From the NCBI RefSeq assembly GCF_000427665.1, contig NZ_KE386572.1, positions 434,001-498,000 on the forward strand: 64,000 nt of DNA. Direction: 5' to 3'. Shown here one piece after another: positions 1 through 64,000 of this stretch; the first letter of the stretch is position 1, and each line of letters opens with the position of its first letter. Made by a program: the position numbers and the translations under genes. This DNA is from Geminicoccus roseus DSM 18922 (GTDB lineage Bacteria; Pseudomonadota; Alphaproteobacteria; Geminicoccales; Geminicoccaceae). A model generated the notes under the pieces. The model made no database searches, was not told where the DNA came from, and was given only the letters and a program-made list of their open reading frames with translations.

Positions 1-1
1 G

Positions 2-511
2 TCCGGGATCGCCACCGCCACCGCCGCCATGGTCGAGGCGGCTAGGCCGCACCCGGCCAGGATCACCTGCACCCGCAAGACCACGCCCGGCCTGCGCGCC
101 CTGGAGAAGCAGGCGGTCCGCGCCGGCGGCGGCGTCAACCACCGCTTCGGCCTGGATGACGCGATCCTGATCAAGGACAACCACATCGCGATCGCCGGCG
201 GGATCATGACCGCCATTGAGAGGGCCAAAGCGGCCGCGGGCCACCTGGTCAAGATCGAGGTCGAGGTCGACACGCTGGACCAGCTCCGCGAGGCGATGCA
301 GGTCGGAGTCGATGCCGTCCTCCTGGACAACATGGACCCGGCCACGCTTGCCGAGGCGGTCCGCATCGTCGCCGGCCGGGCGGTGACCGAGGCGTCCGGC
401 CGGGTCAACGCGCAGACCGTGGGCGCGATCGCCGCGTCTGGCGTGGACCTGATCTCGGTCGGCTGGCTGACCCACAGCGCGCCGATCCTGGACCTGGGCC
501 TCGACGTCTAG
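2..511 (+). CDS. nadC: Nicotinate-nucleotide pyrophosphorylase (quinolinate phosphoribosyltransferase), 5' end outside window
   Basis: Cytoplasmic enzyme of de novo NAD synthesis: quinolinate plus PRPP gives nicotinate mononucleotide, CO2 and pyrophosphate. About 169 residues of the C-terminal barrel are visible. The frame is open from base 2, and its first residues ([10 protein letters not shown]) fit the family motif before the substrate-binding TRKTTPGLR, so the internal ATG at 29 is not the start. Further hallmarks are the KDNHI strand, EVEVDTL and LLDNMDP, and the C-terminal EASGRVN and ISVGWLTHS segments. The length visible is a little over half of the usual 280 residues. The next gene begins 97 bases downstream and is unrelated, so this is probably the last gene of an operon that begins outside the window. 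Confidence 0.95.
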
Positions 512-608
512 GGCCGGGCCCACCGGCTCTCCGTCACCGCCCTGTTTCAATTCTGTTGAAAATCTGCCGCATTCCACCCAGGTTGGCCCGGTCCGGACGG
601 GGGGACAT

Positions 609-1268
609 GTGGACGCTGCGGTGAAGAACGAGGCGACGCCGGAACCGGTGCTGAAGGTCGGCCCGCGCCTGCGCGCCCTGCGCAAGGGCCAGGGCATGTC
701 GCTGGCGGCGCTCTCCGGCCGGGCCGACCTGTCGATCGGGATGCTGTCCCAGATCGAGCGCGGCCTGTCCAATCCCTCGCTCGCCTCGTTGTCGCGGATC
801 GCCCGGGCGCTGGGCGTGCCGGCGGTCGAGCTGTTCGATGCCCGCCAGGACGAGGCCGCCGGCGATCCGGCGCCGGTGGTCCAGCGCGGCCGCAGGCGCC
901 CGCCTTTGGTGTTCGAGCGGTTCGGGCTCACCAAGGAGATCGTCTCGCCGGTACGCTCGCCGCGCCTGCGGATGATCCTGGTCACCCTCGCGGCCGGCGG
1001 CCGTTCCAGCGATGGCCCCTATGTCCATGAGGGCGAGGAAGGTGGCCTGGTGCTGGAGGGCGCCCTGGAGCTCCAGGTGGCCGGCCGGATCCACCGGCTG
1101 GCAGCCGGCGATTCGTTCCAGTTCGACAGCTCGCAGCCGCACTGCTTCCGCAACATCCATGACGGGATCACCCGGGCGCTCTGGGCGATCTCGGCGGCGC
1201 CGGCGCAGGCGGCCGCATCCGCAACAACCGCAAGAACCAGGGCCCGGCCGTCGCCCGGGCACCGCTGA
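609..1268 (+). CDS. XRE-family regulator with C-terminal cupin domain (PuuR-like)
   Basis: 219-residue transcription factor with a GTG start. An XRE helix-turn-helix spans about residues 17-75 (LSIGMLSQIERGLSNPSLAS is the recognition region), followed by a linker and a cupin barrel at about 115-200 containing VHEGEEGG and QPHCFRN. This architecture is that of PuuR and related regulators, in which the cupin senses a small metabolite. It lies 14 bases upstream of, and in the same direction as, a polyamine-type importer operon with a PuuB-like oxidase. It therefore probably controls that operon in response to putrescine or a similar amine. The direct ligand cannot be read from the sequence. The tail after residue 200 is Ala/Arg-rich and looks disordered. 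Confidence 0.85.
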   Translation: MDAAVKNEATPEPVLKVGPRLRALRKGQGMSLAALSGRADLSIGMLSQIERGLSNPSLASLSRIARALGVPAVELFDARQDEAAGDPAPVVQRGRRRPPLVFERFGLTKEIVSPVRSPRLRMILVTLAAGGRSSDGPYVHEGEEGGLVLEGALELQVAGRIHRLAAGDSFQFDSSQPHCFRNIHDGITRALWAISAAPAQAAASATTARTRARPSPGHR

Positions 1269-1282
1269 AGGGGGGACAACAG

Positions 1283-2329
1283 ATGTCGATGCAAACAAGG
1301 AGCCTGATCGCCGGGCTGGGCCTTCTGGCGACCGCGGCGCTGCCGGGCCAGGCGGATGCCCGCGACTTCACCGTCGCGTCCTGGGGCGGCAACTACCAGG
1401 ACGCCCAGCGCGACGTGTACTTCACCCCGTTCGCCGAGCAGCAGGGCGGCATCCGGGTGCTGGAGGAGACCTATCTGGGCGGCCTCGCCCAGATCAAGGC
1501 GATGGTCGAGACCGGCAACGTCACCTGGGACGTGCTGATGATCGAGCGCAGCGACCTGATCGTCGGCTGCGACGAGGGCCTGCTGGAGGAGCTGGACTGG
1601 GACGCCGTCGGCGGCGAGGACAAGCTGGTGGAGCAGGCGGTCCATCCCTGCGGCGCCGGCAACGTCGTGGTCTCGACCGGCTTCGCCTACGACCCGGCGC
1701 GGGTGACCGACGCGCCCAAGGACTATGCCGACTTCTGGAACGTCGAGAAATGGCCGGGCAAGCGCGGCCTGCGCGGGATCCCGAAGAGCACGCTGGAGCT
1801 GGCCCTGATCGCCGACGGCGTGCCGCTCGACCAGGTCTACGAGGTGCTGGGCACGCCCGAGGGCCTGGACCGGGCGTTCGCCAAGATGGACGAGCTGAAG
1901 CCGCACATCCAGTTCTGGGAGGCCGGCGCCCAGCCGGTGGAATGGCTGGCGGCGGGCGACGTGGTGATGAGCACCGCCTATAACGGCCGGATCGCGCTCG
2001 CCCGCGAGGAGGGCCGCGACCTGGCCTTCGTCTGGAACGACCACACCTACAGCATGGATTCCTGGGCGATCGTGGCCGACACGCCGAACAAGGAACTCGC
2101 CATGGAGTTCATCAAGTTCGCCAACACCGCGGAGCCGCAGACGGAGTTCCCGACCCGCATCCCCTATGGGCCGACCAACAAGGAAGCGATCGAGCGGCTG
2201 GATCCGGCCAAGAGCGAGATGCTGCCGGCCGGCGACAACATGGAGAGCGCGCTGTTCATCGACGAGCAGTTCTGGGCCGACAATGTCGACCGGATCACCG
2301 AGCGCTGGAACGCCTGGATCGCGCAGTGA
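1283..2329 (+). CDS. Periplasmic binding protein of a polyamine-type ABC importer (PotD/PotF-like)
   Basis: 348 residues with an N-terminal signal peptide (hydrophobic LIAGLGLLATAALPG, cleavage likely after QADA). The mature protein opens with FTVASWGGNYQDAQRD, typical of family-1 extracellular solute-binding proteins for spermidine/putrescine, and keeps the domain-crossing segments around TWDVLMIERSDL and AYNGRIALA. It captures the substrate in the periplasm and hands it to the two permeases encoded next. The start has a purine-rich GGGGGGACA ribosome site. A strong stem-loop follows the stop codon before the permease gene, which would favour high expression of this protein relative to the membrane parts. 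Whether the ligand is putrescine, spermidine or another amine is inferred from the neighbours only. Confidence 0.88.
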   Translation: MSMQTRSLIAGLGLLATAALPGQADARDFTVASWGGNYQDAQRDVYFTPFAEQQGGIRVLEETYLGGLAQIKAMVETGNVTWDVLMIERSDLIVGCDEGLLEELDWDAVGGEDKLVEQAVHPCGAGNVVVSTGFAYDPARVTDAPKDYADFWNVEKWPGKRGLRGIPKSTLELALIADGVPLDQVYEVLGTPEGLDRAFAKMDELKPHIQFWEAGAQPVEWLAAGDVVMSTAYNGRIALAREEGRDLAFVWNDHTYSMDSWAIVADTPNKELAMEFIKFANTAEPQTEFPTRIPYGPTNKEAIERLDPAKSEMLPAGDNMESALFIDEQFWADNVDRITERWNAWIAQ

Positions 2330-2335
2330 TCCGGC

Positions 2336-2361
2336 CGGGGCGGGGCTTCGGCCCCGCCCCG
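2336..2361 (+). promoter_or_regulatory. Intercistronic stem-loop after binding-protein gene
   Basis: An 11-bp perfect GC stem (arms 2336-2346 and 2351-2361) closed by a TTCG tetraloop begins seven bases after the stop codon of the binding-protein gene and ends 33 bases before the permease start. There is no T-run. Such cUUCGg-capped stems usually stabilise the upstream mRNA segment or cause partial termination, raising binding protein over permease. Comparable stems occur at 29649-29676 and 61046-61062. Confidence 0.65.
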
Positions 2362-2394
2362 ATCATCGTACAAGTGGACTGAGACGGAGCCCGG

Positions 2395-3567
2395 ATGTCC
2401 CGCGCGTCGCACCTCGTCGTCACCCTGCTCCTGGTGGTGCTGCCGGTCGCCTACCTGGCGTTCCTCTATCTGGTGCCGCTGGGCAGCGTGGCGGTGCTGA
2501 GCGTCGACAACTCGGCGATCCATGACAGCCTGCCGGCCACGGCGGCGGCGATGGACGAGGCGGGCCCCGCCAGCGACGCCGCCGCCGCGGCGCTGGCGCA
2601 GGACCTCAAGGCCGCCGACCGGCGCAGCCTGGGCGAGCTGGCGCGGCTGCTCAACCTGGACGCCCCTGGCCTGCGCAGCCTGCTGATCAAGACCAGCCGC
2701 GCCCTGGACGACATCGAGGTCACGGGCCTGGCCGACCTGCGCGCCATCGACCCGAAATGGGACGAGCCGGTCTTCTGGCAGGCCCTGGCCGAGAACGCCG
2801 CCCCCCTCACCCTGCGCCACTACGCCACCGCGATCGGCCTGGACCGCGATCCGGCCGGCGGCTGGCAGTTCGACCCGAACGGTGCGGTCTACCTGCACAT
2901 CCTCCTGCGCACCTTCTGGATCAGCCTGCAGGTCGCGGTGATCGCCTGCCTGGTGGCATATCCCCTGGCCTATGCCATCGCCAACGGCCAGCCCTGGCTG
3001 CGGGCGGCGCTTTTGGGTGCCGTGCTGCTCAGCTTCTGGATGTCGATCCTGGTGCGCAGCACCGCCTGGGTGGTGCTGCTGCAGCGCGAGGGGCTGATCA
3101 ACGAGGCGCTGATGGCGCTGGGCCTGGTACGGGAGCCGGTACAGCTGATCTTCAACCGCCTGGGCACCCTTTTGGCCATGGTCCATGTCCTGCTGCCGTT
3201 CGCGGTGCTGCCCCTGCTCAACAACATGCGGCAGATTCCCGCCCAGCAGCGCGACGCCGCCCGCTCGCTGGGGGCCGGGCCGGTCGAGACGTTCCTGCGG
3301 GTCTACCTGCCGCAGACCACCCGCGGCATCCTGGTGGGAGCGGGCACCGTGTTCATCCTGTCGCTGGGCTTCTACATCACCCCGGCCCTGGTCGGCAGCC
3401 CGGGCGACCAGCTCCTGTCCTACTACATCGCCGACTTCATGCTGAAGCAGCTCAACTGGGGCATGGCCTCGACCCTGAGCGTGGTGCTGCTGGCGTCCGT
3501 GCTGCTGGGCCTGGCCGTGGCTGGCCTGGCGCGCCTGGCCTGGGGTGGCCGGGGGAAGCCGGCATGA
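2395..3567 (+). CDS. ABC transporter permease, PotB-like, with enlarged periplasmic segment
   Basis: 390-residue inner-membrane permease. One transmembrane helix near residues 5-30 is followed by about 130 soluble residues (about 35-165), then five further hydrophobic segments. The permease signature that contacts the ATPase is at about residues 275-305 (QRDAARSLGAGPVETFLRVY). Classical PotB is about 280 residues, and the difference is the long insert after helix 1, a variant seen in some proteobacterial spermidine/putrescine-type permeases. The gene ends in an ATGA overlap with the second permease, showing translational coupling. It works with the binding protein at 1283, the permease at 3564 and the ATPase at 5677. 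Confidence 0.88.
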   Translation: MSRASHLVVTLLLVVLPVAYLAFLYLVPLGSVAVLSVDNSAIHDSLPATAAAMDEAGPASDAAAAALAQDLKAADRRSLGELARLLNLDAPGLRSLLIKTSRALDDIEVTGLADLRAIDPKWDEPVFWQALAENAAPLTLRHYATAIGLDRDPAGGWQFDPNGAVYLHILLRTFWISLQVAVIACLVAYPLAYAIANGQPWLRAALLGAVLLSFWMSILVRSTAWVVLLQREGLINEALMALGLVREPVQLIFNRLGTLLAMVHVLLPFAVLPLLNNMRQIPAQQRDAARSLGAGPVETFLRVYLPQTTRGILVGAGTVFILSLGFYITPALVGSPGDQLLSYYIADFMLKQLNWGMASTLSVVLLASVLLGLAVAGLARLAWGGRGKPA

Positions 3568-4367
3568 TCGGGCGGATCCTGCACGCCGTCCTGGTCACCG
3601 GCGCGGTGCTGTTCCTGCTGGCGCCGATCCTGGCGGTGATCCCGCTGGCCTTCAACAGCGGCTCGTTCCTGAGCTATCCGCTGGACGGGCTGTCGCTGCG
3701 CTGGTTCGCGGTGCTGCTGGAGACGCCGCCCTGGATGATGGCGCTGGGCAACAGCGTGAAGATCGCGCTCGGCGCCATGGCGATCTCGCTGCTGCTGGGC
3801 GGGCTCGCCGCGGTGGGCCTCCATGCCGTGCCCGCCGCATGGCGGATCGTGGTGGGCGCCCTGTTCGTGTCGCCGCTGGTGGTGCCCTCGGTGGTGCTGG
3901 CCGTCGGCCTGTTCTTCCTGTTCGCCCGGGCGGGCCTGGCCGGCCACCCGCTCTCGATCATGCTGGCCCATGCCCTGCTGGGCTTCCCCCTGGTGTTCGT
4001 CTCGGTGGCCTCCACCCTGCGCGGCATCGACCCGAACCTGGAGATGGCCGCCCAGTCCATGGGCGCCTCGCGCTGGTACCGGTTCTGGGCGGTCACCTTC
4101 CCCCTGGCGCTGCCGGGCTTCTGGACCGGGGCGATCTTCGCGTTCATGACCTCGTTCGACGAGGTCATCATCGCGCTGTTCCTTTCCAGCCCGGAAAGCA
4201 CCACCCTGCCGGTCGTCCTGTTCGGCAGCCTGCGCGACAAGCTGCAGCCGACCATCGTCGCCGTGGCGGTCGTGCTGACCTTCACCTCCGCCCTGTTCCT
4301 GGCCGCCCTTGGCTGGCTGGGACGGCCGCGCCGGGCGGCCCCCTTGAATGCAACGGAAACGCGATGA
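3564..4367 (+). CDS. ABC transporter permease, PotC-like
   Basis: 267-residue inner-membrane protein with about six hydrophobic helices. The coupling-loop motif lies near residues 155-185 (DPNLEMAAQSMGASRWYRFW). The final third contains FMTSFDEVIIALFLSSP, a hallmark of PotC-type permeases. The ATG at 3564 overlaps the stop of the upstream permease and the gene ends with another ATGA overlap, so the two permeases and the following oxidase are translated as a coupled set. It forms the heterodimeric channel with the product of 2395-3567. Confidence 0.9.
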   Translation: MIGRILHAVLVTGAVLFLLAPILAVIPLAFNSGSFLSYPLDGLSLRWFAVLLETPPWMMALGNSVKIALGAMAISLLLGGLAAVGLHAVPAAWRIVVGALFVSPLVVPSVVLAVGLFFLFARAGLAGHPLSIMLAHALLGFPLVFVSVASTLRGIDPNLEMAAQSMGASRWYRFWAVTFPLALPGFWTGAIFAFMTSFDEVIIALFLSSPESTTLPVVLFGSLRDKLQPTIVAVAVVLTFTSALFLAALGWLGRPRRAAPLNATETR

Positions 4368-5680
4368 GCCTGTTCGCCGACGGTTTCACCGAGACCCCCT
4401 ACTGGTGGGCGGACGCGCCGCCGCGCGCCGGGCTGCCGTCATCCGCGCTTGGCGACACCGACTGCCTGATCGTGGGCTCCGGCCTGGCCGGTTTGAACGC
4501 GGCGATCACCCTGGCGCAGGCCGGGGTCGCGGTGACCGTGATCGACCGCGGCCTGATCGGCGAGGGTGCGAGCACCCGCAACGGCGGCCAGCTGAGCGGC
4601 GGCTCCAAGCAGTCGCGGCAGGCCCTGGTCCGCCGCTTCGGCGAGACGCGCGCCGCCGAGATCGCCGCCGACTTCCAGGCGGTGGTCCCGTTCATCACCG
4701 ACCGGATCAGGCGCTTGGGGATCGCCTGCCACCTGGAGGAGCGCGGCATCTTCGTGGGCGCGCATACCAGCGCCGATTATCGCGCCTTCGAGGCCGAGCA
4801 CGCCGCCGCCCCGCCGGAGGAGCAGGCCCGCAACCGGCTGGTGCCGCGCGACCAGGTCCGCACCGAGCTCGCCACCTCCATCTATGCCGGCGGCTATGTC
4901 TATGGCGCCGCCGGCCAACTCCACCCCGGGCTCTACCATGCCGGGCTGCGCGCAGCAGCGGAGCGTCTCGGCGTGAAGCTGGTCTCCCAGGCCGAGTTCC
5001 ACGGCGTGGAGCGCAAGGGCGACCGCTTCACCGCCAGGGTCAACGACGGCGCCATCGACTGCCGGCGAATCATGGTGATGACCAACGGCTACAGCGGTGC
5101 CGCCACGCCCTGGATCCAGCACCGGCTGATCCCGGTCCGCAGCTACATCATCGCCACCGAGGAACTGCCGAACGTCGCCGAATTGATCCCGGGCGGGCGG
5201 CCCTTGGCCGACACCAAGCGGATCCTCTACTACTACCGCAACTCCCCCGACCGCCGCCGCATCCTGTTCGGCGGCCGCGCCAGCTTCCAGGACGTCGACG
5301 CGCGCACCAGCGCCGTCACGCTCCACCAGTTCCTGACCGGGGTGTTCCCGCAGCTGGCCAAGGTCCGGCTGACCCATGCCTGGTACGGCAACGTCGCCTT
5401 CGCCTTCGACTGGCTGCCCCATTTCGGCCAGCATGACGGCGTCTATTTCGCCTGCGGCTGCAACGGCAGCGGCGTGCCGATGCTGAGCTATCTGGGCGAC
5501 CGCGCCGCCCGCTCGATGCTGGCGGACGGCAAGGAGATGGGCGGGCTCGGCAGCGTGCCGTTCCCGACCATGCCGGGCTATCGCGGCCGGCCCTGGTTCC
5601 TGCCGCTGGTCGGCACCGCCTATCGCTGGACCGACCGCCTGCGCCGCCGCCTCGACCGCCATCCGGAGGCAAGGCCATGA
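4364..5680 (+). CDS. FAD-dependent amine oxidase, gamma-glutamylputrescine oxidase-like (PuuB/OrdL family)
   Basis: 438-residue cytoplasmic flavoprotein of the DAO superfamily. The dinucleotide-binding motif GSGLAGLNAA is at about residues 36-46, preceded by the family N-terminal signature PYWWADAPP. The flavin-contact segment STRNGGQLSGG follows at about residues 68-78, and near the C-terminus there is a second FAD contact (YFACGCNGSGVPM). PuuB-type enzymes oxidise gamma-glutamyl-amines to aldehydes with release of ammonia and H2O2. The gene is inserted between permease and ATPase genes of the importer, with ATGA overlaps at both ends, so uptake and oxidation are tightly coupled. No gamma-glutamylputrescine synthetase (PuuA) is in the window, so the true substrate may be a free amine or amino acid. 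Confidence 0.85.
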   Translation: MSLFADGFTETPYWWADAPPRAGLPSSALGDTDCLIVGSGLAGLNAAITLAQAGVAVTVIDRGLIGEGASTRNGGQLSGGSKQSRQALVRRFGETRAAEIAADFQAVVPFITDRIRRLGIACHLEERGIFVGAHTSADYRAFEAEHAAAPPEEQARNRLVPRDQVRTELATSIYAGGYVYGAAGQLHPGLYHAGLRAAAERLGVKLVSQAEFHGVERKGDRFTARVNDGAIDCRRIMVMTNGYSGAATPWIQHRLIPVRSYIIATEELPNVAELIPGGRPLADTKRILYYYRNSPDRRRILFGGRASFQDVDARTSAVTLHQFLTGVFPQLAKVRLTHAWYGNVAFAFDWLPHFGQHDGVYFACGCNGSGVPMLSYLGDRAARSMLADGKEMGGLGSVPFPTMPGYRGRPWFLPLVGTAYRWTDRLRRRLDRHPEARP

Positions 5681-6756
5681 CCAGCCACGACCGGCTGCTG
5701 CTGCAGGGCTTGAGCAAGCATTACGGCCGCCACCAGGTCCTGCGCGACGTTTCGCTGGAGATCGAGCGCGGCTGCTTTCTGACCCTTCTGGGCCCCTCCG
5801 GCTCCGGCAAGACCACCCTGCTCAAGGTGCTGGCCGGCTTCGAGCGCTGCTCTGCCGGCCGACTCCTCTTGGGCGCCACCGACATCACCCGGCTGCCGGC
5901 CGAGCGGCGCACCTTCGGGCTGGTGTTCCAGGGCTACGCCCTGTTCCCGCACATGACCGTGGCCGGCAACGTCGCCTTCCCGCTCAAGGTCCGCCGCTGG
6001 TCGCGCCAGCGGATCAAGGACCGGGTCCAGGAGATGCTGGACATGGTGCAGCTGGGGCACCTGGCGCAGCGCCGCCCGGCCGAACTGTCCGGCGGCCAGC
6101 AGCAGCGGGTGGCGCTGGCCCGGGCGCTCGCGTTCGAGCCGGACCTTTTGCTGCTGGACGAGCCGATGAGCGCGCTGGACCGCAAGCTGCGCGGCGACCT
6201 GCAGACCGAACTGCGCCGCATCCACCGCCAGCTCGGCACGACCTTCATCTACGTGACCCACGACCAGGACGAGGCGATGACCATGTCCGACCGGGTCGCC
6301 GTGATGGACCACGGCCAGCTGATGCAGGTGGGTGCCCCGGACGATCTGTACGAGCGGCCGGACAACCGCTTCGTCGCCTCGTTCCTGGGCCGCAGCAACT
6401 TCCTGCCGGTGGAGCGGATGCGGCGCGCCGAGGGTGGCGCGGAACTGGAGATCGGCGGTGCGGCCTGCCGCTTTGCCGGGCCGCTGCCGGACCGGCAGGA
6501 CGGCCTGGCGCTGATGCTTCGCCCGGAAAACTTGGTCCTGGCCGCCGAGCCCCCGGCTCCCGGCTGGAACGAGCTGCCCGGCCGCGTCCTGGTGCGCACC
6601 TATTTCGGCGACCGCACCTTGTGCGAGGTGGAGGTGCCAGGCGTGGGGCCGGTGTCCGCCTATGCCCCGCCGCGTGCCCTGGCCGGCCTGGCCGAGGGCG
6701 ATCCGGTGCGCCTGCACTGGCGGGCGGAGGACGGGGCGCTGCTCCCCGCCACCTAG
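5677..6756 (+). CDS. ABC transporter ATP-binding protein, PotA-like
   Basis: 359 residues. The nucleotide-binding domain has Walker A GPSGSGKTT at about 41-49, Q-loop VFQGYALFPHMTV, signature LSGGQQQR, Walker B LLLLDEPMSALD and switch histidine in YVTHDQDEA. The C-terminal about 115 residues form the TOBE/OB regulatory domain usual in PotA/FbpC-type ATPases. All catalytic residues are intact. It energises the permease pair 2395-4367 and is the last gene of the polyamine-type operon, starting in an ATGA overlap with the oxidase. Confidence 0.92.
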   Translation: MTSHDRLLLQGLSKHYGRHQVLRDVSLEIERGCFLTLLGPSGSGKTTLLKVLAGFERCSAGRLLLGATDITRLPAERRTFGLVFQGYALFPHMTVAGNVAFPLKVRRWSRQRIKDRVQEMLDMVQLGHLAQRRPAELSGGQQQRVALARALAFEPDLLLLDEPMSALDRKLRGDLQTELRRIHRQLGTTFIYVTHDQDEAMTMSDRVAVMDHGQLMQVGAPDDLYERPDNRFVASFLGRSNFLPVERMRRAEGGAELEIGGAACRFAGPLPDRQDGLALMLRPENLVLAAEPPAPGWNELPGRVLVRTYFGDRTLCEVEVPGVGPVSAYAPPRALAGLAEGDPVRLHWRAEDGALLPAT

Positions 6757-6785
6757 AGCGATCGGGGCCTTGCCGCCAGGAAAGG

Positions 6786-6813
6786 CTCAGGCAGCTGGCG
6801 GAAGCCGCCTGAG
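6786..6813. terminator. Stem-loop between convergent genes
   Basis: A 7-bp stem (6786-6792 with 6807-6813) continues, after a 4-base bulge, as a 3-bp stem closed by a GGAA tetraloop (GNRA type on the plus strand). It lies in the 73-base gap between the convergent stops of the ATPase gene and the gamma-glutamyltransferase gene. It probably acts as a bidirectional terminator, though there is no clear T-run on either side. Confidence 0.5.
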
Positions 6814-6829
6814 CGCGCGCTTGCTCCCC

Positions 6830-8416
6830 TCAGAAGCCCGCGGCCATCCCGTCCTTGCGCGGGTCGGAGCCACCCCACAGGGTGCCGGTCGACCGGTCGA
6901 TCCAGATCGCCTGGGCGCCGCCGATCGGCGAGCTGGCGACCTCGACCCGGTGACCCATCGCGGAAAGCCGCTCCCGGGTCGCCCCGTCCACCGTCGGCTC
7001 CACCTCCAGCACGCCGTCGAACGAGAAGCTGCGCGGCGCGTCGATCGCCGCCTGCACGTCCATGCCGCGGTCGAGCATGCCGGAGAGCAGCGCCGCTTGG
7101 CCGGCCGCCTGGTAGTGGCCGCCCATCACCCCGAACGGCATCACCGTCTGGCCGTCCTTGCGCAGCATGCCCGGAATGATCGTGTGCATCGGCCGCTTCA
7201 TCGGCCCGATCGCATTGGGATGCCCCTCGGTCAGCCGGAACGACGCGCCGCGGCTGTGCAGGAGCACGCCGGTGCCCGGGTCGTGCCGGGTCGAGCCGAA
7301 GCTGTGGAAGATCGAGTTGATGAACGAGATCGCGTTGCCGTCCTGGTCGACCACGCAGAGATAGATGGTGTCCTGGTGCTCGGGCTCCGTCCAGAGCGTC
7401 GCCGGCTTCGCCTGCTCGCGGGAGAGCCGCTTTTGCAGGCTGGCGGTAGTCTCCGCCGACAGGAGCGTCTCCACCGGATGCGGCAGGTGCGCCGGGTCGG
7501 CGATCAGGTGGTCGCGATGGTGGTAGGCGAGCTTGGCCGCCTCGGCATGCAGGTGGATGCGCTCGGCCAGGCTGAGCCCTTCCGGCAGCTCGAAGCCGGC
7601 CAGGATGTTCAGGATCATCAGGGCCGCCACGCCCTGGCCGTTCGGCGGGCACTCGAGCACCTCGTAGCCGCGATACCCGGTCGAGATCGGGGTCACGTAG
7701 ATAGCGCTGTCCTGCCCGGCGGCGAAGTCGTCCAGCGTGTGCAGCCCACCAAGCGCCTGGAGCCGCGCCACCAGCGATTCGGCGACCGCCCCGGTATAGA
7801 AGGCACTGGCACCGTGTTGCGCGATCTCGCGCAGCCGCGCCCCCAGCTTGGGCTGGGCGTGCATCGCCCCCATCGCCGGCGCCTCGCCGTCGACCAGATA
7901 CGCTTTCGCCGAGCCCTCGTCCTGCGCCAGGAGGGGGGCTGCGGCCTGCCAGTCGTGGAACACGCGCGGGCTGATCGGATAGCCGTTCTCGGCATAACCG
8001 ATCGCGTCCTGGAACAGCCGGTCGAGCGGCAGGCTGCCATGGTCGCCGTGCAGCTTCATCCAGGCCGAGACCGCACCCGGCACCGTCACCGCATGCGGGC
8101 TGGTCTGGCCGATCTCACTCAAGCCCAGGTCGCGCAGCCGCGCGGCGCTGGCCGCCGCCGGGGCCCGGCCGCTGCCGTTGATCGCGACCACCTCGCCGCC
8201 GGCCGGCGCATAGAGCGCGAAGCAGTCGCCGCCGATCCCGGTCATGTGCGGTTCCACCACGCACTGCACCGCGACCGCCGCCAGCGCCGCGTCCACCGCG
8301 TTGCCGCCGTCGTGCAGCACGGCCAGGCCCGCCGCGGTCGCCAGTGGATGCGAGGTCGCGATGGCGGCGTTGGGCGCGAGCACCGGGCTGCGGCCGGGGC
8401 GGAACAGGTCTCTCAT
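6830..8416 (-). CDS. ggt: Gamma-glutamyltransferase-family Ntn hydrolase, no signal peptide
   Basis: 528 residues. The autoprocessing nucleophile is Thr350 in DTIYLCVVDQDG, which would give a small subunit of about 179 residues. Arg84 in the SGRAP segment corresponds to the substrate carboxylate-binding Arg, and GVMGGHYQ is in the small subunit. Family members cleave gamma-glutamyl bonds, for example in glutathione. I chose the ATG at 8416 because AAAGGA sits eight bases upstream; the ATG at 8425 overlaps that site. With this start the protein has no signal sequence, whereas the best known bacterial enzymes are periplasmic. It is the last gene of the peptide importer operon 8496-13978, suggesting cleavage of imported gamma-glutamyl peptides in the cytoplasm. 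Confidence 0.88.
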   Translation of the reverse strand: MRDLFRPGRSPVLAPNAAIATSHPLATAAGLAVLHDGGNAVDAALAAVAVQCVVEPHMTGIGGDCFALYAPAGGEVVAINGSGRAPAAASAARLRDLGLSEIGQTSPHAVTVPGAVSAWMKLHGDHGSLPLDRLFQDAIGYAENGYPISPRVFHDWQAAAPLLAQDEGSAKAYLVDGEAPAMGAMHAQPKLGARLREIAQHGASAFYTGAVAESLVARLQALGGLHTLDDFAAGQDSAIYVTPISTGYRGYEVLECPPNGQGVAALMILNILAGFELPEGLSLAERIHLHAEAAKLAYHHRDHLIADPAHLPHPVETLLSAETTASLQKRLSREQAKPATLWTEPEHQDTIYLCVVDQDGNAISFINSIFHSFGSTRHDPGTGVLLHSRGASFRLTEGHPNAIGPMKRPMHTIIPGMLRKDGQTVMPFGVMGGHYQAAGQAALLSGMLDRGMDVQAAIDAPRSFSFDGVLEVEPTVDGATRERLSAMGHRVEVASSPIGGAQAIWIDRSTGTLWGGSDPRKDGMAAGF

Positions 8417-8445
8417 GCAGCTCATCCTTTGGCAGCGCAGCGAAG

Positions 8446-8463
8446 CGGGCCGGTGCTGGCCCG
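8446..8463 (-). promoter_or_regulatory. Small stem-loop between ATPase and ggt genes
   Basis: A 6-bp GC inverted repeat (8446-8451 with 8458-8463, 6-base loop) sits in the 79-base gap between the last ATPase gene and ggt. It could be a processing or weak attenuation site. In DNA this GC-rich a stem this short can arise by chance. Confidence 0.25.
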
Positions 8464-8495
8464 GTCTTGGGAAATGCCGTGCAACGGGCGCTCGA

Positions 8496-9503
8496 TCAAT
8501 GCGGCGCACCGGCCGGCAGGCGCTCGATCAGCGGGTGGAGGCAGGCGAACGCCCGGCTCGGGCTCCAGTTCGCCAGGACGGGATCCTGCACCCGGCAATC
8601 CGCCTTTGCCAGCGCGCAGCGTCCGGCGAACCGGCAGCCGGGCGGCAGGTCGATCGGGCTTGGCACCTCGCCCGGCAACGGCTCGGCGATCGGCTGGAAG
8701 AACTGCGGCGAGGCGTTGAGGAGCGCACGGGTATAGGGATGGGCCGGGGCTTTGAGCACCTCGCGGGTGGCCCCCGTCTCCACGATCCGGCCGAGATACA
8801 TCACCGCGATCCGGTCGCACAGATAGGACGCCACGCCCAGGTCGTGGGTGATGAACATCAGGCTGAGGCCCATCTCCCGCTGCAGGCCGCGCAGCAGTTC
8901 CAGGAGCTGGGCCTGGGTGGACACGTCCAGGCCGGAGACCGCCTCATCCGCCACCAGCACCGCCGGCTGCGAGGCCAGGGCGCGGGCGATCGCCACCCGG
9001 CGCACCTGCCCGCCGGACAGCGCGCTGGTGTAGCGGTCCATCATCTCCGGCGGCAGCCCGACCCGCTCCAGGAGCGCCGCCACCCGAGCCGAGCGCTCGT
9101 GCGGCGCGCACAGGCCATGATGGTCCAGTGGCTCGGCCACCAGATTCAGGATGTTCATGCGCGGGTTCAAGGAAGCGCGGGCATCCTGGTAGATCATCGC
9201 CACCTCGCGGTGGAAGCGCACCTTGTCGGCACCCTCCAGCGCGCCGATCTCCTTGTTGCGGAACAGCGCGCGCCCGTCGGTCGGGCGGGTCAGCCCGAGC
9301 AGCACGCGCAGGAGCGTGGTCTTGCCGGAACCGCTCTCCCCCACCAGCGCCAGGCTCTCGCCGGCATGCAGCGCCAGCCGCACCCCGTCCAGGGCCGCCA
9401 GGCGCCGGTGCGCGCCGGCCCGGAACAGCGTGCCGGGACCGCGCCCGACATCGTAGGCCTTCTCCACGTCGAGAAGGCGGAACAGCTCGGGACGTTCGGT
9501 CAT
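8496..9503 (-). CDS. Oligopeptide ABC transporter ATP-binding protein, DppF/OppF-like
   Basis: 335 residues. Walker A is GESGSGKTT, the Q-loop IYQDARASLNP, signature LSGGQVRR, Walker B VLVADEAVSGLD, and the switch His is in FITHDLGVA. The C-terminal oligopeptide-transporter extension holds the family Cys-containing stretch (CRFAGRCALAKADC), which in some relatives binds an Fe-S cluster. All catalytic residues are present. The start overlaps the stop of the partner ATPase (ATGA). It forms a heterodimer with the product of 9500-10504. Confidence 0.92.
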   Translation of the reverse strand: MTERPELFRLLDVEKAYDVGRGPGTLFRAGAHRRLAALDGVRLALHAGESLALVGESGSGKTTLLRVLLGLTRPTDGRALFRNKEIGALEGADKVRFHREVAMIYQDARASLNPRMNILNLVAEPLDHHGLCAPHERSARVAALLERVGLPPEMMDRYTSALSGGQVRRVAIARALASQPAVLVADEAVSGLDVSTQAQLLELLRGLQREMGLSLMFITHDLGVASYLCDRIAVMYLGRIVETGATREVLKAPAHPYTRALLNASPQFFQPIAEPLPGEVPSPIDLPPGCRFAGRCALAKADCRVQDPVLANWSPSRAFACLHPLIERLPAGAPH

Positions 9504-10504
9504 GCGGGGTTCCAGCAGGCGAGCCGCCGTCCGTCCACCACCTTCAAAGGCGGCTTCTCGGCGGCGCAGCGGTCCAGGGCGCGGGCGCAGCGGGGCGCGA
9601 ACCGGCAGCCGGGCCGTCCGGCGGCGAACGACGGCGCGCCGCCGGGCAGCGGGCGCAGCTCCTCGCTGTCGAGTTCCAGCACGCAGGCCTTGAGCCCCTG
9701 GGTGTAGGGATGCATCGGCCGGCGCAGCACCACCTCGCTGGGCCCCGCCTCCACCACCTGGCCGCCATAGAGCACCACGATCTCGTCGCAAGCCTGGCTG
9801 GCCAGCGCCAGGTCGTGCAGCACGAAGATGCAGCTGGCCTTGCGCCTGCGGGTCTCGTCCAGGATCAGCCGGATGATCTGGGCCTGGATGGTGACGTCCA
9901 GGGCGCTGGTCGGCTCGTCGGCCAGGAGCAGGTCGGGGTTGGACGAGAGGGCGATCGCGATCATCACCCGCTGCTGCATCCCGCCCGAGAGCTGGTGCGG
10001 GTAGGCGTCCAGCCGCCGCTCCGCGTCGTTCAGCCCGACGCTTAGCAGCAGCTCGACCGCCCGGGCGTGCGCCGCCGCCTTGTCCATGCCGAGCAGGCGC
10101 CGGAGCGGCGTGGTGAGCTGGCTGCCGATCGTGAAGCAGGGGTTGAGCGCCGAGGAGGCGTCCTGGAAGATCATCGCGATCCGCTGGCCGCGCAGCCGGC
10201 GCCAGTCCTTCTCCGACAGGGAAACCAGGTCCTCCGACCCGTCCAGCAGGACCCGCCCCTCCAGCCCGACCTCCGGCCGGCGCAAAAGCCCGATCAGGGC
10301 AAGAGCGATGGTGGACTTGCCCGCCCCGGATTCGCCGACCAGGCCCAGGGTCGCGCCGGAGCGCAGGGTGAAGGCGACCTCGTCCAGGATCAGCCGGTCG
10401 CCCCGGCTGAGCGAGAGCTGGTCCACGCAAAGCAGCGGCGGCTGCTCCACGGCCGGCGCTGGAGCGGGGGCCGGGGGCGCCAGTACGGTGGCCATGGCAC
10501 TCAT
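9500..10504 (-). CDS. Oligopeptide ABC transporter ATP-binding protein, DppD/OppD-like
   Basis: 334 residues. Walker [11 protein letters not shown]-loop [11 protein letters not shown], signature LSGGMQQR, Walker [13 protein letters not shown] and switch His in VLHDLALA are intact. The Cys-bearing C-terminal extension ([14 protein letters not shown]) is present. An Ala/Pro-rich 20-residue N-terminal tail precedes the domain. The chosen ATG at 10504 overlaps the upstream permease stop (ATGA); a second ATG at 10495 is possible. Both ATPase halves of this importer are complete, in contrast to the fused protein at 57290-59119. Confidence 0.92.
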
Positions 10505-11427
10505 CCCTGCTTGCGGAGTTTCGGGTCGAACTGCTCGCGCACCCCGTCGCCGACCACGCTCAGCGCGATCAGCAGGATCGCCAGGGCCGAGCCGGGCACG
10601 CCAGCGATCCAGGGGGCGAAGCTCACGAAGCTGCGCCCCTCGGCGATCATCAGCCCCCAGTCGGGCGTGGGCGGCGCCACGCCGATGCCCAGGAAGGACA
10701 GCCCCGACGACACCAGGATCGCGTAGCTGATCCGGATGGTCGCCTGGACCGCCAGCGGGAACACCACGTTCGGCAGGATGTGCCGCCAGATCACCGCCAT
10801 CCGCCGCACGCCCATCAGCCCGGCCGCCTCGACGAAGGCCTGGGCCTTCACCTGGAGCACGTCGGCGCGGACCGTGCGCGCGAACGGCCCGATCAGGGCC
10901 ACGCCCACCGCCAGGATCACCTTGTCGACCCCCTGGCCCAGGATCGCGATGAACGCGATCGCCATGATCAGGGAGGGCAGCGCCAGGACCGCATCGATCA
11001 GCCGCATCAGCAGCCATTCGACCGCACCCCCGGAAAGGCCGGCGGCAAGCCCCACCACCAGCCCGCCCCCCGCCCCGATCAGCACCGAGAAGAAGCCGAT
11101 CATCAGCGCGTAGCGGGCGCCGTGGATCGTGCGCGACAGGAGGTCCTGGCCGAAGGAATCGGTGCCCAGCCAATGCGCCGTGTTGGGCGGCGCCATGAAG
11201 TGCATCGGGTCCTGCGCGGTGGGCGGATAGGGCGCCACCCACGGAGCGAACAGGGCGGCCAGCAGGTAGGCGGCCACCACCAGCGCTGCCAGGAGGAAGA
11301 ACGGGTTGTGCCAGGCATGGGCGGCAAGCCCCGCCAGGCGCGAGCGCCTGCCCGGCAGCGGCATTGCGGAAGGAGCCTTGCCCCGCGGGCCGGCGGCCGG
11401 GGAGGCGGAGGTCAGGTTCAGCGCCAT
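10501..11427 (-). CDS. Oligopeptide ABC transporter permease, DppC-like
   Basis: 308-residue inner-membrane protein. A soluble Ser/Pro-rich N-terminus of about 35 residues leads into helix 1, then the conserved HWLGTDSFGQDLLSR segment of DppC/OppC permeases at about 85-100. The cytoplasmic coupling motif is around QAFVEAAGLMGVRRMAVIW. Five or six helices are visible. The start overlaps the stop of the DppB-like gene by one base (TGATG). It pairs with the permease at 11427-12374. Confidence 0.92.
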   Translation of the reverse strand: MALNLTSASPAAGPRGKAPSAMPLPGRRSRLAGLAAHAWHNPFFLLAALVVAAYLLAALFAPWVAPYPPTAQDPMHFMAPPNTAHWLGTDSFGQDLLSRTIHGARYALMIGFFSVLIGAGGGLVVGLAAGLSGGAVEWLLMRLIDAVLALPSLIMAIAFIAILGQGVDKVILAVGVALIGPFARTVRADVLQVKAQAFVEAAGLMGVRRMAVIWRHILPNVVFPLAVQATIRISYAILVSSGLSFLGIGVAPPTPDWGLMIAEGRSFVSFAPWIAGVPGSALAILLIALSVVGDGVREQFDPKLRKQG

Positions 11428-12374
11428 CAGCGGGGCCTCAGCCTCGGATCGAGATAGGGATAGGCCAGGTCCACCAGCAGGTTGGTCACCACGAACAGGC
11501 AGGCGGTCATCATCACGCCTGCCTGCACCACGCCGTACTCGCGGTTCAGCACGGCGCTGGTCAGCATCTGGCCGATGCCCGGCAGGGAGTACACCGTCTC
11601 GGTCAGGACCGCGCCCTGCAGGAGGGCTCCCAGCTGCAGGCCCAGGATGGTGACCAGCGGCATCAGCACGTTGCGCAGGCCATGGACCCAGACCACCCGC
11701 CAGGAGGGCTCGCCGCGGGCGCGCGCCGCGGCGATGTAGGGCTGCTCCAGCACCTCGATCAGGTTGGCGCGCACCAGCCGCACGATCATCGCCATGAAAT
11801 AGACGCTGAGCGTGACCGCCGGCAGGGTCATGTGGACGATGCCCTGCCAGAGGTCCTCCCAGGGGGCGACGAACCCCATGGTCGGGAACAGGCCGAGCGT
11901 CACCCCGAAGAACCAGATCAGCAGGATGCCCAGGTAAAAGCTGGGGAACGAGGTGGCGGTCAGGGAGAACACCGCGGACAGCGCGTCCCACACGCCGTCC
12001 TTGCGGGTCGCCGAAAGGACGCCCAGCGGCACCCCCACCAGGATCGCCAGCACCAGGGCGGAGGCCGCCAGCGTCAGCGTGACCGGCAGCGCCTCCAGGA
12101 AGGCGTACTGGAAGATCGGGACCCGCCCGATATAGGAGATCCCCCAGTCGCCCTGCACGAAGTCGCCGAGCCAGCGGCCGTACTGCTCCAGGACCGGCCG
12201 GTCGAGGCCGAGCTCGCGGCTGAGCGAGACATGCGCCTCCGGGGAGTACTCGCTGCCCAGCATGATCTCCACCGGGTCGCCCGGCGCCAGCTTCAGAAGA
12301 CCGAAGCTGGCGGCCGAGACGATCAGGAGCACCATCAGGGTCTGGCCGACCCTGGCGATGGCGGCCCAGGCCAT
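11427..12374 (-). CDS. Oligopeptide ABC transporter permease, DppB-like
   Basis: 315-residue inner-membrane protein. Its N-terminal helix is followed by the DppB-family APGDPVEIMLG motif and the LGLDRPVLEQYGRWL segment; near residues 200-225 is the coupling motif (EVLEQPYIAAARARGEPSWR), and near the C-terminus YSLPGIGQMLTSAV. TGATG overlaps join it to the binding-protein gene upstream and the DppC-like gene downstream, so the order on the minus strand is binding protein, DppB, DppC, DppD, DppF, ggt. Confidence 0.93.
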   Translation of the reverse strand: MAWAAIARVGQTLMVLLIVSAASFGLLKLAPGDPVEIMLGSEYSPEAHVSLSRELGLDRPVLEQYGRWLGDFVQGDWGISYIGRVPIFQYAFLEALPVTLTLAASALVLAILVGVPLGVLSATRKDGVWDALSAVFSLTATSFPSFYLGILLIWFFGVTLGLFPTMGFVAPWEDLWQGIVHMTLPAVTLSVYFMAMIVRLVRANLIEVLEQPYIAAARARGEPSWRVVWVHGLRNVLMPLVTILGLQLGALLQGAVLTETVYSLPGIGQMLTSAVLNREYGVVQAGVMMTACLFVVTNLLVDLAYPYLDPRLRPR

Positions 12375-13978
12375 CAGGCCAGGCTCACCGTGTGCAGGTC
12401 GAGGCTGTCCGCCGGCGCGTATTGGAAGCCCTGGACCTTCTGGTTGAAGATCTTGAACACCGGCATGTGCGAGACGAGGCCGATCGGCGCCTCGTCCATC
12501 AGGATGTCGCAGGCCTCGTCATAGAGCGCCTTGCGCTGGACCGGGTCCAGCACGACCTGCGCCTGCTCGACCAGCTCGTCGAAGCGCGGGTTCGACCATT
12601 TGTTGAAGTTCCAGGCGCCCTGGCTGTGCCACTCGGGGAAGATCGTCTCGTCGGGGTCGAGGTCGGCCCACCAGTTGGCCTCGAACAGCTCGAAGTCCCC
12701 GGCATTGCGCCGCGACACCCAGGCGGCGCGCTCGATCAGCTCGATCTTGGCGTTGATGCCGATCTCGGCCAGCATCGGCAGCACGGTCTGCGCCAGGCGG
12801 GTGCCGTAGGTGCCGTCCTCGGTCACCATGAAGGTCGGCTCGATCACGTCCTGGACCTTGGCCTTGGCCCGGAACTCCTTGGCCTTGGCGAGATCGAAGC
12901 GCTGGCCCCGGCCGGAACTCGCGATGTCCTTGTCGTAGAAGTCCGACATCGGCGGGGAGATCGGGGTGTAGGCGGGAATGCCCTGGCCGAAGAACGCCTG
13001 GCGGATGATCGCCTCGCGGTCCAGGCAGTAGGCCACCGCCTTGCGCAGGTTGATGTCGTCGAACGGCGGCTTGGCGCAGTTCATCGCCACGAAGACGTAG
13101 TTGCCCTCGATCTCGCCATGCACCTTCAGGTTCGGTGCTGCCTTGAGCTGCTCCACGAACTGCACCGGCGAATCGCTCAGGCCGTCGACCTGGCCGGACA
13201 TGATCGCCGCGATCGCCGAGGACGCCTCGCCCATCAGGTAGATCGTTGCGCCGTCGAGCTTGGGCAGGCCCGCCTCGAAATAGTCCGGGTTCTTTTCCAG
13301 CACGATCGAATCGTTCTCGCGCCAGCTCACGAACCGGAACGGGCCGGTGCCGACCGGATTACGCCCGAAATCCTTGCCGTATTTGTCGACCGCGGCCGGC
13401 GACACCATGGTGCCGGCGCGCCCGGTGCTGCCGGTGAACGCCACCGGCAGGAAGGCGTAAGGCTTTTTGAAGACCAGCCGGATCTCGTAGGGGCCGACCA
13501 CCTCGATCCGGTCCAGCTCCTTGTACTTCCAGGCATGGGGCGAGGCCGGCTCGCCATAGGCTACCCGCTCGACGTTCCACTTCACCACTTCCGCGTCGAA
13601 CGGGGTGCCGTCGTGGAACACCACGCCCTCGCGCAGCTTGAAGACGTGGATCTTGTCGTCGACGATCTCCCAGCTTTCCGCCAGGTCCGGCACGAAGCTG
13701 ACCCGCTCGCCGTCATAGTCGATCTTGAGCAGGCCGTTATAGATGTTGTTGTGGACCCGGACCGCACCCAGGAAGGCGGTGAAGTGCGGGTCGAGCGTGT
13801 CGACATGGTCGACCCAGGCGAGCTTGATGTGCCCGCCTTCCTGTGCCTGCGCCGGCGCCGGCTTGATCAGGCCGCCCGCGACGGCCATGGCGGCGCCGGC
13901 GCCGATCCCCTTGAGGAGGTCGCGACGCCTGAAATCCCGCAGCAGCCTGTTCGCGAGAACCGCCTTGCAATCCACCAT
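12374..13978 (-). CDS. Tat-exported peptide-binding protein of ABC importer (DppA/OppA-like, SBP family 5)
   Basis: 534 residues. The N-terminus carries a twin-arginine motif (RRRDLLKGIG) followed by a hydrophobic stretch and an Ala-rich cleavage region ending near QAQ, so export is probably folded via Tat. The mature part has the family-5 signature (WVDHVDTLDPHFTA, then LAESWEI and FHDGTPFDAEVVKWN). The start at 13978 has GGAAGG upstream; earlier in-frame starts lack a ribosome site and would bury the signal. It delivers peptide-like substrates to the DppBCDF-like transporter. With ggt at the end of the operon, glutathione or another gamma-glutamyl peptide is a reasonable candidate ligand. 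Confidence 0.9.
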   Translation of the reverse strand: MVDCKAVLANRLLRDFRRRDLLKGIGAGAAMAVAGGLIKPAPAQAQEGGHIKLAWVDHVDTLDPHFTAFLGAVRVHNNIYNGLLKIDYDGERVSFVPDLAESWEIVDDKIHVFKLREGVVFHDGTPFDAEVVKWNVERVAYGEPASPHAWKYKELDRIEVVGPYEIRLVFKKPYAFLPVAFTGSTGRAGTMVSPAAVDKYGKDFGRNPVGTGPFRFVSWRENDSIVLEKNPDYFEAGLPKLDGATIYLMGEASSAIAAIMSGQVDGLSDSPVQFVEQLKAAPNLKVHGEIEGNYVFVAMNCAKPPFDDINLRKAVAYCLDREAIIRQAFFGQGIPAYTPISPPMSDFYDKDIASSGRGQRFDLAKAKEFRAKAKVQDVIEPTFMVTEDGTYGTRLAQTVLPMLAEIGINAKIELIERAAWVSRRNAGDFELFEANWWADLDPDETIFPEWHSQGAWNFNKWSNPRFDELVEQAQVVLDPVQRKALYDEACDILMDEAPIGLVSHMPVFKIFNQKVQGFQYAPADSLDLHTVSLA

Positions 13979-14418
13979 GTCGCCACCTTCCGCTGGGTGC
14001 CTTGGGAGGGCCGGATCCGAAAACAGCGCAGCGCCGCTTGAGGGCATGAGAAGCATTGGGAAAGTGCGGCGGCTGCCCGGTCCGGCGGGTCGGCCCTGGT
14101 GCAGCAAGCCCCGTGCCAGCCGTGAAGCGCGCCGCTGGCGCGCCAGGAAGGCCGCCCAGGCTCCGCCCTGGCCATGGGGGAGGCAGTCGGCGGGCAGGAT
14201 GCCCATGCACGCTGCATCGGCCGCGACCGTTCGCATCAAGATCAGACAATAACCCGTATCGGAGTTGGGCCACGCTCCGGCGACAAGCCATGAGGCGAGC
14301 AAGCCGAAAAGGGAGGCGTTGCCGATATCGAGCCGGCCAACGGCGCCCGCGATGAAGCTCCTGGCCCTGTTGCCTTCCTGCCCGCCAGTCCCTCCCGCCC
14401 CAGCTCCGGAACCGATCC
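13979..14418. promoter_or_regulatory. 440-base divergent intergenic region
   Basis: Separates the minus-strand importer operon from the plus-strand amidohydrolase operon and must hold both promoters. The visible structure is a hairpin of two 7-bp arms with a 3-base loop (14127-14133 and 14137-14143) in the leader of the binding-protein mRNA. I found no convincing small gene or operator here. Confidence 0.4.
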
Positions 14419-16371
14419 ATGCCCCTGACCCGCCGCCAGGCCGGCGCGCTCGCGCTGGCGACGATCCCGCTGGGTGGCCGCAGCACCGCCGCCACCGACC
14501 GCCAGCCCGAGGCTCTTGCCATGACCGCCGACCTGATCCTCGTGAACGGCCGCTTCACCACCCTGGACCCGGAACATCCGGCACCCGAAGCGGTGGCGAT
14601 CGCCGAAGGCAGGTTCCAGGCGGTGGGCAGCACCGCCGAGATCCGGGCGCTGGCCGGCCAGGACACCCAGGTCGTCGACCTGGGCGCGCGCCGGGTGATC
14701 CCCGGCCTGATCGACAGCCACATGCACATCATCCGCGGCGGGCTGAACTACAACATGGAGCTGCGCTGGGACGGCGTCCGCTCCCTGGCCGACGCCATGG
14801 ACATGCTCCGGCAGCAGGCCGCGGTGACCCCGCCGCCGCAATGGGTGCGGGTGGTGGGCGGCTTCACCGAGCACCAGTTCGCGGAAAAGCGCCTGCCGAC
14901 CCTGGAAGAGATCAACGCCGCCGCGCCCGAGACGCCGGTGTTCATCCTGCACCTCTACGACCGCGCGCTCCTGAACCAGGCGGCGCTGCGCGCGGCCGGC
15001 TACACCCGCGACACGCAGGATCCGCCAGGCGGCGAGATCCAGCGGGACGCGTCGGGCGAGCCCACCGGCCTGCTGCTGGCCAGCCCCAACGCCACCATCC
15101 TCTACGCCACGCTCGCCAAGGGCCCGAAGCTCCCGCCGGAATACCAGCTCAACTCCACCCGCCACTTCATGCGCGAGATGAACCGGCTGGGCGTCACCGG
15201 GGTGATCGACGCCGGCGGCGGCTACCAGAACTATCCCGACGACTATGCGGTGATCGAGAAGCTGCACGCGGACGGCCAGCTCACCCTGCGGATCGCCTAC
15301 AACCTGTTCACCCAGAAGCCCAAGGAGGAGCTGGCCGACTTCCAGAGCTGGTCGACGCAGGTGACGCCCGGCCAGGGCGACGATCTCTACCGTCACAACG
15401 GGGCCGGCGAGATGCTGGTCTACAGCGCCGCCGACTTCGAGGACTTCCGGGTCGAGCGCCCGGACCTGCCGGCCTCGATGGAGGCCGAGCTGGAGCCGGT
15501 CGTCCGCCTCCTGGCCGAGAACCGCTGGCCCTGGCGGCTGCACGCCACCTATGACCAGACCATCGAGCGGGCGCTCGACGTGTTCGAGAAGGTCGACCGC
15601 GACATCCCGCTGCAGGGGTTGAACTGGTTCTTCGACCACGCCGAGACGATCTCGGATCGCAACATCGACCGGATCGCGGCCCTGGGCGGCGGCATCGCCG
15701 TGCAGCACCGGATGGCCTTCCAGGGCGAGTATTTCGTGGAGCGCTACGGCGCCGAGGCGGCCAAGGCGACGCCGCCGGTCGCGAAGATGCTGGCCGCCGG
15801 CCTGAAGGTCGGCGCCGGCACCGATGCCACCCGGGTCGCCAGCTACAATCCCTGGGTGTCGCTGTCCTGGCTGACCACCGGCAAGACCGTGGGCGGCCTG
15901 GCGCTCTATCCCGAGGAGAACCTGCTGGACCGCGAGGCGGCCCTGGCCCTTTGGACCCATGGCAACACCTGGTTCTCCGGCGAGGTCGGCAAGAAGGGCC
16001 AGATCGCCCCCGGCCAGCTGGCCGACCTGGCGGTCCTGGACCGCGACTATCTGGCGGTGCCGGACAGCGAGATCGCCGAGATCGAGAGCGTCCTGACCAT
16101 GCTGGGCGGCGCGATCGTCCACGGCAGCGGCGACTTCACCGGCATGGCGCCGCCCCTGCCCCCGGCCATGCCGGACTGGTCGCCGGTGCGCCGCTTCGGC
16201 GGCTACCAGCGCGCCGACGGCCAGCAGGCCACGACCAGGTTCGCCTGCGCCTGCGACAGCGCCTGCGGCGTGCACGGCCACGAGCATGCCAGGGCCTGGC
16301 GGGCCTCCGTGCCGACGGGCGACGAGGCCGGCTTCTGGGGCGCGCTCGGCTGCTCCTGCTGGGCGTTCTGA
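14419..16371 (+). CDS. Metal-dependent amidohydrolase (YtcJ/Amidohydro_3 family) with Tat signal and Cys/His-rich C-terminal tail
   Basis: 650 residues. The N-terminus LTRRQAGALALATIP looks like a twin-arginine signal; an internal ATG at 14521 (residue 35) would give a cytoplasmic form. The amidohydrolase barrel keeps HxH in GLIDSHMHI (His101, His103), later histidines in RLHATYD and FFDHAE, and the Asp in GAGTDATR. Relatives hydrolyse amide or ester bonds of small molecules, often with unknown substrate. The last about 53 residues are unusual: C610, C612, C616, H619, H621, H623, then C645 and C647, a potential metal or cofactor site. It heads an operon with DoxX, MFS and porin genes. Confidence 0.85.
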   Translation: MPLTRRQAGALALATIPLGGRSTAATDRQPEALAMTADLILVNGRFTTLDPEHPAPEAVAIAEGRFQAVGSTAEIRALAGQDTQVVDLGARRVIPGLIDSHMHIIRGGLNYNMELRWDGVRSLADAMDMLRQQAAVTPPPQWVRVVGGFTEHQFAEKRLPTLEEINAAAPETPVFILHLYDRALLNQAALRAAGYTRDTQDPPGGEIQRDASGEPTGLLLASPNATILYATLAKGPKLPPEYQLNSTRHFMREMNRLGVTGVIDAGGGYQNYPDDYAVIEKLHADGQLTLRIAYNLFTQKPKEELADFQSWSTQVTPGQGDDLYRHNGAGEMLVYSAADFEDFRVERPDLPASMEAELEPVVRLLAENRWPWRLHATYDQTIERALDVFEKVDRDIPLQGLNWFFDHAETISDRNIDRIAALGGGIAVQHRMAFQGEYFVERYGAEAAKATPPVAKMLAAGLKVGAGTDATRVASYNPWVSLSWLTTGKTVGGLALYPEENLLDREAALALWTHGNTWFSGEVGKKGQIAPGQLADLAVLDRDYLAVPDSEIAEIESVLTMLGGAIVHGSGDFTGMAPPLPPAMPDWSPVRRFGGYQRADGQQATTRFACACDSACGVHGHEHARAWRASVPTGDEAGFWGALGCSCWAF

Positions 16372-16374
16372 GCG

Positions 16375-16812
16375 ATGGCAACCGTCGCTCCACCGGCACG
16401 GTCCCGGGCCCTGGCGGTCCGCCCTGCAATCCACTGGCTGGCCCTGCTGGCGCTGTGCGGCGCCTACCTGCAGGGCGCGCTCGTCAAGCTGGTCGACTTC
16501 CCGGGCGCCATGGCCGAGATGGCGCATTTCGGACTGGCGCCCGCCGGCCCGATCGCCGTGCTGGTGATCCTTCTGGAACTGGGCGCCTCGGCGATGATCC
16601 TTTCGGGCGTCCTGCGCTGGCTGGGGGCGCTGGCCCTGGCCGTGTTCACCCTGCTGGCGACCTTCCTGGCGTTCCGCTTCTGGGAGTTCGTGCCGCCCGA
16701 GCGGATGATGGTGGCCAACGGCTTCTTCGAGCATCTGGGCCTGGTCGGCGGCTTCGTGCTGGTCGCCTGGCACGACCTGCGCGAGCCGCCCGGCCATGGG
16801 GACCGCCTGTGA
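16375..16812 (+). CDS. DoxX-family membrane protein
   Basis: 145 residues with four hydrophobic helices (about 20-40, 55-78, 82-103 and 118-138). The first-helix GAYLQGALVKLVDFPGA and the second-helix VLVILLELGASAMIL patterns are those of DoxX proteins. Members occur with redox and detoxification enzymes, but their biochemical role is poorly defined. It starts three bases after the amidohydrolase stop and overlaps the MFS start (TGATG), so it belongs to that operon. Confidence 0.8.
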   Translation: MATVAPPARSRALAVRPAIHWLALLALCGAYLQGALVKLVDFPGAMAEMAHFGLAPAGPIAVLVILLELGASAMILSGVLRWLGALALAVFTLLATFLAFRFWEFVPPERMMVANGFFEHLGLVGGFVLVAWHDLREPPGHGDRL

Positions 16813-18416
16813 TGACCCGCAACGGCGGCAGCGCTCCGGCCACGTCCGGCTTCGCGCCTTTGCGCCACGCCACCTTTGCGGTGCTGTGGATGGCGACCGT
16901 GCTGGGCAACACCGGCAGCTTCATGCGCGACGTCGCCAGCTCCTGGCTGGTCACCGACCTGTCCGGCTCGCCGGCGGCGGTGGCGCTGGTCCAGGCGGCC
17001 GGCACCCTGCCGGTGTTCCTGCTGGCCATCCCGGCCGGGGTCCTGTCCGACATCCTCGACCGCCGCCGGTTCCTGATCGCGCTCCAGCTGGTCCTGGCCT
17101 CGGTCAGCGCCACGCTGATGGTGTTGTCGCACAATGACCTGCTGAGCGTCGGCTCGCTGGTCGGCCTGACCTTCCTGGGCGGCATCGGCGCTGCCCTGGT
17201 GGGGCCGACCTGGCAGTCGATCGTCCCGGAACTGGTGCCGAAATCCGAGCTGAAGAGCGCCGTGGCGCTGAACTCGCTGGGCATCAACATCGCCCGCTCG
17301 ATCGGCCCGGCGGCGGGCGGCCTGCTGCTGGCAGCCTTCGGCGCAGCGCTCACCTATGGCGCCGACGTGCTGAGCTACCTGGTCGTGATCGGCGCCCTGC
17401 TCTGGTGGAAGCGGCCGCCCCATGCCGACGACGCTCTGTCCGAGCAGTTCCTGGGCGCGTTCCGGGCCGGCCTGCGCTATGCCCGCGCCAGCCGGCCGCT
17501 GCATGTCGTGCTCTGGCGCGCGGCGATGTTCTTCGCCTTTTCCAGCGCGGTCTGGGCCCTCCTGCCGCTGGTCGCCCGCAACGTGCTGGGGGGCGATGCC
17601 GGCTTCTACGGCATCCTGCTGGGTGCGGTGGGTGCCGGCGCCATCCTGGGTGCGCTGCTGCTGCCGCGCCTGCGCGCCCTGGCCGGCCAGGACGGGCTGC
17701 TGCTGGGCGCCGCCGGCGTGACCGCCCTGGTCATGGTCGCCCTGGCGCTGGGCCCGCCGCAATGGGCGGCGGTGGTGATCCTGCTGCTGCTGGGGGCTGC
17801 CTGGATCGTGGCGCTGACCACGCTGAACGGCGCTGCCCAGGCGATCCTGCCGAACTGGGTGCGCGGCCGGGGCCTGGCCGTCTACCTGACCGTGTTCAAC
17901 GGCGCGATGACCGCCGGCAGCCTGGGCTGGGGGGCGGTCGCCGAGGTCCTGGGCGTGCAGCCGACCCTGGCGGTGGGCGCCGCCTGCCTGGTGGCGGCGG
18001 CCCTGGTCGCGCACCGCACCCCGATCCCCGCCGGCGACAGCGACCTCACCCCCTCCAGCCACTGGCCGGAGCCGATCCTGGCGGAACCGGTGCCGCACGA
18101 CCGCGGCCCGGTGATGGTCCTGATCGAGTACCGGGTCGACCCGGCAAGCCGGCCGGCCTTCCTGCGCGCCATCCATCGCCTGGCCGAGGAGCGCCGCCGC
18201 GACGGCGCCTATGGCTGGGGGATCACCGAGGACACCGCCGATCCCGCCCGGCTGGTGGAATGGTTCATGGTGGAATCCTGGGCCGAGCACCTGCGCCAGC
18301 ACCGGCGCGTTTCCCGCGCCGACGCCGACATCCAGCAGGAGATGCTGGCCCTGCACCAGGGCCCGGAGCCGCCGGTCGTCCGCCATTTCCTGGCGATCCG
18401 GCCGGTCCGCGGGTGA
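16812..18416 (+). CDS. MFS exporter with C-terminal soluble domain (MFS_3, EntS-like)
   Basis: 534 residues. Residues about 15-400 contain twelve hydrophobic segments with the MFS loop motif around AGVLSDILDRRRFLI after helix 2. The last about 110 residues (from PVMVLIEYRVDP) form a soluble alpha/beta domain resembling antibiotic-biosynthesis-monooxygenase folds, a combination known in the MFS_3 group of putative exporters. A one-base overlap with DoxX and a GTGA overlap with the porin gene place it in the same unit. It could move the amidohydrolase substrate or product across the inner membrane; direction and ligand are unknown. Confidence 0.85.
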   Translation: MTRNGGSAPATSGFAPLRHATFAVLWMATVLGNTGSFMRDVASSWLVTDLSGSPAAVALVQAAGTLPVFLLAIPAGVLSDILDRRRFLIALQLVLASVSATLMVLSHNDLLSVGSLVGLTFLGGIGAALVGPTWQSIVPELVPKSELKSAVALNSLGINIARSIGPAAGGLLLAAFGAALTYGADVLSYLVVIGALLWWKRPPHADDALSEQFLGAFRAGLRYARASRPLHVVLWRAAMFFAFSSAVWALLPLVARNVLGGDAGFYGILLGAVGAGAILGALLLPRLRALAGQDGLLLGAAGVTALVMVALALGPPQWAAVVILLLLGAAWIVALTTLNGAAQAILPNWVRGRGLAVYLTVFNGAMTAGSLGWGAVAEVLGVQPTLAVGAACLVAAALVAHRTPIPAGDSDLTPSSHWPEPILAEPVPHDRGPVMVLIEYRVDPASRPAFLRAIHRLAEERRRDGAYGWGITEDTADPARLVEWFMVESWAEHLRQHRRVSRADADIQQEMLALHQGPEPPVVRHFLAIRPVRG

Positions 18417-19816
18417 GCATCCCCCTTGCCCATGCCAGCCGCCATGCCTCCCTGGTTCTCGGCCTGGCGCTTCTGCTGGCGGGTTCGGCGGCCGCCCAGG
18501 AACGACCGGCCCAGAAGCCCATGCGCTACGACGAGAACTGGTCGCCGATGCTCGACCCGGCGCGCCGTTCCGCCCCGCTCGACGCGCTCAAGGCGATCCC
18601 GCTGAACGCGGACGGCTCGTGGTACCTGACCCTGGGGGGCGAGCTGCGCGAGCGCTACGAATCCTCGCGCCACCCGGTATTCGGCCTGCGCTCGCCGCCG
18701 AAGAACGACTACCTGCTGCACCGCGCCCTCCTGTTCGGCGACCTCCGGCTCGGGCCGCACGGGCGCGCCTTCGTCGAGCTGGTGAACGGGCTGGTGGGCG
18801 GCTGGGACGGTACCCCGCCCCCCACCCAGAAGGACCAGCTCGACCTGCTCCAGGGCTTTGGCGAACTGACCCTGCCGGCGGCGGGCGGCGAGGCGATGCT
18901 GCGCGCGGGCCGCCAGGAAATCAGCTTCGGCTCGTCACGGCTGGTCTCGGTCCGCGAAGGCCCCAATGTCCGCCGCGCCTTCGACGGCATCCGGACCGCC
19001 TGGACCGGCGAGCCGGGACGGGTCGATGTGTTCCTGGTGCGCCCGGTGTCGCCGGAAACCGGCAGCTTCAACGACGGCAGCGACCAGGACCAGGCGTTCT
19101 GGGGCAGCTACGCCACCGGCCCGGTGCCGGGCGTGCCGGACCTGAAGGCCGACCTCTATTATCTCGGCCTGGAGCGCGACGGTGCCCGCTATGCCCAGGG
19201 TACGGGCACCGAGCACCGCCACACCGTCGGCGCCCGGCTGTTCGGCGAGCGCGCCGGCTTCGACTGGAACGTCGAGGGCGCCTTCCAGTTCGGCTCGTTC
19301 GGCCAGGGCTCGATCCGCGCCTGGACCTTGTCGTCCAATGCCGGGTTCACCTTCACGGGCCTGCCCTTCTCACCGCGCCTGGGCCTCAACGCCGATGCGA
19401 TCAGCGGCGACGGCGACCTTGGCGACGACCGGCTGGAAACCTTCAACCCGCTGTTCCCCAAGCTGCCCTATTTCTCCGAGGCCAACCTGGTGGCCCCGGC
19501 CAACCTGCTGGACATCCAGCCCAACCTGACCCTGGCGCTCACCCCGGCGGTCAGCATGAACCTGGGCTGGAACGCCTTGTGGAAGCAGGCCAAGGCCGAT
19601 GCGTTCTATGCCCCGCCTTTGTCGCCGGTGGCCGGGACCGCCGGCGGCGACAGCCGCTTCATCGGCCAGCAGGCCAGCGTCTCGCTGGAATGGCAGGCGA
19701 CCGAGCAGCTGGTGTTCGGCGGCAGCTATGTCCAGTTCACCCCGGGCAGCGCTACCAGGGAGGCCGGCGGCCGCTCGGGGAATTTCCTCACTGCCTGGAT
19801 GCAGTTCCGGTTCTAG
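18413..19816 (+). CDS. Outer-membrane porin of the alginate-export family
   Basis: 467 residues with a GTG start overlapping the MFS stop. A signal peptide (LVLGLALLLAGSAAAQ) is followed by a mature N-terminus with YDENWSPMLDP and the GELRERYESS strand typical of the alginate_exp domain (AlgE-like beta barrels). Alternating amphipathic strands continue to the C-terminal aromatic WMQFRF, which ends in Phe as outer-membrane proteins usually do. Family members conduct anionic or other small solutes, and alginate biosynthesis genes are absent here. It likely provides the outer-membrane step for the cluster amidohydrolase-DoxX-MFS. Confidence 0.82.
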   Translation: MSIPLAHASRHASLVLGLALLLAGSAAAQERPAQKPMRYDENWSPMLDPARRSAPLDALKAIPLNADGSWYLTLGGELRERYESSRHPVFGLRSPPKNDYLLHRALLFGDLRLGPHGRAFVELVNGLVGGWDGTPPPTQKDQLDLLQGFGELTLPAAGGEAMLRAGRQEISFGSSRLVSVREGPNVRRAFDGIRTAWTGEPGRVDVFLVRPVSPETGSFNDGSDQDQAFWGSYATGPVPGVPDLKADLYYLGLERDGARYAQGTGTEHRHTVGARLFGERAGFDWNVEGAFQFGSFGQGSIRAWTLSSNAGFTFTGLPFSPRLGLNADAISGDGDLGDDRLETFNPLFPKLPYFSEANLVAPANLLDIQPNLTLALTPAVSMNLGWNALWKQAKADAFYAPPLSPVAGTAGGDSRFIGQQASVSLEWQATEQLVFGGSYVQFTPGSATREAGGRSGNFLTAWMQFRF

Positions 19817-19825
19817 CCGCGCCGG

Positions 19826-19841
19826 CCGGCCCGCGGGCCGG
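19826..19841. terminator. GC palindrome between convergent genes
   Basis: A perfect 16-base palindrome lies in the 51-base gap between the convergent porin and stress-protein genes. With no T-run and no loop it is only a weak terminator candidate. Confidence 0.25.
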
Positions 19842-19867
19842 TCGCACGAAGGGTCGCCGGACCGGGG

Positions 19868-20368
19868 TCAGAAGCTCACGCCGACATTCTCGCCGGCATG
19901 CTGCGGGCGCTCGCCGGTGGTCAGCGCCTTCACGTAGCCATAGGCGTGCAGCATGGTGCTGGACGGCGCGTCCCAGTACTCGGCGCGGTGCACGTTGATC
20001 TTGAGCAGGGCGATCCGCGGGTCGTCCGGCCCCTTGGGGAACCAGGTGCGCAGGATCTCCGACCAGAGCTGCTTGACCTTGTCGCGGTCGTGCAGGATCT
20101 CGGCCTGGCCGGTCACCGAGACGTAGTTCTGCTTGTGCTCGTCGGCATAGGTCACCGCCACGTCCGGGATCTTCTGCAGGTCCTCGACCATCTCCGCATC
20201 GTTGTCGGTGAAGAACCAGAGATGGCCGTCGAACTCCGCCTCCACCGTGCCCATCGGCCGGCTGTGCATGGCGCCGTTGGCATGGCGGGTGGTCAGCATC
20301 GCGATCTTGGTGTCCTTGATCAGGCTGACCAGCTTCTCCTTGGCGGCCTGGTCGTTGCGGATTTCCAT
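19868..20368 (-). CDS. Pyridoxamine 5'-phosphate oxidase-family protein (general stress protein 26-like)
   Basis: 166 residues forming a single split-barrel flavin-binding domain. Features are KIAMLTTRHANGAMHSRPM near residues 22-40, the LWFFTDNDAEMVEDL strand-helix, and YVSVTGQAEILHDR. The C-terminal RAEYWDAPSS matches general stress proteins of the GsP26 group, which bind FMN or FAD. It is a cytoplasmic protein of unknown substrate, often stress induced. It is transcribed away from the DUF1127 gene. Confidence 0.85.
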   Translation of the reverse strand: MEIRNDQAAKEKLVSLIKDTKIAMLTTRHANGAMHSRPMGTVEAEFDGHLWFFTDNDAEMVEDLQKIPDVAVTYADEHKQNYVSVTGQAEILHDRDKVKQLWSEILRTWFPKGPDDPRIALLKINVHRAEYWDAPSSTMLHAYGYVKALTTGERPQHAGENVGVSF

Positions 20369-20546
20369 GGGATCCTGCTCCAAAGCTGTCTGCCCGCATG
20401 AACGGTGCAGCCGGCGGGCCAGTTCCATCCGCCAGCCTACCATCCAGGCCGCGCCTCCCCTTGTGACCCTCATCACCGCCGCCAGGTGATCGGCAGCACT
20501 CGCCCTTGCGGCCGAAGCGGCGATCCTGCCTCGCGCCGGGATGGTT

Positions 20547-20567
20547 CTCCCGGCATCGAGTCGGGAG
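20547..20567 (+). promoter_or_regulatory. Hairpin sequestering the ribosome site of the DUF1127 gene
   Basis: The 6-bp arms 20547-20552 and 20562-20567 pair across a 9-base loop, and the right arm contains the GGGAG Shine-Dalgarno sequence, seven bases before the ATG. In the folded state the ribosome site is covered. It could be a simple thermometer-like or RNA-responsive switch; the function is inferred. Confidence 0.4.
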
Positions 20568-20574
20568 CAAGACC

Positions 20575-20829
20575 ATGACCAACCGTACGAGCCTCGTGGC
20601 AGGCATCGCCGCCGTGCAACTGCCCAAGGGAGGCGTTCTGGCCGGGATCGCCCGGGGGATCGCTGGCTACTGGGCAGAGCGCAAGCTCCGTCGGGCAGTG
20701 ATCGACCTGCACAACCAGGACGATTTCGTGCTGCTCGACATGGGGATCCGCCGCGTCGACATCGACGCCGTGGTCCGTCATGGCCGCAGCGCGGTCGAGG
20801 CCGTCGAGCGCTATCGCCACCACCGATGA
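20575..20829 (+). CDS. DUF1127 small protein
   Basis: 84 residues, basic. The DUF1127 core is at about 33-72: YWAERKLRRAVIDLHNQDDF then LLDMGIRRVDID, matching the family pattern of an Arg-rich helix plus L-x-D-[IM]-G-I-x-R. Alphaproteobacterial DUF1127 proteins are short, stress-linked, and at least one (CcaF1 of Rhodobacter) is reported to bind RNA. The start at 20575 has GGGAG upstream; an earlier in-frame ATG at 20506 lacks one. Its ribosome site lies in a hairpin (20547-20567). Confidence 0.82.
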   Translation: MTNRTSLVAGIAAVQLPKGGVLAGIARGIAGYWAERKLRRAVIDLHNQDDFVLLDMGIRRVDIDAVVRHGRSAVEAVERYRHHR

Positions 20830-20899
20830 ATCGCGTTCCGGGCTTGCTCCGGCGCGCCCGGGCGCCGATCCTGTCCGTTCGCGGCGGGAGGACAAGACG

Positions 20900-21805
20900 A
20901 TGTCGGGCGAGGTGGCGATCCTGGATGGCGGCATGGGCCGCGAGCTCCTGCGGATGGGCGCGCCGTTCCGGCAGCCGGAATGGTCCGCCCTGGCCCTGAT
21001 CGAGGCGCCCGAGTTTGTCGGCCGCGCCCATCGGGCGTTCGTGGAGGCGGGGGCCGGCATCGTCACCACCAACAGCTATGCGCTGGTCCCCTTCCATATC
21101 GGCCAGGACCGTTTTGACGCGCAGGCCGAGGAACTGGCCGACCTGGCCGGGCGGATCGCCCGGCGCGAGGCCGACGCCGCCGGCCGCGAGGTGCGGGTGG
21201 CGGGCTCGCTGCCGCCGGTGTTCGGCTCCTACCGGCCGGACCTGTTCGACCCCAAGGGCGCGGTCGAACTGCTGCGCCCGCTGGTCCGGGGCCTTTCGCC
21301 CCATGTCGATTTCTGGCTGGCCGAGACCCTCGGCTCCGCCGCCGAGGCGGCCGCCGTCCGCCAGGCGCTGGGCGACGACCCGCGCCCGCTCTGGGTCTCC
21401 TACACCCTGGCCGACCAGCCGGCCGCCGGTCGCGCCACGCTGCGCTCGGGCGAGAGCGTCGCCAGCGCCGCGGCGGAGGCCCGGGCACTGGGGGCCCAGA
21501 CCCTCCTGTTCAACTGCAGCCCGCCCGAGGTCATGGACCTGGCGATCGGGGAGGCGGCCGACACGCTGCGCGCCGTCCTGCCGCTCGGCGTGTACGCCAA
21601 TGCCTTCGAGCCCAAGCCCGAGCGCGACGCCGCCAATGCCGCGCTCAGCCGGCTGCGCGAGGACACCGACCCGGACGGCTATTTGCGCCATGCCCGCCGC
21701 TGGGTGGCGGCGGGCGCCTCGGTGGTGGGCGGCTGCTGCGGGATCGGCCCGGAGCACATCGCCAGGCTGTCCCAGGCCTTCGCCCAAGCCCAGGGTCAGG
21801 CGTAG
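20900..21805 (+). CDS. Homocysteine S-methyltransferase family protein
   Basis: 301 residues forming a single barrel. The N-terminal [13 protein letters not shown] segment is conserved, and the zinc/homocysteine ligands are Cys206 (NCSPPE) and Cys279-Cys280 ([11 protein letters not shown]). The enzyme transfers a methyl group from S-methylmethionine, betaine or a similar donor to homocysteine, giving methionine. The length is that of the short single-domain MmuM-like proteins. The ATG at 20900 is preceded by GGGAGGA. The last ten bases overlap the end of the convergent dadA gene. Confidence 0.9.
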
Positions 21806-23049
21806 CGCGACAGCGCCAGGTCGGCGGTGTCGATGTCCGGGCGGCGCCCGGAGATCTGGTCGGCGACCACCCGGGCCGAGCCGCACGCCATGGTCCAGCC
21901 GAGCGTGCCGTGGCCGGTGTTCAGCCACAGATTGTCGTAGCGCGCCCGGCCGATCACCGGCGGCCCGTCCGGGGTCATCGGGCGCAGGCCGCACCAGAAC
22001 TTGGCGTGGTGGTAGTCGCCGCCGTCCGGGAACATGTCGCCCACCGACTTCACCAGGGTCGCCTGGCGGGCGGGGCGGAGTTCCAGGTCGAAGCCGGCCA
22101 CCTCGGCGGTGCCGCCCACCCGGATCCGCTCGCCCAGCCGGGTGATCGCCACCTTGTAGGTCTCGTCCATCACCGTGGATTCCGGCGCGCCGCCGGGATC
22201 GGCGATCGGCACGGTGATCGAGTAGCCCTTCACCGGGAACACCGGCAGGTCGACGCCGTGGCGGCGCAGGAGCAGGGGCGAGTAGCTGCCCAGCGCCACC
22301 AGGTAGGCATCGCCGGACACCCGCTCCGCCGGGGTGCGCACCCCCACTACCCGGCCGTTCTCGGCCTCGATGCCCTCGATCCTGGTGTTGTAGCGGAACT
22401 CCACGCCCTTCTCGGCCGCCATGGCGGCGAGCCTGGTGGTGAAGATGTGGCAGTCGCCGGTCTCGTCGCCGGGCAGGCGCAGCCCCCCCACATACCTGCC
22501 CTGGACGCGGGCCAGCGCCGGCTCGGCGCCGATGCAGCCCTTGGCGTCCAGCACCTCGAACGGCACGCCGCCCTGGCGCAGCACCTCGACGTCATCGCCG
22601 ATATCGTCCAGCTGCGCTTGGGTGCGGAACAGCTGCAGCGTGCCCTGGGAACGCTCGTCATAGCTGATGCCGGTATCGACGCGCAGCTGGACCAGCACGT
22701 CGCGGCTGTACTCGGCCAGCCGCACCATCCGGCTCTTGTTCAGGACGTAGCGGCGCTCGGTGCAGTTGCGCAGCATCGCCGCGATCCAGCGCCACATCGC
22801 CAGGTCGAGCTTCGGGCGCACCACCAGCGGACCGTGCTTCATCATCAGCCACTTGATCGCCTTGAGCGGCACGTGCGGCCCGGCCCAGGGGGTCGAGTAG
22901 CCGGGCGAGACCTCGCCGGCATTGGCGAAGCTGGTCTCCAGGGCCGCCCCCTGCTGGCGGTCGAGCACCACGACCTCGTGGCCCGCCTGGGCCAGCCACC
23001 AGGCGCTGGTCACCCCGATCACGCCGCCGCCAAGGACAATCACCCGCAC
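21796..23049 (-). CDS. dadA: D-amino acid dehydrogenase
   Basis: 417 residues. The FAD-binding Rossmann motif [13 protein letters not shown] is at about 7-19, followed by the DadA-specific [18 protein letters not shown] and, near the C-terminus, [15 protein letters not shown] and [15 protein letters not shown]. It oxidises D-amino acids, chiefly D-alanine, to keto acids and ammonia, passing electrons to the respiratory chain at the inner membrane. I chose the GTG at 23049, eight bases after AGGAG; another GTG at 23055 is too close to it. No alanine racemase gene is next to it. Confidence 0.92.
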
Positions 23050-23264
23050 TGCCACTGCTCCTCGCACCCATCTGCACCGGCGCAATGTCGGGGTGGCCGG
23101 ATGGCTCCGCAAGCGGGATCGCGTCGCAGGCGCGCCGTTCCCGCCCAGCCGGGCGCGGCGGCGCGCCACGGGCCATTTGACCCGTCCATGCCCTCGCCCC
23201 TAAGGGAATCGCGCCGACGACGGCTCTGCCGGATCGCCGCGACCTCTTCCAGGATGCCCCGCCC
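23050..23264. promoter_or_regulatory. Divergent promoter region, dadA and amidotransferase
   Basis: 215 bases between the divergent starts. It contains two copies of the 8-base palindrome GGCGCGCC (23129-23136 and 23160-23167) that can pair as hairpin arms, with a small GCCC/GGGC stem between them. In such GC-rich DNA this may be chance. Confidence 0.3.
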
Positions 23265-24140
23265 TTGACCCAGCGTCCGCTCCGCCTGCTCGTCGTCGAA
23301 GGCAACACGCCCGAGACCTGCGACCGCGTCCGCGATCTCACCGGCAAGACCATGTCGGACAACTATGCCGAGGTCCTGCTGCGCGCGGCACCCGAGGCCA
23401 CCGTCGACATCTGCTACCCGGCCTTCCCCGGCGCCAACCTGCCCGATCCCGCCGGGCTGGAAAGCTATGACGGCGTGGCGATCACCGGCTCGGCGCTCAA
23501 CATCTACGATCGCGGCCCGGCGATCGACCCGCAGATCGAGCTGGCCCGGGCGGTCTACCGCTCGCGCGTGCCGTTCTTCGGCTCGTGCTGGGGCCTGCAG
23601 GTGGCGACCGTCGCCGCCGGCGGCGAGGTGCGCAAGAACCCCAAGGGCCGCGAGCTCGGCATCGCCCGCAAGATCACGCTCACCGAGCTCGGCCAGAACC
23701 ACAAGATGCATGCCGGCCGCCCGCCGGTGTTCGACGCGCCCTGCGTCCATATGGACGAGGTCGGGCTCAATCCGGAAGGGCTGCGGGTCACCGCCTTCAA
23801 CCAGGTCTCCGACGTGCAGGCCGGCGAGATCGCCCATGACGGCGGGCTGTTCTGGGGCGTGCAGTACCATCCCGAGTTCAGCCTGCTGGACCTGGCCGCG
23901 ATCATGGTCCGCTACGGGCGGGTGCTCTGGACCGAAGGCTTCTTTCCGGACGAGCAGGCGACAAAGGCGCACATCGCCGACCTGGAGGCGCTGCACGCCG
24001 ACCCTGCGGGCCGCTGGGATCTTGCCTGGCGCTACGGCATCGGCCCGGAGATCATCGAGCCGATGCTGCGCCAGAACGAGATCAGCAACTGGATCGAGCA
24101 TCACGTCCGGCCGACCCGCTCGGCCCGCGGCCGGGTCTGA
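23265..24140 (+). CDS. Class I glutamine amidotransferase domain protein (GMP synthase GATase-like)
   Basis: 291 residues. The triad is Cys108 in FFGSCWGLQ, with His202 and Glu204 in VQYHPEF. The sequence between (VAITGSALNIYD) fits stand-alone GMP-synthase-like amidotransferase domains, which hydrolyse glutamine or gamma-glutamyl bonds. There is no fused synthetase. The start used is TTG at 23265, with AGGA about ten bases upstream; no better in-frame ATG precedes LRLLVVEGN. The stop is three bases from the convergent DJ-1/PfpI gene. The substrate is unknown. Confidence 0.82.
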   Translation: MTQRPLRLLVVEGNTPETCDRVRDLTGKTMSDNYAEVLLRAAPEATVDICYPAFPGANLPDPAGLESYDGVAITGSALNIYDRGPAIDPQIELARAVYRSRVPFFGSCWGLQVATVAAGGEVRKNPKGRELGIARKITLTELGQNHKMHAGRPPVFDAPCVHMDEVGLNPEGLRVTAFNQVSDVQAGEIAHDGGLFWGVQYHPEFSLLDLAAIMVRYGRVLWTEGFFPDEQATKAHIADLEALHADPAGRWDLAWRYGIGPEIIEPMLRQNEISNWIEHHVRPTRSARGRV

Positions 24141-24143
24141 CGC

Positions 24144-24839
24144 TCAGTCCCTGCTGGCGCCGCGGCCGGCCAGTTCCAGCAGCGCCCGGGCGGCAGGTTC
24201 CGAGGAGGCCGGGTTCTGCCCGGTCACCAGCTGCCCGTCCACCTCCACATGGGGCTCGAAGTCGCCCTTCTTGCGGAACACGCCGCCACGCTCCTGCAGC
24301 CGGTCCTCGAGCAGGAAGGGCACGACCTTCTCCAGCCCGACCGCCGCCTCCTCGCCATTGGTGAAGCCGGTGACCTTGCGGCCCTGGACCAGCCAGGCGC
24401 CGTCGGACCGGCGCGCCTCGGTAAGCGCGGCCGGCCCGTGGCAGATTGCGGCCAGCGGCTTGGACGCGGCCACGAAGTTCTCGATCAGCTTGATCGAGGT
24501 GGCGTCGCCGGCCAGGTCCCACATCGGGCCGTGCCCGCCCGGGATGAACAGCGCATCGAACCGGTCCGCCTGCACCTCGGACAGCTTCTCGGTGCTGGCG
24601 AGCTGGGCGGAGGCGGTGTCGTCGGCCTCGAAGCGCCGGGTCGCCTCGGTCTGGCTGTCCGGCGCGCTGCTCTTGGGATCCAGCGGCGGCTGCCCGCCCT
24701 TGGGCGAGGCCAGGGTGATCTCGGCGCCGGCATCCTTGAACACGTAGTAGGGTGCGGCGAGCTCCTCCAGCCAGAACCCGGTCTTGTGGCCGGTGTCGCC
24801 CAGCTGGTCGTGGGAAGTCAGGATCATCAGCACCTTCAT
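24144..24839 (-). CDS. DJ-1/PfpI superfamily protein (HchA-like glutamine amidotransferase domain)
   Basis: 231 residues. The nucleophile elbow has Cys133-His134 in AAICHGPAAL, and Glu25 in GFWLEELAAPY corresponds to the conserved acidic residue of the family. FIPGGHGPMWDL is also conserved. This group of type 1 amidotransferase-like proteins includes glyoxalase III/deglycase-type enzymes acting on reactive aldehydes. It is cytoplasmic, with a clear start and GGAGA upstream. It diverges from the M24 peptidase across a 217-base region holding a 9-bp inverted repeat. Confidence 0.88.
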   Translation of the reverse strand: MKVLMILTSHDQLGDTGHKTGFWLEELAAPYYVFKDAGAEITLASPKGGQPPLDPKSSAPDSQTEATRRFEADDTASAQLASTEKLSEVQADRFDALFIPGGHGPMWDLAGDATSIKLIENFVAASKPLAAICHGPAALTEARRSDGAWLVQGRKVTGFTNGEEAAVGLEKVVPFLLEDRLQERGGVFRKKGDFEPHVEVDGQLVTGQNPASSEPAARALLELAGRGASRD

Positions 24840-24899
24840 GGGGCGTCTCCTTGCCGGGGATGGGCGGAGGATCGGGCCCGTCGCGGCCGGCGACCTTCC

Positions 24900-24943
24900 A
24901 GCACGGCAGATAGATCGCCGCCGCCCAAAACACATGCCGTGCT
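24900..24943. promoter_or_regulatory. Inverted repeat in divergent promoter region
   Basis: Two perfect 9-bp arms (AGCACGGCA at 24900-24908 and TGCCGTGCT at 24935-24943) separated by 26 bases, between the PfpI-like gene (start 24839) and the M24 peptidase gene (start 25057). It could be a shared operator bound by a dimer, or a leader hairpin of either transcript. Confidence 0.4.
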
Positions 24944-25056
24944 CTTAAGGGCAGGCCATCGCTGCTCGACAGGAAGCGCCGCCTGCCGTGTAGTGCGATG
25001 GAAACGGCCGGCCGCCTTGGTGGGCACGCGCCGGTCCATCAGGGAGGCTTCGATCC

Positions 25057-26268
25057 ATGGCCGCAGGCACGACGGAGACAGCGACGTCCGGACAGTCGCT
25101 CCCCGCCATCCCGTTCGACCACGCCCGGCTGGACGCGCTGATGGAGGAAGCCGGGCTGGACGCCCTGCTGGTCACCTCCAAGCACAACATCCAGTATCTC
25201 CTGGGCGGCTACCGGTTCTTCTTCTTCGACTACATGGATGCGATCGGCACCAGCCGCTACCTGCCGGTGCTGGTCTATGTCCGCGGCCGCCCGGACCAGG
25301 GCGCCTATGTCGGCAACCCGATGGAATCCTGGGAACAGGAGCTCGGCCGGTTCTGGATGTCCGAGGTGCTGCCGGTGAGCTGGGGCACCCTGGACGCGGT
25401 CGAGGCCGCCGCCCGCCATGTCGAGCACCTGGGCTCTAGCGTCCGCCGGATTGGGATCGAGCCGCCCTTCCTGCCGGCCGACGCCTATCTGGCCCTGGCC
25501 AGGGCGCTGCCGTCCCACGAGCTGGCGGATGCCCATTTCCCGCTGGAGCGGCTGCGCGCGCAGAAGACCCCGGCCGAGCTGGACCTCCTGCGCCAGGCGT
25601 CCGAGCGGGTGGTGGACGCGATGCAGGCGGTGTTCGCCAGCCATGGGCCCGGCAGCACCAAGCAGGAGCTGGCCAGCGCGCTGCGCCGCGAGGAGCAGGC
25701 CCGCGACCTGACCTTCGAATACTGCCTGATCGCCACCGGCCGGAGCTTCAACCGCGCCCCGGAATCCGGGCAGCGCTGGGAGAAGGGCCAGGTGCTCTCG
25801 CTGGATTCCGGCGGCAACTACCAGGGCTATATCGGCGACCTGTGCCGGATGGCGGTGGCGGGCGAGCCGGACCAGGAGCTGCAGGACCTGCTAAGCGAGA
25901 TCGACGCCATCCAGCAGGCCGCCCGCCGCCCGATCCGCGCGGGCGCCCTCGGCCAGGAACTCTACACCGAGGCCGAGGCCCTGCTCGGCCGCTCGGCGCA
26001 CCGCGCCTACACCGACTTCGTGGCGCACGGCATGGGCATCGTCTCCCACGAGGCGCCGCGCCTGATCGGCCGCCGGGCCGCCCCCTACCGGGCGGACGAA
26101 CGCGACCGTCCCCTCGCCCCGGGCATGGTCCTGTCGATCGAGACCACCATGAAGCACCCGACCCGCGGCTTCATCAAGCTGGAGGACACGGTGGCGGTCA
26201 CCCGGGACGGCTGGGAGGCGTTCGGCGACACGGCCCGCGGCTGGAACCGGGCCGGCGGCAGGTCCTGA
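25057..26268 (+). CDS. M24-family metallopeptidase (Xaa-Pro aminopeptidase-like)
   Basis: 403 residues. A creatinase-like N-terminal domain (about 15-165) precedes the pita-bread catalytic domain. All five metal ligands are in place: Asp250 and Asp261 (LSLDSGGNYQGYIGDLC), His324 (VAHGMGI), Glu362 (SIETT) and Glu376 (KLEDT). Members are aminopeptidases for Xaa-Pro peptides or amidinohydrolase-like enzymes; the unusual FRFFFF-like aromatic stretch near residues 53-57 (RFFFFD) lies in the N-domain. It is a single gene, divergent from the PfpI-like gene. Confidence 0.88.
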   Translation: MAAGTTETATSGQSLPAIPFDHARLDALMEEAGLDALLVTSKHNIQYLLGGYRFFFFDYMDAIGTSRYLPVLVYVRGRPDQGAYVGNPMESWEQELGRFWMSEVLPVSWGTLDAVEAAARHVEHLGSSVRRIGIEPPFLPADAYLALARALPSHELADAHFPLERLRAQKTPAELDLLRQASERVVDAMQAVFASHGPGSTKQELASALRREEQARDLTFEYCLIATGRSFNRAPESGQRWEKGQVLSLDSGGNYQGYIGDLCRMAVAGEPDQELQDLLSEIDAIQQAARRPIRAGALGQELYTEAEALLGRSAHRAYTDFVAHGMGIVSHEAPRLIGRRAAPYRADERDRPLAPGMVLSIETTMKHPTRGFIKLEDTVAVTRDGWEAFGDTARGWNRAGGRS

Positions 26269-26565
26269 TCCTTTCGCCATAAAGCTCGCCTTCCTGGGCC
26301 TGTCTCAAGTATTCGAGCAAATCGCGGACTATCGCCCACAGCACCGCGATGATCTCGGCAGAACTGCGGGCGGGCGGATCTGGTCCGCATGGCCGGGACA
26401 ACTTCCCGTGAGTACATGGTAGTGCCGATTCGGCCAGAGCGCTGTGATCTGCCCTATCGCCACCCGGCCCGGCCGCGATATCATGGCGGCCATCCCGAGC
26501 CCGGCCGGCGCCGAAGCGGTGCGCCGTCGTCCGGATGCGCGGTCCGACGGCACATGGGAGGGGCG
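26269..26565 (+). promoter_or_regulatory. Intergenic region upstream of cyclase gene
   Basis: 297 bases between the M24 and cyclase genes, less GC-rich than its surroundings in the first half. I see no small gene, RNA gene or repeat here; it presumably holds the cyclase promoter. The purine run GGGAGGGG at its end is the ribosome site that sets the ATG at 26566. Confidence 0.35.
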
Positions 26566-28311
26566 ATGGCGGAAGGGCGGCTGGAGCGGCGGCTCGCGGC
26601 CATCCTGGCGGTCGACGTGGCGGGCTACAGCCGGCTCATGGAGCAGGACGAGGCCGGCACCTTCGCCCGGATGAAGGAGCTGCGCCTCCATGTGGTCGAG
26701 CCGGTGCTGGCCCGGCACCGCGGGCGGTTCGTCGACCTGAAAGGCGACGGCGCGATCATCGAGTTCAGCAGCGCCGTCGAGGCGGTCGAGGCCGCCATCG
26801 AGATCCAGCGCCTGATGCAGGCGCGCGACCCCGACCTGCCGGACAGCCAGCGCATTCGGCTGCGGATCGGGATCAATCTCGGCGACGTGATCGTGGAGGG
26901 ACGCACCATCCATGGCGAGGGCGTCAACGTCGCCGCCCGCATCGAGACCTTATGCGAGCCGGGCGGCGTCTGGCTGTCGCGCAACGTCCACAACGAGGTC
27001 CGCGGCAAGCTGGCGCTGACCGCCGAGCCGGCCGGGCTGCACCAGGTCAAGAACATCAAGGAGCCGGTCGAGGCCTGGCGGGTGGTGCTGGGCGTCGGCA
27101 CCCCGGCCGTGCTCGCCCTGCCCGACAAGCCGTCCATCGCGGTGCTGCCGTTCGACAATCTGAGCGGCGATCCGGCGCAGGACTATTTCGCCGACGGCCT
27201 GGTGGAGGACATCACCACGGCGCTCAGCCGGGTGCGCTCGTTCTTCGTGATCGCGCGCAATTCCAGCTTCACCTACAAGAACCGCGCGGTGGACGTGCGC
27301 CAGGTCGCCCGCGAACTCGGCGTCCGCTACGTTCTGGAGGGCAGCATCCGCAAGGTCGGCGCGCGGGTGCGCATCGTCGGCCAGCTGGTCGACGCGCCCA
27401 CCGGCCGCCATGTCTGGGCCGACCGCTTCGACGGCGACATGAGCGACATCTTCGACCTGCAGGACCAGATCACCGAGAGCGTGGTCGGCGCGGTCGAGCC
27501 CAGCATCCGGCTGGAGGAGATCCGCCAGGCCCGCTCCAAGCCCACCGAGTACATCACCGCCTACGACCTCTACCTGCGGGCATTGCCCGGCTTCTACAGC
27601 ATGACCGCCGCAGGGTTCGCCGAGGTCCGCCGGCTGACCAACGAGGCGCTCAGCATCGACCCGGGCTTCACCCTGGCCAAGGCGCTGGGCGCCTATATCC
27701 GCAGCGTCTCGGTCAGCCAGTGCTGGCACGGGCCGGACGACGTCCGCGTCGCCGTGCGCATGGCGCGCGAGGTGTTGGCCGAGGCGCGCGACGACCCCAC
27801 CAGCCTGCGCTTCGCCGCCCAGGTCCTGGCCTACAGCGCCAGGGACTACGACACGGCGCTGGCCGTCATCGAGCGTTCCCTCTACCTCAACGCCAATTCC
27901 GCGCAGAGCTACACGGGCGGCGGCTGGGTCAACGCCCATGCCAGCCGGCCGCTGGTCGCCATCGACCATTTCCAGCGCGCCATGCGCCTGAGCCCGATCG
28001 ATCCGGAAAAGGGCATCGCCATGTCCGGGATCGGCATGAGCTACCTGATGCTGGAGCGCTTCGAGGACGCGCTGCTCTGGGGCGGCAACGCCCTGCGTGA
28101 GATGCCCAATTACGGCTCGACCTACCGGGTGCTGATCGGCGCGCTGGTCGGGCTCGGCCGGATGGACGAGGCGCGCGCCGCGGCCGAGCGCCTGATGCAG
28201 GAGTTCCCGACCTACTCGCTGGGCCTGCAACGGCAGATCAATCCCTGGCGCGACCCGGTCTTCGCGCAACGCTACCTGGACGCGCTGCGCGTCGCCGGCA
28301 TCCCGGAATAG
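26566..28311 (+). CDS. Class III adenylate/guanylate cyclase with TolB-like and TPR domains
   Basis: 581 residues. The N-terminal cyclase domain (about 5-165) has metal-binding Asp17 (AVDVAGYSRLM) and Asp61 (DLKGDGAIIEF) and the ending GEGVNVAARIETL. Residues about 190-310 form the TolB-like domain (SIAVLPFDNLSGDPAQDYFA, then VRYVLEGSIRK). The C-terminal half is TPR-like helices. This three-part architecture is common in alphaproteobacteria. It probably makes cAMP or cGMP under control of protein contacts by the TPR region. It is soluble, without membrane helices. Start chosen by the strong GGGAGGGG site; an ATG 12 bases earlier lacks it. Confidence 0.88.
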   Translation: MAEGRLERRLAAILAVDVAGYSRLMEQDEAGTFARMKELRLHVVEPVLARHRGRFVDLKGDGAIIEFSSAVEAVEAAIEIQRLMQARDPDLPDSQRIRLRIGINLGDVIVEGRTIHGEGVNVAARIETLCEPGGVWLSRNVHNEVRGKLALTAEPAGLHQVKNIKEPVEAWRVVLGVGTPAVLALPDKPSIAVLPFDNLSGDPAQDYFADGLVEDITTALSRVRSFFVIARNSSFTYKNRAVDVRQVARELGVRYVLEGSIRKVGARVRIVGQLVDAPTGRHVWADRFDGDMSDIFDLQDQITESVVGAVEPSIRLEEIRQARSKPTEYITAYDLYLRALPGFYSMTAAGFAEVRRLTNEALSIDPGFTLAKALGAYIRSVSVSQCWHGPDDVRVAVRMAREVLAEARDDPTSLRFAAQVLAYSARDYDTALAVIERSLYLNANSAQSYTGGGWVNAHASRPLVAIDHFQRAMRLSPIDPEKGIAMSGIGMSYLMLERFEDALLWGGNALREMPNYGSTYRVLIGALVGLGRMDEARAAAERLMQEFPTYSLGLQRQINPWRDPVFAQRYLDALRVAGIPE

Positions 28312-28387
28312 CCGGCACCCCTTCCCCACATCCTGGAAGCCGCGAACAGCCTGTCCTGCGGGGCAGCGCCGCTGACGGCCGGCGCGA

Positions 28388-28440
28388 TGTCACACGAACA
28401 TACCATGAATCACGTTACATATCTCAGGATCGATGTTATG
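28388..28440 (+). promoter_or_regulatory. AT-richer promoter/operator stretch of polyol operon
   Basis: Within the 181-base leader of the polyol operon, this segment is clearly richer in A/T. It carries two similar half-sites, ACGAACATA at 28394-28402 and ACGTTACATA at 28412-28421, and a nearby ATGTTATG. The spacing of about 18 bases would suit a regulator such as the operon-encoded DeoR protein. This is inferred from position and repetition only. Confidence 0.35.
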
Positions 28441-28492
28441 CGCTTGCCGCCCGGCCGGACGAAGCCGTGGACCGGGATCTGGGAGGCAAGAC

Positions 28493-29632
28493 ATGCGCAT
28501 GGCGAAGACGAGCCTGCTCGCAGGGGCGGCGTTGGCGGTGGGGCTGACCTCGTTCGCGGCGGCGGCCAAGGACTACCGGGTGGCGGTGATCCGCTGGGAC
28601 CCGAACGACATCTATTTCAACGGCGTCCAGCTCGGTCAGGAGATGGAGCGCCAGCGCATCGAGCAGGAAACCGGCGACACCATCGAGTTCTCGGTGTTCG
28701 GCGCCAACGACGTCACCAAGCAGCGCAACGCCCTGGACGCTCAGATCGCCCGCGGCGTCGACGGGGTGCTGCTGGTGCCGTGGCGCGGCGAGGCGATGGT
28801 CAAGACCGTGGACCAGCTCCACGAGCAGGGCATCCCGGTGGTGGTCAGCAACGCCTTCGTGCCCAAGGCGAAGCAGACCTTTGTCGCGTTCGACAACGAG
28901 ACCGCCGGGCGCAAGGGCGGCGAGGCGATCGTCGGCTGGCTGGACCAGAACCGCGAGGGCTGGCGCGAAAAGGACGGGGTGATCGTCGAGCTGCGCTGCA
29001 TCATCACCGCGTCCTTCGACATCGCCCGGCACAATGGCTACCAGTCGGTGTTCGCGCCGCTGGTGGAACAGCACCCGAACCTGCAGGTCGAGGTGCGCGA
29101 GGCCGGCTGCGACGGCTCCAAGGCGCGCAAGGCGGTGGACGACCTGATCGCCCGCTACGGCAAGGAGCAGATCCTGGCGGTGGCGTCGATCGACGGCACC
29201 ATGGGCATCGGCGGCGCCATCCCGGCCTTCGCCGCCCAGGGCATGCTGGCGAAGTCCGACGATCCCAAGCACATCCCGGTCGCCACCATCGACGGCACCA
29301 GGCCCGAGCTGGACGCGGTGCTGAAGGGCGACCTCACCCATGTCTCGGTGCAGCCGGCGACCGGCGAGGGCGTGGTCTCGATGCGCCTGCTCTACGAGAT
29401 GATGTCGTCCGGCGAGCTCAAGGGGAAGTCGGCGGAGAACGGCACCTACGACGTCGGCGCCGAGGAGCTGTGGACTCCCGTCGAGATCATCCCGTCCGAG
29501 GAGTTCGACGGCGACTGGTACAAGACCCAGGCCTACTCGATTCCCGAGGACGTGCCGGCCGACGATCCGCGCAACTGGGCGATCCAGATGGAGCAGACCC
29601 CGGAGGGCAAGGCGCTCTCCGGCGGCAACTGA
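28493..29632 (+). CDS. Periplasmic sugar/polyol-binding protein (Peripla_BP_4, RbsB-like)
   Basis: 379 residues with a signal peptide (SLLAGAALAVGLTSFAAAA). The mature part starts YRVAVIRWDPNDIYFNGVQLG, followed by VFGANDVTKQRNALDAQIARGVDGVLLVP, the pattern of type-I sugar-binding proteins for pulse importers of the RbsABC class. It is longer than RbsB (about 270 mature residues) because of a roughly 60-residue C-terminal extension. GGGAGG lies six bases before the ATG. It is the first gene of the polyol operon and is followed by an 11-bp stem-loop before the ATPase gene. Confidence 0.88.
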   Translation: MRMAKTSLLAGAALAVGLTSFAAAAKDYRVAVIRWDPNDIYFNGVQLGQEMERQRIEQETGDTIEFSVFGANDVTKQRNALDAQIARGVDGVLLVPWRGEAMVKTVDQLHEQGIPVVVSNAFVPKAKQTFVAFDNETAGRKGGEAIVGWLDQNREGWREKDGVIVELRCIITASFDIARHNGYQSVFAPLVEQHPNLQVEVREAGCDGSKARKAVDDLIARYGKEQILAVASIDGTMGIGGAIPAFAAQGMLAKSDDPKHIPVATIDGTRPELDAVLKGDLTHVSVQPATGEGVVSMRLLYEMMSSGELKGKSAENGTYDVGAEELWTPVEIIPSEEFDGDWYKTQAYSIPEDVPADDPRNWAIQMEQTPEGKALSGGN

Positions 29633-29648
29633 ACCTCTCCCACCAGCC

Positions 29649-29676
29649 CCCCGGCCGGCCATCCCGCCGGCCGGGG
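29649..29676 (+). promoter_or_regulatory. Intercistronic stem-loop after binding-protein gene
   Basis: An 11-bp perfect stem (29649-29659 with 29666-29676) with a 6-base loop lies between the stop of the binding-protein gene and the TTG start of the ATPase gene. It is like the element at 2336-2361 and probably stabilises or partly terminates the upstream message. Confidence 0.62.
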
Positions 29677-29703
29677 CCCGTCCCTTGCCCCGCGAGGTGC
29701 CCC

Positions 29704-31230
29704 TTGCCTGCCGACGCCGCCCCGACCTCCTACCGCCTGGAAGGAATCACCAAGACCTTTCCGGGCGTCGTGGCGGCCTCCGACGTGAACATGCATGTGC
29801 GCCAGGGCGAGATCCACGGGATCATCGGGCGCAACGGTGCGGGCAAGTCGGTGCTGGTCAGCATGATCGCCGGCATCCTGCAGCCCTCCTCCGGCCGCAT
29901 CACGGTCGGCGCCGAGACCGTGGACGGCGCCCAGTACGACCCGGTCCGCGCCCATTCCCTGGGCGTCTCGCTGATCCCGCAGGAGCCGCGCTTCGCCAAG
30001 CGGATGAGCGTCACCGAGAACCTGTTCATGGGCCGCCCGCTGATGGGGCCATTCGGCTTCCTGAAGCCCAAGGCCATGCGCGACACCGTGCGCCGGGTCG
30101 CCGACGAACTGTCCCTGGACGTCGATCCCGAGCAGCCGATCGGCAGCCTGCCGATCGAGACCCAGCAATTGCTGGCGTTCGGCAAGGCCCAGCTGGTCGA
30201 CCGAGCCCGGGTGATCCTCCTGGACGAGATCACCGCGTCCTTGTCCCGGCAGCGCAAGACCATGCTGCTGGAGCGCCTGCGCGACCTGGTCGGCCGCGAG
30301 CCCTCGCGCTCCTACACCCTGATCTCCCACCACGTGAACGAGATCCTGGAGTTCTGCGACCGGGTCACCGTGATGCGCGACGGCCAGGCGGTGGCGACCC
30401 TGGATGTCCGGCGCACCTCCAGCCGCGAACTGGCCGACTGGATCGTGGGCGACATCCCCAAGGCCAAGGTGGTGCGCGCCGAAGGGCTGGCCGAAGGCGG
30501 GCTGGTCTATGCCGTGCGCAAGCTCGGCAGGCAGGGCGCCTACCAGGATGTCGACCTGGAGCTGCGCGCCGGCCGGGTCACCGGCCTGGCGGGCCTGGAC
30601 GGCTCCGGCAAGGACGAGCTGGCCGAGACCCTGTTCGGCCTGGTTCATGCCGACCAGGGCGAGATCCAGGGCGAGCATGGTCCCGCCCGGCTCACCGACC
30701 CAGCCGCAGCGCTGGCCGACGGCGTCGCCTATCTGGCCAAGCACCGCGAGCAGCACGGCGTCATCCAGAACCGCTCGATCCAGGAGAACATCCTGATCTC
30801 CAGCTACCCGGTGGTCACCAACGCGTTTGGGTTCATCCGCGCCGGCCAGGCCCGCGCCCTCTCGGCCGACAAGGTCCGCAGCATGAAGGTCAAGGCCGCG
30901 GGGCCGGAGGTCGGCATGAGCACGCTGTCCGGCGGCAACAAGCAGAAGGTGCTGATCAGCCGCCTCAGCCTGACCAGCCCGCGCCTGTTCGTCCTGAACG
31001 AGCCGACCCGCGGCGTCGACCTCGCCACCAAGCCCGAGATCCTCAACGCCATCCGCAACGAACTGTCGAGGAACAGCGCGGTGGTGATGCTGTCGGAGAA
31101 CGAGGACGAGCTGATCGACGTCTGCGACGAGATCCACGTCTTCTTCCGCGGCAGGGTCGTGGAGATCCTGCGCCGGGGCGAGCCCGGCTTCGACATCGGC
31201 CACCTTTATCGGGCCATCCAGGGAGTTTGA
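29704..31230 (+). CDS. Sugar/polyol ABC importer ATP-binding protein (RbsA/MglA-type, two domains)
   Basis: 508 residues with tandem nucleotide-binding domains. Domain 1: Walker A GRNGAGKS, Walker B VILLDEITASLS, switch His in LISHHVNEI. Domain 2: Walker A GLDGSGKDE, signature LSGGNKQKV, Walker B LFVLNEPTRGVD, where Asn replaces the usual Asp. Domain 1 has a divergent signature (LPIETQQLLAFG in place of LSGGQ). Such half-degenerate second domains are normal in the RbsA family. The start is TTG at 29704, with GAGG upstream. It powers the permease encoded next. Confidence 0.9.
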   Translation: MPADAAPTSYRLEGITKTFPGVVAASDVNMHVRQGEIHGIIGRNGAGKSVLVSMIAGILQPSSGRITVGAETVDGAQYDPVRAHSLGVSLIPQEPRFAKRMSVTENLFMGRPLMGPFGFLKPKAMRDTVRRVADELSLDVDPEQPIGSLPIETQQLLAFGKAQLVDRARVILLDEITASLSRQRKTMLLERLRDLVGREPSRSYTLISHHVNEILEFCDRVTVMRDGQAVATLDVRRTSSRELADWIVGDIPKAKVVRAEGLAEGGLVYAVRKLGRQGAYQDVDLELRAGRVTGLAGLDGSGKDELAETLFGLVHADQGEIQGEHGPARLTDPAAALADGVAYLAKHREQHGVIQNRSIQENILISSYPVVTNAFGFIRAGQARALSADKVRSMKVKAAGPEVGMSTLSGGNKQKVLISRLSLTSPRLFVLNEPTRGVDLATKPEILNAIRNELSRNSAVVMLSENEDELIDVCDEIHVFFRGRVVEILRRGEPGFDIGHLYRAIQGV

Positions 31231-31232
31231 TC

Positions 31233-32213
31233 ATGCCGGGGAGTGTGACGAGGAAGGGCGGCTTCCTGCTCTACGTGTTCGAGCGCCACCTGATCTGGGT
31301 GCTGCTGGCGTTCCTGGCGCTGTTCGGCCTGACCATCCCGGGCTTCACCAACCCGCAGAACCTGCTGAACGTCCTGTGGGCCGCGGCCCCGCTCGGCTGC
31401 ATGGTGCTGGGCCTGTTCCTGGTGCTGCTGATCAAGGAGGTCGACCTTTCCCTGGAATCGACCTTCGCCTTCGGCCCGACCGTGGCGATCGTGGCGATGC
31501 AGAGCTGGCTGCCAAGCGTGATCGGCCCGGTCACCGCCGCGATCCTCACCCCGCTGATCGGCATGGCGGTGGGCGCTGCCGCCGGCCTGTTCGCCGTGCA
31601 GCTTCGGGTCAACGCCTTTTTGGTGACGCTCGGCACCCTGCTGCTGATGCGCGGCGTGGTGATCTACCTGATCCCGGAAGGCGTCTACTACCTGCCCGAC
31701 GAATACGTGTTCCTGGGCGAGCAGCGCCTCTGGGGCATCCCGATCGCGATCCTGGTCTGGATCCTGCTCTACCTCGTCGCCTACGCGATGATCGAGCGGC
31801 ACCGGATCGGCAAGGAGATCTACGCGATCGGCAACAACGAGGAAGCCGCCTTCGTGGCCGGCGTGCGGGTCAGGCGCACCAAGGTCCTGTGCTTCGCGGC
31901 GGCCGGCTTTGCCGCGGCGCTGGGCGGGATGCTGGAGGTCGGCCGGCTGTCCTCGGTGGTGGCCGATCTGGGCCAGGGCTCGATCCTGATGGTGTTCGCC
32001 GGCACCATCCTGGGCGGCACTTCGCTCTCCGGCGGCGTCGGCCGGCTGTCCGGCGTGTTTGGTGCTGTCATCGTGATCGCGGTGATCGAGAACCTGATGA
32101 ACCTGATCGGCATCGAGCCGTCGATCCGGCAGATGGTGTTCGGCCTGGTGCTCCTGGTTGCCATCTGGCTGGCCAGCCTGCAGGACCGCATCGCCCTGCG
32201 CAGCGCCCGCTGA
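31233..32213 (+). CDS. Sugar/polyol ABC importer permease (RbsC-type)
   Basis: 326 residues with eight to ten hydrophobic segments. The cytoplasmic ATPase-contact loop is YAIGNNEEAAFVAGVRVRRTK at about 190-210, a hallmark of the BPD_transp_2 family, and the C-terminal part has AGTILGGTSLSGGVGRLSGV. It begins three bases after the ATPase stop. Only one permease gene is present, as expected for homodimeric RbsC-like channels. Confidence 0.92.
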   Translation: MPGSVTRKGGFLLYVFERHLIWVLLAFLALFGLTIPGFTNPQNLLNVLWAAAPLGCMVLGLFLVLLIKEVDLSLESTFAFGPTVAIVAMQSWLPSVIGPVTAAILTPLIGMAVGAAAGLFAVQLRVNAFLVTLGTLLLMRGVVIYLIPEGVYYLPDEYVFLGEQRLWGIPIAILVWILLYLVAYAMIERHRIGKEIYAIGNNEEAAFVAGVRVRRTKVLCFAAAGFAAALGGMLEVGRLSSVVADLGQGSILMVFAGTILGGTSLSGGVGRLSGVFGAVIVIAVIENLMNLIGIEPSIRQMVFGLVLLVAIWLASLQDRIALRSAR

Positions 32214-32235
32214 CCCGAACCGGAATCCCGCACCC

Positions 32236-33750
32236 ATGACCAAGTACCTGCTCGGCATCGACAGCGGCCTGACCGTCACCAAGGCGGCGCTGTTCGACCA
32301 GGCCGGCCATCTGGCGGGCGTCGGCCGCGCCGAGATCACCCGCCACGAGCCGCACCCCCGCCATGTCGAGCGCGACATGGACGAGCACTGGCAGGCGACC
32401 TGCCGGGCGATCACGCTGGCGCTGGAGGATGCCGGCGCCAGCGGCGGCGACGTGGCCGCGATCGGCGTCTCCGGCCATGGCGACGGGCTCTACCCGCTGG
32501 ACCGGGACGCCCGCCCGCTCGGGCGCGCCATCCTGTCCCTGGACGGCCGCGCCCATGCCATCGTGGCACGCTGGCAGGCCGAGGGCCGCTTCCCGAAGAT
32601 GCTGGCCGCGATGGGCCAGGAGGTCGCCCCCTCCTCGCCGGCCGCCCTGCTGGCCTGGATCAAGCAACACGAGCCGCAGCGCTACGCGGCCCTGGCCCAC
32701 CTGCTCTACTGCAAGGACTGGCTGCGCCTGAAGCTGACCGGGGTGATCGCCACCGACCGCACCGAGGCCAGCACCGCCTTTACCGAGGTCCGAAGCCAGG
32801 TCTGGGACCAGGACGTGGCCGCCCTGTTCGACCTGCCCGAGATCATGGACCGCCTGCCGCCCGTCCTGGAGCCCACCGCGATTGCCGGCAAGGTCACGCC
32901 GGAGGCCGCCGCCGCCACCGGCCTCAGCGCCGGCACCCCGGTCGCCACCGGCCTGCACGACGTCACCGCCACCGCGGTCGGCATGGGCGTGGTCGAGGCC
33001 GGGCGCCTGGCGGTGGTGGCCGGCACCTACTGCATCAACGAGGTGATCTCGCCTGAGCCCGCCACCGACCCCGCCTGGTTCTGCCGCAACGGGTTTGCGC
33101 CCGGCACCTGGATGAACATGTCGATCTCGCCGGCCTCCTCGGCCAACATCGACTGGTTCGTAAGCCAGTTCTGCCGGGACGCGACCCGCCAGGCCCGGGA
33201 GGAAGGCGTCTCGGTGTTCCAGGTCCTGGAGCCGGAACTGGCCCGGGCGTTCGACGAGGCCGACGCCCCGGTCTACCACCCGTTCCTGTACGGCTCCCCG
33301 CACGGTCCCATCGCCAGCGCTGCGTTCCTGGGCGTGCTCGGCCGCCACGGGCGCGGCGACCTGATGCGCGCCCTGATCGAGGGCGTGGTGTTCAACCACC
33401 GCACCCATGTGGACGCGCTGCGCCGCCGCTTCGCCCTGGATTCGGTGTCGCTGGCCGGCGGCGGCGCCCGCAGCCCCCGGATCGCCCAGCTGTTCGCCGA
33501 CGCGCTGGCCCTGCCGGTGAGCGTGCCGGAGGCCGAGGAGGTCGGCGCGCTGGGAGCCGCCATGTGCGCCGGCGTGGCCGCCGGCTGGTACCCGGACCTG
33601 CCGGCCGCCGCTGGCGCCTGCTGCCGGGTGTCGCGCTCCTACCGGCCCGACGCCGATCGGAATGCGCGGCTGGAGCGTAGCTATCGGCACTATCTCCGCT
33701 CGGTCGAGGCGGTGAAGGACCTCTGGCACAGCGGGAGTGACGCTGCGTGA
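32236..33750 (+). CDS. FGGY-family carbohydrate kinase, probable polyol kinase
   Basis: 504 residues. The N-terminal ATPase-fold motif is LLGIDSGLTVTKAALFD. Asp242 in ATGLHDVTATAVG is the probable catalytic base, and LAGGGARSPRIAQLFADAL in the C-terminal half is the FGGY signature region. The kinase phosphorylates a pentose, tetritol or other polyol brought in by the importer. The GlpD-like dehydrogenase overlaps its stop (GTGA), resembling the eryA-eryB pair for erythritol, but a pentitol is equally possible. Glycerol is less likely because the importer is RbsABC-type. Confidence 0.85.
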   Translation: MTKYLLGIDSGLTVTKAALFDQAGHLAGVGRAEITRHEPHPRHVERDMDEHWQATCRAITLALEDAGASGGDVAAIGVSGHGDGLYPLDRDARPLGRAILSLDGRAHAIVARWQAEGRFPKMLAAMGQEVAPSSPAALLAWIKQHEPQRYAALAHLLYCKDWLRLKLTGVIATDRTEASTAFTEVRSQVWDQDVAALFDLPEIMDRLPPVLEPTAIAGKVTPEAAAATGLSAGTPVATGLHDVTATAVGMGVVEAGRLAVVAGTYCINEVISPEPATDPAWFCRNGFAPGTWMNMSISPASSANIDWFVSQFCRDATRQAREEGVSVFQVLEPELARAFDEADAPVYHPFLYGSPHGPIASAAFLGVLGRHGRGDLMRALIEGVVFNHRTHVDALRRRFALDSVSLAGGGARSPRIAQLFADALALPVSVPEAEEVGALGAAMCAGVAAGWYPDLPAAAGACCRVSRSYRPDADRNARLERSYRHYLRSVEAVKDLWHSGSDAA

Positions 33751-35423
33751 ACGATCGTCGCCAGCATCTGGATCGTCTGCGGGCCAGGACAGACTGGCCG
33801 GTGGTGATCGTCGGCGCCGGGATCAACGGCATCGCGACCTTCCGCGACCTGTCCCTGCAGGGCGTCGACTGCCTGCTGATCGACACGGGCGACTTCTGCT
33901 CCGGCGCCAGCTCCGCACCCTCGCGGATGATCCATGGCGGCCTGAAATACCTGGAGACCGGCGAGTTCCGCCTGGTCGGCGAGGCCACCCACGAGCGCAA
34001 CCGCCTGCTCAAGAACGCCCCGCATCTGGTCCGCCCGCTGGAGACGGTGGTCCCGCTGCACTCGCGTCTGGGCGGTCTCACCGATGCGGTCGGCCGCTTC
34101 TTCGGCAGGAAGGGCGGCGGCGAGGACCGGGGTGCCTGGATCGTCAAGCTGGGCTTCGCCCTCTACGACTTCCTGGGCCGCAAGGAGCGGACCATGCCGA
34201 CCCACCGGATGATGGACCGCGCACAGGCGCTGGAATCGGTGCCGGGCCTGGACCCGTCGATCGTGGGGGCCGGCATCTACTACGACGCCTGGATCACCCA
34301 GCCCGAGCGCTTAGGGGTCGAGCTGGTCCTGGACGGCGAGGCCGCCAATCCCGCCTCGCTCGGCCTGAACCACGTCGCCCTGGACTCCCACGAGGCCGAC
34401 CGGCTGGTCCTGGTCGACCGGATCGGGGGCGAGCGCTTCGAGGTCCGCCCGACCATCCTGGTCAACGCCGCGGGCGCCTGGATCGACGGCGCCAATCGCG
34501 CGGCCGGGATCAGCTCCCGCCATATCGGCGGCACCAAGGGCTCCCATTTGCTGCTCGACCATCCCGGGATGCACCGGGCGCTGGCCGGCCGGATGATCTA
34601 TTTCGGCCGCAAGGACGGCCGGATCTGCCTGGCCTACCCGTTCCTGGACAAGGTGCTGACCGGCTCCACCGATTTGCGCACCACCAGCCCGGACAGCGTG
34701 GTCTGCGAGGATTCCGAGATCGACTACATGCTGGGCGCCCTGCGCGAGGTGTTCCCCAAGCTGCGCATCGAGCGCGACCAGATCGTCTACACCTATTGCG
34801 GCGTCCGCCCGCTGCCGGCCAGCGACGCCGCCAACCCCGGCGCGGTCAGCCGCGACCACTCGATGCCGGTCCACGAGCCGCGCGACGGCCGGCCCTTCCC
34901 GGTGCTGTGCCTGGTCGGCGGCAAGTGGACGACCTTCCGCGCGTTCGGCGCCGAGGTGGCCGACGCGGTGCTGGCCCGTCTCGGGCGGCCGCGCCGGACC
35001 GGCACCGAGAACCTGCCGATCGGCGGCGGCCGCCCGAACGGCAGAGCGGGCGACGATCCCCGCCTGGCGCAGCTGCACGCCCGCTACGGCAGCCGCGCCC
35101 ACGACTTCCTGGCGACGCTGGAAGGCGTGAACGACCCGGACCGCCCGCTGGCCTACCTGCCGGAATTCGGCACCCGCGAGATCGCCTGGCTGTGCCTGGC
35201 CGAGCGCGCGCCGACCCTGGCCGACCTCGTGCTGCGCCGCACCACCATCGCGATCACCGGGCGGGCCTCCCTGCCCGCCATCGAGGAGATGGCCGGGATC
35301 GCCGCGCGCACGCTTGGCTGGGATGAGGCCCGCAGCACTCGGGAGATCCAGGACCTGCTGGACGAGCTGGCAAGCCGCCACCGCACCGAGGCCACCGCCA
35401 CAGGGCAGCGCCTTTGCCCATGA
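33747..35423 (+). CDS. FAD-dependent glycerol-3-phosphate dehydrogenase family protein (GlpD/EryB-like)
   Basis: 558 residues with a GTG start. The FAD motif is VIVGAGINGIATFRDL at about 20-35; downstream are SGASSAPSRMIHGGLKYLE and, in the middle, YTYCGVRPLP and LVGGKWTTFRAFG, all typical of GlpD. A C-terminal helical domain (about 430-555) is present, as in GlpD. It would oxidise a polyol phosphate made by the adjacent kinase, feeding electrons to quinone. Between NRLLKNAPHL and the barrel, a charged GRKGGGEDRG loop departs from E. coli GlpD. The exact substrate is inferred from the neighbours. Confidence 0.88.
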   Translation: MNDRRQHLDRLRARTDWPVVIVGAGINGIATFRDLSLQGVDCLLIDTGDFCSGASSAPSRMIHGGLKYLETGEFRLVGEATHERNRLLKNAPHLVRPLETVVPLHSRLGGLTDAVGRFFGRKGGGEDRGAWIVKLGFALYDFLGRKERTMPTHRMMDRAQALESVPGLDPSIVGAGIYYDAWITQPERLGVELVLDGEAANPASLGLNHVALDSHEADRLVLVDRIGGERFEVRPTILVNAAGAWIDGANRAAGISSRHIGGTKGSHLLLDHPGMHRALAGRMIYFGRKDGRICLAYPFLDKVLTGSTDLRTTSPDSVVCEDSEIDYMLGALREVFPKLRIERDQIVYTYCGVRPLPASDAANPGAVSRDHSMPVHEPRDGRPFPVLCLVGGKWTTFRAFGAEVADAVLARLGRPRRTGTENLPIGGGRPNGRAGDDPRLAQLHARYGSRAHDFLATLEGVNDPDRPLAYLPEFGTREIAWLCLAERAPTLADLVLRRTTIAITGRASLPAIEEMAGIAARTLGWDEARSTREIQDLLDELASRHRTEATATGQRLCP

Positions 35424-36205
35424 GCGACCCGCACGGCCAGGGCGGCGAGCGCCGCCGCCAGAAGATCCTGGACCTCCTGATGGAGCGGGGCTCGGTCACG
35501 GTCGACGATCTGGCCGCGAGCTTTCGGATCAGCCGGATGACGGTGCATCGCGACCTGGACCAGCTGGCCCTGGACCAGCTGGTGCGCAAGGTGCGCGGCG
35601 GCGCCACCATCGAATCCTCGACCCTGATGGAAAGCGACTTTCGCTGGCGCACCAAGGTGGCATTGGACGAGAAGGCCGCGATCGCCAGGGCTGCCCTGGA
35701 GTTCGTCGAGCCCGGCCAGTCGGTGATCATCGACGCCGGCACCACGGTGGGGGGCTTGGCCGAGCTGTTGGTCGAGCGCCGCCCGCTCACCGTGATCACC
35801 AACAACCTGGCGGTGATCCAGGCCCTGGCGCTGGTCGACCGGATCACCCTGATCACGCTGGGCGGCCAGTACAGCCGCCGCTTCCACGGCTTCTTCGGCA
35901 TGGCCACCGAGGAGATGCTGGCTGGCCTGCGCGCCGACGTGGCGTTTCTCGGCACCTCCTCGGTCTCGGGCACGCTGGCCTTCCACCAGGACCAGGACAT
36001 CGTGAAGACCAAGCGCGGCATGATCGCGTCCGCCACCCGCTCCTATCTCCTGGTCGACCGCTCCAAGTTCGGCCGCACCGCCCTGCACGTGCTGACCGAC
36101 CTCGCCAAGTTCGCCGCGATCGTCACCGGGCCGGGCGGCCTGCCCGAGACCACCACCCGGCCGCTGCAAGAAGCGGAGATCCGCCTGGTCGAGGCGCCGG
36201 GCTGA
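35420..36205 (+). CDS. DeoR-family transcriptional regulator of the polyol operon
   Basis: 261 residues. The N-terminal winged helix-turn-helix (about 12-65) has RRRQKILDLLMERGSVTVDD and RISRMTVHRDLDQL. The C-terminal DeoR sensor domain contains VIIDAGTTVGGLAE, ITNNLAVI and LLVDRSKFGRTA, which binds a phosphorylated sugar or polyol. The ATG at 35420 overlaps the dehydrogenase stop (ATGA). As last gene of the operon it probably represses the promoter near 28388-28440 until a polyol phosphate accumulates. Confidence 0.9.
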   Translation: MSDPHGQGGERRRQKILDLLMERGSVTVDDLAASFRISRMTVHRDLDQLALDQLVRKVRGGATIESSTLMESDFRWRTKVALDEKAAIARAALEFVEPGQSVIIDAGTTVGGLAELLVERRPLTVITNNLAVIQALALVDRITLITLGGQYSRRFHGFFGMATEEMLAGLRADVAFLGTSSVSGTLAFHQDQDIVKTKRGMIASATRSYLLVDRSKFGRTALHVLTDLAKFAAIVTGPGGLPETTTRPLQEAEIRLVEAPG

Positions 36206-36219
36206 GGCGCCATCCGCCT
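36205..36219 (+). terminator. Weak stem-loop at end of polyol operon
   Basis: A 5-bp stem (36205-36209 with 36215-36219), loop of five, begins at the last base of the DeoR stop codon and is followed by GGTTGAAAATT. It is a modest candidate terminator. Confidence 0.3.
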
Positions 36220-36245
36220 GGTTGAAAATTCCCGACAGAACGGCC

Positions 36246-36354
36246 AGATTATGGTTCATCGTTCCGGCATGCCACGACATGGTCTCTTCTGGTGGGGAAT
36301 GTGCTTCCCTGCCCGATCACTGCGCGCAGCCGGCAATCCTCTGGTCCATAATCT
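36246..36354. repeat. Long-spaced inverted repeat upstream of BPSL0067 gene
   Basis: Nine-base arms AGATTATGG (36246-36254) and CCATAATCT (36346-36354) pair perfectly and can continue after one mismatch for three more pairs. Inside lie an 8-base palindrome and a 5-bp hairpin (GGGAA/TTCCC). The segment is less GC-rich than its neighbours. It may be a structured leader or a small degenerate element. Confidence 0.35.
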
Positions 36355-36405
36355 CGGCGATCCGGTGCTCGGGACCAGGACGACTTTGGTGGGAGGTAAG
36401 CCGTC

Positions 36406-36855
36406 ATGATCCGCACCGGCCTGATCCTGGCCGCCTGTCTCGCCTGCGTCGCCTGCGAAGGCCGCGCCGATGGCCCGTCCATGCCCGGCCAGCCGGCCGC
36501 CTATGTCGGCGACGTGGTCGGCAACGGCCATTGCGTGCCGTTCGTGCAGGAGGTGGCGGGCGTGCCGCGCACCGCGGAATGGTCGCCCGGCGCTGTGGTG
36601 CGCGGCAACCACGACCTGCCCCCCGGCACCCCCATCGCCACCTTCGAGGCGGACGGCACCTACGCGTCGCGCACCGGCAGCCACGCCGCCATCTATATCG
36701 GCCAGGACCAGAACGGCCTGTGGGTCTACGACCAGTGGAAGGGCCAGCCGGTCCACAAGCGCCTGATCCGCTTCAAGGGCGGCCTCGGCGCGAAAAGCGG
36801 CAGCAAGAGCAACGACGGCACCCGCTACCGGGTGATCGAGTTCCGCGGCGCCTGA
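36406..36855 (+). CDS. BPSL0067-family small secreted protein, papain/NlpC-like
   Basis: 149 residues. A hydrophobic N-terminus with several Cys (residues 6-17) suggests a signal or lipoprotein signal, though no box is ideal. The conserved core is GNGHCVPFVQEVAG with Cys43, then GSHAAIYIGQ with His93, and VYDQWKGQPV, matching the BPSL0067 family. The Cys/His arrangement is like NlpC/P60 or CHAP amidases. A peptidoglycan or amide hydrolase role is therefore plausible but unproven. GGGAGG precedes the ATG. It stands alone between the polyol operon and an SDR gene; no type VI genes or immunity partner are visible. Confidence 0.75.
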   Translation: MIRTGLILAACLACVACEGRADGPSMPGQPAAYVGDVVGNGHCVPFVQEVAGVPRTAEWSPGAVVRGNHDLPPGTPIATFEADGTYASRTGSHAAIYIGQDQNGLWVYDQWKGQPVHKRLIRFKGGLGAKSGSKSNDGTRYRVIEFRGA

Positions 36856-36946
36856 TCCAGGCGCTCCGGCCAGATTGCCGTCCCCGGTTCTACCTGGGCC
36901 GCGAACGCTCTAGGAACGACGCAACGACGTCGGCAGGGAGCGGACC

Positions 36947-37705
36947 ATGACGGAACCAGCGCAGGGTATCTTGGGGGCGGGCACCGCCAGCTACGACCTG
37001 TCAGGACGGGTCGCCGTGGTGACCGGCGGCTCCCGCGGGATCGGCGCCGCCATCGCGGCGGCCCTGCGCACCGCCGGCGCCGTCGTCACCGTCTGGGACC
37101 GCGACCCGCTGCCGGAGCAGGCGGACCACGCCATCGCGGTCGACGTCACCGACAGGGCCTCCCTGGACGCCGCGATGCAGGCGACGCTCGGCCGCCACGG
37201 TCGCCTGGACATCCTGGTCAACAATGCCGGCTTCGCCGGCCCGGCCATGCCGCTGGTCGACTACCCGCACGAGCAGTGGCGCCGGATCGTCGACGTCAAC
37301 CTGATCGGCACCTACCTCGCCTGCCAGGTGGCGGTGCCGGCCCTGGTCGCGAACGGCTGGGGCCGGGTCGTGAACATCGCCTCGCTCGCCGGCAAGGAAG
37401 GCACGCCCAACGCCAGCGCCTACAGCGCCGCCAAGGCCGGGGTCCTGGCGCTCACCAAGTCGCTGGGCAAGGAACTGGCCGGCAGCGGCGTGCTGGTCAA
37501 CGCCATCGCCCCGGCGGCGGTGCGCACCACGCTGCTGGAGCAGATGAGCCCGCAGCACGTCCAGATCATGATCGACAAGAGCCCGCTCAAGCGCCTGGGC
37601 GAGCCGGAGGAGGTGGCGGAGCTGGCCATGTGGCTGTGCTCGGCCAGCTGCAGCTTCAACACCGGCGCGGTGTTCGACCTGTCCGGCGGACGCGCCACCT
37701 ACTGA
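36947..37705 (+). CDS. Short-chain dehydrogenase/reductase
   Basis: 252 residues. NAD(P)-binding TGGSRGIG near residues 26-33, NNAG in LDILVNNAGFAG, catalytic Ser in NIASLAGKEG, and YSAAK for the Tyr/Lys pair. The C-terminus FDLSGGRATY closely follows classical SDRs of the 3-oxoacyl reductase/glucose dehydrogenase type, here with an acidic residue after the second strand (VTVWDRD) favouring NAD. The substrate is unknown. It lies near the polyol operon, so a polyol oxidation role is possible. Confidence 0.88.
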   Translation: MTEPAQGILGAGTASYDLSGRVAVVTGGSRGIGAAIAAALRTAGAVVTVWDRDPLPEQADHAIAVDVTDRASLDAAMQATLGRHGRLDILVNNAGFAGPAMPLVDYPHEQWRRIVDVNLIGTYLACQVAVPALVANGWGRVVNIASLAGKEGTPNASAYSAAKAGVLALTKSLGKELAGSGVLVNAIAPAAVRTTLLEQMSPQHVQIMIDKSPLKRLGEPEEVAELAMWLCSASCSFNTGAVFDLSGGRATY

Positions 37706-37732
37706 GCCGGCCCATTGCCAGGGCGGCCCTTG

Positions 37733-37768
37733 CCTGGGATACTGAACTTTGTGGTTATGTATCCCAGG
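37733..37768 (+). promoter_or_regulatory. 10-bp inverted repeat over the promoter/ribosome site of SRPBCC gene
   Basis: Arms CCTGGGATAC (37733-37742) and GTATCCCAGG (37759-37768) flank a 16-base AT-rich spacer, ending 11 bases before the SRPBCC start. A promoter-like pair overlaps it: TTGCCT at 37730 and GGTTAT at 37753 with 17 bases between. The right arm also overlaps the AGGAAGG ribosome site. It could be an operator or an mRNA hairpin. Confidence 0.5.
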
Positions 37769-37779
37769 AAGGCTTCCCG

Positions 37780-38268
37780 ATGAGCAGCACGCCCGCCGCC
37801 GACCGCCGCCTGATCGCCGGAACCCCGTCGGACCGGGAGATCCTGATCCGCCGGGTGTTCGCCGCACCGCCCGAGCGGGTCTATGATGCCCTGCTCACGC
37901 CCGAGCTCGTGCGGCGCTGGCTCCTGGGCCCGCCCGGCGGCTCGATGCCGGTCTGCGAGATCGACCCGCGCGAGGGCGGCAGCTACCGCTATGTCTGGCG
38001 CAACCAGGACGGCAGCGAGATGAGCGTGGCCGGCACCTTCCGCGAGCTGGACCGGCCCAGGCGGGTGGTCCACACCGAGCGGTTCGACCCGCCCTGGTAT
38101 CCAGGCGATGCGCTGGTGACCACGGAGCTGACCGCAACGGACGGCGGCACCCTGATGACCGTCACCGTGCGCTACGACACGCAGGAAGCCCGCGACCAGG
38201 TCCTGGCCTCGCCCATGGAGCAGGGCCTGGGCGCCAGCTACGACCGGCTGGACGCCCTGCTGGCCTGA
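37780..38268 (+). CDS. SRPBCC/AHSA1-family protein
   Basis: 162 residues. The START-like fold signature EILIRRVFAAPPERVYDALL at about 20-39 is followed by RRWLLGPPG and the C-terminal amphipathic helix (GLGASYDRLDALL). This group (activator of Hsp90 ATPase homologue 1-like) binds hydrophobic ligands, but specific roles are mostly unknown. It has its own promoter with a 10-bp inverted repeat. A related SRPBCC gene with an ArsR partner is at 39280. Confidence 0.85.
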   Translation: MSSTPAADRRLIAGTPSDREILIRRVFAAPPERVYDALLTPELVRRWLLGPPGGSMPVCEIDPREGGSYRYVWRNQDGSEMSVAGTFRELDRPRRVVHTERFDPPWYPGDALVTTELTATDGGTLMTVTVRYDTQEARDQVLASPMEQGLGASYDRLDALLA

Positions 38269-38306
38269 CCGGGCCGGCTCTGCCGCTTACTGACCAGTAG
38301 GGCCTG

Positions 38307-39209
38307 CTACTGGAACGCCCAGCGCAGCGTGCGCGCCACGCCCAGCGTGCCGGCGCGCACGAAGGCGCGGCTGAACGAGCGGGCATGCATCCGGTGCATC
38401 GCCACCGCCCAGGCCGGCAGGAGGTCGACGCCCGCCTCCATGGTCAGCGCCTGGATCGGCTCGGCCATGGCGTTGTGCGCCGGCTGGGTCAGGATCAGGC
38501 GCGCCACCTCGCGGGTGCGCCGGTCGCAGCGCAATTGCGGCCGCATCGCCTGGATGATCGCCTCCGCTTCCGCCCGCGTGCGCGGCACCGGGCTGGCGCC
38601 CAGCGCCTCGCCGACCACCGCCATCTCGGCGAAGTAGCGGTCCTGGTCGGCGGTCGACATGCGCGGCTCGGCATAGCGGATCCAGCCGGCCAGAAAGCTG
38701 GTGGTCTCGGTGACATGCACCCAGGCCAGCAGGGCCGGGTCGTTGGCGAGATAGGGCGTGCCGTCCGGCAGGGTGCCGCGCACCTGGTCGTGGATGCGGC
38801 GCACCCGCTCGATCGCCGCCAGCGCCTCGCTGCGCTCGCCATAGGTGGTCTGGGCGATGAACCGGGCGGTGCGCCGCAGCCGGCCGTGCATGTCGGCGCG
38901 GAAGTTGGAATGGTCCCACACCCCGGCCAGCACCGCCGGATGCAGCATCTGCAGAAGCAGCCCGGCCACGCCGCCCACCATCATCGAGGCGACGTCGCCA
39001 TGGACCCGCCAGGCCACCGAATCCTTGCCGAACAGCCCGTCGGGATGGCGCGGCACCGGCTTCTCGCCGCGGCCGCGGTCGTTGAACAGGGCCACCACCT
39101 GGGCGGCGATCGCCGCCTTCACCGGCCGCGCCAGGCTGGAGGACAGGCGCGGGGCCGGCTTGCGGGCGGCATCCTTGGAGGTCGGCGGCGGAACTCGTCT
39201 CATGATCAT
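38307..39209 (-). CDS. DUF2236 protein (oxygenase MpaB family)
   Basis: 300 residues, mainly helical. The conserved GKDSVAWRVHGDVASMMVGG and LLQMLHPAVLAGV with a His, then WDHSNFRADMHGRLRRT, match DUF2236/MpaB proteins such as latex-clearing-protein relatives that bind heme b. The members are proposed oxygenases; the substrate here is unknown. Two ATGs (39209, 39203) are equally plausible. It is on the minus strand, 25 bases downstream of a 12-base palindrome. Confidence 0.82.
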   Translation of the reverse strand: MIMRRVPPPTSKDAARKPAPRLSSSLARPVKAAIAAQVVALFNDRGRGEKPVPRHPDGLFGKDSVAWRVHGDVASMMVGGVAGLLLQMLHPAVLAGVWDHSNFRADMHGRLRRTARFIAQTTYGERSEALAAIERVRRIHDQVRGTLPDGTPYLANDPALLAWVHVTETTSFLAGWIRYAEPRMSTADQDRYFAEMAVVGEALGASPVPRTRAEAEAIIQAMRPQLRCDRRTREVARLILTQPAHNAMAEPIQALTMEAGVDLLPAWAVAMHRMHARSFSRAFVRAGTLGVARTLRWAFQ

Positions 39210-39233
39210 GACATAGCGCCAGGGCGCCTCGCC

Positions 39234-39245
39234 TCAAGATCTTGA
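39234..39245. promoter_or_regulatory. 12-base perfect palindrome upstream of DUF2236 gene
   Basis: TCAAGATCTTGA, adjoining an A-run, 25 bases upstream of the DUF2236 start and 35 bases beyond the stop of the SRPBCC gene. This is an AT-rich palindrome in GC-rich DNA, so an operator is plausible. Confidence 0.35.
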
Positions 39246-39279
39246 AAAACGCCGCTCAAGCCCCCTGCCGCCCAGGATT

Positions 39280-39756
39280 TCAGCCGGCCTCGTCCACCAC
39301 GGCGACCAGCTTGGACAGCATCGCGTCCCAGCCTTCCTGGCGCATCTCCGGCGTGTCGGAGCCATCCAGGAACGTCCCCTGCTCGGTGAAGATCAGCCTG
39401 GTCCCGCTGCCGCTTTGGAGCAGTTCGACGCTGGCCAGCGACACCGAGCCCAGCCCGCCGCCTTCGGCAAGGCCGTGCATCTCGTAGGAGAACAGGATGC
39501 GCCGCTCCGGCCGGATCTCGTGGTAGCGGGTGCGCGCCTCGAACATGGGCCCGCCCTTCGGCCCGAACCGGGCGACCTCCTCGCCGCCGACCCGGAAGTC
39601 GCGCGGCAGGTCCTCCATGGTCCAGTCCTCGCCCGGCGATTCCCACCGGGCGCGCGCCGCCGGATCGGCCCAGGCATGGAACACCCGAGCCGGCGAGGCC
39701 TTGAAGCGCCGCTCGATCACGAAGGTGGCATGCTGCACGGAACGCTCATCCATCAT
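39280..39756 (-). CDS. SRPBCC/AHSA1-family protein paired with ArsR regulator
   Basis: 158 residues. FVIERRFKASPARVFHAWADP is the AHSA1 start, followed by ARWESPGEDW and a C-terminal helix (MRQEGWDAMLSKLVAV). The start at 39756 overlaps the ArsR stop (ATGA). ArsR-SRPBCC gene pairs are widespread; the SRPBCC partner is thought to bind the small molecule or act on it. Function is unknown beyond that. It is distinct in sequence from the SRPBCC protein at 37780. Confidence 0.88.
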   Translation of the reverse strand: MMDERSVQHATFVIERRFKASPARVFHAWADPAARARWESPGEDWTMEDLPRDFRVGGEEVARFGPKGGPMFEARTRYHEIRPERRILFSYEMHGLAEGGGLGSVSLASVELLQSGSGTRLIFTEQGTFLDGSDTPEMRQEGWDAMLSKLVAVVDEAG

Positions 39757-40097
39757 CCGCTCTCCTTGTCCGGCGATCCCTCGCCCAGATGCTCGGCCAG
39801 CCGGTCGAAACGGCGCTCCCAGAGCGCCCGTCGCTGCGCGAACCAGGCCTCGGCGGCCTGCAGGGCCGCCGGCTCGATCCGGCAGGTCCGCACCCGCCCG
39901 GCCTTCTCCGACCGCACCAGCCCGCTCGCCTCCAGCACCTGCAGGTGCTGGACCACCGCCGAGAGCGACATCGCCAGCGGCCGGGCCAGTTCCTTGACCG
40001 GCACCGGCCCCTGGCACAGACGCTCCACCATGGCCCGCCGGGTCGGATCGGCCAGGGCCTGGAACATGCGGTCGAGCGTGGGCTGTTGCTGAAGCAT
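39753..40097 (-). CDS. ArsR-family transcriptional regulator
   Basis: 114 residues with a single winged helix-turn-helix: ALADPTRRAMVERLCQGP, then LARPLAMSLSAVVQHLQVLE (recognition helix) and LVRSEKAGRVRTCRIEP (wing). The metal-binding cysteine pair of arsenic sensors (CxC in the recognition helix) is absent, so it is not a metal sensor of that type. It is coupled to the SRPBCC gene. The leader upstream contains AT-rich ACTTAACTATTC next to the start, a likely autoregulatory site. Confidence 0.88.
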   Translation of the reverse strand: MLQQQPTLDRMFQALADPTRRAMVERLCQGPVPVKELARPLAMSLSAVVQHLQVLEASGLVRSEKAGRVRTCRIEPAALQAAEAWFAQRRALWERRFDRLAEHLGEGSPDKESG

Positions 40098-40325
40098 CTA
40101 CTTAACTATTCTTCTCCGGATCGGGTGGCAAGCGTCCGGCGCGCGAAATCGTTTCGGCCGGGCCTGTGTCCTGGGGTAGTGTTTCCATGTTCCGGGACGG
40201 TGAAGCCCGGCGGTCGACCACAGGCAGGAAGGCCAGGGCGCCACCGGCACAGAACAGCAGCGTCCAGGCCAAGTGCCGGCTCGCCCTGTTCCTGGCGTTT
40301 CCGCGAAGCGTTGCTGACGAGGCCG

Positions 40326-40949
40326 ATGGCGAACCGACAGACCTTGCTCGACATGGCGGCCGGCGCGGCGCTGGGGGTCTTTGTCGGCTGCCTGGCCGGC
40401 CTGTCCGCCTCTCCGGTGGTGGGCAGCGTGCTGACCGCGCTCCTGGCCCTGCTCGGCGCCTATTTCGGCTTGGCCGGCGGCAGGCGTCCGGCCGAGGCAG
40501 CACCGCAAGCCCACCCCCGCAGCATCCGGATGATCGCGTTCAGCATGGGCGCGGTGCTGGCGACCCTGGGGGGCCTCTATTTGCGCACCGGCGACCGGCT
40601 CTCCCCGTCCCTGAAGGAGCGCCAGGCGGCCTGGCGGGAGCTGGCGTTCAGCGAGCGCGAGGCCGCCCAGCTGGTCGCCCTGGAAACGGTCGGCCTGAAC
40701 CTGTTCCAGGACGCGACCGTCGCCGCCGTGCCGAACCCCGCCCGCCAGAGCAGCCTGTTCGGCGACCGGCTGGAGGCCTGCACCTCTCTGCCGCCCAGGC
40801 GGTTTGCCGACGAGCAGGCCTGGGTCGCGGCGCTCAGCGCCAGTTCCGCCGCCTGGCGCCAGGTGGCCCAGGCGCTGGCCCCGCTCGATCCGGCAAGGCA
40901 GGCAGCCGCCATGCAGGCGGTCTGGCGGCTGCAATGTCCCGATACCTGA
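40326..40949 (+). CDS. Hypothetical membrane protein upstream of serine protease
   Basis: 207 residues. Two N-terminal hydrophobic segments (about 8-45, containing AAGAALGVFVGCLAGLSASP and LALLGAYFGLAGG) and a third at about 70-88 (MIAFSMGAVLATLGGLYLRT), then a soluble C-terminal part of about 115 residues with two Cys. I do not recognise a family. GAGG lies before the ATG. Its stop overlaps the start of the secreted serine protease by 16 bases, so the two are translated together. A role in anchoring or regulating the protease is conceivable. Confidence 0.7.
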   Translation: MANRQTLLDMAAGAALGVFVGCLAGLSASPVVGSVLTALLALLGAYFGLAGGRRPAEAAPQAHPRSIRMIAFSMGAVLATLGGLYLRTGDRLSPSLKERQAAWRELAFSEREAAQLVALETVGLNLFQDATVAAVPNPARQSSLFGDRLEACTSLPPRRFADEQAWVAALSASSAAWRQVAQALAPLDPARQAAAMQAVWRLQCPDT

Positions 40950-42361
40950 GCGCCTGCCTGGTCCTGGCGCTGCTGGCCCTGCCAGGCGCCGCCCGCGCGC
41001 AGGCCGACGCCCTGGAGAAGCTGTCCGCCGCGGTGCTGCAGATCCAGGCGCGCGACTGCGATGGCGGCCAGGACAAGGTGGCCAGCGGCTTTCTCTGGCA
41101 GTCTCCCGGCCAGGCGGTCAGTGCCCTTCATGCGGTAGCCGGCTGCGCCGCCCTCACCGCCTATTCCGAGCGCGCCCGGGAGATCCGCCCGGCCCGGGTG
41201 GCGAAGGTGCTGCGCGCGGCCGACCTGGTCCTGCTGAAGCTCGACCAGCCGTTCGACCTGGAGCCGGCGACACCCTCGGCGCGGCCGCCCGGGGTCGGCG
41301 ACGCGCTCAAGGCCGTTGGCTACAGCTACGACGCGCCGACCCTGACCGACCGCGACCTGAAGATCGCGGCCGGTACCTCGCAGCTGCGCGACATGCTGCC
41401 GAGCCGGGTCGCCGACGAGATCCGCGCCGCCGGCGCCCCCGACCTGGACCTGGTGATCCTGCGCCTGAACGGCACGCTGGTGCCGGGCTTTTCCGGCGCG
41501 CCGATCGTCGACGCGCAGAACCTGGTGGTCGGCGTCGGCAGCGGCGGGATCGAGGGCGGGGCGGCGGCGATCAGCTGGGGCATCCCGATCGCCCAGGTCG
41601 CCGTCCTGGAGCGTTCCGACGAGCCCGTCGACGCCGGCTTCCAGCAGGCCGCCAGCCTGTTCGGCGCCGACCTGCCGACCGGCTCCGGGCGCAGCGTCCG
41701 CTGCGGCGAGCTGACCTTCCGGCTGATGCGGACCCGCCCGTTCGAGCGGCTGGCCGCCACCGCCGACGACCCGGTCGCCCTGCAGCAGGTGGCGGCCCAC
41801 CTGCAGGTCCCGCCCGGCCAGCTGGCCGCCTGGAGCTTCGACATCTGGGTCCACGCGGACAGCGGTGCCGCCATCGCCCTGCCCGAGGGCGCCAGCCCGG
41901 AGGAGGAGGACGGGTACTGCAGCGTCGAGAACCTGGCCGGCCTGGTGGTCGGCTTTGCCGGCAGCGAGGTGGACGGCCCGCTCGATGCCCAGGCCAGTTC
42001 GGTCGCCTTCGAGACCGGGATCGCCGAGGCCTTCCCGCAGTTCTTCTGGCAGGTCGACCCGGCCTGGACCTATCCGTTCCCCCACGTCAACGGCAAGGAC
42101 GGCATGGTGGTCCACCGCAAGAGCTTCTACGGGATCTCGCAGTTCACCGGCCAGCCCGCCGCCTACGCCACCGAGGCCCTGGCCAGCCGCGGCCAGGCCT
42201 TCATCGGCATCGCCGTGATCGCGCCGGAGGTCGACTACCAGCTGTTGGCCGCCTGCCAGTTCGACCCGGTCCAGCCCGCCTGCCAGGAGCTGCGCGCCCA
42301 GGCGCTGGCCAGGGCGCCGTTCGTGCTGGGCGCCCTGCTCACCACCTTCCCGCCCCAGTAG
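40934..42361 (+). CDS. Secreted trypsin-like serine protease with unknown C-terminal domain
   Basis: 475 residues with a signal peptide (LVLALLALPGAARAQA). The catalytic triad is visible: His66 (VSALHAVAG), Asp97 (AADLVLLKL) and Ser187 (PGFSGAPIVD). The protease domain ends near residue 235. The remaining about 240 residues, with several Trp and the segments AWSFDIWVHAD and FFWQVDPAWTYPFPHVNGKD, resemble no domain I recognise. The protein is probably periplasmic. It overlaps the preceding membrane-protein gene by 16 bases. The stop codon lies inside the loop of a terminator stem. Confidence 0.8.
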   Translation: MSRYLSACLVLALLALPGAARAQADALEKLSAAVLQIQARDCDGGQDKVASGFLWQSPGQAVSALHAVAGCAALTAYSERAREIRPARVAKVLRAADLVLLKLDQPFDLEPATPSARPPGVGDALKAVGYSYDAPTLTDRDLKIAAGTSQLRDMLPSRVADEIRAAGAPDLDLVILRLNGTLVPGFSGAPIVDAQNLVVGVGSGGIEGGAAAISWGIPIAQVAVLERSDEPVDAGFQQAASLFGADLPTGSGRSVRCGELTFRLMRTRPFERLAATADDPVALQQVAAHLQVPPGQLAAWSFDIWVHADSGAAIALPEGASPEEEDGYCSVENLAGLVVGFAGSEVDGPLDAQASSVAFETGIAEAFPQFFWQVDPAWTYPFPHVNGKDGMVVHRKSFYGISQFTGQPAAYATEALASRGQAFIGIAVIAPEVDYQLLAACQFDPVQPACQELRAQALARAPFVLGALLTTFPPQ

Positions 42362-42368
42362 GGGCGGG
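42349..42368. terminator. Stem-loop spanning the protease stop codon
   Basis: 8-bp perfect GC arms (42349-42356 and 42361-42368) with the loop AGTA; the TAG stop lies at 42359-42361. It separates the convergent protease and dehydrogenase genes and could terminate both directions. Confidence 0.45.
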
Positions 42369-42383
42369 GGATGGCGCTTCCCG

Positions 42384-43466
42384 TCAGCGCCTGGGCTTGA
42401 GCAGGACCTTGATGGAATCCAGCCCGTACGCCATCCCGATCGCCTCGTCCCAGGCTTCCAGCGGGTACTCGTGGGTGACGATCCCCTTCGACGTCACCAG
42501 CCCGCGCATGAGCAGGTCGATCGCGATCGGGTAGCAGTAGGGACCCAGGTGCGCGCCGCGGATGTCCAGTTCCTTGCGGTCGCCGATGATCGACCAGTCC
42601 GCCGTGGTGGGGGCGCCGAACACCGAGAACTCCACGAACCGGCCGAGCTTGCGGATCAGCTCCAGCCCCTGGGTCACCCCGGCCGGCGCGCCGGTCGCCT
42701 CGATATAGACGTCGCAGCCATAGCCGCCGGTCAGCCCCTTCACGATCGCCGCCGCGTCCTCGTTGGCGGGGTCGATCGCCACGTCCGCGCCGAACTTGAG
42801 CGCCAGCTCGCGCCGCTCGGCCACCATGTCGATCACCACCAGCTTCCTGGGCGTCTTCAGCTTCGCGACCTGGACCATCATCAGCCCGATCGGCCCCGCC
42901 CCGGCGATCACCACCACGTCGTCCAGCTGCACGTCGCCGCGCTGCACGGTGTGGATCGCGCAGGCGAGCGGCTCGATGATCCCGGCATCGTCCGCCGGCA
43001 TCTCCGCCGGGATCTTGTGCAGCCGGGCGGTCTCGCCGATCCGCATGTACTCGGCCATCCCGCCATCGGCGACCTCGCGCTGGAAGCCGTAGATGTTGTG
43101 GACCTCGCACATCCAGTACTGGCCGGAGCGGCAGTAGCGGCACTTGTCGCAGGGCACGATCTGCTCGGCGATCACCATGTCGCCGACGCCCACCCCGAAA
43201 TGCGCGTCCGCCCCCTCGCCCAGCTCGTCGACATAGCCGAAGAACTCGTGGCCGGGGATCACCGGCGGCTTCACGTAAGGCTGCTTGCCCTCCCAGAACA
43301 TCGGCGCGCCCGACCAGCACTTGCAGTCGCTGGCGCAGATCCCGCAGGCCCCGATCCGGATCACGATCTCCCGTGGCCCCGGCACCGGCCGGGCCACCTG
43401 CTCGACCCGGTAGTCCTTGGGCGCATGACAGACGATCGCGGTCATGCGGGAGTTCGGGTTCTTCAT
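42384..43466 (-). CDS. Zinc-dependent alcohol dehydrogenase, probable polyol dehydrogenase
   Basis: 360 residues of the medium-chain family. Catalytic zinc ligands are Cys44 (GICASDC) and His73-Glu74 (PGHEFFG); structural zinc cysteines are 106, 109, 112 and 120. The NAD motif is VIAGAGPIGLMMVQ. The FFGYVDELGEGAD and IYGFQREVADGGMAEYM segments look like erythritol/threitol-type dehydrogenases, though I cannot compare directly. An Asp after the second strand (VVIDMVAE) favours NAD over NADP. Located about 6 kb from the polyol operon, it may serve the same substrate class. The start with GGGAAG is at 43466; an ATG at 43445 is possible. Confidence 0.85.
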   Translation of the reverse strand: MKNPNSRMTAIVCHAPKDYRVEQVARPVPGPREIVIRIGACGICASDCKCWSGAPMFWEGKQPYVKPPVIPGHEFFGYVDELGEGADAHFGVGVGDMVIAEQIVPCDKCRYCRSGQYWMCEVHNIYGFQREVADGGMAEYMRIGETARLHKIPAEMPADDAGIIEPLACAIHTVQRGDVQLDDVVVIAGAGPIGLMMVQVAKLKTPRKLVVIDMVAERRELALKFGADVAIDPANEDAAAIVKGLTGGYGCDVYIEATGAPAGVTQGLELIRKLGRFVEFSVFGAPTTADWSIIGDRKELDIRGAHLGPYCYPIAIDLLMRGLVTSKGIVTHEYPLEAWDEAIGMAYGLDSIKVLLKPRR

Positions 43467-43636
43467 GGCTCGGGCTTCCCTGCTGTTCGGCATCGCGCGG
43501 CCCCGCCAACGGCCGGGCCGGCCCCTGGTTAGGCCAGGACGTCCGCCCGGGCCAGCGCACACGGCGCCCTCCCGGATGCTCCAGCCGCGCCAGCGGCAGC
43601 CGGGGCCAAGGAAGGGCTGACGCGCGCCAAAGCGTC

Positions 43637-44065
43637 ATGATAGGACCGGACAGGCTTTGGGGAATGCGGCGCGTCGTGGCTGGGCGATCGGGCAGAATGG
43701 GTTCGTGGGTCGCGCTGGTCGCGATCTACCTGCTCGTTGCCCAGGCCCTGCTCGGCGCCACCGCCTTTGGCGAGCGCGCGTCGGCCAGCGCCGCCGGCGT
43801 CCTGCCCAGCATCCTGTGCGGCTCCGGCCAGCAGCAGCACGGCCCCCTCCCCGCCGAGCAGGCGCCCGGCAAGGCGCATCTGCCGGACTGTTGCACCACC
43901 GCCTGCCCGATGCTGGGCCCGCTGCCGCCGCCGGTCACGACCGCCCTCGACCTTCCGCCGCGCTCCGCCAGCGGGCTGGTCGCCCCGTTCGCCGCCGACA
44001 GCCCGCCTGGCCGGTCGACCGCTTACAGCCCCGGCAACCCCCGGGCCCCTCCCCGCATGGCGTGA
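43637..44065 (+). CDS. DUF2946-like small protein of copper cluster
   Basis: About 142 residues; start uncertain (ATG at 43637, 43664 or 43697). A hydrophobic segment (SWVALVAIYLLVAQALLGAT) is followed by Cys/His positions: ILCGSGQQQH, then LPDCCTTACPM, and the C-terminal PRAPPRMA common in DUF2946 proteins. These are often encoded beside YcnI and CopC/D, as here, and are presumed to take part in periplasmic copper handling. No ribosome site is clear. Composition resembles coding DNA, but confidence is moderate. Confidence 0.6.
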   Translation: MIGPDRLWGMRRVVAGRSGRMGSWVALVAIYLLVAQALLGATAFGERASASAAGVLPSILCGSGQQQHGPLPAEQAPGKAHLPDCCTTACPMLGPLPPPVTTALDLPPRSASGLVAPFAADSPPGRSTAYSPGNPRAPPRMA

Positions 44066-44342
44066 TCCTTCTCCGTCTCCCGTAAGCAGCCGCTCTGGAG
44101 ATCGGAGCCCCCTGCCCGGCTCCCGCCGCCGGAGATGCCTCGACCTGAGGCAGCCGGCCGGTCAGGCCGTGGCGTTCCACGACCCGGTTCCGGTGGAACG
44201 CGCGGTCGAGGCCGTCGGCGCCGGAGGAACCGGCCCAGCCGACCATGGAACGCCGCCCTGACCGGGTAGCCATCCGACACTTTTCTAGGGCCGCGCATCC
44301 CGGCGCCCTGCGCCCGGCCGGCCCTGCTGAATGGATCGACCC
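44066..44342 (+). promoter_or_regulatory. Intergenic region with 9-bp hairpin, upstream of YcnI-like gene
   Basis: 277 bases without a convincing gene. It carries a perfect inverted repeat, GCGTTCCAC (44172-44180) with GTGGAACGC (44193-44201), loop of 12. This may be an operator or leader hairpin of the copper genes. Confidence 0.4.
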
Positions 44343-44861
44343 ATGCTGAAGCATTTTCTTGCCGCCGCCGCCCTCGTCGCCGGCGCCGCGCCCGCCCTCG
44401 CCCACGTCACCCTGGAGACCCAGGAAGCGCAGGTGCCCTCCACCTACAAGGCGGTGTTCCGGGTGGGACATGGCTGCGAGGGCAAGCCGACGATCCGGCT
44501 GCGCGTGCAGGTGCCGGAGGGCGTGATCTCGGTGCGGCCGCAGCCCAAGCCCGGCTGGACCATCGAGCTGGTCAAAGGCCCCTACGAGCAGACCTACGAC
44601 TATTACGGCACCCCCCTCGCCGAGGGCGTGAAGGAGGTGGTCTGGTCCGGCGGCAGCCTGCCCGACGAATATTACGACGAGTTCGTGATGCGCACCTACC
44701 TGACGCCCGGCCTGCCGGTGGGCTCGGTGCTCTACTTCCCGGTGGTCCAGGAATGCCCGGACGGTGCCGCCGAGCGCTGGATCGAGATCCCCGAATCCGG
44801 CAAGTCGCTGGACGACTACGAGACCCCGGCAGCCGCGCTGAAGCTCCTGCCCAAGGAGTGA
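44343..44861 (+). CDS. YcnI-like copper-binding protein (DUF1775)
   Basis: 172 residues. The signal peptide ends APALA, so the mature protein begins with His (HVTLETQEAQ), as in YcnI proteins where the N-terminal His ligates copper. Other conserved parts are AVFRVGHGCEG, PGWTIELVKGPY and WSGGSLPDEYYDEFVM. It is a periplasmic copper-binding protein probably delivering or buffering copper for the CopC-CopD protein encoded next. The ATG at 44343 gives a normal n-region; one at 44331 is also possible. Confidence 0.88.
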   Translation: MLKHFLAAAALVAGAAPALAHVTLETQEAQVPSTYKAVFRVGHGCEGKPTIRLRVQVPEGVISVRPQPKPGWTIELVKGPYEQTYDYYGTPLAEGVKEVVWSGGSLPDEYYDEFVMRTYLTPGLPVGSVLYFPVVQECPDGAAERWIEIPESGKSLDDYETPAAALKLLPKE

Positions 44862-44939
44862 ACCTGGGCGGACGCGCTCGTTGCGGCGCGTCCGCATCCT
44901 CCCGTCCTTCAACTCCCCCCAAGCTGTGGCGACCGCCTC

Positions 44940-46544
44940 GTGACCAACCGACCGGCCCTGCTCTGGCCCGGCCTGCGAATGGCATGGCTGGTCCTGGCTA
45001 TGTTGACGACGATGTCCGGTGCGGCGTTCGCCCATGCCGGCCTGGTGCGGAGCGAACCGGCTGACGGCGCTGTCCTGGAGCAGGCGCCGGCCGAGCTGGC
45101 GCTGACCTTCAGCGAGACGGTGGTCCCGCTGGCCCTGCGCCTGATCCGACCGGACGGCAGCGGGATCGAGCTGCCCGACCCCGCGATCGCCGGCAACCGG
45201 CTGCGCATCGCCCTGCCCGGCGGCCTCGGCGCCGGCAGCCACGTGCTGAGCTGGCGCGTGGTCTCGCAGGACGGCCATCCGGTCGCCGGCTCGGTGCTGT
45301 TCTCGATCGGCGCCGCCAGCGCGCCGCCCGCTGCCGCCGAGGCCGCCGACCGGCCGGTGCAGGCCGCCATCTGGCTCTCGCGCGTGCTGGTCTATCTCGG
45401 CCTGTTCTTTGGCGTGGGCGGCAGCTTCGCTTTGGCCTGGCTGGCGGCCGATCCGGCCGGGGGCCGCGGCTTCGTCGGCTGGCTTCTGGCGCTCGGCCTC
45501 TGCCTGGTCCCCTTGGCCGTGGGCCTGCAGGGGCTGGACGCGCTGGGCCTGCCGCTGGCCGGCCTGCTGGTCGCAACGCCCTGGCAGGCGGGCTTTGCGA
45601 CCAGCTACGGCGCCAGCGCCCTCCTGGCCGCTGCGGCGCTGCTCCTGGCAGCCGGCGCGCTGCGGGCCGGACCCCGACCGGCCCGGCTCCTGTCGGTCAT
45701 GGCCCTGGCCGGGCTTGGCCTGGCGCTGGCCTGCACCGGCCATGCCAGCGCCGCCGGGCCCGGCTGGCTGACCCGCTCCGTGGTGTTCCTGCACGGCGTC
45801 GGCATCGCCTTCTGGCTGGGGGCCCTGGTGCCGCTCGGGGCGGCGCTGCGCCAGGGCGGGAATGCCGGCGCCGTCCTGCTGCGGCGCTTCTCGCGCTTTG
45901 CTCCCGTGGCGGTCCTGCCGCTGGTGGCGGCCGGCCTCTTCCTGGCGGTGGTGCAGCTGGACAGCCCGGCCGACCTGCTCGCCACCGCCTACGGGCAGGT
46001 GCTCACCGTCAAGCTCGGGCTCCTTGTCCTGCTGTTCGGCCTTGCCTGCCTGAACCGCTGGCGGCTGACACCTGCCCTGCTGGGCCCCGGCAGATCCGAA
46101 ACCCGGCCCATGCTGCGCTCGATCCGCGCCGAGCTGGTGCTGGCGGTCCTGGTCCTGGCCACGGTGGCGATCTGGCGCTTCACCCCGCCGCCCAGGATGC
46201 TAGCCAGCCTCGCCGCCGAGCCCGCGCAGGTGCATGTCCACGGCGAGAAGGCCATGGCCGAGCTGGTGGTCACGCCCGGGCGCGCCGGCACGGTCTCCGC
46301 CGCCATGACGATCATGACCGGCGATTTCGGGCCGCTCGACCCCAAGGGCGTGACGCTGGTGCTGGCCCAGCCCGAGGCCGGGATCGAGCCGTTCCGGCGG
46401 GAGGCCACCCGCTCGGCCGACGGCATCTGGCGGATCGACCGGTTCACCCTGCCGGTGCCCGGCCGCTGGTCCGCCCGGATCGACATCCTGGTGTCCGACT
46501 TCGAGCTGGTGAAGATCGAAGACACCATCGGGATCCGGCCATGA
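44940..46544 (+). CDS. CopC-CopD fusion copper resistance/import protein
   Basis: 534 residues, GTG start. After a signal (residues 14-31) the mature CopC domain begins AHAGLVRSEPADGAVL, with the N-terminal His32 and a second His in SQDGHPVAGSV as copper ligands. Residues about 145-410 hold eight hydrophobic helices of the CopD domain. The last about 110 residues form a soluble beta-rich domain. Fusions of CopC and CopD (YcnJ type) import copper from the periplasm. It lies between the YcnI gene and a GNAT gene whose start region follows its stop. Confidence 0.88.
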   Translation: MTNRPALLWPGLRMAWLVLAMLTTMSGAAFAHAGLVRSEPADGAVLEQAPAELALTFSETVVPLALRLIRPDGSGIELPDPAIAGNRLRIALPGGLGAGSHVLSWRVVSQDGHPVAGSVLFSIGAASAPPAAAEAADRPVQAAIWLSRVLVYLGLFFGVGGSFALAWLAADPAGGRGFVGWLLALGLCLVPLAVGLQGLDALGLPLAGLLVATPWQAGFATSYGASALLAAAALLLAAGALRAGPRPARLLSVMALAGLGLALACTGHASAAGPGWLTRSVVFLHGVGIAFWLGALVPLGAALRQGGNAGAVLLRRFSRFAPVAVLPLVAAGLFLAVVQLDSPADLLATAYGQVLTVKLGLLVLLFGLACLNRWRLTPALLGPGRSETRPMLRSIRAELVLAVLVLATVAIWRFTPPPRMLASLAAEPAQVHVHGEKAMAELVVTPGRAGTVSAAMTIMTGDFGPLDPKGVTLVLAQPEAGIEPFRREATRSADGIWRIDRFTLPVPGRWSARIDILVSDFELVKIEDTIGIRP

Positions 46545-46594
46545 CCGGCAGCCTGGCCAAGGCACGGCTTTCCTCACCTCGGACTGGAGCAGAC

Positions 46595-47293
46595 ATGCGC
46601 AGCCACGTCGTGGAGTTTTTGGACGGCTATCTGAACGCGCGCGGCAACGCAGGCTCGGAGCTGGTCCTGCAGGACGATTTCGCCTTGGTCCGCTACCGGG
46701 TGCCGATGGGCCGCCGGGCGGAGCTGTTCTACTGGGGCAGCGGTCGCCGGGCGCTGCCGCTGGAGCCCGGCATGTGGCTGACCGTGCTGGGGGAGAAGGC
46801 GGCAGCCAGCCTGCCGCCGCTGCCCGCCACCATGAGTCTCCTCGTCGAGGAAACGCTGATGGAAGCCGACCTGCCGCTCCAGGCCCGCACCGCCGGCGAT
46901 GCCGGCGTCACCGAGATCCAGGGCCCGGATGCCGCGGCTTCATTCAACGAGGCCGGCCTGTTCGCCCTGATCCCGGCCGAGGAGGCCGACCGGAACCAGG
47001 CCCGCTTCTTCCAGGCCGACTGGCAGGGCGAGCCCGCGGCGGCCTCCCGCTACGGCCGCTCCGGAACGGATCTGGTCGTGGTCGACCAGGTGCTGACCCT
47101 GCCGGCCCACCGGCGGCGCGGCCTGGCCGAGACGCTGATGGCGGCCATGGCCGACCGGGCGGCCCGGAACGGGGCCAGCCGGATGATGCTGATCTCCTCG
47201 CAGCAGGGCCGCCGCCTCTACGAGCGGGTGGGCTTCCGGGTGCTGGCGCCGGTGCTGGTGTACCAGGACGACGGGACACCCGGAGGTGGCTGA
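46595..47293 (+). CDS. GNAT-family N-acetyltransferase
   Basis: 232 residues. The C-terminal GNAT domain (about 100-225) contains VVVDQVLTLPAHRRRGLAETLM, the acetyl-CoA loop with the R-R-x-G-L/x pattern, and RRLYERVGFRVLAPVL. The N-terminal half is longer than in minimal GNATs. I chose the ATG at 46595, preceded by GGAG; an ATG at 46541 overlapping the CopC-CopD stop is also in frame. The link to copper is only by position. The stop codon lies inside an 8-bp inverted repeat with the convergent gene. Confidence 0.8.
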   Translation: MRSHVVEFLDGYLNARGNAGSELVLQDDFALVRYRVPMGRRAELFYWGSGRRALPLEPGMWLTVLGEKAAASLPPLPATMSLLVEETLMEADLPLQARTAGDAGVTEIQGPDAAASFNEAGLFALIPAEEADRNQARFFQADWQGEPAAASRYGRSGTDLVVVDQVLTLPAHRRRGLAETLMAAMADRAARNGASRMMLISSQQGRRLYERVGFRVLAPVLVYQDDGTPGGG

Positions 47294-47324
47294 CGCGAGT
47301 GTGCCCGCCGCCCCGTTCGCGTCA
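47291..47324. terminator. Inverted repeat containing both stop codons of convergent genes
   Basis: TGACGCGA (47291-47298) and TCGCGTCA (47317-47324) pair over an 18-base loop. The left arm contains the GNAT stop and the right arm the stop of the minus-strand oxidoreductase. It could act as a bidirectional terminator. Confidence 0.4.
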
Positions 47325-48947
47325 CCGCACCGCGAAGCCCATGGCGGACCTGGTGCCGCGATCCTTCAGGACCTCGCGGGCGGCGTTGTAGCCGTTGATG
47401 CCGGACACGCCGCCGCCCGGATGGGTCGAGGCGCCGCACAGATAGAGGCCGTGGATGGGGGTGCGGTAGTCGGCGTAGTGCGGGATCGGCCGCTTGAAGA
47501 ACAGCTGGTCGGCGCTGAGCTCGCCCTGGAAGATGTGGCCCTGGGGCAGGTGCACGATGTTCTCGATGTCCTGGGCGACCAGGAACTGCCCGCCGATGAT
47601 GTCGCTGGAAAAGCCCGGCGCGAACCGGTCCATCGTGTCCAGGACGTTCTTCTGGAACTTGTCCTTCTCCACCGCCCAGTCGCCGCCCTTCAGCTCGTAG
47701 GGCGCGTGCCCGCCGAACAGGTTCACGACATGCTTGCCCTTCGGCGCCAGCGTGTCGTCGACGATGGTGGGCACCACGGGCGTGATGAACGGCGCCGACG
47801 AGTACCAGCCATGCTTGGCGTCGTCATAGGCGCGCTCCAGGTAGTCGATGTCCGGCGCGATGTGCACGTAGGTCGGGTAGGTCCAGTCGCCCAGGGCCCC
47901 GTCCTTCAGCGCCCGGTCCATGCAGCTGTACTGCGGCGGCCGCTCCACCGCGAGGTTGGCCTTGAACGCGGTGGAGAAGCTCCGGTAGCCCTTGATCTCG
48001 CGCACCACCTCCTCGGGCAGGTGCTTCTCGCCCACCAGGTTCAGGTAGAGCAGCTTGGCATGGGCATTGGAGATCACCAGCGGCGCCTCGTACTCGCGCC
48101 CGTCGCTGGTCACCACGCCGCGGACCCGCCCGTCCACCACCCGGACCTCGCGCACCGCGCTGTCGGTGAGGATCTTCGCCCCGCTCTCGACCGCCGCAGA
48201 CGCGATCGCGTCCGAGATGGCGCCCTGCCCGCCGCGGATGAAGCCCCAGCCTCCCGCCCCGGCATTCTCGCCCATCACGTGGTGCATGATGACGTAGGCG
48301 CTGCCCGGCGTCTTCGGCCCGGCAAACGTGCCGATCGAGGCGTAATAGGCCAGGATCGCCTTGATCCGGTCGTCCTCGAACCATTCCGACAGGAAGTCGT
48401 AGGCGCTCATGGTGAGCATGTCGTAGACGCGGAAGAACTTGTCCGCGTACTTCCGGTTGCGGCGCGCGAAGCCGAACATTTGCTTGACGGTCTTCCAGTC
48501 GCGCCTGGTCGGGTCGAACGGCGTCTCCCAGAGCAGCTTGCGGAAGACCTCGGCGTTCTCGGTGAGGAACCGGTCGAACTCGGGATAGACCGCCGCGTCC
48601 TTCGGGCTGAACCGCGCGAAGCTCTCCTGGGTGCGCTTCACCTGGTCGGAAAAGACGATGTAGTCGCCATCGTCCAGGGGAGCCAGCATGTCGCTGCACG
48701 GCATGATCTCCAGCCCGTGCCGCTTGAGCTCCAAATCGGCCTGGATGCGCGGATGCAGGATGCTCATCAGGTAGGAGAAGATCGACGCCCGGAACCCGGG
48801 TGCGATTTCCTCGGTCACCGCGGCCCCGCCATGGACCGGCCGGCGCTCCAGCACCAGCGGCTTCAGCCCGGCCTTGGCCAGGTAGGCGGCGCAGACCAGT
48901 CCATTATGTCCACCGCCGATGATGATGGCGTCGTAGCGTTCGGCCAA
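47322..48947 (-). CDS. FAD-dependent oxidoreductase, phytoene desaturase/PYROXD2-like
   Basis: 541 residues. The N-terminal FAD motif IIIGGGHNGLVCAAYLA is at about 8-24, with LVLERRPVHGGAAVTEE next. The C-terminal flavin contact LYLCGASTHPGGGVSG is near 505-520. These mark the phytoene-desaturase/amine-oxidase superfamily, close to bacterial PYROXD2-like proteins; substrates are unknown. The start is TTG at 48947 with GAGG upstream. It is the third gene of the hydantoinase operon on the minus strand, separated from HyuB by a stable stem-loop. No carotenoid genes are nearby, so carotenoid desaturation is unlikely. Confidence 0.85.
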   Translation of the reverse strand: MAERYDAIIIGGGHNGLVCAAYLAKAGLKPLVLERRPVHGGAAVTEEIAPGFRASIFSYLMSILHPRIQADLELKRHGLEIMPCSDMLAPLDDGDYIVFSDQVKRTQESFARFSPKDAAVYPEFDRFLTENAEVFRKLLWETPFDPTRRDWKTVKQMFGFARRNRKYADKFFRVYDMLTMSAYDFLSEWFEDDRIKAILAYYASIGTFAGPKTPGSAYVIMHHVMGENAGAGGWGFIRGGQGAISDAIASAAVESGAKILTDSAVREVRVVDGRVRGVVTSDGREYEAPLVISNAHAKLLYLNLVGEKHLPEEVVREIKGYRSFSTAFKANLAVERPPQYSCMDRALKDGALGDWTYPTYVHIAPDIDYLERAYDDAKHGWYSSAPFITPVVPTIVDDTLAPKGKHVVNLFGGHAPYELKGGDWAVEKDKFQKNVLDTMDRFAPGFSSDIIGGQFLVAQDIENIVHLPQGHIFQGELSADQLFFKRPIPHYADYRTPIHGLYLCGASTHPGGGVSGINGYNAAREVLKDRGTRSAMGFAVR

Positions 48948-48979
48948 GGTCGAATTCCTCGGAGGATGGGGAGCGCGAC

Positions 48980-49009
48980 GCCAGGCCGGGCAGTCCCGCC
49001 CGGCCTGGC
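48980..49009 (-). promoter_or_regulatory. 12-bp stem-loop between HyuB-like and oxidoreductase genes
   Basis: Perfect 12-bp arms (48980-48991 and 48998-49009) with a 6-base loop in the 72-base gap. There is no T-run. It could reduce expression of the downstream oxidoreductase or protect the hydantoinase mRNA. Confidence 0.6.
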
Positions 49010-49019
49010 TCGGGGGCTT

Positions 49020-50789
49020 CTAGCCGCGCAGGCGTTCGGTCGCCGCCTGGTCGACGGTCATGGCCACCGGGTCGATCGCGACCCCGTAGACGTCGCGGGC
49101 GGCCTCGATCGACACATAGTCGTCGAGCACGTCCTCCAGGACCTTGGCCGCCGGCCGCTGCTTCGGGTCGCCCCAGCCGCCGCCGCCGGTGCTCTCGAAC
49201 TTGAACTGCTCGTCATAGCCGAAATGATGCCCGGCGAGCAGCGGGTTGGTCCAGTCGCCGTTCCGGGAAAGGCCGCCGATCACGACCTCGCGCCCGTCCG
49301 GGTAGATGTGGCTGGAGCGCTGCACGGCGCTGCGGCCGCCGCCGTTCACGCCGGGGCTGCCTTCGCGGGTCCGCGCGGTCTCCATGCCGAGCTCGCCGTC
49401 GCACAGGTAGCGGACCTTGAAGATGCTGCCGAGCCCGCCGCGGAACTTGCCCGCACCGGCCGAATCCCGGCGCAGCTCGAACGCCTCGTACTCGATCGGG
49501 AAGAACAGCTCGGCCGTCTCGGCCGCCATGTTCATGCAGTTGCCGAGCGGGTCCATGGTGACGTTCATGCCGTCGTTAAACGGCGTGCCGCCCCAGCCGC
49601 CCGCGGGCAGATCGGAGAACACGTCGCTGCGGCCGTCCTTGTCCATGGTCGAGGACACGAACCAGTTGCACTCCGAGCAGGTCGAGCCGGTGACCCGTTC
49701 CGGGATCGCCTGGGCCAGGGCCTGCCAGATGGCGCTGGTGATCTTGGAGGAGGTCAGCGTGGTGCAGCCGATGGTCGGCGACGGCCACTTGGCGTTCAGC
49801 CAGCAATTGTCCGGCAGCACGATCTTGATCGGCGCGAACATCCCGGCATTGGAGGGCGCGTTCGGCGCCAGGAAGAACTGCAGGGAGTAGTAGGCGGCCG
49901 AGACGGTGTTGGCGTAGGGCGAGTTGATGGCGCCCTTGCAGACCGGGTCGGAGCCGGTGAAGTCGACGGTGATGTCGGAGCCGCGGACCTGCAGCGTCAC
50001 CTTGACCTTGACCGGCTCGGGGGAGAACCCGTCCGTGTCGGCGAAGTCCTCGGCGGTGTAGTCGCCGTCCGGGATCTCCTCGACGCTCTTGCGGACGATG
50101 CGCTCGGTATAGCCGATCAGGTCCGACATCGCGGCCTTGATCGTCTCGGTGCCGTAGCGGGTGGCCGCGCGCTGCAGCTCGGTCTCGGCACTCTTCAGGG
50201 CGCCCAGATGGGCCTGCAGGTCGCCCTTCACGAAATGCGGCGTGCGGGTGTTGTTCATGATGATCGCGAGATAGTCGCGATGGATCTCGTAGTTCTCGTA
50301 CAGCTTGATCGGCGGCAGGCGTAGGCCCTCGGCGGCCACGTGGGTGCCGAACGACTGCCCGCCGGCAGCGCCGCCGCCCAGGTCCATCCAGTGGCCGCGG
50401 CTGACCGCGAAGCCCAGGATCTCGCCGTCGTGGAAGATCGGCATGGTGAAGGTGATGTCGTTGATGTGCGTGCCGCCCTGGTAGGGGTCGTTCAGCGCGA
50501 TCACGTCGCCGGGCTTCAGCGTGTCGATCGGGAAGCGCGCCATCGCCGCGTCGGCGCTGAACTGCATGGCCGCCAGATGCACCGGGCAGTTGGCGGCCTG
50601 GGACAGCAGGCGCAGCTGCGGATCGTAGATGGCGTTGGAGTAGTCCAGGATGTCCGCCAGGATCGGCGAGAACGAGGTGCGTTGCATGATCGTCGACATG
50701 CGGTCGCAGGCATACTGGAAGGTGTTGCGAAGAACTTCGAAAGTGATCGGGTCGATCTTGGAATCGACCTTGGTCGTGCCGTTCGTCAT
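49020..50789 (-). CDS. Hydantoinase B/oxoprolinase family protein
   Basis: 589 residues. The N-terminal DPITFEVLRNTFQYACDRM and the region FSPILADILDYSNAI, then DVIALNDPYQGGTHINDIT, are characteristic of HyuB/oxoprolinase beta subunits, as are SRGHWMDLGG and EAFELRRDSAGAGKFRGG near the C-terminus. With the HyuA-like subunit it forms an ATP-dependent amidase acting on cyclic imides, lactams or hydantoins (e.g. N-methylhydantoinase, caprolactamase, acetophenone carboxylase relatives). The ATG at 50789 has GGAGA upstream and is 17 bases after the HyuA stop. The actual substrate is not deducible. Confidence 0.9.
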   Translation of the reverse strand: MTNGTTKVDSKIDPITFEVLRNTFQYACDRMSTIMQRTSFSPILADILDYSNAIYDPQLRLLSQAANCPVHLAAMQFSADAAMARFPIDTLKPGDVIALNDPYQGGTHINDITFTMPIFHDGEILGFAVSRGHWMDLGGGAAGGQSFGTHVAAEGLRLPPIKLYENYEIHRDYLAIIMNNTRTPHFVKGDLQAHLGALKSAETELQRAATRYGTETIKAAMSDLIGYTERIVRKSVEEIPDGDYTAEDFADTDGFSPEPVKVKVTLQVRGSDITVDFTGSDPVCKGAINSPYANTVSAAYYSLQFFLAPNAPSNAGMFAPIKIVLPDNCWLNAKWPSPTIGCTTLTSSKITSAIWQALAQAIPERVTGSTCSECNWFVSSTMDKDGRSDVFSDLPAGGWGGTPFNDGMNVTMDPLGNCMNMAAETAELFFPIEYEAFELRRDSAGAGKFRGGLGSIFKVRYLCDGELGMETARTREGSPGVNGGGRSAVQRSSHIYPDGREVVIGGLSRNGDWTNPLLAGHHFGYDEQFKFESTGGGGWGDPKQRPAAKVLEDVLDDYVSIEAARDVYGVAIDPVAMTVDQAATERLRG

Positions 50790-50806
50790 CGGATCTTCTC
50801 CCCGGA

Positions 50807-52828
50807 TCAGTTCGCGATCTCGACCATCAGGTTGCCGCTCTCGTCGACCTCGCCCCGGCAGCGCGGCGGGATCACGGCGATCGAATCCGGGTATTCCACG
50901 ATCCCGGGTCCGGACAGGACGAAGCCCGGCGTGAGCTGGCCGCTGTCGTAGACTGCAGTCTCCAGCCACTCGCCGTTGAAATAGACCTTGCGCGCGGCAG
51001 GTGCGCTAGTGCCGCCGCTAGCGGCGAACGCGAAGCTCGGCGCCTCGACCAGCTTGCCGATCGCGGTGATGCCCAGCGCCACGAAGGCGATCGGGAAGTC
51101 GTCGGAGCTGACCCCGTACTCGCGTTTGTGCGCCTCGTGGAAGGTTTGGGCGATGCCGGGCAGATGCTCCTGGGTGATCGTGCCGGCCGGGATCTCGGCG
51201 TCGACCTCGTAGGTCTGCCCGACATAACGCATCTGGGCGGTGCGCTGCAGGATCATCCGGTCGTAGGGGATGCCGTCGGCAGCCAGCCGGCGGCGGCCCT
51301 CCGCCTCCAGCTCGTCGAACAGCCCGTTGAGCTGGCCAAGATCGACCTCCTCCAGGGAGGCGTAGAGGAACGCCTCCACGTCGTGGCGGATGTCCATGGT
51401 GGTGGCGCCGAACGCGGAGGCGACGCCGGCCTGGACCGGGATGATCACCCTGGGCACGTTCATCGCCTGGGCGACGAAGCAGGCATGCATCGGCCCCGCC
51501 CCGCCGAAGCTGGCCAGGACGAAGTCGCGCGGGTCGCGAGCGCGCGCCAAGAGCACACCCTTGACCGCCTGGGCCATGGTCTCGCAGGAGATCCGGATCA
51601 TGCCCTCGGCGGTCTCCAGCCTGGAGAGACCGATCTTTGCCGCCAGCGCGTCCATCGCGGTCTCGGCCGCAGCCACGTCCAGCTCGAACTTGTTGCCGAG
51701 CGAGGGATGCAGCCGGCCCAGGATCAGGTTGGCGTCGGTGATGGTGGGCTCGGTGCCGCCCCGGCGGTAGCAGGCCGGGCCAGGCTCGGAGCCGGCGCTG
51801 CGCGGCCCCACCCGGAGCGAGCCGCCATCGTCCACCCAGCCGATCGAGCCGCCGCCGGCGCCGACGCTGTGGATGTCCAGCATCGGCACGCTGACCGGGA
51901 CCTCCCATTCCAGCTCGTAGGAACGGGTGATCAGGCCCTTGCCGTCCTCCACGATCGACGCGTCGAAGCTGGTGCCGCCGACATCGGTGTGGATGATGTT
52001 CTTGGAGCTGGTGGTCTGGGTGAGGTAGGCGGCGTAGGAGACGCCGCCGGCCGGGCCCGATTCGATCAGTTCCTCCGGGCGTTCCTTGGCATTCTGCGCA
52101 CCCATCACCCCGCCATTGCTCTTGAGGATCAGGAGCGCGCCGCCAAAGTCCCGCTCCTTCAGCGCCTCGGCCAGCCGGTCGAAATAGCTGGTCATGACCG
52201 GCATCATGCAGGCCCGGATCGCCGTGGTGGTGAAGCGGGGATGCTCGCGGAAGATCGGCCGGGTCTCCGCCGAGATCACCACATGCACGTCCGGGTTGCG
52301 GGCGCGGATGATCTCGCGCACCCGCTGCTCGTGTGCCGGGTTGGCGTAGGAATTGATGAAGCCGATGCCGACTGCCTGGATGCCGCGCTCGGCGATGATC
52401 CCGGCGATCTCCTCGGCCTGCTGCTCGTCGAGCGGCCGGCGCACCTCGCCTTTGGCGGAGATGCGCTCGTTGATCGCGAAGCGGTTGCGCCGCTTGATCA
52501 GCGGTTCCGGCTTGACCTGGTAGGGGTCGTAGAGATGCCGGCGGTGCTGCCGGCCGATCTCCAGCGTGTCGCGGAAGCCCTCGGTGGTGATGAAGGCGGC
52601 GTCGGGGTAGTTGCGCTCGATCAGGGAGTTCGTGGCGGTCGTGGTGCCGTGCATCAGGAACTCGATCTTCGCGAACGGGATCCCGGCGGCCTCGATCGCC
52701 TGCAGCACCCCGACCGCGCGGTCCCATTTGGTGGTCAGGACCTTGGCGGTGCGGTGGTCGCCGCTGCCGTCCTCCCAGGCGAACAGGTCCGTGAAGGTAC
52801 CCCCGACGTCCACACCGACACGCCACAT
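50807..52828 (-). CDS. Hydantoinase A/oxoprolinase family protein
   Basis: 673 residues. The N-terminal VGVDVGGTFTDLF nucleotide-binding strand-loop, then MHGTTTATNSLIER and TTEGFRDTLEIGRQ, mark the hydantoinase A N-domain; IIHTDVGGTSFDASIV lies in the ASKHA core, and FGGAGPMHACFVAQAM in the C-terminal part. It binds ATP and, with the HyuB-like protein, opens a lactam or imide ring. It is the first gene of the operon HyuA-HyuB-oxidoreductase, and diverges from the three-domain regulator at 53119. Confidence 0.92.
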   Translation of the reverse strand: MWRVGVDVGGTFTDLFAWEDGSGDHRTAKVLTTKWDRAVGVLQAIEAAGIPFAKIEFLMHGTTTATNSLIERNYPDAAFITTEGFRDTLEIGRQHRRHLYDPYQVKPEPLIKRRNRFAINERISAKGEVRRPLDEQQAEEIAGIIAERGIQAVGIGFINSYANPAHEQRVREIIRARNPDVHVVISAETRPIFREHPRFTTTAIRACMMPVMTSYFDRLAEALKERDFGGALLILKSNGGVMGAQNAKERPEELIESGPAGGVSYAAYLTQTTSSKNIIHTDVGGTSFDASIVEDGKGLITRSYELEWEVPVSVPMLDIHSVGAGGGSIGWVDDGGSLRVGPRSAGSEPGPACYRRGGTEPTITDANLILGRLHPSLGNKFELDVAAAETAMDALAAKIGLSRLETAEGMIRISCETMAQAVKGVLLARARDPRDFVLASFGGAGPMHACFVAQAMNVPRVIIPVQAGVASAFGATTMDIRHDVEAFLYASLEEVDLGQLNGLFDELEAEGRRRLAADGIPYDRMILQRTAQMRYVGQTYEVDAEIPAGTITQEHLPGIAQTFHEAHKREYGVSSDDFPIAFVALGITAIGKLVEAPSFAFAASGGTSAPAARKVYFNGEWLETAVYDSGQLTPGFVLSGPGIVEYPDSIAVIPPRCRGEVDESGNLMVEIAN

Positions 52829-52871
52829 GGCTCTGCTCCTCCCTGGTTATGATTTGACCCTACAATTTTAT

Positions 52872-52890
52872 AGATATCTTCAGGTGTCAA
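52872..52890 (-). promoter_or_regulatory. Promoter-like sequence and AGATATCT palindrome upstream of HyuA-like gene
   Basis: On the minus strand a consensus TTGACA (52885-52890) is followed by the 8-base palindrome AGATATCT (52872-52879) and an AT-rich tract with TATAAA ending near 52867. Spacing of the hexamers is 12 bases, too short for a standard promoter, so the exact -10 is unsure. A palindrome in a promoter spacer is typical of MerR-type operators. Confidence 0.4.
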
Positions 52891-52994
52891 CGCCCTTGCG
52901 CTGATGCCACCAAGCTGACGATCTGGCGTCTGTCGACGTCGAGACATGAGCCGACCCAGGCTGCTGCAGCTTGCTGGCCGGCAGCTCATCCCAT

Positions 52995-53019
52995 AGAAAT
53001 CTTCATCTTACAGATTTCT
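52995..53019. promoter_or_regulatory. Operator-like inverted repeat AGAAATCT/AGATTTCT
   Basis: Perfect 8-bp arms at 52995-53002 and 53012-53019 with a 9-base spacer, about 100 bases before the regulator gene. Both arms resemble the AGATATCT palindrome at 52872, so they may be bound by the same protein. Confidence 0.5.
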
Positions 53020-53034
53020 GACTGGTGCCCCGAC

Positions 53035-53066
53035 CCGTGCGAGGTGTTGCGTGATCCGTGCAAGGT
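53035..53066 (+). repeat. Tandem 11-base repeats, 21-base period
   Basis: CCGTGCGAGGT (53035-53045) and CCGTGCAAGGT (53056-53066) differ at one position and are 21 bases apart, two helical turns, so both face the same side of the DNA. They lie just upstream of the regulator start and could be an autoregulatory site. Confidence 0.5.
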
Positions 53067-53118
53067 CTGCTGTCCGCCCCGGGAATGGGATGGAGGCCGA
53101 CATGCCAGGCGAGCTGGA

Positions 53119-53910
53119 ATGAAGATCTCCGACGTGGCCCGCCTGGCCGGGGTCTCCGTCTCGACGCTGCGCGTCTGGGAGGCCCAGGGCATGCTCGCCC
53201 CCGCCTACACACCCGCGGGAACGCGGATCTATGCCGAGGCCGACGTGGAGACCGCGCGCGGCATCCAGCGGATGCGCACCGTCCAGGGCATGAAGATCGC
53301 CGAGATCAAGGCGGCGCTGGCGGGGTCCGGGGACAAGGCGGCGCCCGGCGTCCCGGCCGCGCCGGATGCCGGGATCGGGCCGAAGCTGCGCGTGCTGCGG
53401 CAGTCCCGGAACCTGAAGATCGCGGAGGTGGCCCGGGAACTCGGCATCAAGCCGTCCCTGCTGGCGTCCCTGGAGCGCACCTCGCTCGGCCTCGACATCC
53501 CGCTGCTCAAGCAGATCGCCGGGTTCTACGGGATCACCCTGAACGAGATCATGGGGTTCGAGCCGGACAGGCCGGCCCACGAGACGGTGATGCGCGGCAG
53601 CGGCGTGGTGCTGCCGCGCCTAGGGCTGGGCGTCCGGATCGAGCGGCTCGGGTCGGGCAAGGAGATCCTGGACTGCCAGCGCTGGGTGATCGAGCCGGGC
53701 GTGCACAGCCGCGGCTCCTATCGCCACGAGGGCGAGGAGTTCCTGGTGGTGGTGCGCGGCCAGTTCGAGATCACGCTGGAGGAGCAGCGGGTCCATCTGC
53801 TGACGGCGGGCGACAGCATCTATTTCCGCAGCGACTTCCACCATGCCTGGCGCAACCCGGGCAGCGAGGAAACCGAGCTGATCTGGGTCTGCGTGGGCGA
53901 CACCTTCTGA
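53119..53910 (+). CDS. Three-domain regulator: MerR-type HTH, XRE-type HTH and cupin
   Basis: 263 residues. Residues 1-70 are a MerR winged helix (MKISDVARLAGVSVSTLRVW, then TPAGTRIYAEADVE). After a short linker (about 68-85, Ala/Pro-rich) residues about 87-147 form an XRE-type helix-turn-helix (LRVLRQSRNLKIAEVARELG and KPSLLASLERTSLG). Residues about 165-258 are a cupin with RHEGEEFLVVVRG and FHHAWRN as potential metal-ligand motifs. It diverges from the hydantoinase operon and probably controls it in response to a small molecule bound by the cupin. Earlier in-frame starts at 53044 overlap the upstream repeats and are less likely. Confidence 0.88.
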   Translation: MKISDVARLAGVSVSTLRVWEAQGMLAPAYTPAGTRIYAEADVETARGIQRMRTVQGMKIAEIKAALAGSGDKAAPGVPAAPDAGIGPKLRVLRQSRNLKIAEVARELGIKPSLLASLERTSLGLDIPLLKQIAGFYGITLNEIMGFEPDRPAHETVMRGSGVVLPRLGLGVRIERLGSGKEILDCQRWVIEPGVHSRGSYRHEGEEFLVVVRGQFEITLEEQRVHLLTAGDSIYFRSDFHHAWRNPGSEETELIWVCVGDTF

Positions 53911-53912
53911 CG

Positions 53913-53941
53913 GGCCTGCCCTCCGCTTGGGGGATCAGGCC
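53913..53941. terminator. Weak inverted repeat between convergent genes
   Basis: GGCCTG (53913-53918) and CAGGCC (53936-53941) pair over a 17-base loop between the regulator stop and the rhodanese stop. It is a low-confidence terminator. Confidence 0.25.
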
Positions 53942-54315
53942 TTCTCGACCGGCCCGCCGCCTTCCGCCCAGTCCTTGAACCCGCCGATGTTGCGGACGTC
54001 GCGGTAGCCCATCTCCTGCAGGGTCTTGCCGGCCAGGGCCGAGCGGCCGCCCGAGGCGCAGTAGACCAGCACGGTCCGGTCGCGGTTGAAGGCGGCGTCG
54101 TGATAGGGCGAATCCGGGTCGGCGCGGAACTCCAGCATGCCGCGCGGCACGTTGGTCGCCCCGGGGATCTTGCCGCTCGCCTGCAGTTCCGCCGGGTCGC
54201 GCACGTCCAGCACCAGCACGTCGCCGCTCTGCAGCAGCTTCTCCGCTTCCGCGCGGTCGATCCTGGGCACCGCCTGGTTCGCCGCCGCCAGCATCTCCTT
54301 GACCGAACTCGCCAT
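53935..54315 (-). CDS. Rhodanese-like sulfurtransferase
   Basis: 126 residues, one rhodanese domain. VLVLDVRDPAELQASGKIPG is the N-terminal CH2A motif and the active-site loop is CASGGR with Cys86; RNIGGFKDWAEGG closes the fold. It transfers a sulfane sulfur from thiosulfate or a persulfide to an acceptor. The ATG at 54315 gives a standard N-terminus (MASSVKEMLAAANQ); the open frame upstream encodes Cys/Arg-rich sequence of another frame. It lies downstream of and in the same direction as the OpgC gene, with 88 bases between. Confidence 0.88.
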   Translation of the reverse strand: MASSVKEMLAAANQAVPRIDRAEAEKLLQSGDVLVLDVRDPAELQASGKIPGATNVPRGMLEFRADPDSPYHDAAFNRDRTVLVYCASGGRSALAGKTLQEMGYRDVRNIGGFKDWAEGGGPVEKA

Positions 54316-54403
54316 CGCCTTGTCTCCAGCCTGGTCGGGAAGCCTGATCGCGCGCAGGCTGCGCCGGTCCAGGCGGCGGGTCAACGGGCATGGCGGGAGG
54401 GGC

Positions 54404-55513
54404 TCAGGCCTGCATCGCGGCCTTGGCGCGGACCGCCCGCACCCGGCTCTGGTCCAGCATCCAGGCCAGCCGGTCGAACAGGACGATGCCCAGCAGGATG
54501 AACGCCAGGTCGAACCCGGCATTGGTGTTCCAGGAGCGCATCGCGATCTGGCCGATCACGGTCAGGATGCAGCCGGCGGCGAACACCGCCAGGCCATGGC
54601 GGCCCATCCGCGCCAGCGGCGCATAGACGGCTGTACCGCGCAGCCGCTCGGCGACCCGGCCCAGGTAGAGGAGGTAGGCCAGCGCCAGGAAGGCCAGCAG
54701 GCGGACGATGCCCAGATCGGTCTTGTACTTGAACGGGTCCAGCCAGGTCATCGAGGCCAGCAGGCCCGGCCGGGCGCCAAACAGGTCGGACACCAGCAGC
54801 GCCCCCAGGAGGGTCGCGGCCAGCGCCGACCAGCCCAGGGCCTGGCCCTGCGGCACCGGCTTGCCGGTACGGATCAGGTAGCCGGCGGCGATGCCGATCG
54901 CGAACAGGAACTGCCAGGCCAGCGGGTTGAAGAACCAGACGCCCTCCACCGGCCAGGTCGGCAGGTTCACCCCGCCGGCAGCCCCCAGCAGGTAGACGGC
55001 GCCGGACACGGCCAGCATCGCGGGCAGCGAGCGGACCGCCAGCCAGAGCAGCACCGGCGCCCACAGCAGCAGCACGAAATAGAGCGGCAGGATGTTGAAA
55101 TAGCCCAGCTGGTGGCCCAGCCCCAGCACGCCCAGCACGCCCTGGACCGGCTCCGCGACCAGCAGGTCGCGGCCATGCTCGGCCAGAAAGCCGCTCTGCT
55201 CGATCAGGCGGTCGGCCAGGGCGAACAGGAGGAAGCCCGCGAGCGTCAGGCCCAGATGATAGAGGTAGAGCAGCCGCGCCCGCCTACCCAGCCCGCCCAC
55301 CATGCCGCGCAGATCGCCGCGCAGGGTCCGCCCGGCATAGGCCAGCGCCACCGCGACCCCGGACAGGAACACGAACGCCTCGGCCGAATCGGAGAAGCCG
55401 TAATTGCGCGGCGTCCAGGCCTCGAAATAATTGCCAGGCAGGTGGTTGACGAAAATGACGATCAGCACGAGGCCGCGCCAAAAATCGACCCCGTCGATGC
55501 GCTGGTTGTTCAT
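54404..55513 (-). CDS. OpgC-like membrane acyltransferase
   Basis: 369 residues with about ten hydrophobic helices. The N-terminal IDGVDFWRGLVLIVIFVNHLPG contains the acyltransferase-type motif with the conserved His, and FLSGVAVALAYAGR and FVFLSG follow, as in OpgC, which adds succinyl groups to periplasmic glucans. The chosen start at 55513 leaves eight residues before the DFWRG motif, the usual spacing; an ATG at 55549 would add 12 residues. The glucan synthesis genes opgG/opgH are not in the window. The 5' leader contains the structured element at 55540-55656. Confidence 0.82.
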   Translation of the reverse strand: MNNQRIDGVDFWRGLVLIVIFVNHLPGNYFEAWTPRNYGFSDSAEAFVFLSGVAVALAYAGRTLRGDLRGMVGGLGRRARLLYLYHLGLTLAGFLLFALADRLIEQSGFLAEHGRDLLVAEPVQGVLGVLGLGHQLGYFNILPLYFVLLLWAPVLLWLAVRSLPAMLAVSGAVYLLGAAGGVNLPTWPVEGVWFFNPLAWQFLFAIGIAAGYLIRTGKPVPQGQALGWSALAATLLGALLVSDLFGARPGLLASMTWLDPFKYKTDLGIVRLLAFLALAYLLYLGRVAERLRGTAVYAPLARMGRHGLAVFAAGCILTVIGQIAMRSWNTNAGFDLAFILLGIVLFDRLAWMLDQSRVRAVRAKAAMQA

Positions 55514-55539
55514 GGACTCGGGCGTTTCTCTATCAAGTT

Positions 55540-55656
55540 GCAAAAGCATCGAGCCGGATCATGACAATCCGGTGCTTTCCGGACGACAACAGAACTGATC
55601 CGGTTCTTGCCCCATCCGGCGTTCTACGGCCGACCAGGGGGCAACGATGCTTTTGC
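55540..55656. other. Structured three-way-junction element of nested inverted repeats
   Basis: An outer 12-bp stem (55540-55551 with 55645-55656) encloses two side helices that abut it: helix A of 10 bp (55552-55561 with 55596-55605) and helix B of 7 bp (55607-55613 with 55638-55644). Only base 55606 is unpaired at the junction. Each helix carries a small inner hairpin (55568-55572/55579-55583 and 55617-55620/55629-55632). One pair (55553-55604) is G-U on the plus strand and would be C-A on the minus, hinting at a plus-strand RNA. It lies in the 206-base gap between the starts of opgC-like and the end of bluB and matches no gene. It might be a small RNA, a leader structure or a remnant element. 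Confidence 0.6.
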
Positions 55657-55719
55657 CAGGGGGTGGCCGGGAAGTGCAAGCGCCAAGCACGCAGGACGCG
55701 CAGGCGTGAACGGATCTGG

Positions 55720-56379
55720 TCAGCGCTCCGACACGAACAGGGTCCAGTCCAGCCGCGCCTGCCAGCCCTGCCGCGCCAGTTCCGGCACGTCGTCCTGCGC
55801 CTGCGGGTAGCCCACGCAGAGCAGGCCGACCAGCCGCCAGGACGGCTCCACCCGCAGCAGCGCCGCCACCGTCGCCGGGTCCAGGATCGACACCCAGCCG
55901 ATCCCGATCCCGCGCGCCCGGGCCGCCAGCCACAACGTGTGGATCGCCAGCACGGTGGAATAGCACAGGGTCTCGGGCATGGTCCGCCGGCCGAGGCCCC
56001 GGCCGGCCTCGGGATGCTCGTCGGCGAACACCGCCAGCAGTTCCGGCGCCTCGCGCAGCCCGTGCAGCTTCAGGGCGGCGTAGGCGGCCGCCGCCTCGTC
56101 GTCATAGGCGGCGGCCGCCAGCTGGTTCTCCAGGTCGACATGGCGGGCCAGGCTCGCGCGCAGCTCGGCCGAGCGCACCCGCACGAACCGCCAGGGCTGC
56201 GCGTTGCCGACCGAGGGGGCCAGGCACGCCAGGCGCAGCAGGTCCAGCATGTCCGCCTCGGCCACCGGGTCGGTGCGGAACCGGCGCACGTCGCGCCGCC
56301 AGGCCAGCAGCTCCTCCAGTTCCTGCCGGAACGCTTCGCCGAATGCCGGCGGGTCCTTCCTGCCATCCGCCTGTGTCAT
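55720..56379 (-). CDS. bluB: 5,6-dimethylbenzimidazole synthase
   Basis: 219 residues of the nitroreductase-like fold. RRDVRRFRTDP near 28-38, then APSVGNAQPWRFVRV and RTMPETLCYSTVLAIHTLWLAAR with GIGIGWVSILDP, are the BluB pattern. The enzyme fragments reduced FMN with O2 to make dimethylbenzimidazole, the lower ligand of vitamin B12. The ATG at 56379 has GGAAGG upstream; an earlier in-frame start at 56418 lacks one. No other cobalamin gene and no cobalamin riboswitch is seen in the window. Confidence 0.93.
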   Translation of the reverse strand: MTQADGRKDPPAFGEAFRQELEELLAWRRDVRRFRTDPVAEADMLDLLRLACLAPSVGNAQPWRFVRVRSAELRASLARHVDLENQLAAAAYDDEAAAAYAALKLHGLREAPELLAVFADEHPEAGRGLGRRTMPETLCYSTVLAIHTLWLAARARGIGIGWVSILDPATVAALLRVEPSWRLVGLLCVGYPQAQDDVPELARQGWQARLDWTLFVSER

Positions 56380-56424
56380 GCCGCCTTCCCTGACCCCGTC
56401 CAGCGGCCATTCTGGCACGGGCGC

Positions 56425-57225
56425 TCAGCGCTGTCGCGACGACCTGGTGTTGGGCCGGTCGGTCAGCACCTCGACGCCGGCCTCGCCGAACGCTTTGGTG
56501 AACAGGTCCGGGGGCGGCCGGTTGGTGACCAGGGTGAGCTGGGTGCCCAGCTCGAAGGTGCGCACCGAGGCCCGCCTGCCGAACTTGCTGTCGTCGCAGA
56601 TCAGCACGTTCTGGCGGGCCTGCTGGTAGAGGATCCGGCGCAGGTCGGATTCCTCCTCGCCATAGTCCATCCAGCCGAACTGGGCGTCGCAGGCGGCGAT
56701 CCCCATCACCGCGATGTCGAACACGAACCGGCGCACGAAGGCGATGGTGTCGCCGCCCAAGAGCGCGTTGTCGTTGGCGCGCAGCCAGCCGGGCGTCACC
56801 TTGATGCGCAGGCCGGGCTCCTGGGCCAGCAGCTGGGCGATGTCCAGGGAGTTGGTGATCAGCTGCACGTCGCGCTTGCCGATCAGCGCCCGGGCGAACG
56901 CCAGCGGCGTCGAGCCGGTGTCCACGAACACGGTCATCCCGTCGGCGACCAGGCCCGCCGCGATCTGGCCGATCTTGGCCTTCTCCTTGGGCTTGATCCG
57001 GGAGCGCTCGCCGAGCGGCTGCTCCTCGTCCGGGCGGAACGGCACCGCCCCGCCATGCACCCGGCGCAGCCGGCCGCGCACCTCCAGCTCGTCCAGGTCG
57101 CGGCGGATGGTTTCCTCGCTCACCGCCAGCTCGCTGGCCAAGCCCGACACCCGCACGCGCGGCTCGCGCTCCAGGCGGCGCAGGATGACCTCGTGGCGGT
57201 GCCGGGTGAGCGGAGACGAGGTCAT
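56425..57225 (-). CDS. DeoR-family transcriptional regulator (GlpR-like)
   Basis: 266 residues. The winged helix is at about 8-62 (RHEVILRRLEREPRVRVSGL and ELAVSEETIRRDLDELE), with the DeoR sensor domain VFVDTGSTPLAFARAL, LITNSLDI and LICDDSKFGRRASV. DeoR sensors usually bind phosphorylated sugars. It lies 64 bases after the fused ATPase gene on the same strand as the peptide importer, so it may belong to that operon, which would be an unusual partner for a DeoR protein. Confidence 0.88.
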   Translation of the reverse strand: MTSSPLTRHRHEVILRRLEREPRVRVSGLASELAVSEETIRRDLDELEVRGRLRRVHGGAVPFRPDEEQPLGERSRIKPKEKAKIGQIAAGLVADGMTVFVDTGSTPLAFARALIGKRDVQLITNSLDIAQLLAQEPGLRIKVTPGWLRANDNALLGGDTIAFVRRFVFDIAVMGIAACDAQFGWMDYGEEESDLRRILYQQARQNVLICDDSKFGRRASVRTFELGTQLTLVTNRPPPDLFTKAFGEAGVEVLTDRPNTRSSRQR

Positions 57226-57289
57226 CGGAGCAGGTGTTCCCGAACGGCGGCGCCAGAGGACCGCGATGTTCCCAAGCCAGGCGTCCGGG

Positions 57290-59119
57290 TCAAGCCGCCA
57301 GATGGCATGCCGCGAACTCGTGCTGGCCGACCACCCGCAGCCCCGGCTCGTCTCTGGCGCAGCGGCCGATCGCCAAGGGGCAGCGCGGCCGGAAGGAGCA
57401 GCCGGCCGGGATGTCGATCGGGCTGGGCGGCTCGCCCTCCAACAGGCAGTCCTCGGCCCGGTAGGGCTTGTCCTCCAGCACCGGCACCGCCGAGAGCATC
57501 GCCTTGGTGTAGGGATGCGCCGGGTTGAAGAACACGGTCTGGTTGTCGGCGAGCTCCACCACCTTGCCCAGATACATCACCGCGATCCGGGTGCAGACCT
57601 TGCGGACCATGGCGAGGTCGTGGCTGATGAACAGGTAGGTCAGGCCGTGGCTGGCCTGCAGCTTCTCGAACAGGTCGAGCAGGCGCGCCTGCTCCATCGG
57701 GTCCAGCGCCGAGAGGGTCTCGTCCAGGATCATCAGCCGCGGCTCCAGGATCAATGCCCGGGCGATGTTGATCCGCTGGCGCTGCCCGGCGGACAGGCCG
57801 ATCGGCAGCCGCTCCAGGAGGTCACGCGGCAGCCCCACCTCGGCCATCACCGCCTCGACTTTGTCGCGGATCTCCTTGCGCCCGGCGCCATGGACCTGCA
57901 GCGAGAAGCCGATGGTGCGGCCCACCGGCAGGTTCGGCGGGATGCAGTTGTAGGGGTCCTGGAGCAGGAGCTGGAAGCCCTTGCGCATGGTCAGGCGCTC
58001 GCGCGCCGACATCGCGGCGATGTCCTGGCCGTCGAACATGATCCGCCCCTGGTCGGGCGGCTCCACCCAGGACAGGAGCCGGGACAGGGTGGACTTGCCG
58101 CAGCCGCTCTCGCCGACCAGCCCGAAATTGTCGCCGGGGAACACGTCGAAGGTGACGCCGCGCACCGCCTGCACGGTCTGCTTGCCGAAGAAGCGCTCCC
58201 GGTCGGGCACGGTGTAGTGCTTGGTGACGTCCTGGACCGACAGGATCGGGTGGGTCCGGTCGCCGGCCTGCTCGCGCGCGGCCTGGGCATCCGCGGTGGA
58301 GCGCAGCGGCGGCTCGTTGGTCCAGATCCTGGGCATCCGCGCCAAAAGCTCGCGCGAGTACGGGTCCTCCGGTGCGGCCACCAGGCGCTTGGGCGTGGTG
58401 CGCTCGACGATCCGGCCGCGCGACAGCACCAGCAGGTCGTCGGCGATCTCGGACACCACCGGCACCGAGGTCGCGATGAACAGGATGCCGGCCTTGATGT
58501 CCTCGCGCAGGTCGCGCAGCAGGCGGACGATCTGGGCGGCGACCGTGACGTCCAGCGGCTGGGTGACGTTGTCGCAGACCAGCAGGGTCGGCTCCGCCAC
58601 CAGCGCGTCGACGATCATCGCGCGCTGCAGCATGCCGCCGGAATACTGGCTGGGATATTCCCGGTAGCGCCGGGCCGCCGAGGGGATTCGCACCCGGTCC
58701 AGCAGGTCGATGGTGCGCCGTTGCGCGTCCTTCTGGCCGATCTCCGGGCGGACCGCGCGCAGCTTCTCGGCGATCTGCACGCCCACCGGAAGGGTCGGGT
58801 CGAACGAGCTGCCCGGATCGGCGCCGATATAGCCGATATGCCGGCCGCGCAGCGCCCGGGTCTCGCTCTCCGACATCCCGAACAGGTCGCGGCCGCGATA
58901 GCGCACCGCCCCCTTGACCCGGTGCAGGGGCGGGGCGATCCAGCCGCTGAGCGCCTTGGCCAGGATGGTCTTGCCCGAGCCGCTCTCGCCCAGCACGCCC
59001 AGCACGCTGCGCTCGGCGAGATGGAAGGAGACGCCGTCCAGCACGGTGCGGCGCTCGTGCTCGCGGCGAAGCTCGATCGACAGGCCGTCGACCTCGAGCA
59101 GGGTGGCGGCGGCATCCAT
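57290..59119 (-). CDS. Fused oligopeptide ABC transporter ATPase (DppD-DppF fusion) with degenerate first domain
   Basis: 609 residues holding two complete nucleotide-binding domains. Domain 2 (about 290-609) is normal: Walker A GESGCGKST, Q387, signature LSAGQRQR, Walker B LMILDETLSALD with Glu467, and His500. Domain 1 (about 1-270) keeps Walker A GESGSGKT and YSGGM, but the Q-loop residue is Ala100, the catalytic Glu is Asn184 (VCDNVTQPLD) and the switch His is Thr217 (FIATSVPVV). So one ATP site cannot hydrolyse normally. The C-terminal Cys-bearing extension is at about 565-600. The start overlaps the permease stop (TGATG). Start and fusion are supported by the uninterrupted frame. Confidence 0.93.
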   Translation of the reverse strand: MDAAATLLEVDGLSIELRREHERRTVLDGVSFHLAERSVLGVLGESGSGKTILAKALSGWIAPPLHRVKGAVRYRGRDLFGMSESETRALRGRHIGYIGADPGSSFDPTLPVGVQIAEKLRAVRPEIGQKDAQRRTIDLLDRVRIPSAARRYREYPSQYSGGMLQRAMIVDALVAEPTLLVCDNVTQPLDVTVAAQIVRLLRDLREDIKAGILFIATSVPVVSEIADDLLVLSRGRIVERTTPKRLVAAPEDPYSRELLARMPRIWTNEPPLRSTADAQAAREQAGDRTHPILSVQDVTKHYTVPDRERFFGKQTVQAVRGVTFDVFPGDNFGLVGESGCGKSTLSRLLSWVEPPDQGRIMFDGQDIAAMSARERLTMRKGFQLLLQDPYNCIPPNLPVGRTIGFSLQVHGAGRKEIRDKVEAVMAEVGLPRDLLERLPIGLSAGQRQRINIARALILEPRLMILDETLSALDPMEQARLLDLFEKLQASHGLTYLFISHDLAMVRKVCTRIAVMYLGKVVELADNQTVFFNPAHPYTKAMLSAVPVLEDKPYRAEDCLLEGEPPSPIDIPAGCSFRPRCPLAIGRCARDEPGLRVVGQHEFAACHLAA

Positions 59120-60033
59120 CAGATCGTCCCCCGCAGGAGCATGTTGCGGGCGCGCTCCAGGGAAGCGCCCATCAGGTTCAGGGAGACCAGCGACAGGAAC
59201 AAAAACGCGCCCGGCATGGTCGCGATCCACCAGGCGTTGATCAGGTACTTGCGGCCATCGGAGATGATCGTGCCGAAGGTGGGGGTCGGCGGCTGCACGC
59301 CGATGCCGATGAAGCCCAGGATCGCCTCGAAGATCATCATCCGCGCCACGTCCAGCACCGCCACGAACGCGATCGGCGGCAGGATGTTGGGGGCGATCAG
59401 CACCAGCATGATCCGCAGGTCCGAGGCGCCCAGGATCTTGGCGCCGCGCACATATTCCCGCCGCCGCTCGCCCAGCGTCACGCTGCGGGTCACCCGGGCG
59501 TAGGTCGGCCAGCTGGCCAGGGCCAGCACCAGGATGATGGTGAGCGGGGTCGGCCTCGTGATGGTCAGGATCACGATCGCCAGGATGATCAGCGGGATCG
59601 AGAGCTGCGCGTCGGTCAGCCGCATCAGGATCGTGTCGACCCAGCCGCCCTTGTAGCCGGCGACCAGCCCCACCGCCGCGCCGATCACGAACATCAGGAT
59701 CACGGTGGAGAAGCTGATCAGCAGCGCGTTCTGCAAGCCGATCAGCGAGCGGATGAACAGGTCGCGGCCGAGCTGGTCGGTGCCCAGCGGATGGGCGAAG
59801 GTGCCGCCTTCCAGGAAGAACGGCGGCAGGAACTTGTCCTTCACCGAGATCTTGGTGGGCGACAGCGTGCTGACATAGGGGAACACCACCGCCAGCGCGA
59901 TCAGGATCACGAAGATGATCAGGCCGACCTTGAATTCCGGCCGCTGCCAGGCCGCCTGCCACAGCCGCCGGGTCGGGCCGACCGGCCGGCGCGCGGGAAC
60001 GGAGGTGTCGGCGCTCATGATCTCGGTTGCCAT
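59119..60033 (-). CDS. Oligopeptide ABC transporter permease, DppC-like
   Basis: 304 residues. An N-terminal cytoplasmic stretch of about 30 residues leads to helix 1, then the conserved HPLGTDQLGRDLFIR segment and five further helices. The coupling motif is around GERRREYVRGAKILGASDLR. It overlaps the fused ATPase start (TGATG) and lies six bases after the DppB-like gene. A second ATG at 60018 is in frame. Confidence 0.92.
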   Translation of the reverse strand: MATEIMSADTSVPARRPVGPTRRLWQAAWQRPEFKVGLIIFVILIALAVVFPYVSTLSPTKISVKDKFLPPFFLEGGTFAHPLGTDQLGRDLFIRSLIGLQNALLISFSTVILMFVIGAAVGLVAGYKGGWVDTILMRLTDAQLSIPLIILAIVILTITRPTPLTIILVLALASWPTYARVTRSVTLGERRREYVRGAKILGASDLRIMLVLIAPNILPPIAFVAVLDVARMMIFEAILGFIGIGVQPPTPTFGTIISDGRKYLINAWWIATMPGAFLFLSLVSLNLMGASLERARNMLLRGTI

Positions 60034-60039
60034 CGGCTC

Positions 60040-61017
60040 TTAGCTTTCCAGCCTGGGGTCGATCTGCGCGGCGACGAGGTCGACCAGAATGTTCACCACC
60101 ACGAAGATGACGCTGGAAAGGATCGCCACCCCCTGGATGATCGGGAAGTCGCGCTGGGTGACCGCCTGCACGGTGAGCAGGCCGATCCCCGGATAGTCGA
60201 AGATGTATTCCACGATCAGCACGCCGCCGAGCAGCGCGCCGACCTGCACCCCGAACAGGTTGAGGATCGGCACCGCGGAGTTGCGCAGCACATGGCCATA
60301 CAGGATCCGCTGCGGCCCCAGGCCACGCACGGCGGCCACCTCGACGAAGGTCTGGCGCAGCGTGTCGGCCACCGCGACGGAGAGCGAGCGGATGAAGATC
60401 GGCGACATCTCCACCGCGATCACGATCGCCGGCAGGATGGTGTAGGCGAAGCCGTTATAGCCGATCGAGGGGATCCAGCCGAGCTTGGCGGTCACCACCA
60501 GGGCCAGCACGATCGCGAACCAGAAGTTCGGCAGGGAGACGAACACCGAGGAGGCGTAGATCGCGAACTTGTCCGGCCATCGCCCGGCATGGACGCCGGC
60601 GGCGATGCCGAGCGGCACCGAGATCACGAAGGCGATCACCAGCGCCAGGCCGGCGAGCTGCAGGGTATAGGGCAGCGCCTTGAGGATCAGGCTGGTCACG
60701 CTGGCGCGCGAGCTGACCGTCTGGTCCTGGTTGCCCATGGCGGCGCCGCCGCTCTCGGTCTTGATGTAGGAGGTGCCGAGGTCGCCCTGGACCAGGCCGG
60801 CGAGATAGCGGCCGTACTGGACCAGGATCGGGTCGCGCAGCCCCATCTCCTTGGCGGTGGCCTCGACCATCTCGTCGGAGGCCATGCCGCCCAGGATGGT
60901 GCGGGCCGGGTCGCCCGGCGCCAGGCGGACCAGCGCGAAGATCGCGAACGAGACCACCAGGACGATGAGCAGACCCTGAGCCAGCCGACGGGCGAGAAAG
61001 GTCAGAATGAAACCCAT
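60040..61017 (-). CDS. Oligopeptide ABC transporter permease, DppB-like
   Basis: 325 residues. Helix 1 is followed by RLAPGDPARTILGG and the RDPILVQYGRYLAGLVQGDLG segment of DppB permeases. The coupling motif is VADTLRQTFVEVAAVRGLGP, and near the end YIFDYPGIGLLTVQAV is conserved. It forms the channel with the permease at 59119. A stem-loop of 6 bp separates it from the binding-protein gene upstream. Confidence 0.92.
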   Translation of the reverse strand: MGFILTFLARRLAQGLLIVLVVSFAIFALVRLAPGDPARTILGGMASDEMVEATAKEMGLRDPILVQYGRYLAGLVQGDLGTSYIKTESGGAAMGNQDQTVSSRASVTSLILKALPYTLQLAGLALVIAFVISVPLGIAAGVHAGRWPDKFAIYASSVFVSLPNFWFAIVLALVVTAKLGWIPSIGYNGFAYTILPAIVIAVEMSPIFIRSLSVAVADTLRQTFVEVAAVRGLGPQRILYGHVLRNSAVPILNLFGVQVGALLGGVLIVEYIFDYPGIGLLTVQAVTQRDFPIIQGVAILSSVIFVVVNILVDLVAAQIDPRLES

Positions 61018-61045
61018 GAAGACGTTTTCCCGCCCGCTGGAAGAT

Positions 61046-61062
61046 CAGGCCGCCTTGGCCTG
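61046..61062 (-). promoter_or_regulatory. Small stem-loop after binding-protein gene
   Basis: 6-bp arms (61046-61051 with 61057-61062), 5-base loop, begin 12 bases after the binding-protein stop on the minus strand and before the DppB-like start. It is weaker than the elements at 2336 and 29649 but in the same position in the operon. Confidence 0.4.
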
Positions 61063-61073
61063 GGATGGTGCGA

Positions 61074-62660
61074 TCAGCTGGTGAAATGCGCCTTGGTCGC
61101 GTCGATCGGGCCGTTCGGGTAGAACACCAGCCCCTCCAGGCCATTGCGGTAGCCGTGCAGGAGCACCGAGGTGAACAGGGAGAGCGACGGCGTCTTGGCC
61201 GCGATCACCCCGGTCGCCTTGGCGATCAGCTCGGCGCGCTTGGCCGGATCCGGCTCGGCCTGCTCGGCGTCCAGGGCGGCGTCGATCTCCGGGTCCTGGA
61301 TGCCGTTGATCAGCCCGCCCTTGGGACCGGCCTTGCCGTAGAACATCGAGCGCAGCACCAGGTCCGGCTCCGGCGAGCCGGTCGACCAGCCGCAGTCGAT
61401 CATGTCGCCGAAGCTCGGCTGGCCGGCCTGCTGGTAGAGGCGCGCGCCCCAGGCGGCGGTCTCCATCACCGTGAACTTCACCGGGAAGCCGGCTTCCTGG
61501 AGCATCGCGGCGATCACCTCGCCATACTCCTTGGTCTTGGGATAGAAGCCGGTGGAGGTGACGTATTCCATCTCCGGCAGGCCCTGGCCGCCCGGGAAGC
61601 CCGCCTGCTCCAGCAGTTCCTGGCACTTGGCCGGGTCGTAGACCGGGTAGTTCGGCAGGTCGACATAGCCGAACTTCACCGGCGAGATGTAGTTGCTGGA
61701 ATCGTGGCCGGCGACACCCATCACGCCCAGGATCTGCTCGCGGTCGATCGCGTAGGACGCGGCCTGGCGCAAGAGCGGGTTGTCGAACGGCGGCTTGTCG
61801 CAGCGGAAATGCAGGTACTTGTTCTCGGTCGCGATGGTGCGGCTGAGCTTGACCTTGGGCTCGCTGGAGAGCGATTCGTACTGTTCCGGCTCCAGCCGCT
61901 CGGTGACGTCGATCTCGCCGGCCATCAGCGCCAGCACCCGGGTGGTGGCGTCGCCGATATAGGCGAAATGCACCTCCTCCAGCAGCGGCTTGCCGTTCAT
62001 GTAGCCGTCGAAGGCCTTGAGGATGGTGGTGTTGCCTTCCTGCTTGGCGAACTTGAACGGGCCGGTGCCGTTCGGGCGGGCCTGCAGGGTCGCCGGGTCG
62101 GCGATGTCCTTGGCCGACATGATCGGCAGGAACCCGGCCAGGAAGTAGAAGGCGGCCGCGGGGTAGTTGCCGTTCTTGGTGTGCACCCGCACGGTCAGGT
62201 CGTCGACGATCTCGACCTCGCAGCGGCCGGGATACCAGGCCGCCGGCCGGGTCGGCTGCGAGGCGTATTCGAAGGTCGCCTTGACGTCCTCGGCGCTGAA
62301 CTTCTTGCCGTCGTGGAAGGTCACGCCGTCGCGCAGCGTGTACTCGATCGTGTAGAGGTCGAGGATCTTCTGCCCGGTCGCCAGCTCCCAGACGATCTGG
62401 GTCGGGTCGTCGCTGCCCATCGGCGTGCGGAACAGCTGGCCGAACACGTAGCCTTCCAGGTTGATCTGGGCGAGCACGGTGTGGGAGGTCGGGTCCCAGT
62501 TGCCGGTGACCGGCTCGCCGGACGCGAACACCATGGTGTTGCGGCCCTGGGCGTAGGCCCGCTTGATGAACGGTGCCGGCATCGTCAGGGCCGCGGCTCC
62601 GGCGGCACTGGTCTTCAGGAAGCTGCGGCGCGAACCCGCGACGATCGACGACAACGTCAT
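61074..62660 (-). CDS. Tat-exported peptide-binding protein (DppA/OppA-like, SBP family 5)
   Basis: 528 residues. The signal is a clear twin-arginine type: SRRSFLKTSAAGAAALTMP, cleavage likely after AYAQ. The mature part has the family-5 pattern (SGEPVTGNWDPTSH, then YTLRDGVTFHDGKKFSAEDVK). The ATG at 62660 is preceded by GGAGGGG at seven bases; a GTG at 62666 overlaps that site. It is the first gene of the importer operon DppA-DppB-DppC-fused ATPase, followed by DeoR. A divergent M20 hydrolase gene begins 201 bases away, suggesting imported amides or ureido compounds as ligands. Confidence 0.92.
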   Translation of the reverse strand: MTLSSIVAGSRRSFLKTSAAGAAALTMPAPFIKRAYAQGRNTMVFASGEPVTGNWDPTSHTVLAQINLEGYVFGQLFRTPMGSDDPTQIVWELATGQKILDLYTIEYTLRDGVTFHDGKKFSAEDVKATFEYASQPTRPAAWYPGRCEVEIVDDLTVRVHTKNGNYPAAAFYFLAGFLPIMSAKDIADPATLQARPNGTGPFKFAKQEGNTTILKAFDGYMNGKPLLEEVHFAYIGDATTRVLALMAGEIDVTERLEPEQYESLSSEPKVKLSRTIATENKYLHFRCDKPPFDNPLLRQAASYAIDREQILGVMGVAGHDSSNYISPVKFGYVDLPNYPVYDPAKCQELLEQAGFPGGQGLPEMEYVTSTGFYPKTKEYGEVIAAMLQEAGFPVKFTVMETAAWGARLYQQAGQPSFGDMIDCGWSTGSPEPDLVLRSMFYGKAGPKGGLINGIQDPEIDAALDAEQAEPDPAKRAELIAKATGVIAAKTPSLSLFTSVLLHGYRNGLEGLVFYPNGPIDATKAHFTS

Positions 62661-62861
62661 ACCCACCCCTCCGGTGCTGGCGCCGGTGCGAGATCCGCCC
62701 GGTCGCCGACTTGCGTGCCCTTGCGCACAGACGCTGCGCCGGGCCTTCGTGATGCAGCCCGAATGTTATCGGACATCTTGGAAAAGCCTAGGCGCGCCTT
62801 GCGGCCAGCGTCAACGACGCATACCAAGAAAGCCAACTAATCCCACATAGTGGAAGCTCCC
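62661..62861. promoter_or_regulatory. Divergent promoter region, peptide importer and M20 hydrolase
   Basis: 201 bases, AT-richer near the M20 side. It holds overlapping palindromes GCCTAGGC (62786-62793) and GGCGCGCC (62791-62798), and a TCTTGG/CCAAGA pair (62776-62781 and 62824-62829). None stands out strongly enough to assign a regulator. Confidence 0.35.
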
Positions 62862-64000
62862 GTGGATCGTCCGACCAACTCGACCTGCCCCGAGGGCTTT
62901 CTCGACCGCCTGGACGCCTTCTCGCAGATCGGCACCACCGACGACGGCGGCGTGGACCGGGTCGAGGCCAGCCCCGCCAACGGCCTGGCGCGGCGGGAAC
63001 TGGCGAGGCGCATGGAAGCGGCCGGGTATCGGGTGCTGGTGGACGGCATCGGCAACATGTTCGGGCTCCTGGAGCTGGCGGAGCAATTCGCGGGCCAGGA
63101 GGCGCCTTGGGTTTTTGCCGGTTCCCACATCGACAGCCAGCCGAAGGGCGGCCGGCTGGACGGCGCCTATGGCGTGCTGGCCGCGCTGGAGGCGGGCCAG
63201 GCGCTGAAGGAGCGGCTGGCCGGCCGCCCGGCCAAGGCCAATCTCGCGGTGGTCGCCTGGACCGGCGAGGAGGGTGCACGCTTCCAGCCGAGCCTCCTGG
63301 GCTCCTCGGTCCATGCCGGGATCCTGCCCCTGGAGCAGGCACTTGCCCGCAAGGACGGCAACGGCGTCAGCGTCGCCGACGCCCTGGACGCGATCGGCTT
63401 TCGCGGCCGGGACCAGGCGCCGAAGCCCTCGGCCTATGTCGAGCTGCACGTGGAATGCGCCCCGGCACTGGAGAACAGCAACACCCGGCTCGGCGTGTTC
63501 GACCGCTGGTGGGGTGCCCACAAGCTGGAGCTGCTGTTCACCGGCGCCACCGCCCATACCGGCCCGACCCCGATGGCCAAGCGCAAGGACGCGCTGCTGG
63601 CGGCGGCGGAAGTGATCACCGGCCTGCGCCGCCTGGCCGACGCCGCCCCGGCCGGCGCCCTGCACACCTCGGTGGGCCGGCTGGAAGTGCTGCCGAACTC
63701 GCCGAACGTGGTCCCCGACAGCGCCAAGCTGTTCATCGAGATCCGCTCGGTCGACGCCAAGGTGATGGCCGACACCCATGCCAGGCTGATGGAGCTGATC
63801 CCCTACGCCGCCACGCTGGCCAGGGTCGCGCACCGGATCGTGCGCGACGAGTACCGGGCACCCGGCGCCTTCGAGATCGGCCTGCGCACTCTGGCGCGCG
63901 AGGAGGCCGACCATCTGGGCATCCTGCCGATGAGCCTGGAGACCATTGCCGCCCATGACGCCATGCCGGTCGCGAAACTCTGCCCGTCCGTGGTGATCGC
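62862..64000 (+). CDS. M20-family Zn amidohydrolase (N-carbamoyl-L-amino acid hydrolase/allantoate amidohydrolase-like), 3' end outside window
   Basis: 379 codons are visible and the frame is open to the window end. Metal-binding motifs are GSHIDSQPKGGRLDGAYG (His and bridging Asp) and WTGEEGARF (Glu-Glu), then YVELHVECAP with a further His. This group (AmaB/HyuC/AllC) cleaves N-carbamoyl amino acids, allantoate or ureidoglycine, releasing ammonia and CO2. The GTG at 62862 has GGAAG five bases upstream; the GTG at 62850 has no site, and an in-frame stop at 62838 limits the start. It is divergent from the peptide importer and is probably co-regulated with it. Confidence 0.88.
   Translation, partial: MDRPTNSTCPEGFLDRLDAFSQIGTTDDGGVDRVEASPANGLARRELARRMEAAGYRVLVDGIGNMFGLLELAEQFAGQEAPWVFAGSHIDSQPKGGRLDGAYGVLAALEAGQALKERLAGRPAKANLAVVAWTGEEGARFQPSLLGSSVHAGILPLEQALARKDGNGVSVADALDAIGFRGRDQAPKPSAYVELHVECAPALENSNTRLGVFDRWWGAHKLELLFTGATAHTGPTPMAKRKDALLAAAEVITGLRRLADAAPAGALHTSVGRLEVLPNSPNVVPDSAKLFIEIRSVDAKVMADTHARLMELIPYAATLARVAHRIVRDEYRAPGAFEIGLRTLAREEADHLGILPMSLETIAAHDAMPVAKLCPSVVI

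Follow-up and report, generated by a model that had tools for sequence, protein, structure and literature searches.

A single-copy, strongly folding segment in the bluB–opgC spacer of Geminicoccus roseus

Strong inverted repeats are common in bacterial spacers, and the question raised by one such spacer in the marine bacterium Geminicoccus roseus DSM 18922 is whether the 117 bp palindromic segment that it contains belongs to a known or new family of RNAs or repeats, or is peculiar to this species. A first-pass annotation of the locus described a 12 bp outer stem holding helices of 10 and 7 bp, with one unpaired base at the junction and an inner hairpin in each helix, and a base-by-base check reproduced this geometry in every part (Table 1). 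The segment was studied within a window of 64 000 nt (contig C5, positions 434001–498000), from a genome of 5,698,370 bases in 5 contigs. Taken together, the results make the finding ordinary to mildly curious, and the segment gives the impression of an oddity of this one species, not of a member of a known or new RNA family.

The fold and its genomic setting

Table 1. Positions within the window of the folded segment, its helices and the neighbouring genes
Feature	Start	End	Strand	Basis
Whole folded segment (three-way junction)	55540	55656	.	Folding energies, shuffles, base-by-base check
Outer helix, left arm (12 bp)	55540	55551	+	Base-by-base check
Outer helix, right arm (12 bp)	55645	55656	+	Base-by-base check
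Helix A, left arm (10 bp)	55552	55561	+	Base-by-base check
Helix A, right arm	55596	55605	+	Base-by-base check
Inner hairpin of helix A (5 bp; 55568–55572/55579–55583)	55568	55583	+	Base-by-base check
Helix B, left arm (7 bp)	55607	55613	+	Base-by-base check
Helix B, right arm	55638	55644	+	Base-by-base check
Inner hairpin of helix B (4 bp; 55617–55620/55629–55632)	55617	55632	+	Base-by-base check
bluB (5,6-dimethylbenzimidazole synthase), upstream neighbour	55720	56379	-	TIGR02476, 253 bits (cut-off 150)
opgC-like gene, downstream neighbour	54404	55513	-	PF10129, E 3.7e-84

Pairing was perfect in the outer helix and in helix B, and helix A contained a single G–T (G–U) pair at its second position, which becomes a C–A mismatch when read from the minus strand, where the helix nevertheless formed with a mean pair probability of 0.83–0.84. 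C55606 is the sole unpaired base of the junction when all 12 outer pairs form, and in the MFE structure G55551 pairs with C55606 rather than with its outer partner. The three helices comprise 58 of the 117 bases, a higher count than the 'about 50' paired bases first given. The five helices did not depend upon their context, with mean pair probabilities of 0.82–0.99 when 0 to 400 flanking bases were added per side. The G+C content of the segment (58.1 %), earlier described as lower than that of its flanks, is lower than on the bluB side (69.8 %) but higher than on the opgC side (54.0 %).

The segment was predicted to fold at −58.6 kcal/mol on the plus strand (z −6.94) and at −56.8 kcal/mol on the minus strand (z −5.30), and on each strand the observed energy was reached by none of 5000 dinucleotide-preserving shuffles. 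An energy like that of shuffled sequence had been named beforehand as a result that would speak against the structure; since the energy lies far below that of the shuffles on both strands, the structure stands and the fold is a real property of the sequence, of a size that makes pure chance unlikely. A scan of the window, in which 713 of 1597 planned positions were scored in random order with 30 shuffles each, placed the segment as the most extreme position on the plus strand (z −8.1; next −5.3) and as the second on the minus strand (z −4.3; the first reached −6.2). A simpler, GC-adjusted scan covered 3195 windows and ranked the segment 4th on the plus strand and 7th on the minus strand, so that it is extreme, yet has peers.

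Two other places in the window also stood out in the scan. Window position 37660 (z −5.3 on the plus strand) lies by a strong imperfect palindrome at 37733–37768, CCTGGGATAC...GTATCCCAGG, with arms of 10 bp. This palindrome shortly precedes an ATG at 37780 on the plus strand and could be an operator or a leader hairpin. The top structured minus-strand position among the 713 scored, at 11440–11600 (z −6.2 at 11460), is probably coding sequence because it falls inside a minus-strand open frame (11427–12374).

The two neighbouring genes, the vitamin B12-related bluB and the sugar-modifying opgC, are both read from the minus strand in tandem, bluB first, and are separated by a 206 bp spacer; the bluB start codon at 56379 is our own choice and that of opgC was picked by comparison with Geminicoccus harenae. 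The segment stops 26 nt short of the opgC start codon and contains neither that codon nor those 26 nt, part of which, in the predicted fold of 55455–55722, pairs with the opgC start separately from the three-way junction. Seven short open frames were found on the minus strand of the spacer, one of which (9 codons, 55562–55533) overlaps the outer arm. An intrinsic terminator is a G+C-rich hairpin followed by a U-run; the spacer contained no terminator-like hairpin, the sole terminator-like site in 55300–55900 sitting within opgC, and an intrinsic terminator was rejected on this ground. A consensus scan of the same interval found no sigma-70-like promoter, which is weak evidence in this lineage. 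Given the order of bluB and opgC on the minus strand, a read-through minus transcript would be the simplest RNA to contain the segment, and the lack of promoter and terminator hits in the spacer agrees with read-through as far as consensus scans, weak in this lineage, can indicate. The first-pass annotation favoured a plus-strand RNA on account of the sole wobble pair. That pair is indeed G–U on the plus strand, but both flanking genes are on the minus strand and helix A forms there, so that a minus-strand RNA is at least as likely as a plus-strand one.

The fold is less conspicuous in a wider frame, as the 205 nt upstream of opgC taken as a whole had a z of only −1.80 in the sense and −1.83 in the antisense direction. 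For comparison we used opgC-like loci from 80 of 408 relatives, 79 of them with usable upstream sequence (L039 was without upstream DNA). Values as low or lower were seen at 5 of the 79 other loci in the sense direction and at 4 of the 79 in the antisense direction, and the mean sense z of these upstream regions was −0.3.

Copies, homologues and the sister species

The segment is present as a single copy in its own genome. Of 26 blastn matches there at E≤10, one was the full copy and the other 25 were short, including one at C5:5196241 that appeared by eye to be coding sequence of a Crp/Fnr-type regulator. A covariance model, made from the single sequence entered twice and given a structure of 38 pairs, recovered the segment itself and one further match (E 6.15), where nothing alike was seen by eye, and a pattern of the two arms with 80–100 bases between them returned the segment only. 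The model also scored the segment's own minus strand (19.5 bits, E 0.018), as is to be expected when the query is an inverted repeat.

Beyond this genome, a DNA search of 60 genomes (its own included) gave a match at E≤1 in 45, none of which, besides the segment, exceeded 45 nt or 34.6 bits, the best being 21–31 nt long. The covariance model matched 2 of 31 genomes of the family at E≤1, namely its own and G014 (20.2 bits, E 0.55), and 1 of 142 genomes of the class at E≤0.1 with stricter filters, again its own; the arm pattern with 80–110 bases between was likewise found in 1 of 289 class genomes, as itself. Plasmids and phages gave no match by distant blastn, nor did viral contigs with one exact arm pattern. 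At gathering scores, Rfam had no match in the window or at the G. harenae locus (L038). At E≤10 it had four in 55400–55800, all far under their gathering scores, and only one of these overlapped the segment (rydB, minus strand, 12.5 bits vs 50, E 7.4); a known Rfam family was therefore rejected. The other matches in these searches appear to be at chance level only. Homologues with compensatory changes, by which the proposal of a structured RNA was to be judged, were sought in the family, in the class samples and at the G. harenae locus, and none was found beyond chance level. These searches thus yield no covariation evidence and lend no support to a conserved structured RNA.

In Microvirga, short palindromes AGCATCGG...CCGATGCT were observed near opgC at two loci (L056, 4138–4186; L063, 969–1016), and after each comes another palindrome, whose arms are GCGCATC and GATGCGC; these may form a Microvirga repeat family. 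The script for their core, AGCATCG...CGATGCT, also returned L111 and L135, and the pattern AAAGCATCG-N18to48-CGATGCTTT was found in none of 115 class genomes. The Microvirga palindromes were rejected as kin of the segment, as their inner sequences differ and their loops are short.

The closest comparison was offered by G. harenae, in which a bluB-like frame (identified by eye) is followed by opgC (identified by search, 75 % identity) across a spacer of 191 bp. The last 117 nt of bluB and the first 117 nt of opgC aligned between the two species with scores of 87 and 175, set against about 18 for shuffled spacers. The spacers themselves, aligned locally over 204 of the 206 bases of G. roseus, scored 18 (shuffle mean 17.8; reached by 251 of 500 shuffles), and the segment alone scored 14 (reached by 472 of 500). 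Common to both spacers was a short GRGAAACGCCC just before the opgC start codon. The G. harenae spacer folded as shuffled sequence does (z +0.19 and +0.09), and the covariance model gave no match at E≤10 in 11 sources, these being the G. harenae locus, L119 and 9 of the 80 opgC-like loci. G. harenae thus keeps the gene order, but both the sequence and the fold of the segment are missing from its spacer, which argues that there is no conserved need for the fold. Geminicoccus flavidas (L039, L119) is uninformative on the spacer since its contig breaks off only a few bases from where opgC starts, and a search for bluB in genome G001 gave no match at E≤0.001.

Possible roles and origins

We infer transcription of the segment, and every effect ascribed to it, from this setting and from the predicted fold. 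Our preferred reading, held tentatively and at less than even likelihood, is that the segment is a lineage-specific structured intercistronic spacer, perhaps stabilizing or insulating the bluB–opgC mRNA. The RNA made by minus-strand transcription through bluB into opgC would fold here, whatever flanks it, into a compact three-way junction whose end lies 26 nt ahead of the opgC start codon. By comparison with REPs and other intercistronic hairpins, the fold might shield the 3′ end of bluB from 3′-to-5′ decay, and it could insulate bluB from opgC mechanically, without the sensing of a ligand; on this analogy, a passive effect of this sort (decay barrier, insulation) would be the likeliest effect of the fold. 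The reading is supported by a folding energy far below that of shuffles on both strands, by helices that persist with up to 400 flanking bases per side and by the codirectional genes, whose order is shared with G. harenae. Against it stand the lack of the fold in G. harenae, the modest z over 205 nt and a folding energy that is slightly worse on the minus than on the plus strand.

A nearly as likely, though still doubtful, reading, which accounts for the folding on both strands and the absence from G. harenae about equally well, is that the segment is the lone remnant of a small, palindromic MITE-like or REP-like mobile element, its arms being former terminal inverted repeats; folding on both strands would then follow from its being a DNA element, and it may have no present function. 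The perfect 12 bp arms had already raised a mobile element as an alternative in the first-pass annotation, and sharp boundaries, folding on both strands and absence from the spacer of the sister species are all compatible with it, but beyond the inverted arms the tested marks of mobility were lacking. No second copy turned up in the genome, nor did the plasmids, phages and viral contigs yield one under the searches given above. The arm, with ≤1 mismatch, occurred 17 times in the genome including the segment's own two, and the 15 others compare with 12 for a reversed control. A third exact copy of the arm, at C5:2584159–2584170 (L153, 1501–1512), is unpaired and 13 nt upstream of an ATG; it is oriented towards that ATG as the opgC-proximal arm, 26 nt from its start codon, is towards opgC, and the list of arm matches has no second arm nearby. 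As first noted, no target duplication is visible, since no word longer than 4 letters is common to the two 30-base flanks. Of the two copies of an 8-base direct repeat, CCAGGGGG, one sits within the segment and the other straddles its right edge, so that the repeat does not flank it, and internal direct repeats were within chance (74 of 1000 shuffles reached the observed value). The near-equal length of the two Geminicoccus spacers indicates that this was not a clean insertion. One Y1_Tnp (PF01797) gene elsewhere in the genome would suit the relic, but it was not supported as mobilizer, as exact matches reported between the segment and the locus of that gene reached 10 bases at most. That the palindrome arose by chance in a spacer free of constraint, or that the structure works at the DNA level (as a cruciform or a protein-binding site), appears unlikely: the segment is unconserved, present once and picked by eye, and a genome of ~5.7 Mb gives room for rare structures, yet no shuffle on either strand reached its energy and it held the top plus-strand score among the positions scanned.

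The remaining readings give the segment a regulatory part. A small RNA transcribed from the plus strand, antisense to the bluB–opgC spacer, seems improbable, although both the best energy and z and the lone G–U wobble are found on that strand; no plus-strand promoter-like (sigma-70 consensus only) or terminator-like site was seen in 55300–55900, Rfam gave only its four far-below-threshold matches and homologues were at chance level. We regard as more improbable still a regulatory leader of opgC on the minus strand, an attenuator or ligand-binding RNA, to which the closeness of the segment to the opgC start codon and the 9-codon frame overlapping the outer arm would be suited. Conservation in G. 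harenae, an Rfam riboswitch and a terminator-like hairpin in the spacer were all lacking, and the regions upstream of opgC at 79 of the 80 loci have little structure on average. It is very improbable that the near gap-free junction is an undescribed, species-restricted cis-regulatory RNA that controls opgC from within the bluB–opgC mRNA; if true, this would perhaps connect the modification of envelope glucans with the part of cobalamin metabolism that involves bluB. Should transcripts and mutants show control of the neighbouring genes, the young, lineage-specific fold would represent a recently arisen regulatory RNA.

Comparison with known palindromic elements

Integron attC sites carry the end boxes RYYYAAC and GTTRRRY, neither of which occurred on either strand of 55530–55670, and an attC site was rejected. 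MITEs have a short non-coding core bounded by terminal inverted repeats, and in this the segment is like them, its terminal repeats being perfect over 12 bp. Unlike them, it is present once and lacks both a target duplication (no common word of ≥5 letters in the 30-base flanks) and arm partners that would mark the ends of a parent transposon (arms with ≤1 mismatch in its own genome). Two of the three marks by which a MITE was judged, target duplication and several copies or a parent, are therefore missing.

REP and BIME palindromes, as described in one account (PMC3733652), are small intergenic palindromes tagged GTAG or CGTC, many of them downstream of genes and plausibly transcribed, for which mRNA stabilization has been hypothesized. 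The segment is an intergenic palindrome as well, but REPs as described there are small (20–40 bp) and of high copy number, whereas it is 117 bp long and single. GTAG and CGTC each occur once in it, on the minus strand and inside rather than at the ends, as single 4-mers are expected to by chance. With one copy by both DNA search and covariance model, and without a GTAG or CGTC end tag, a REP element was rejected.

The methyltransferase-associated intergenic repeats of Caulobacter (CIRs), according to the account cited (PMC2229807), are alphaproteobacterial elements of about 110 bp with long inverted repeats, abundant, conserved between species, GANTC-bearing and folded into two arms. No GANTC occurs in 55540–55656 and no second copy was found, and a CIR element was rejected on these grounds. 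The segment departs from the CIR fold as there described in that its own two ends pair, but it resembles these elements in being alphaproteobacterial, intergenic, of similar length and built of long inverted repeats.
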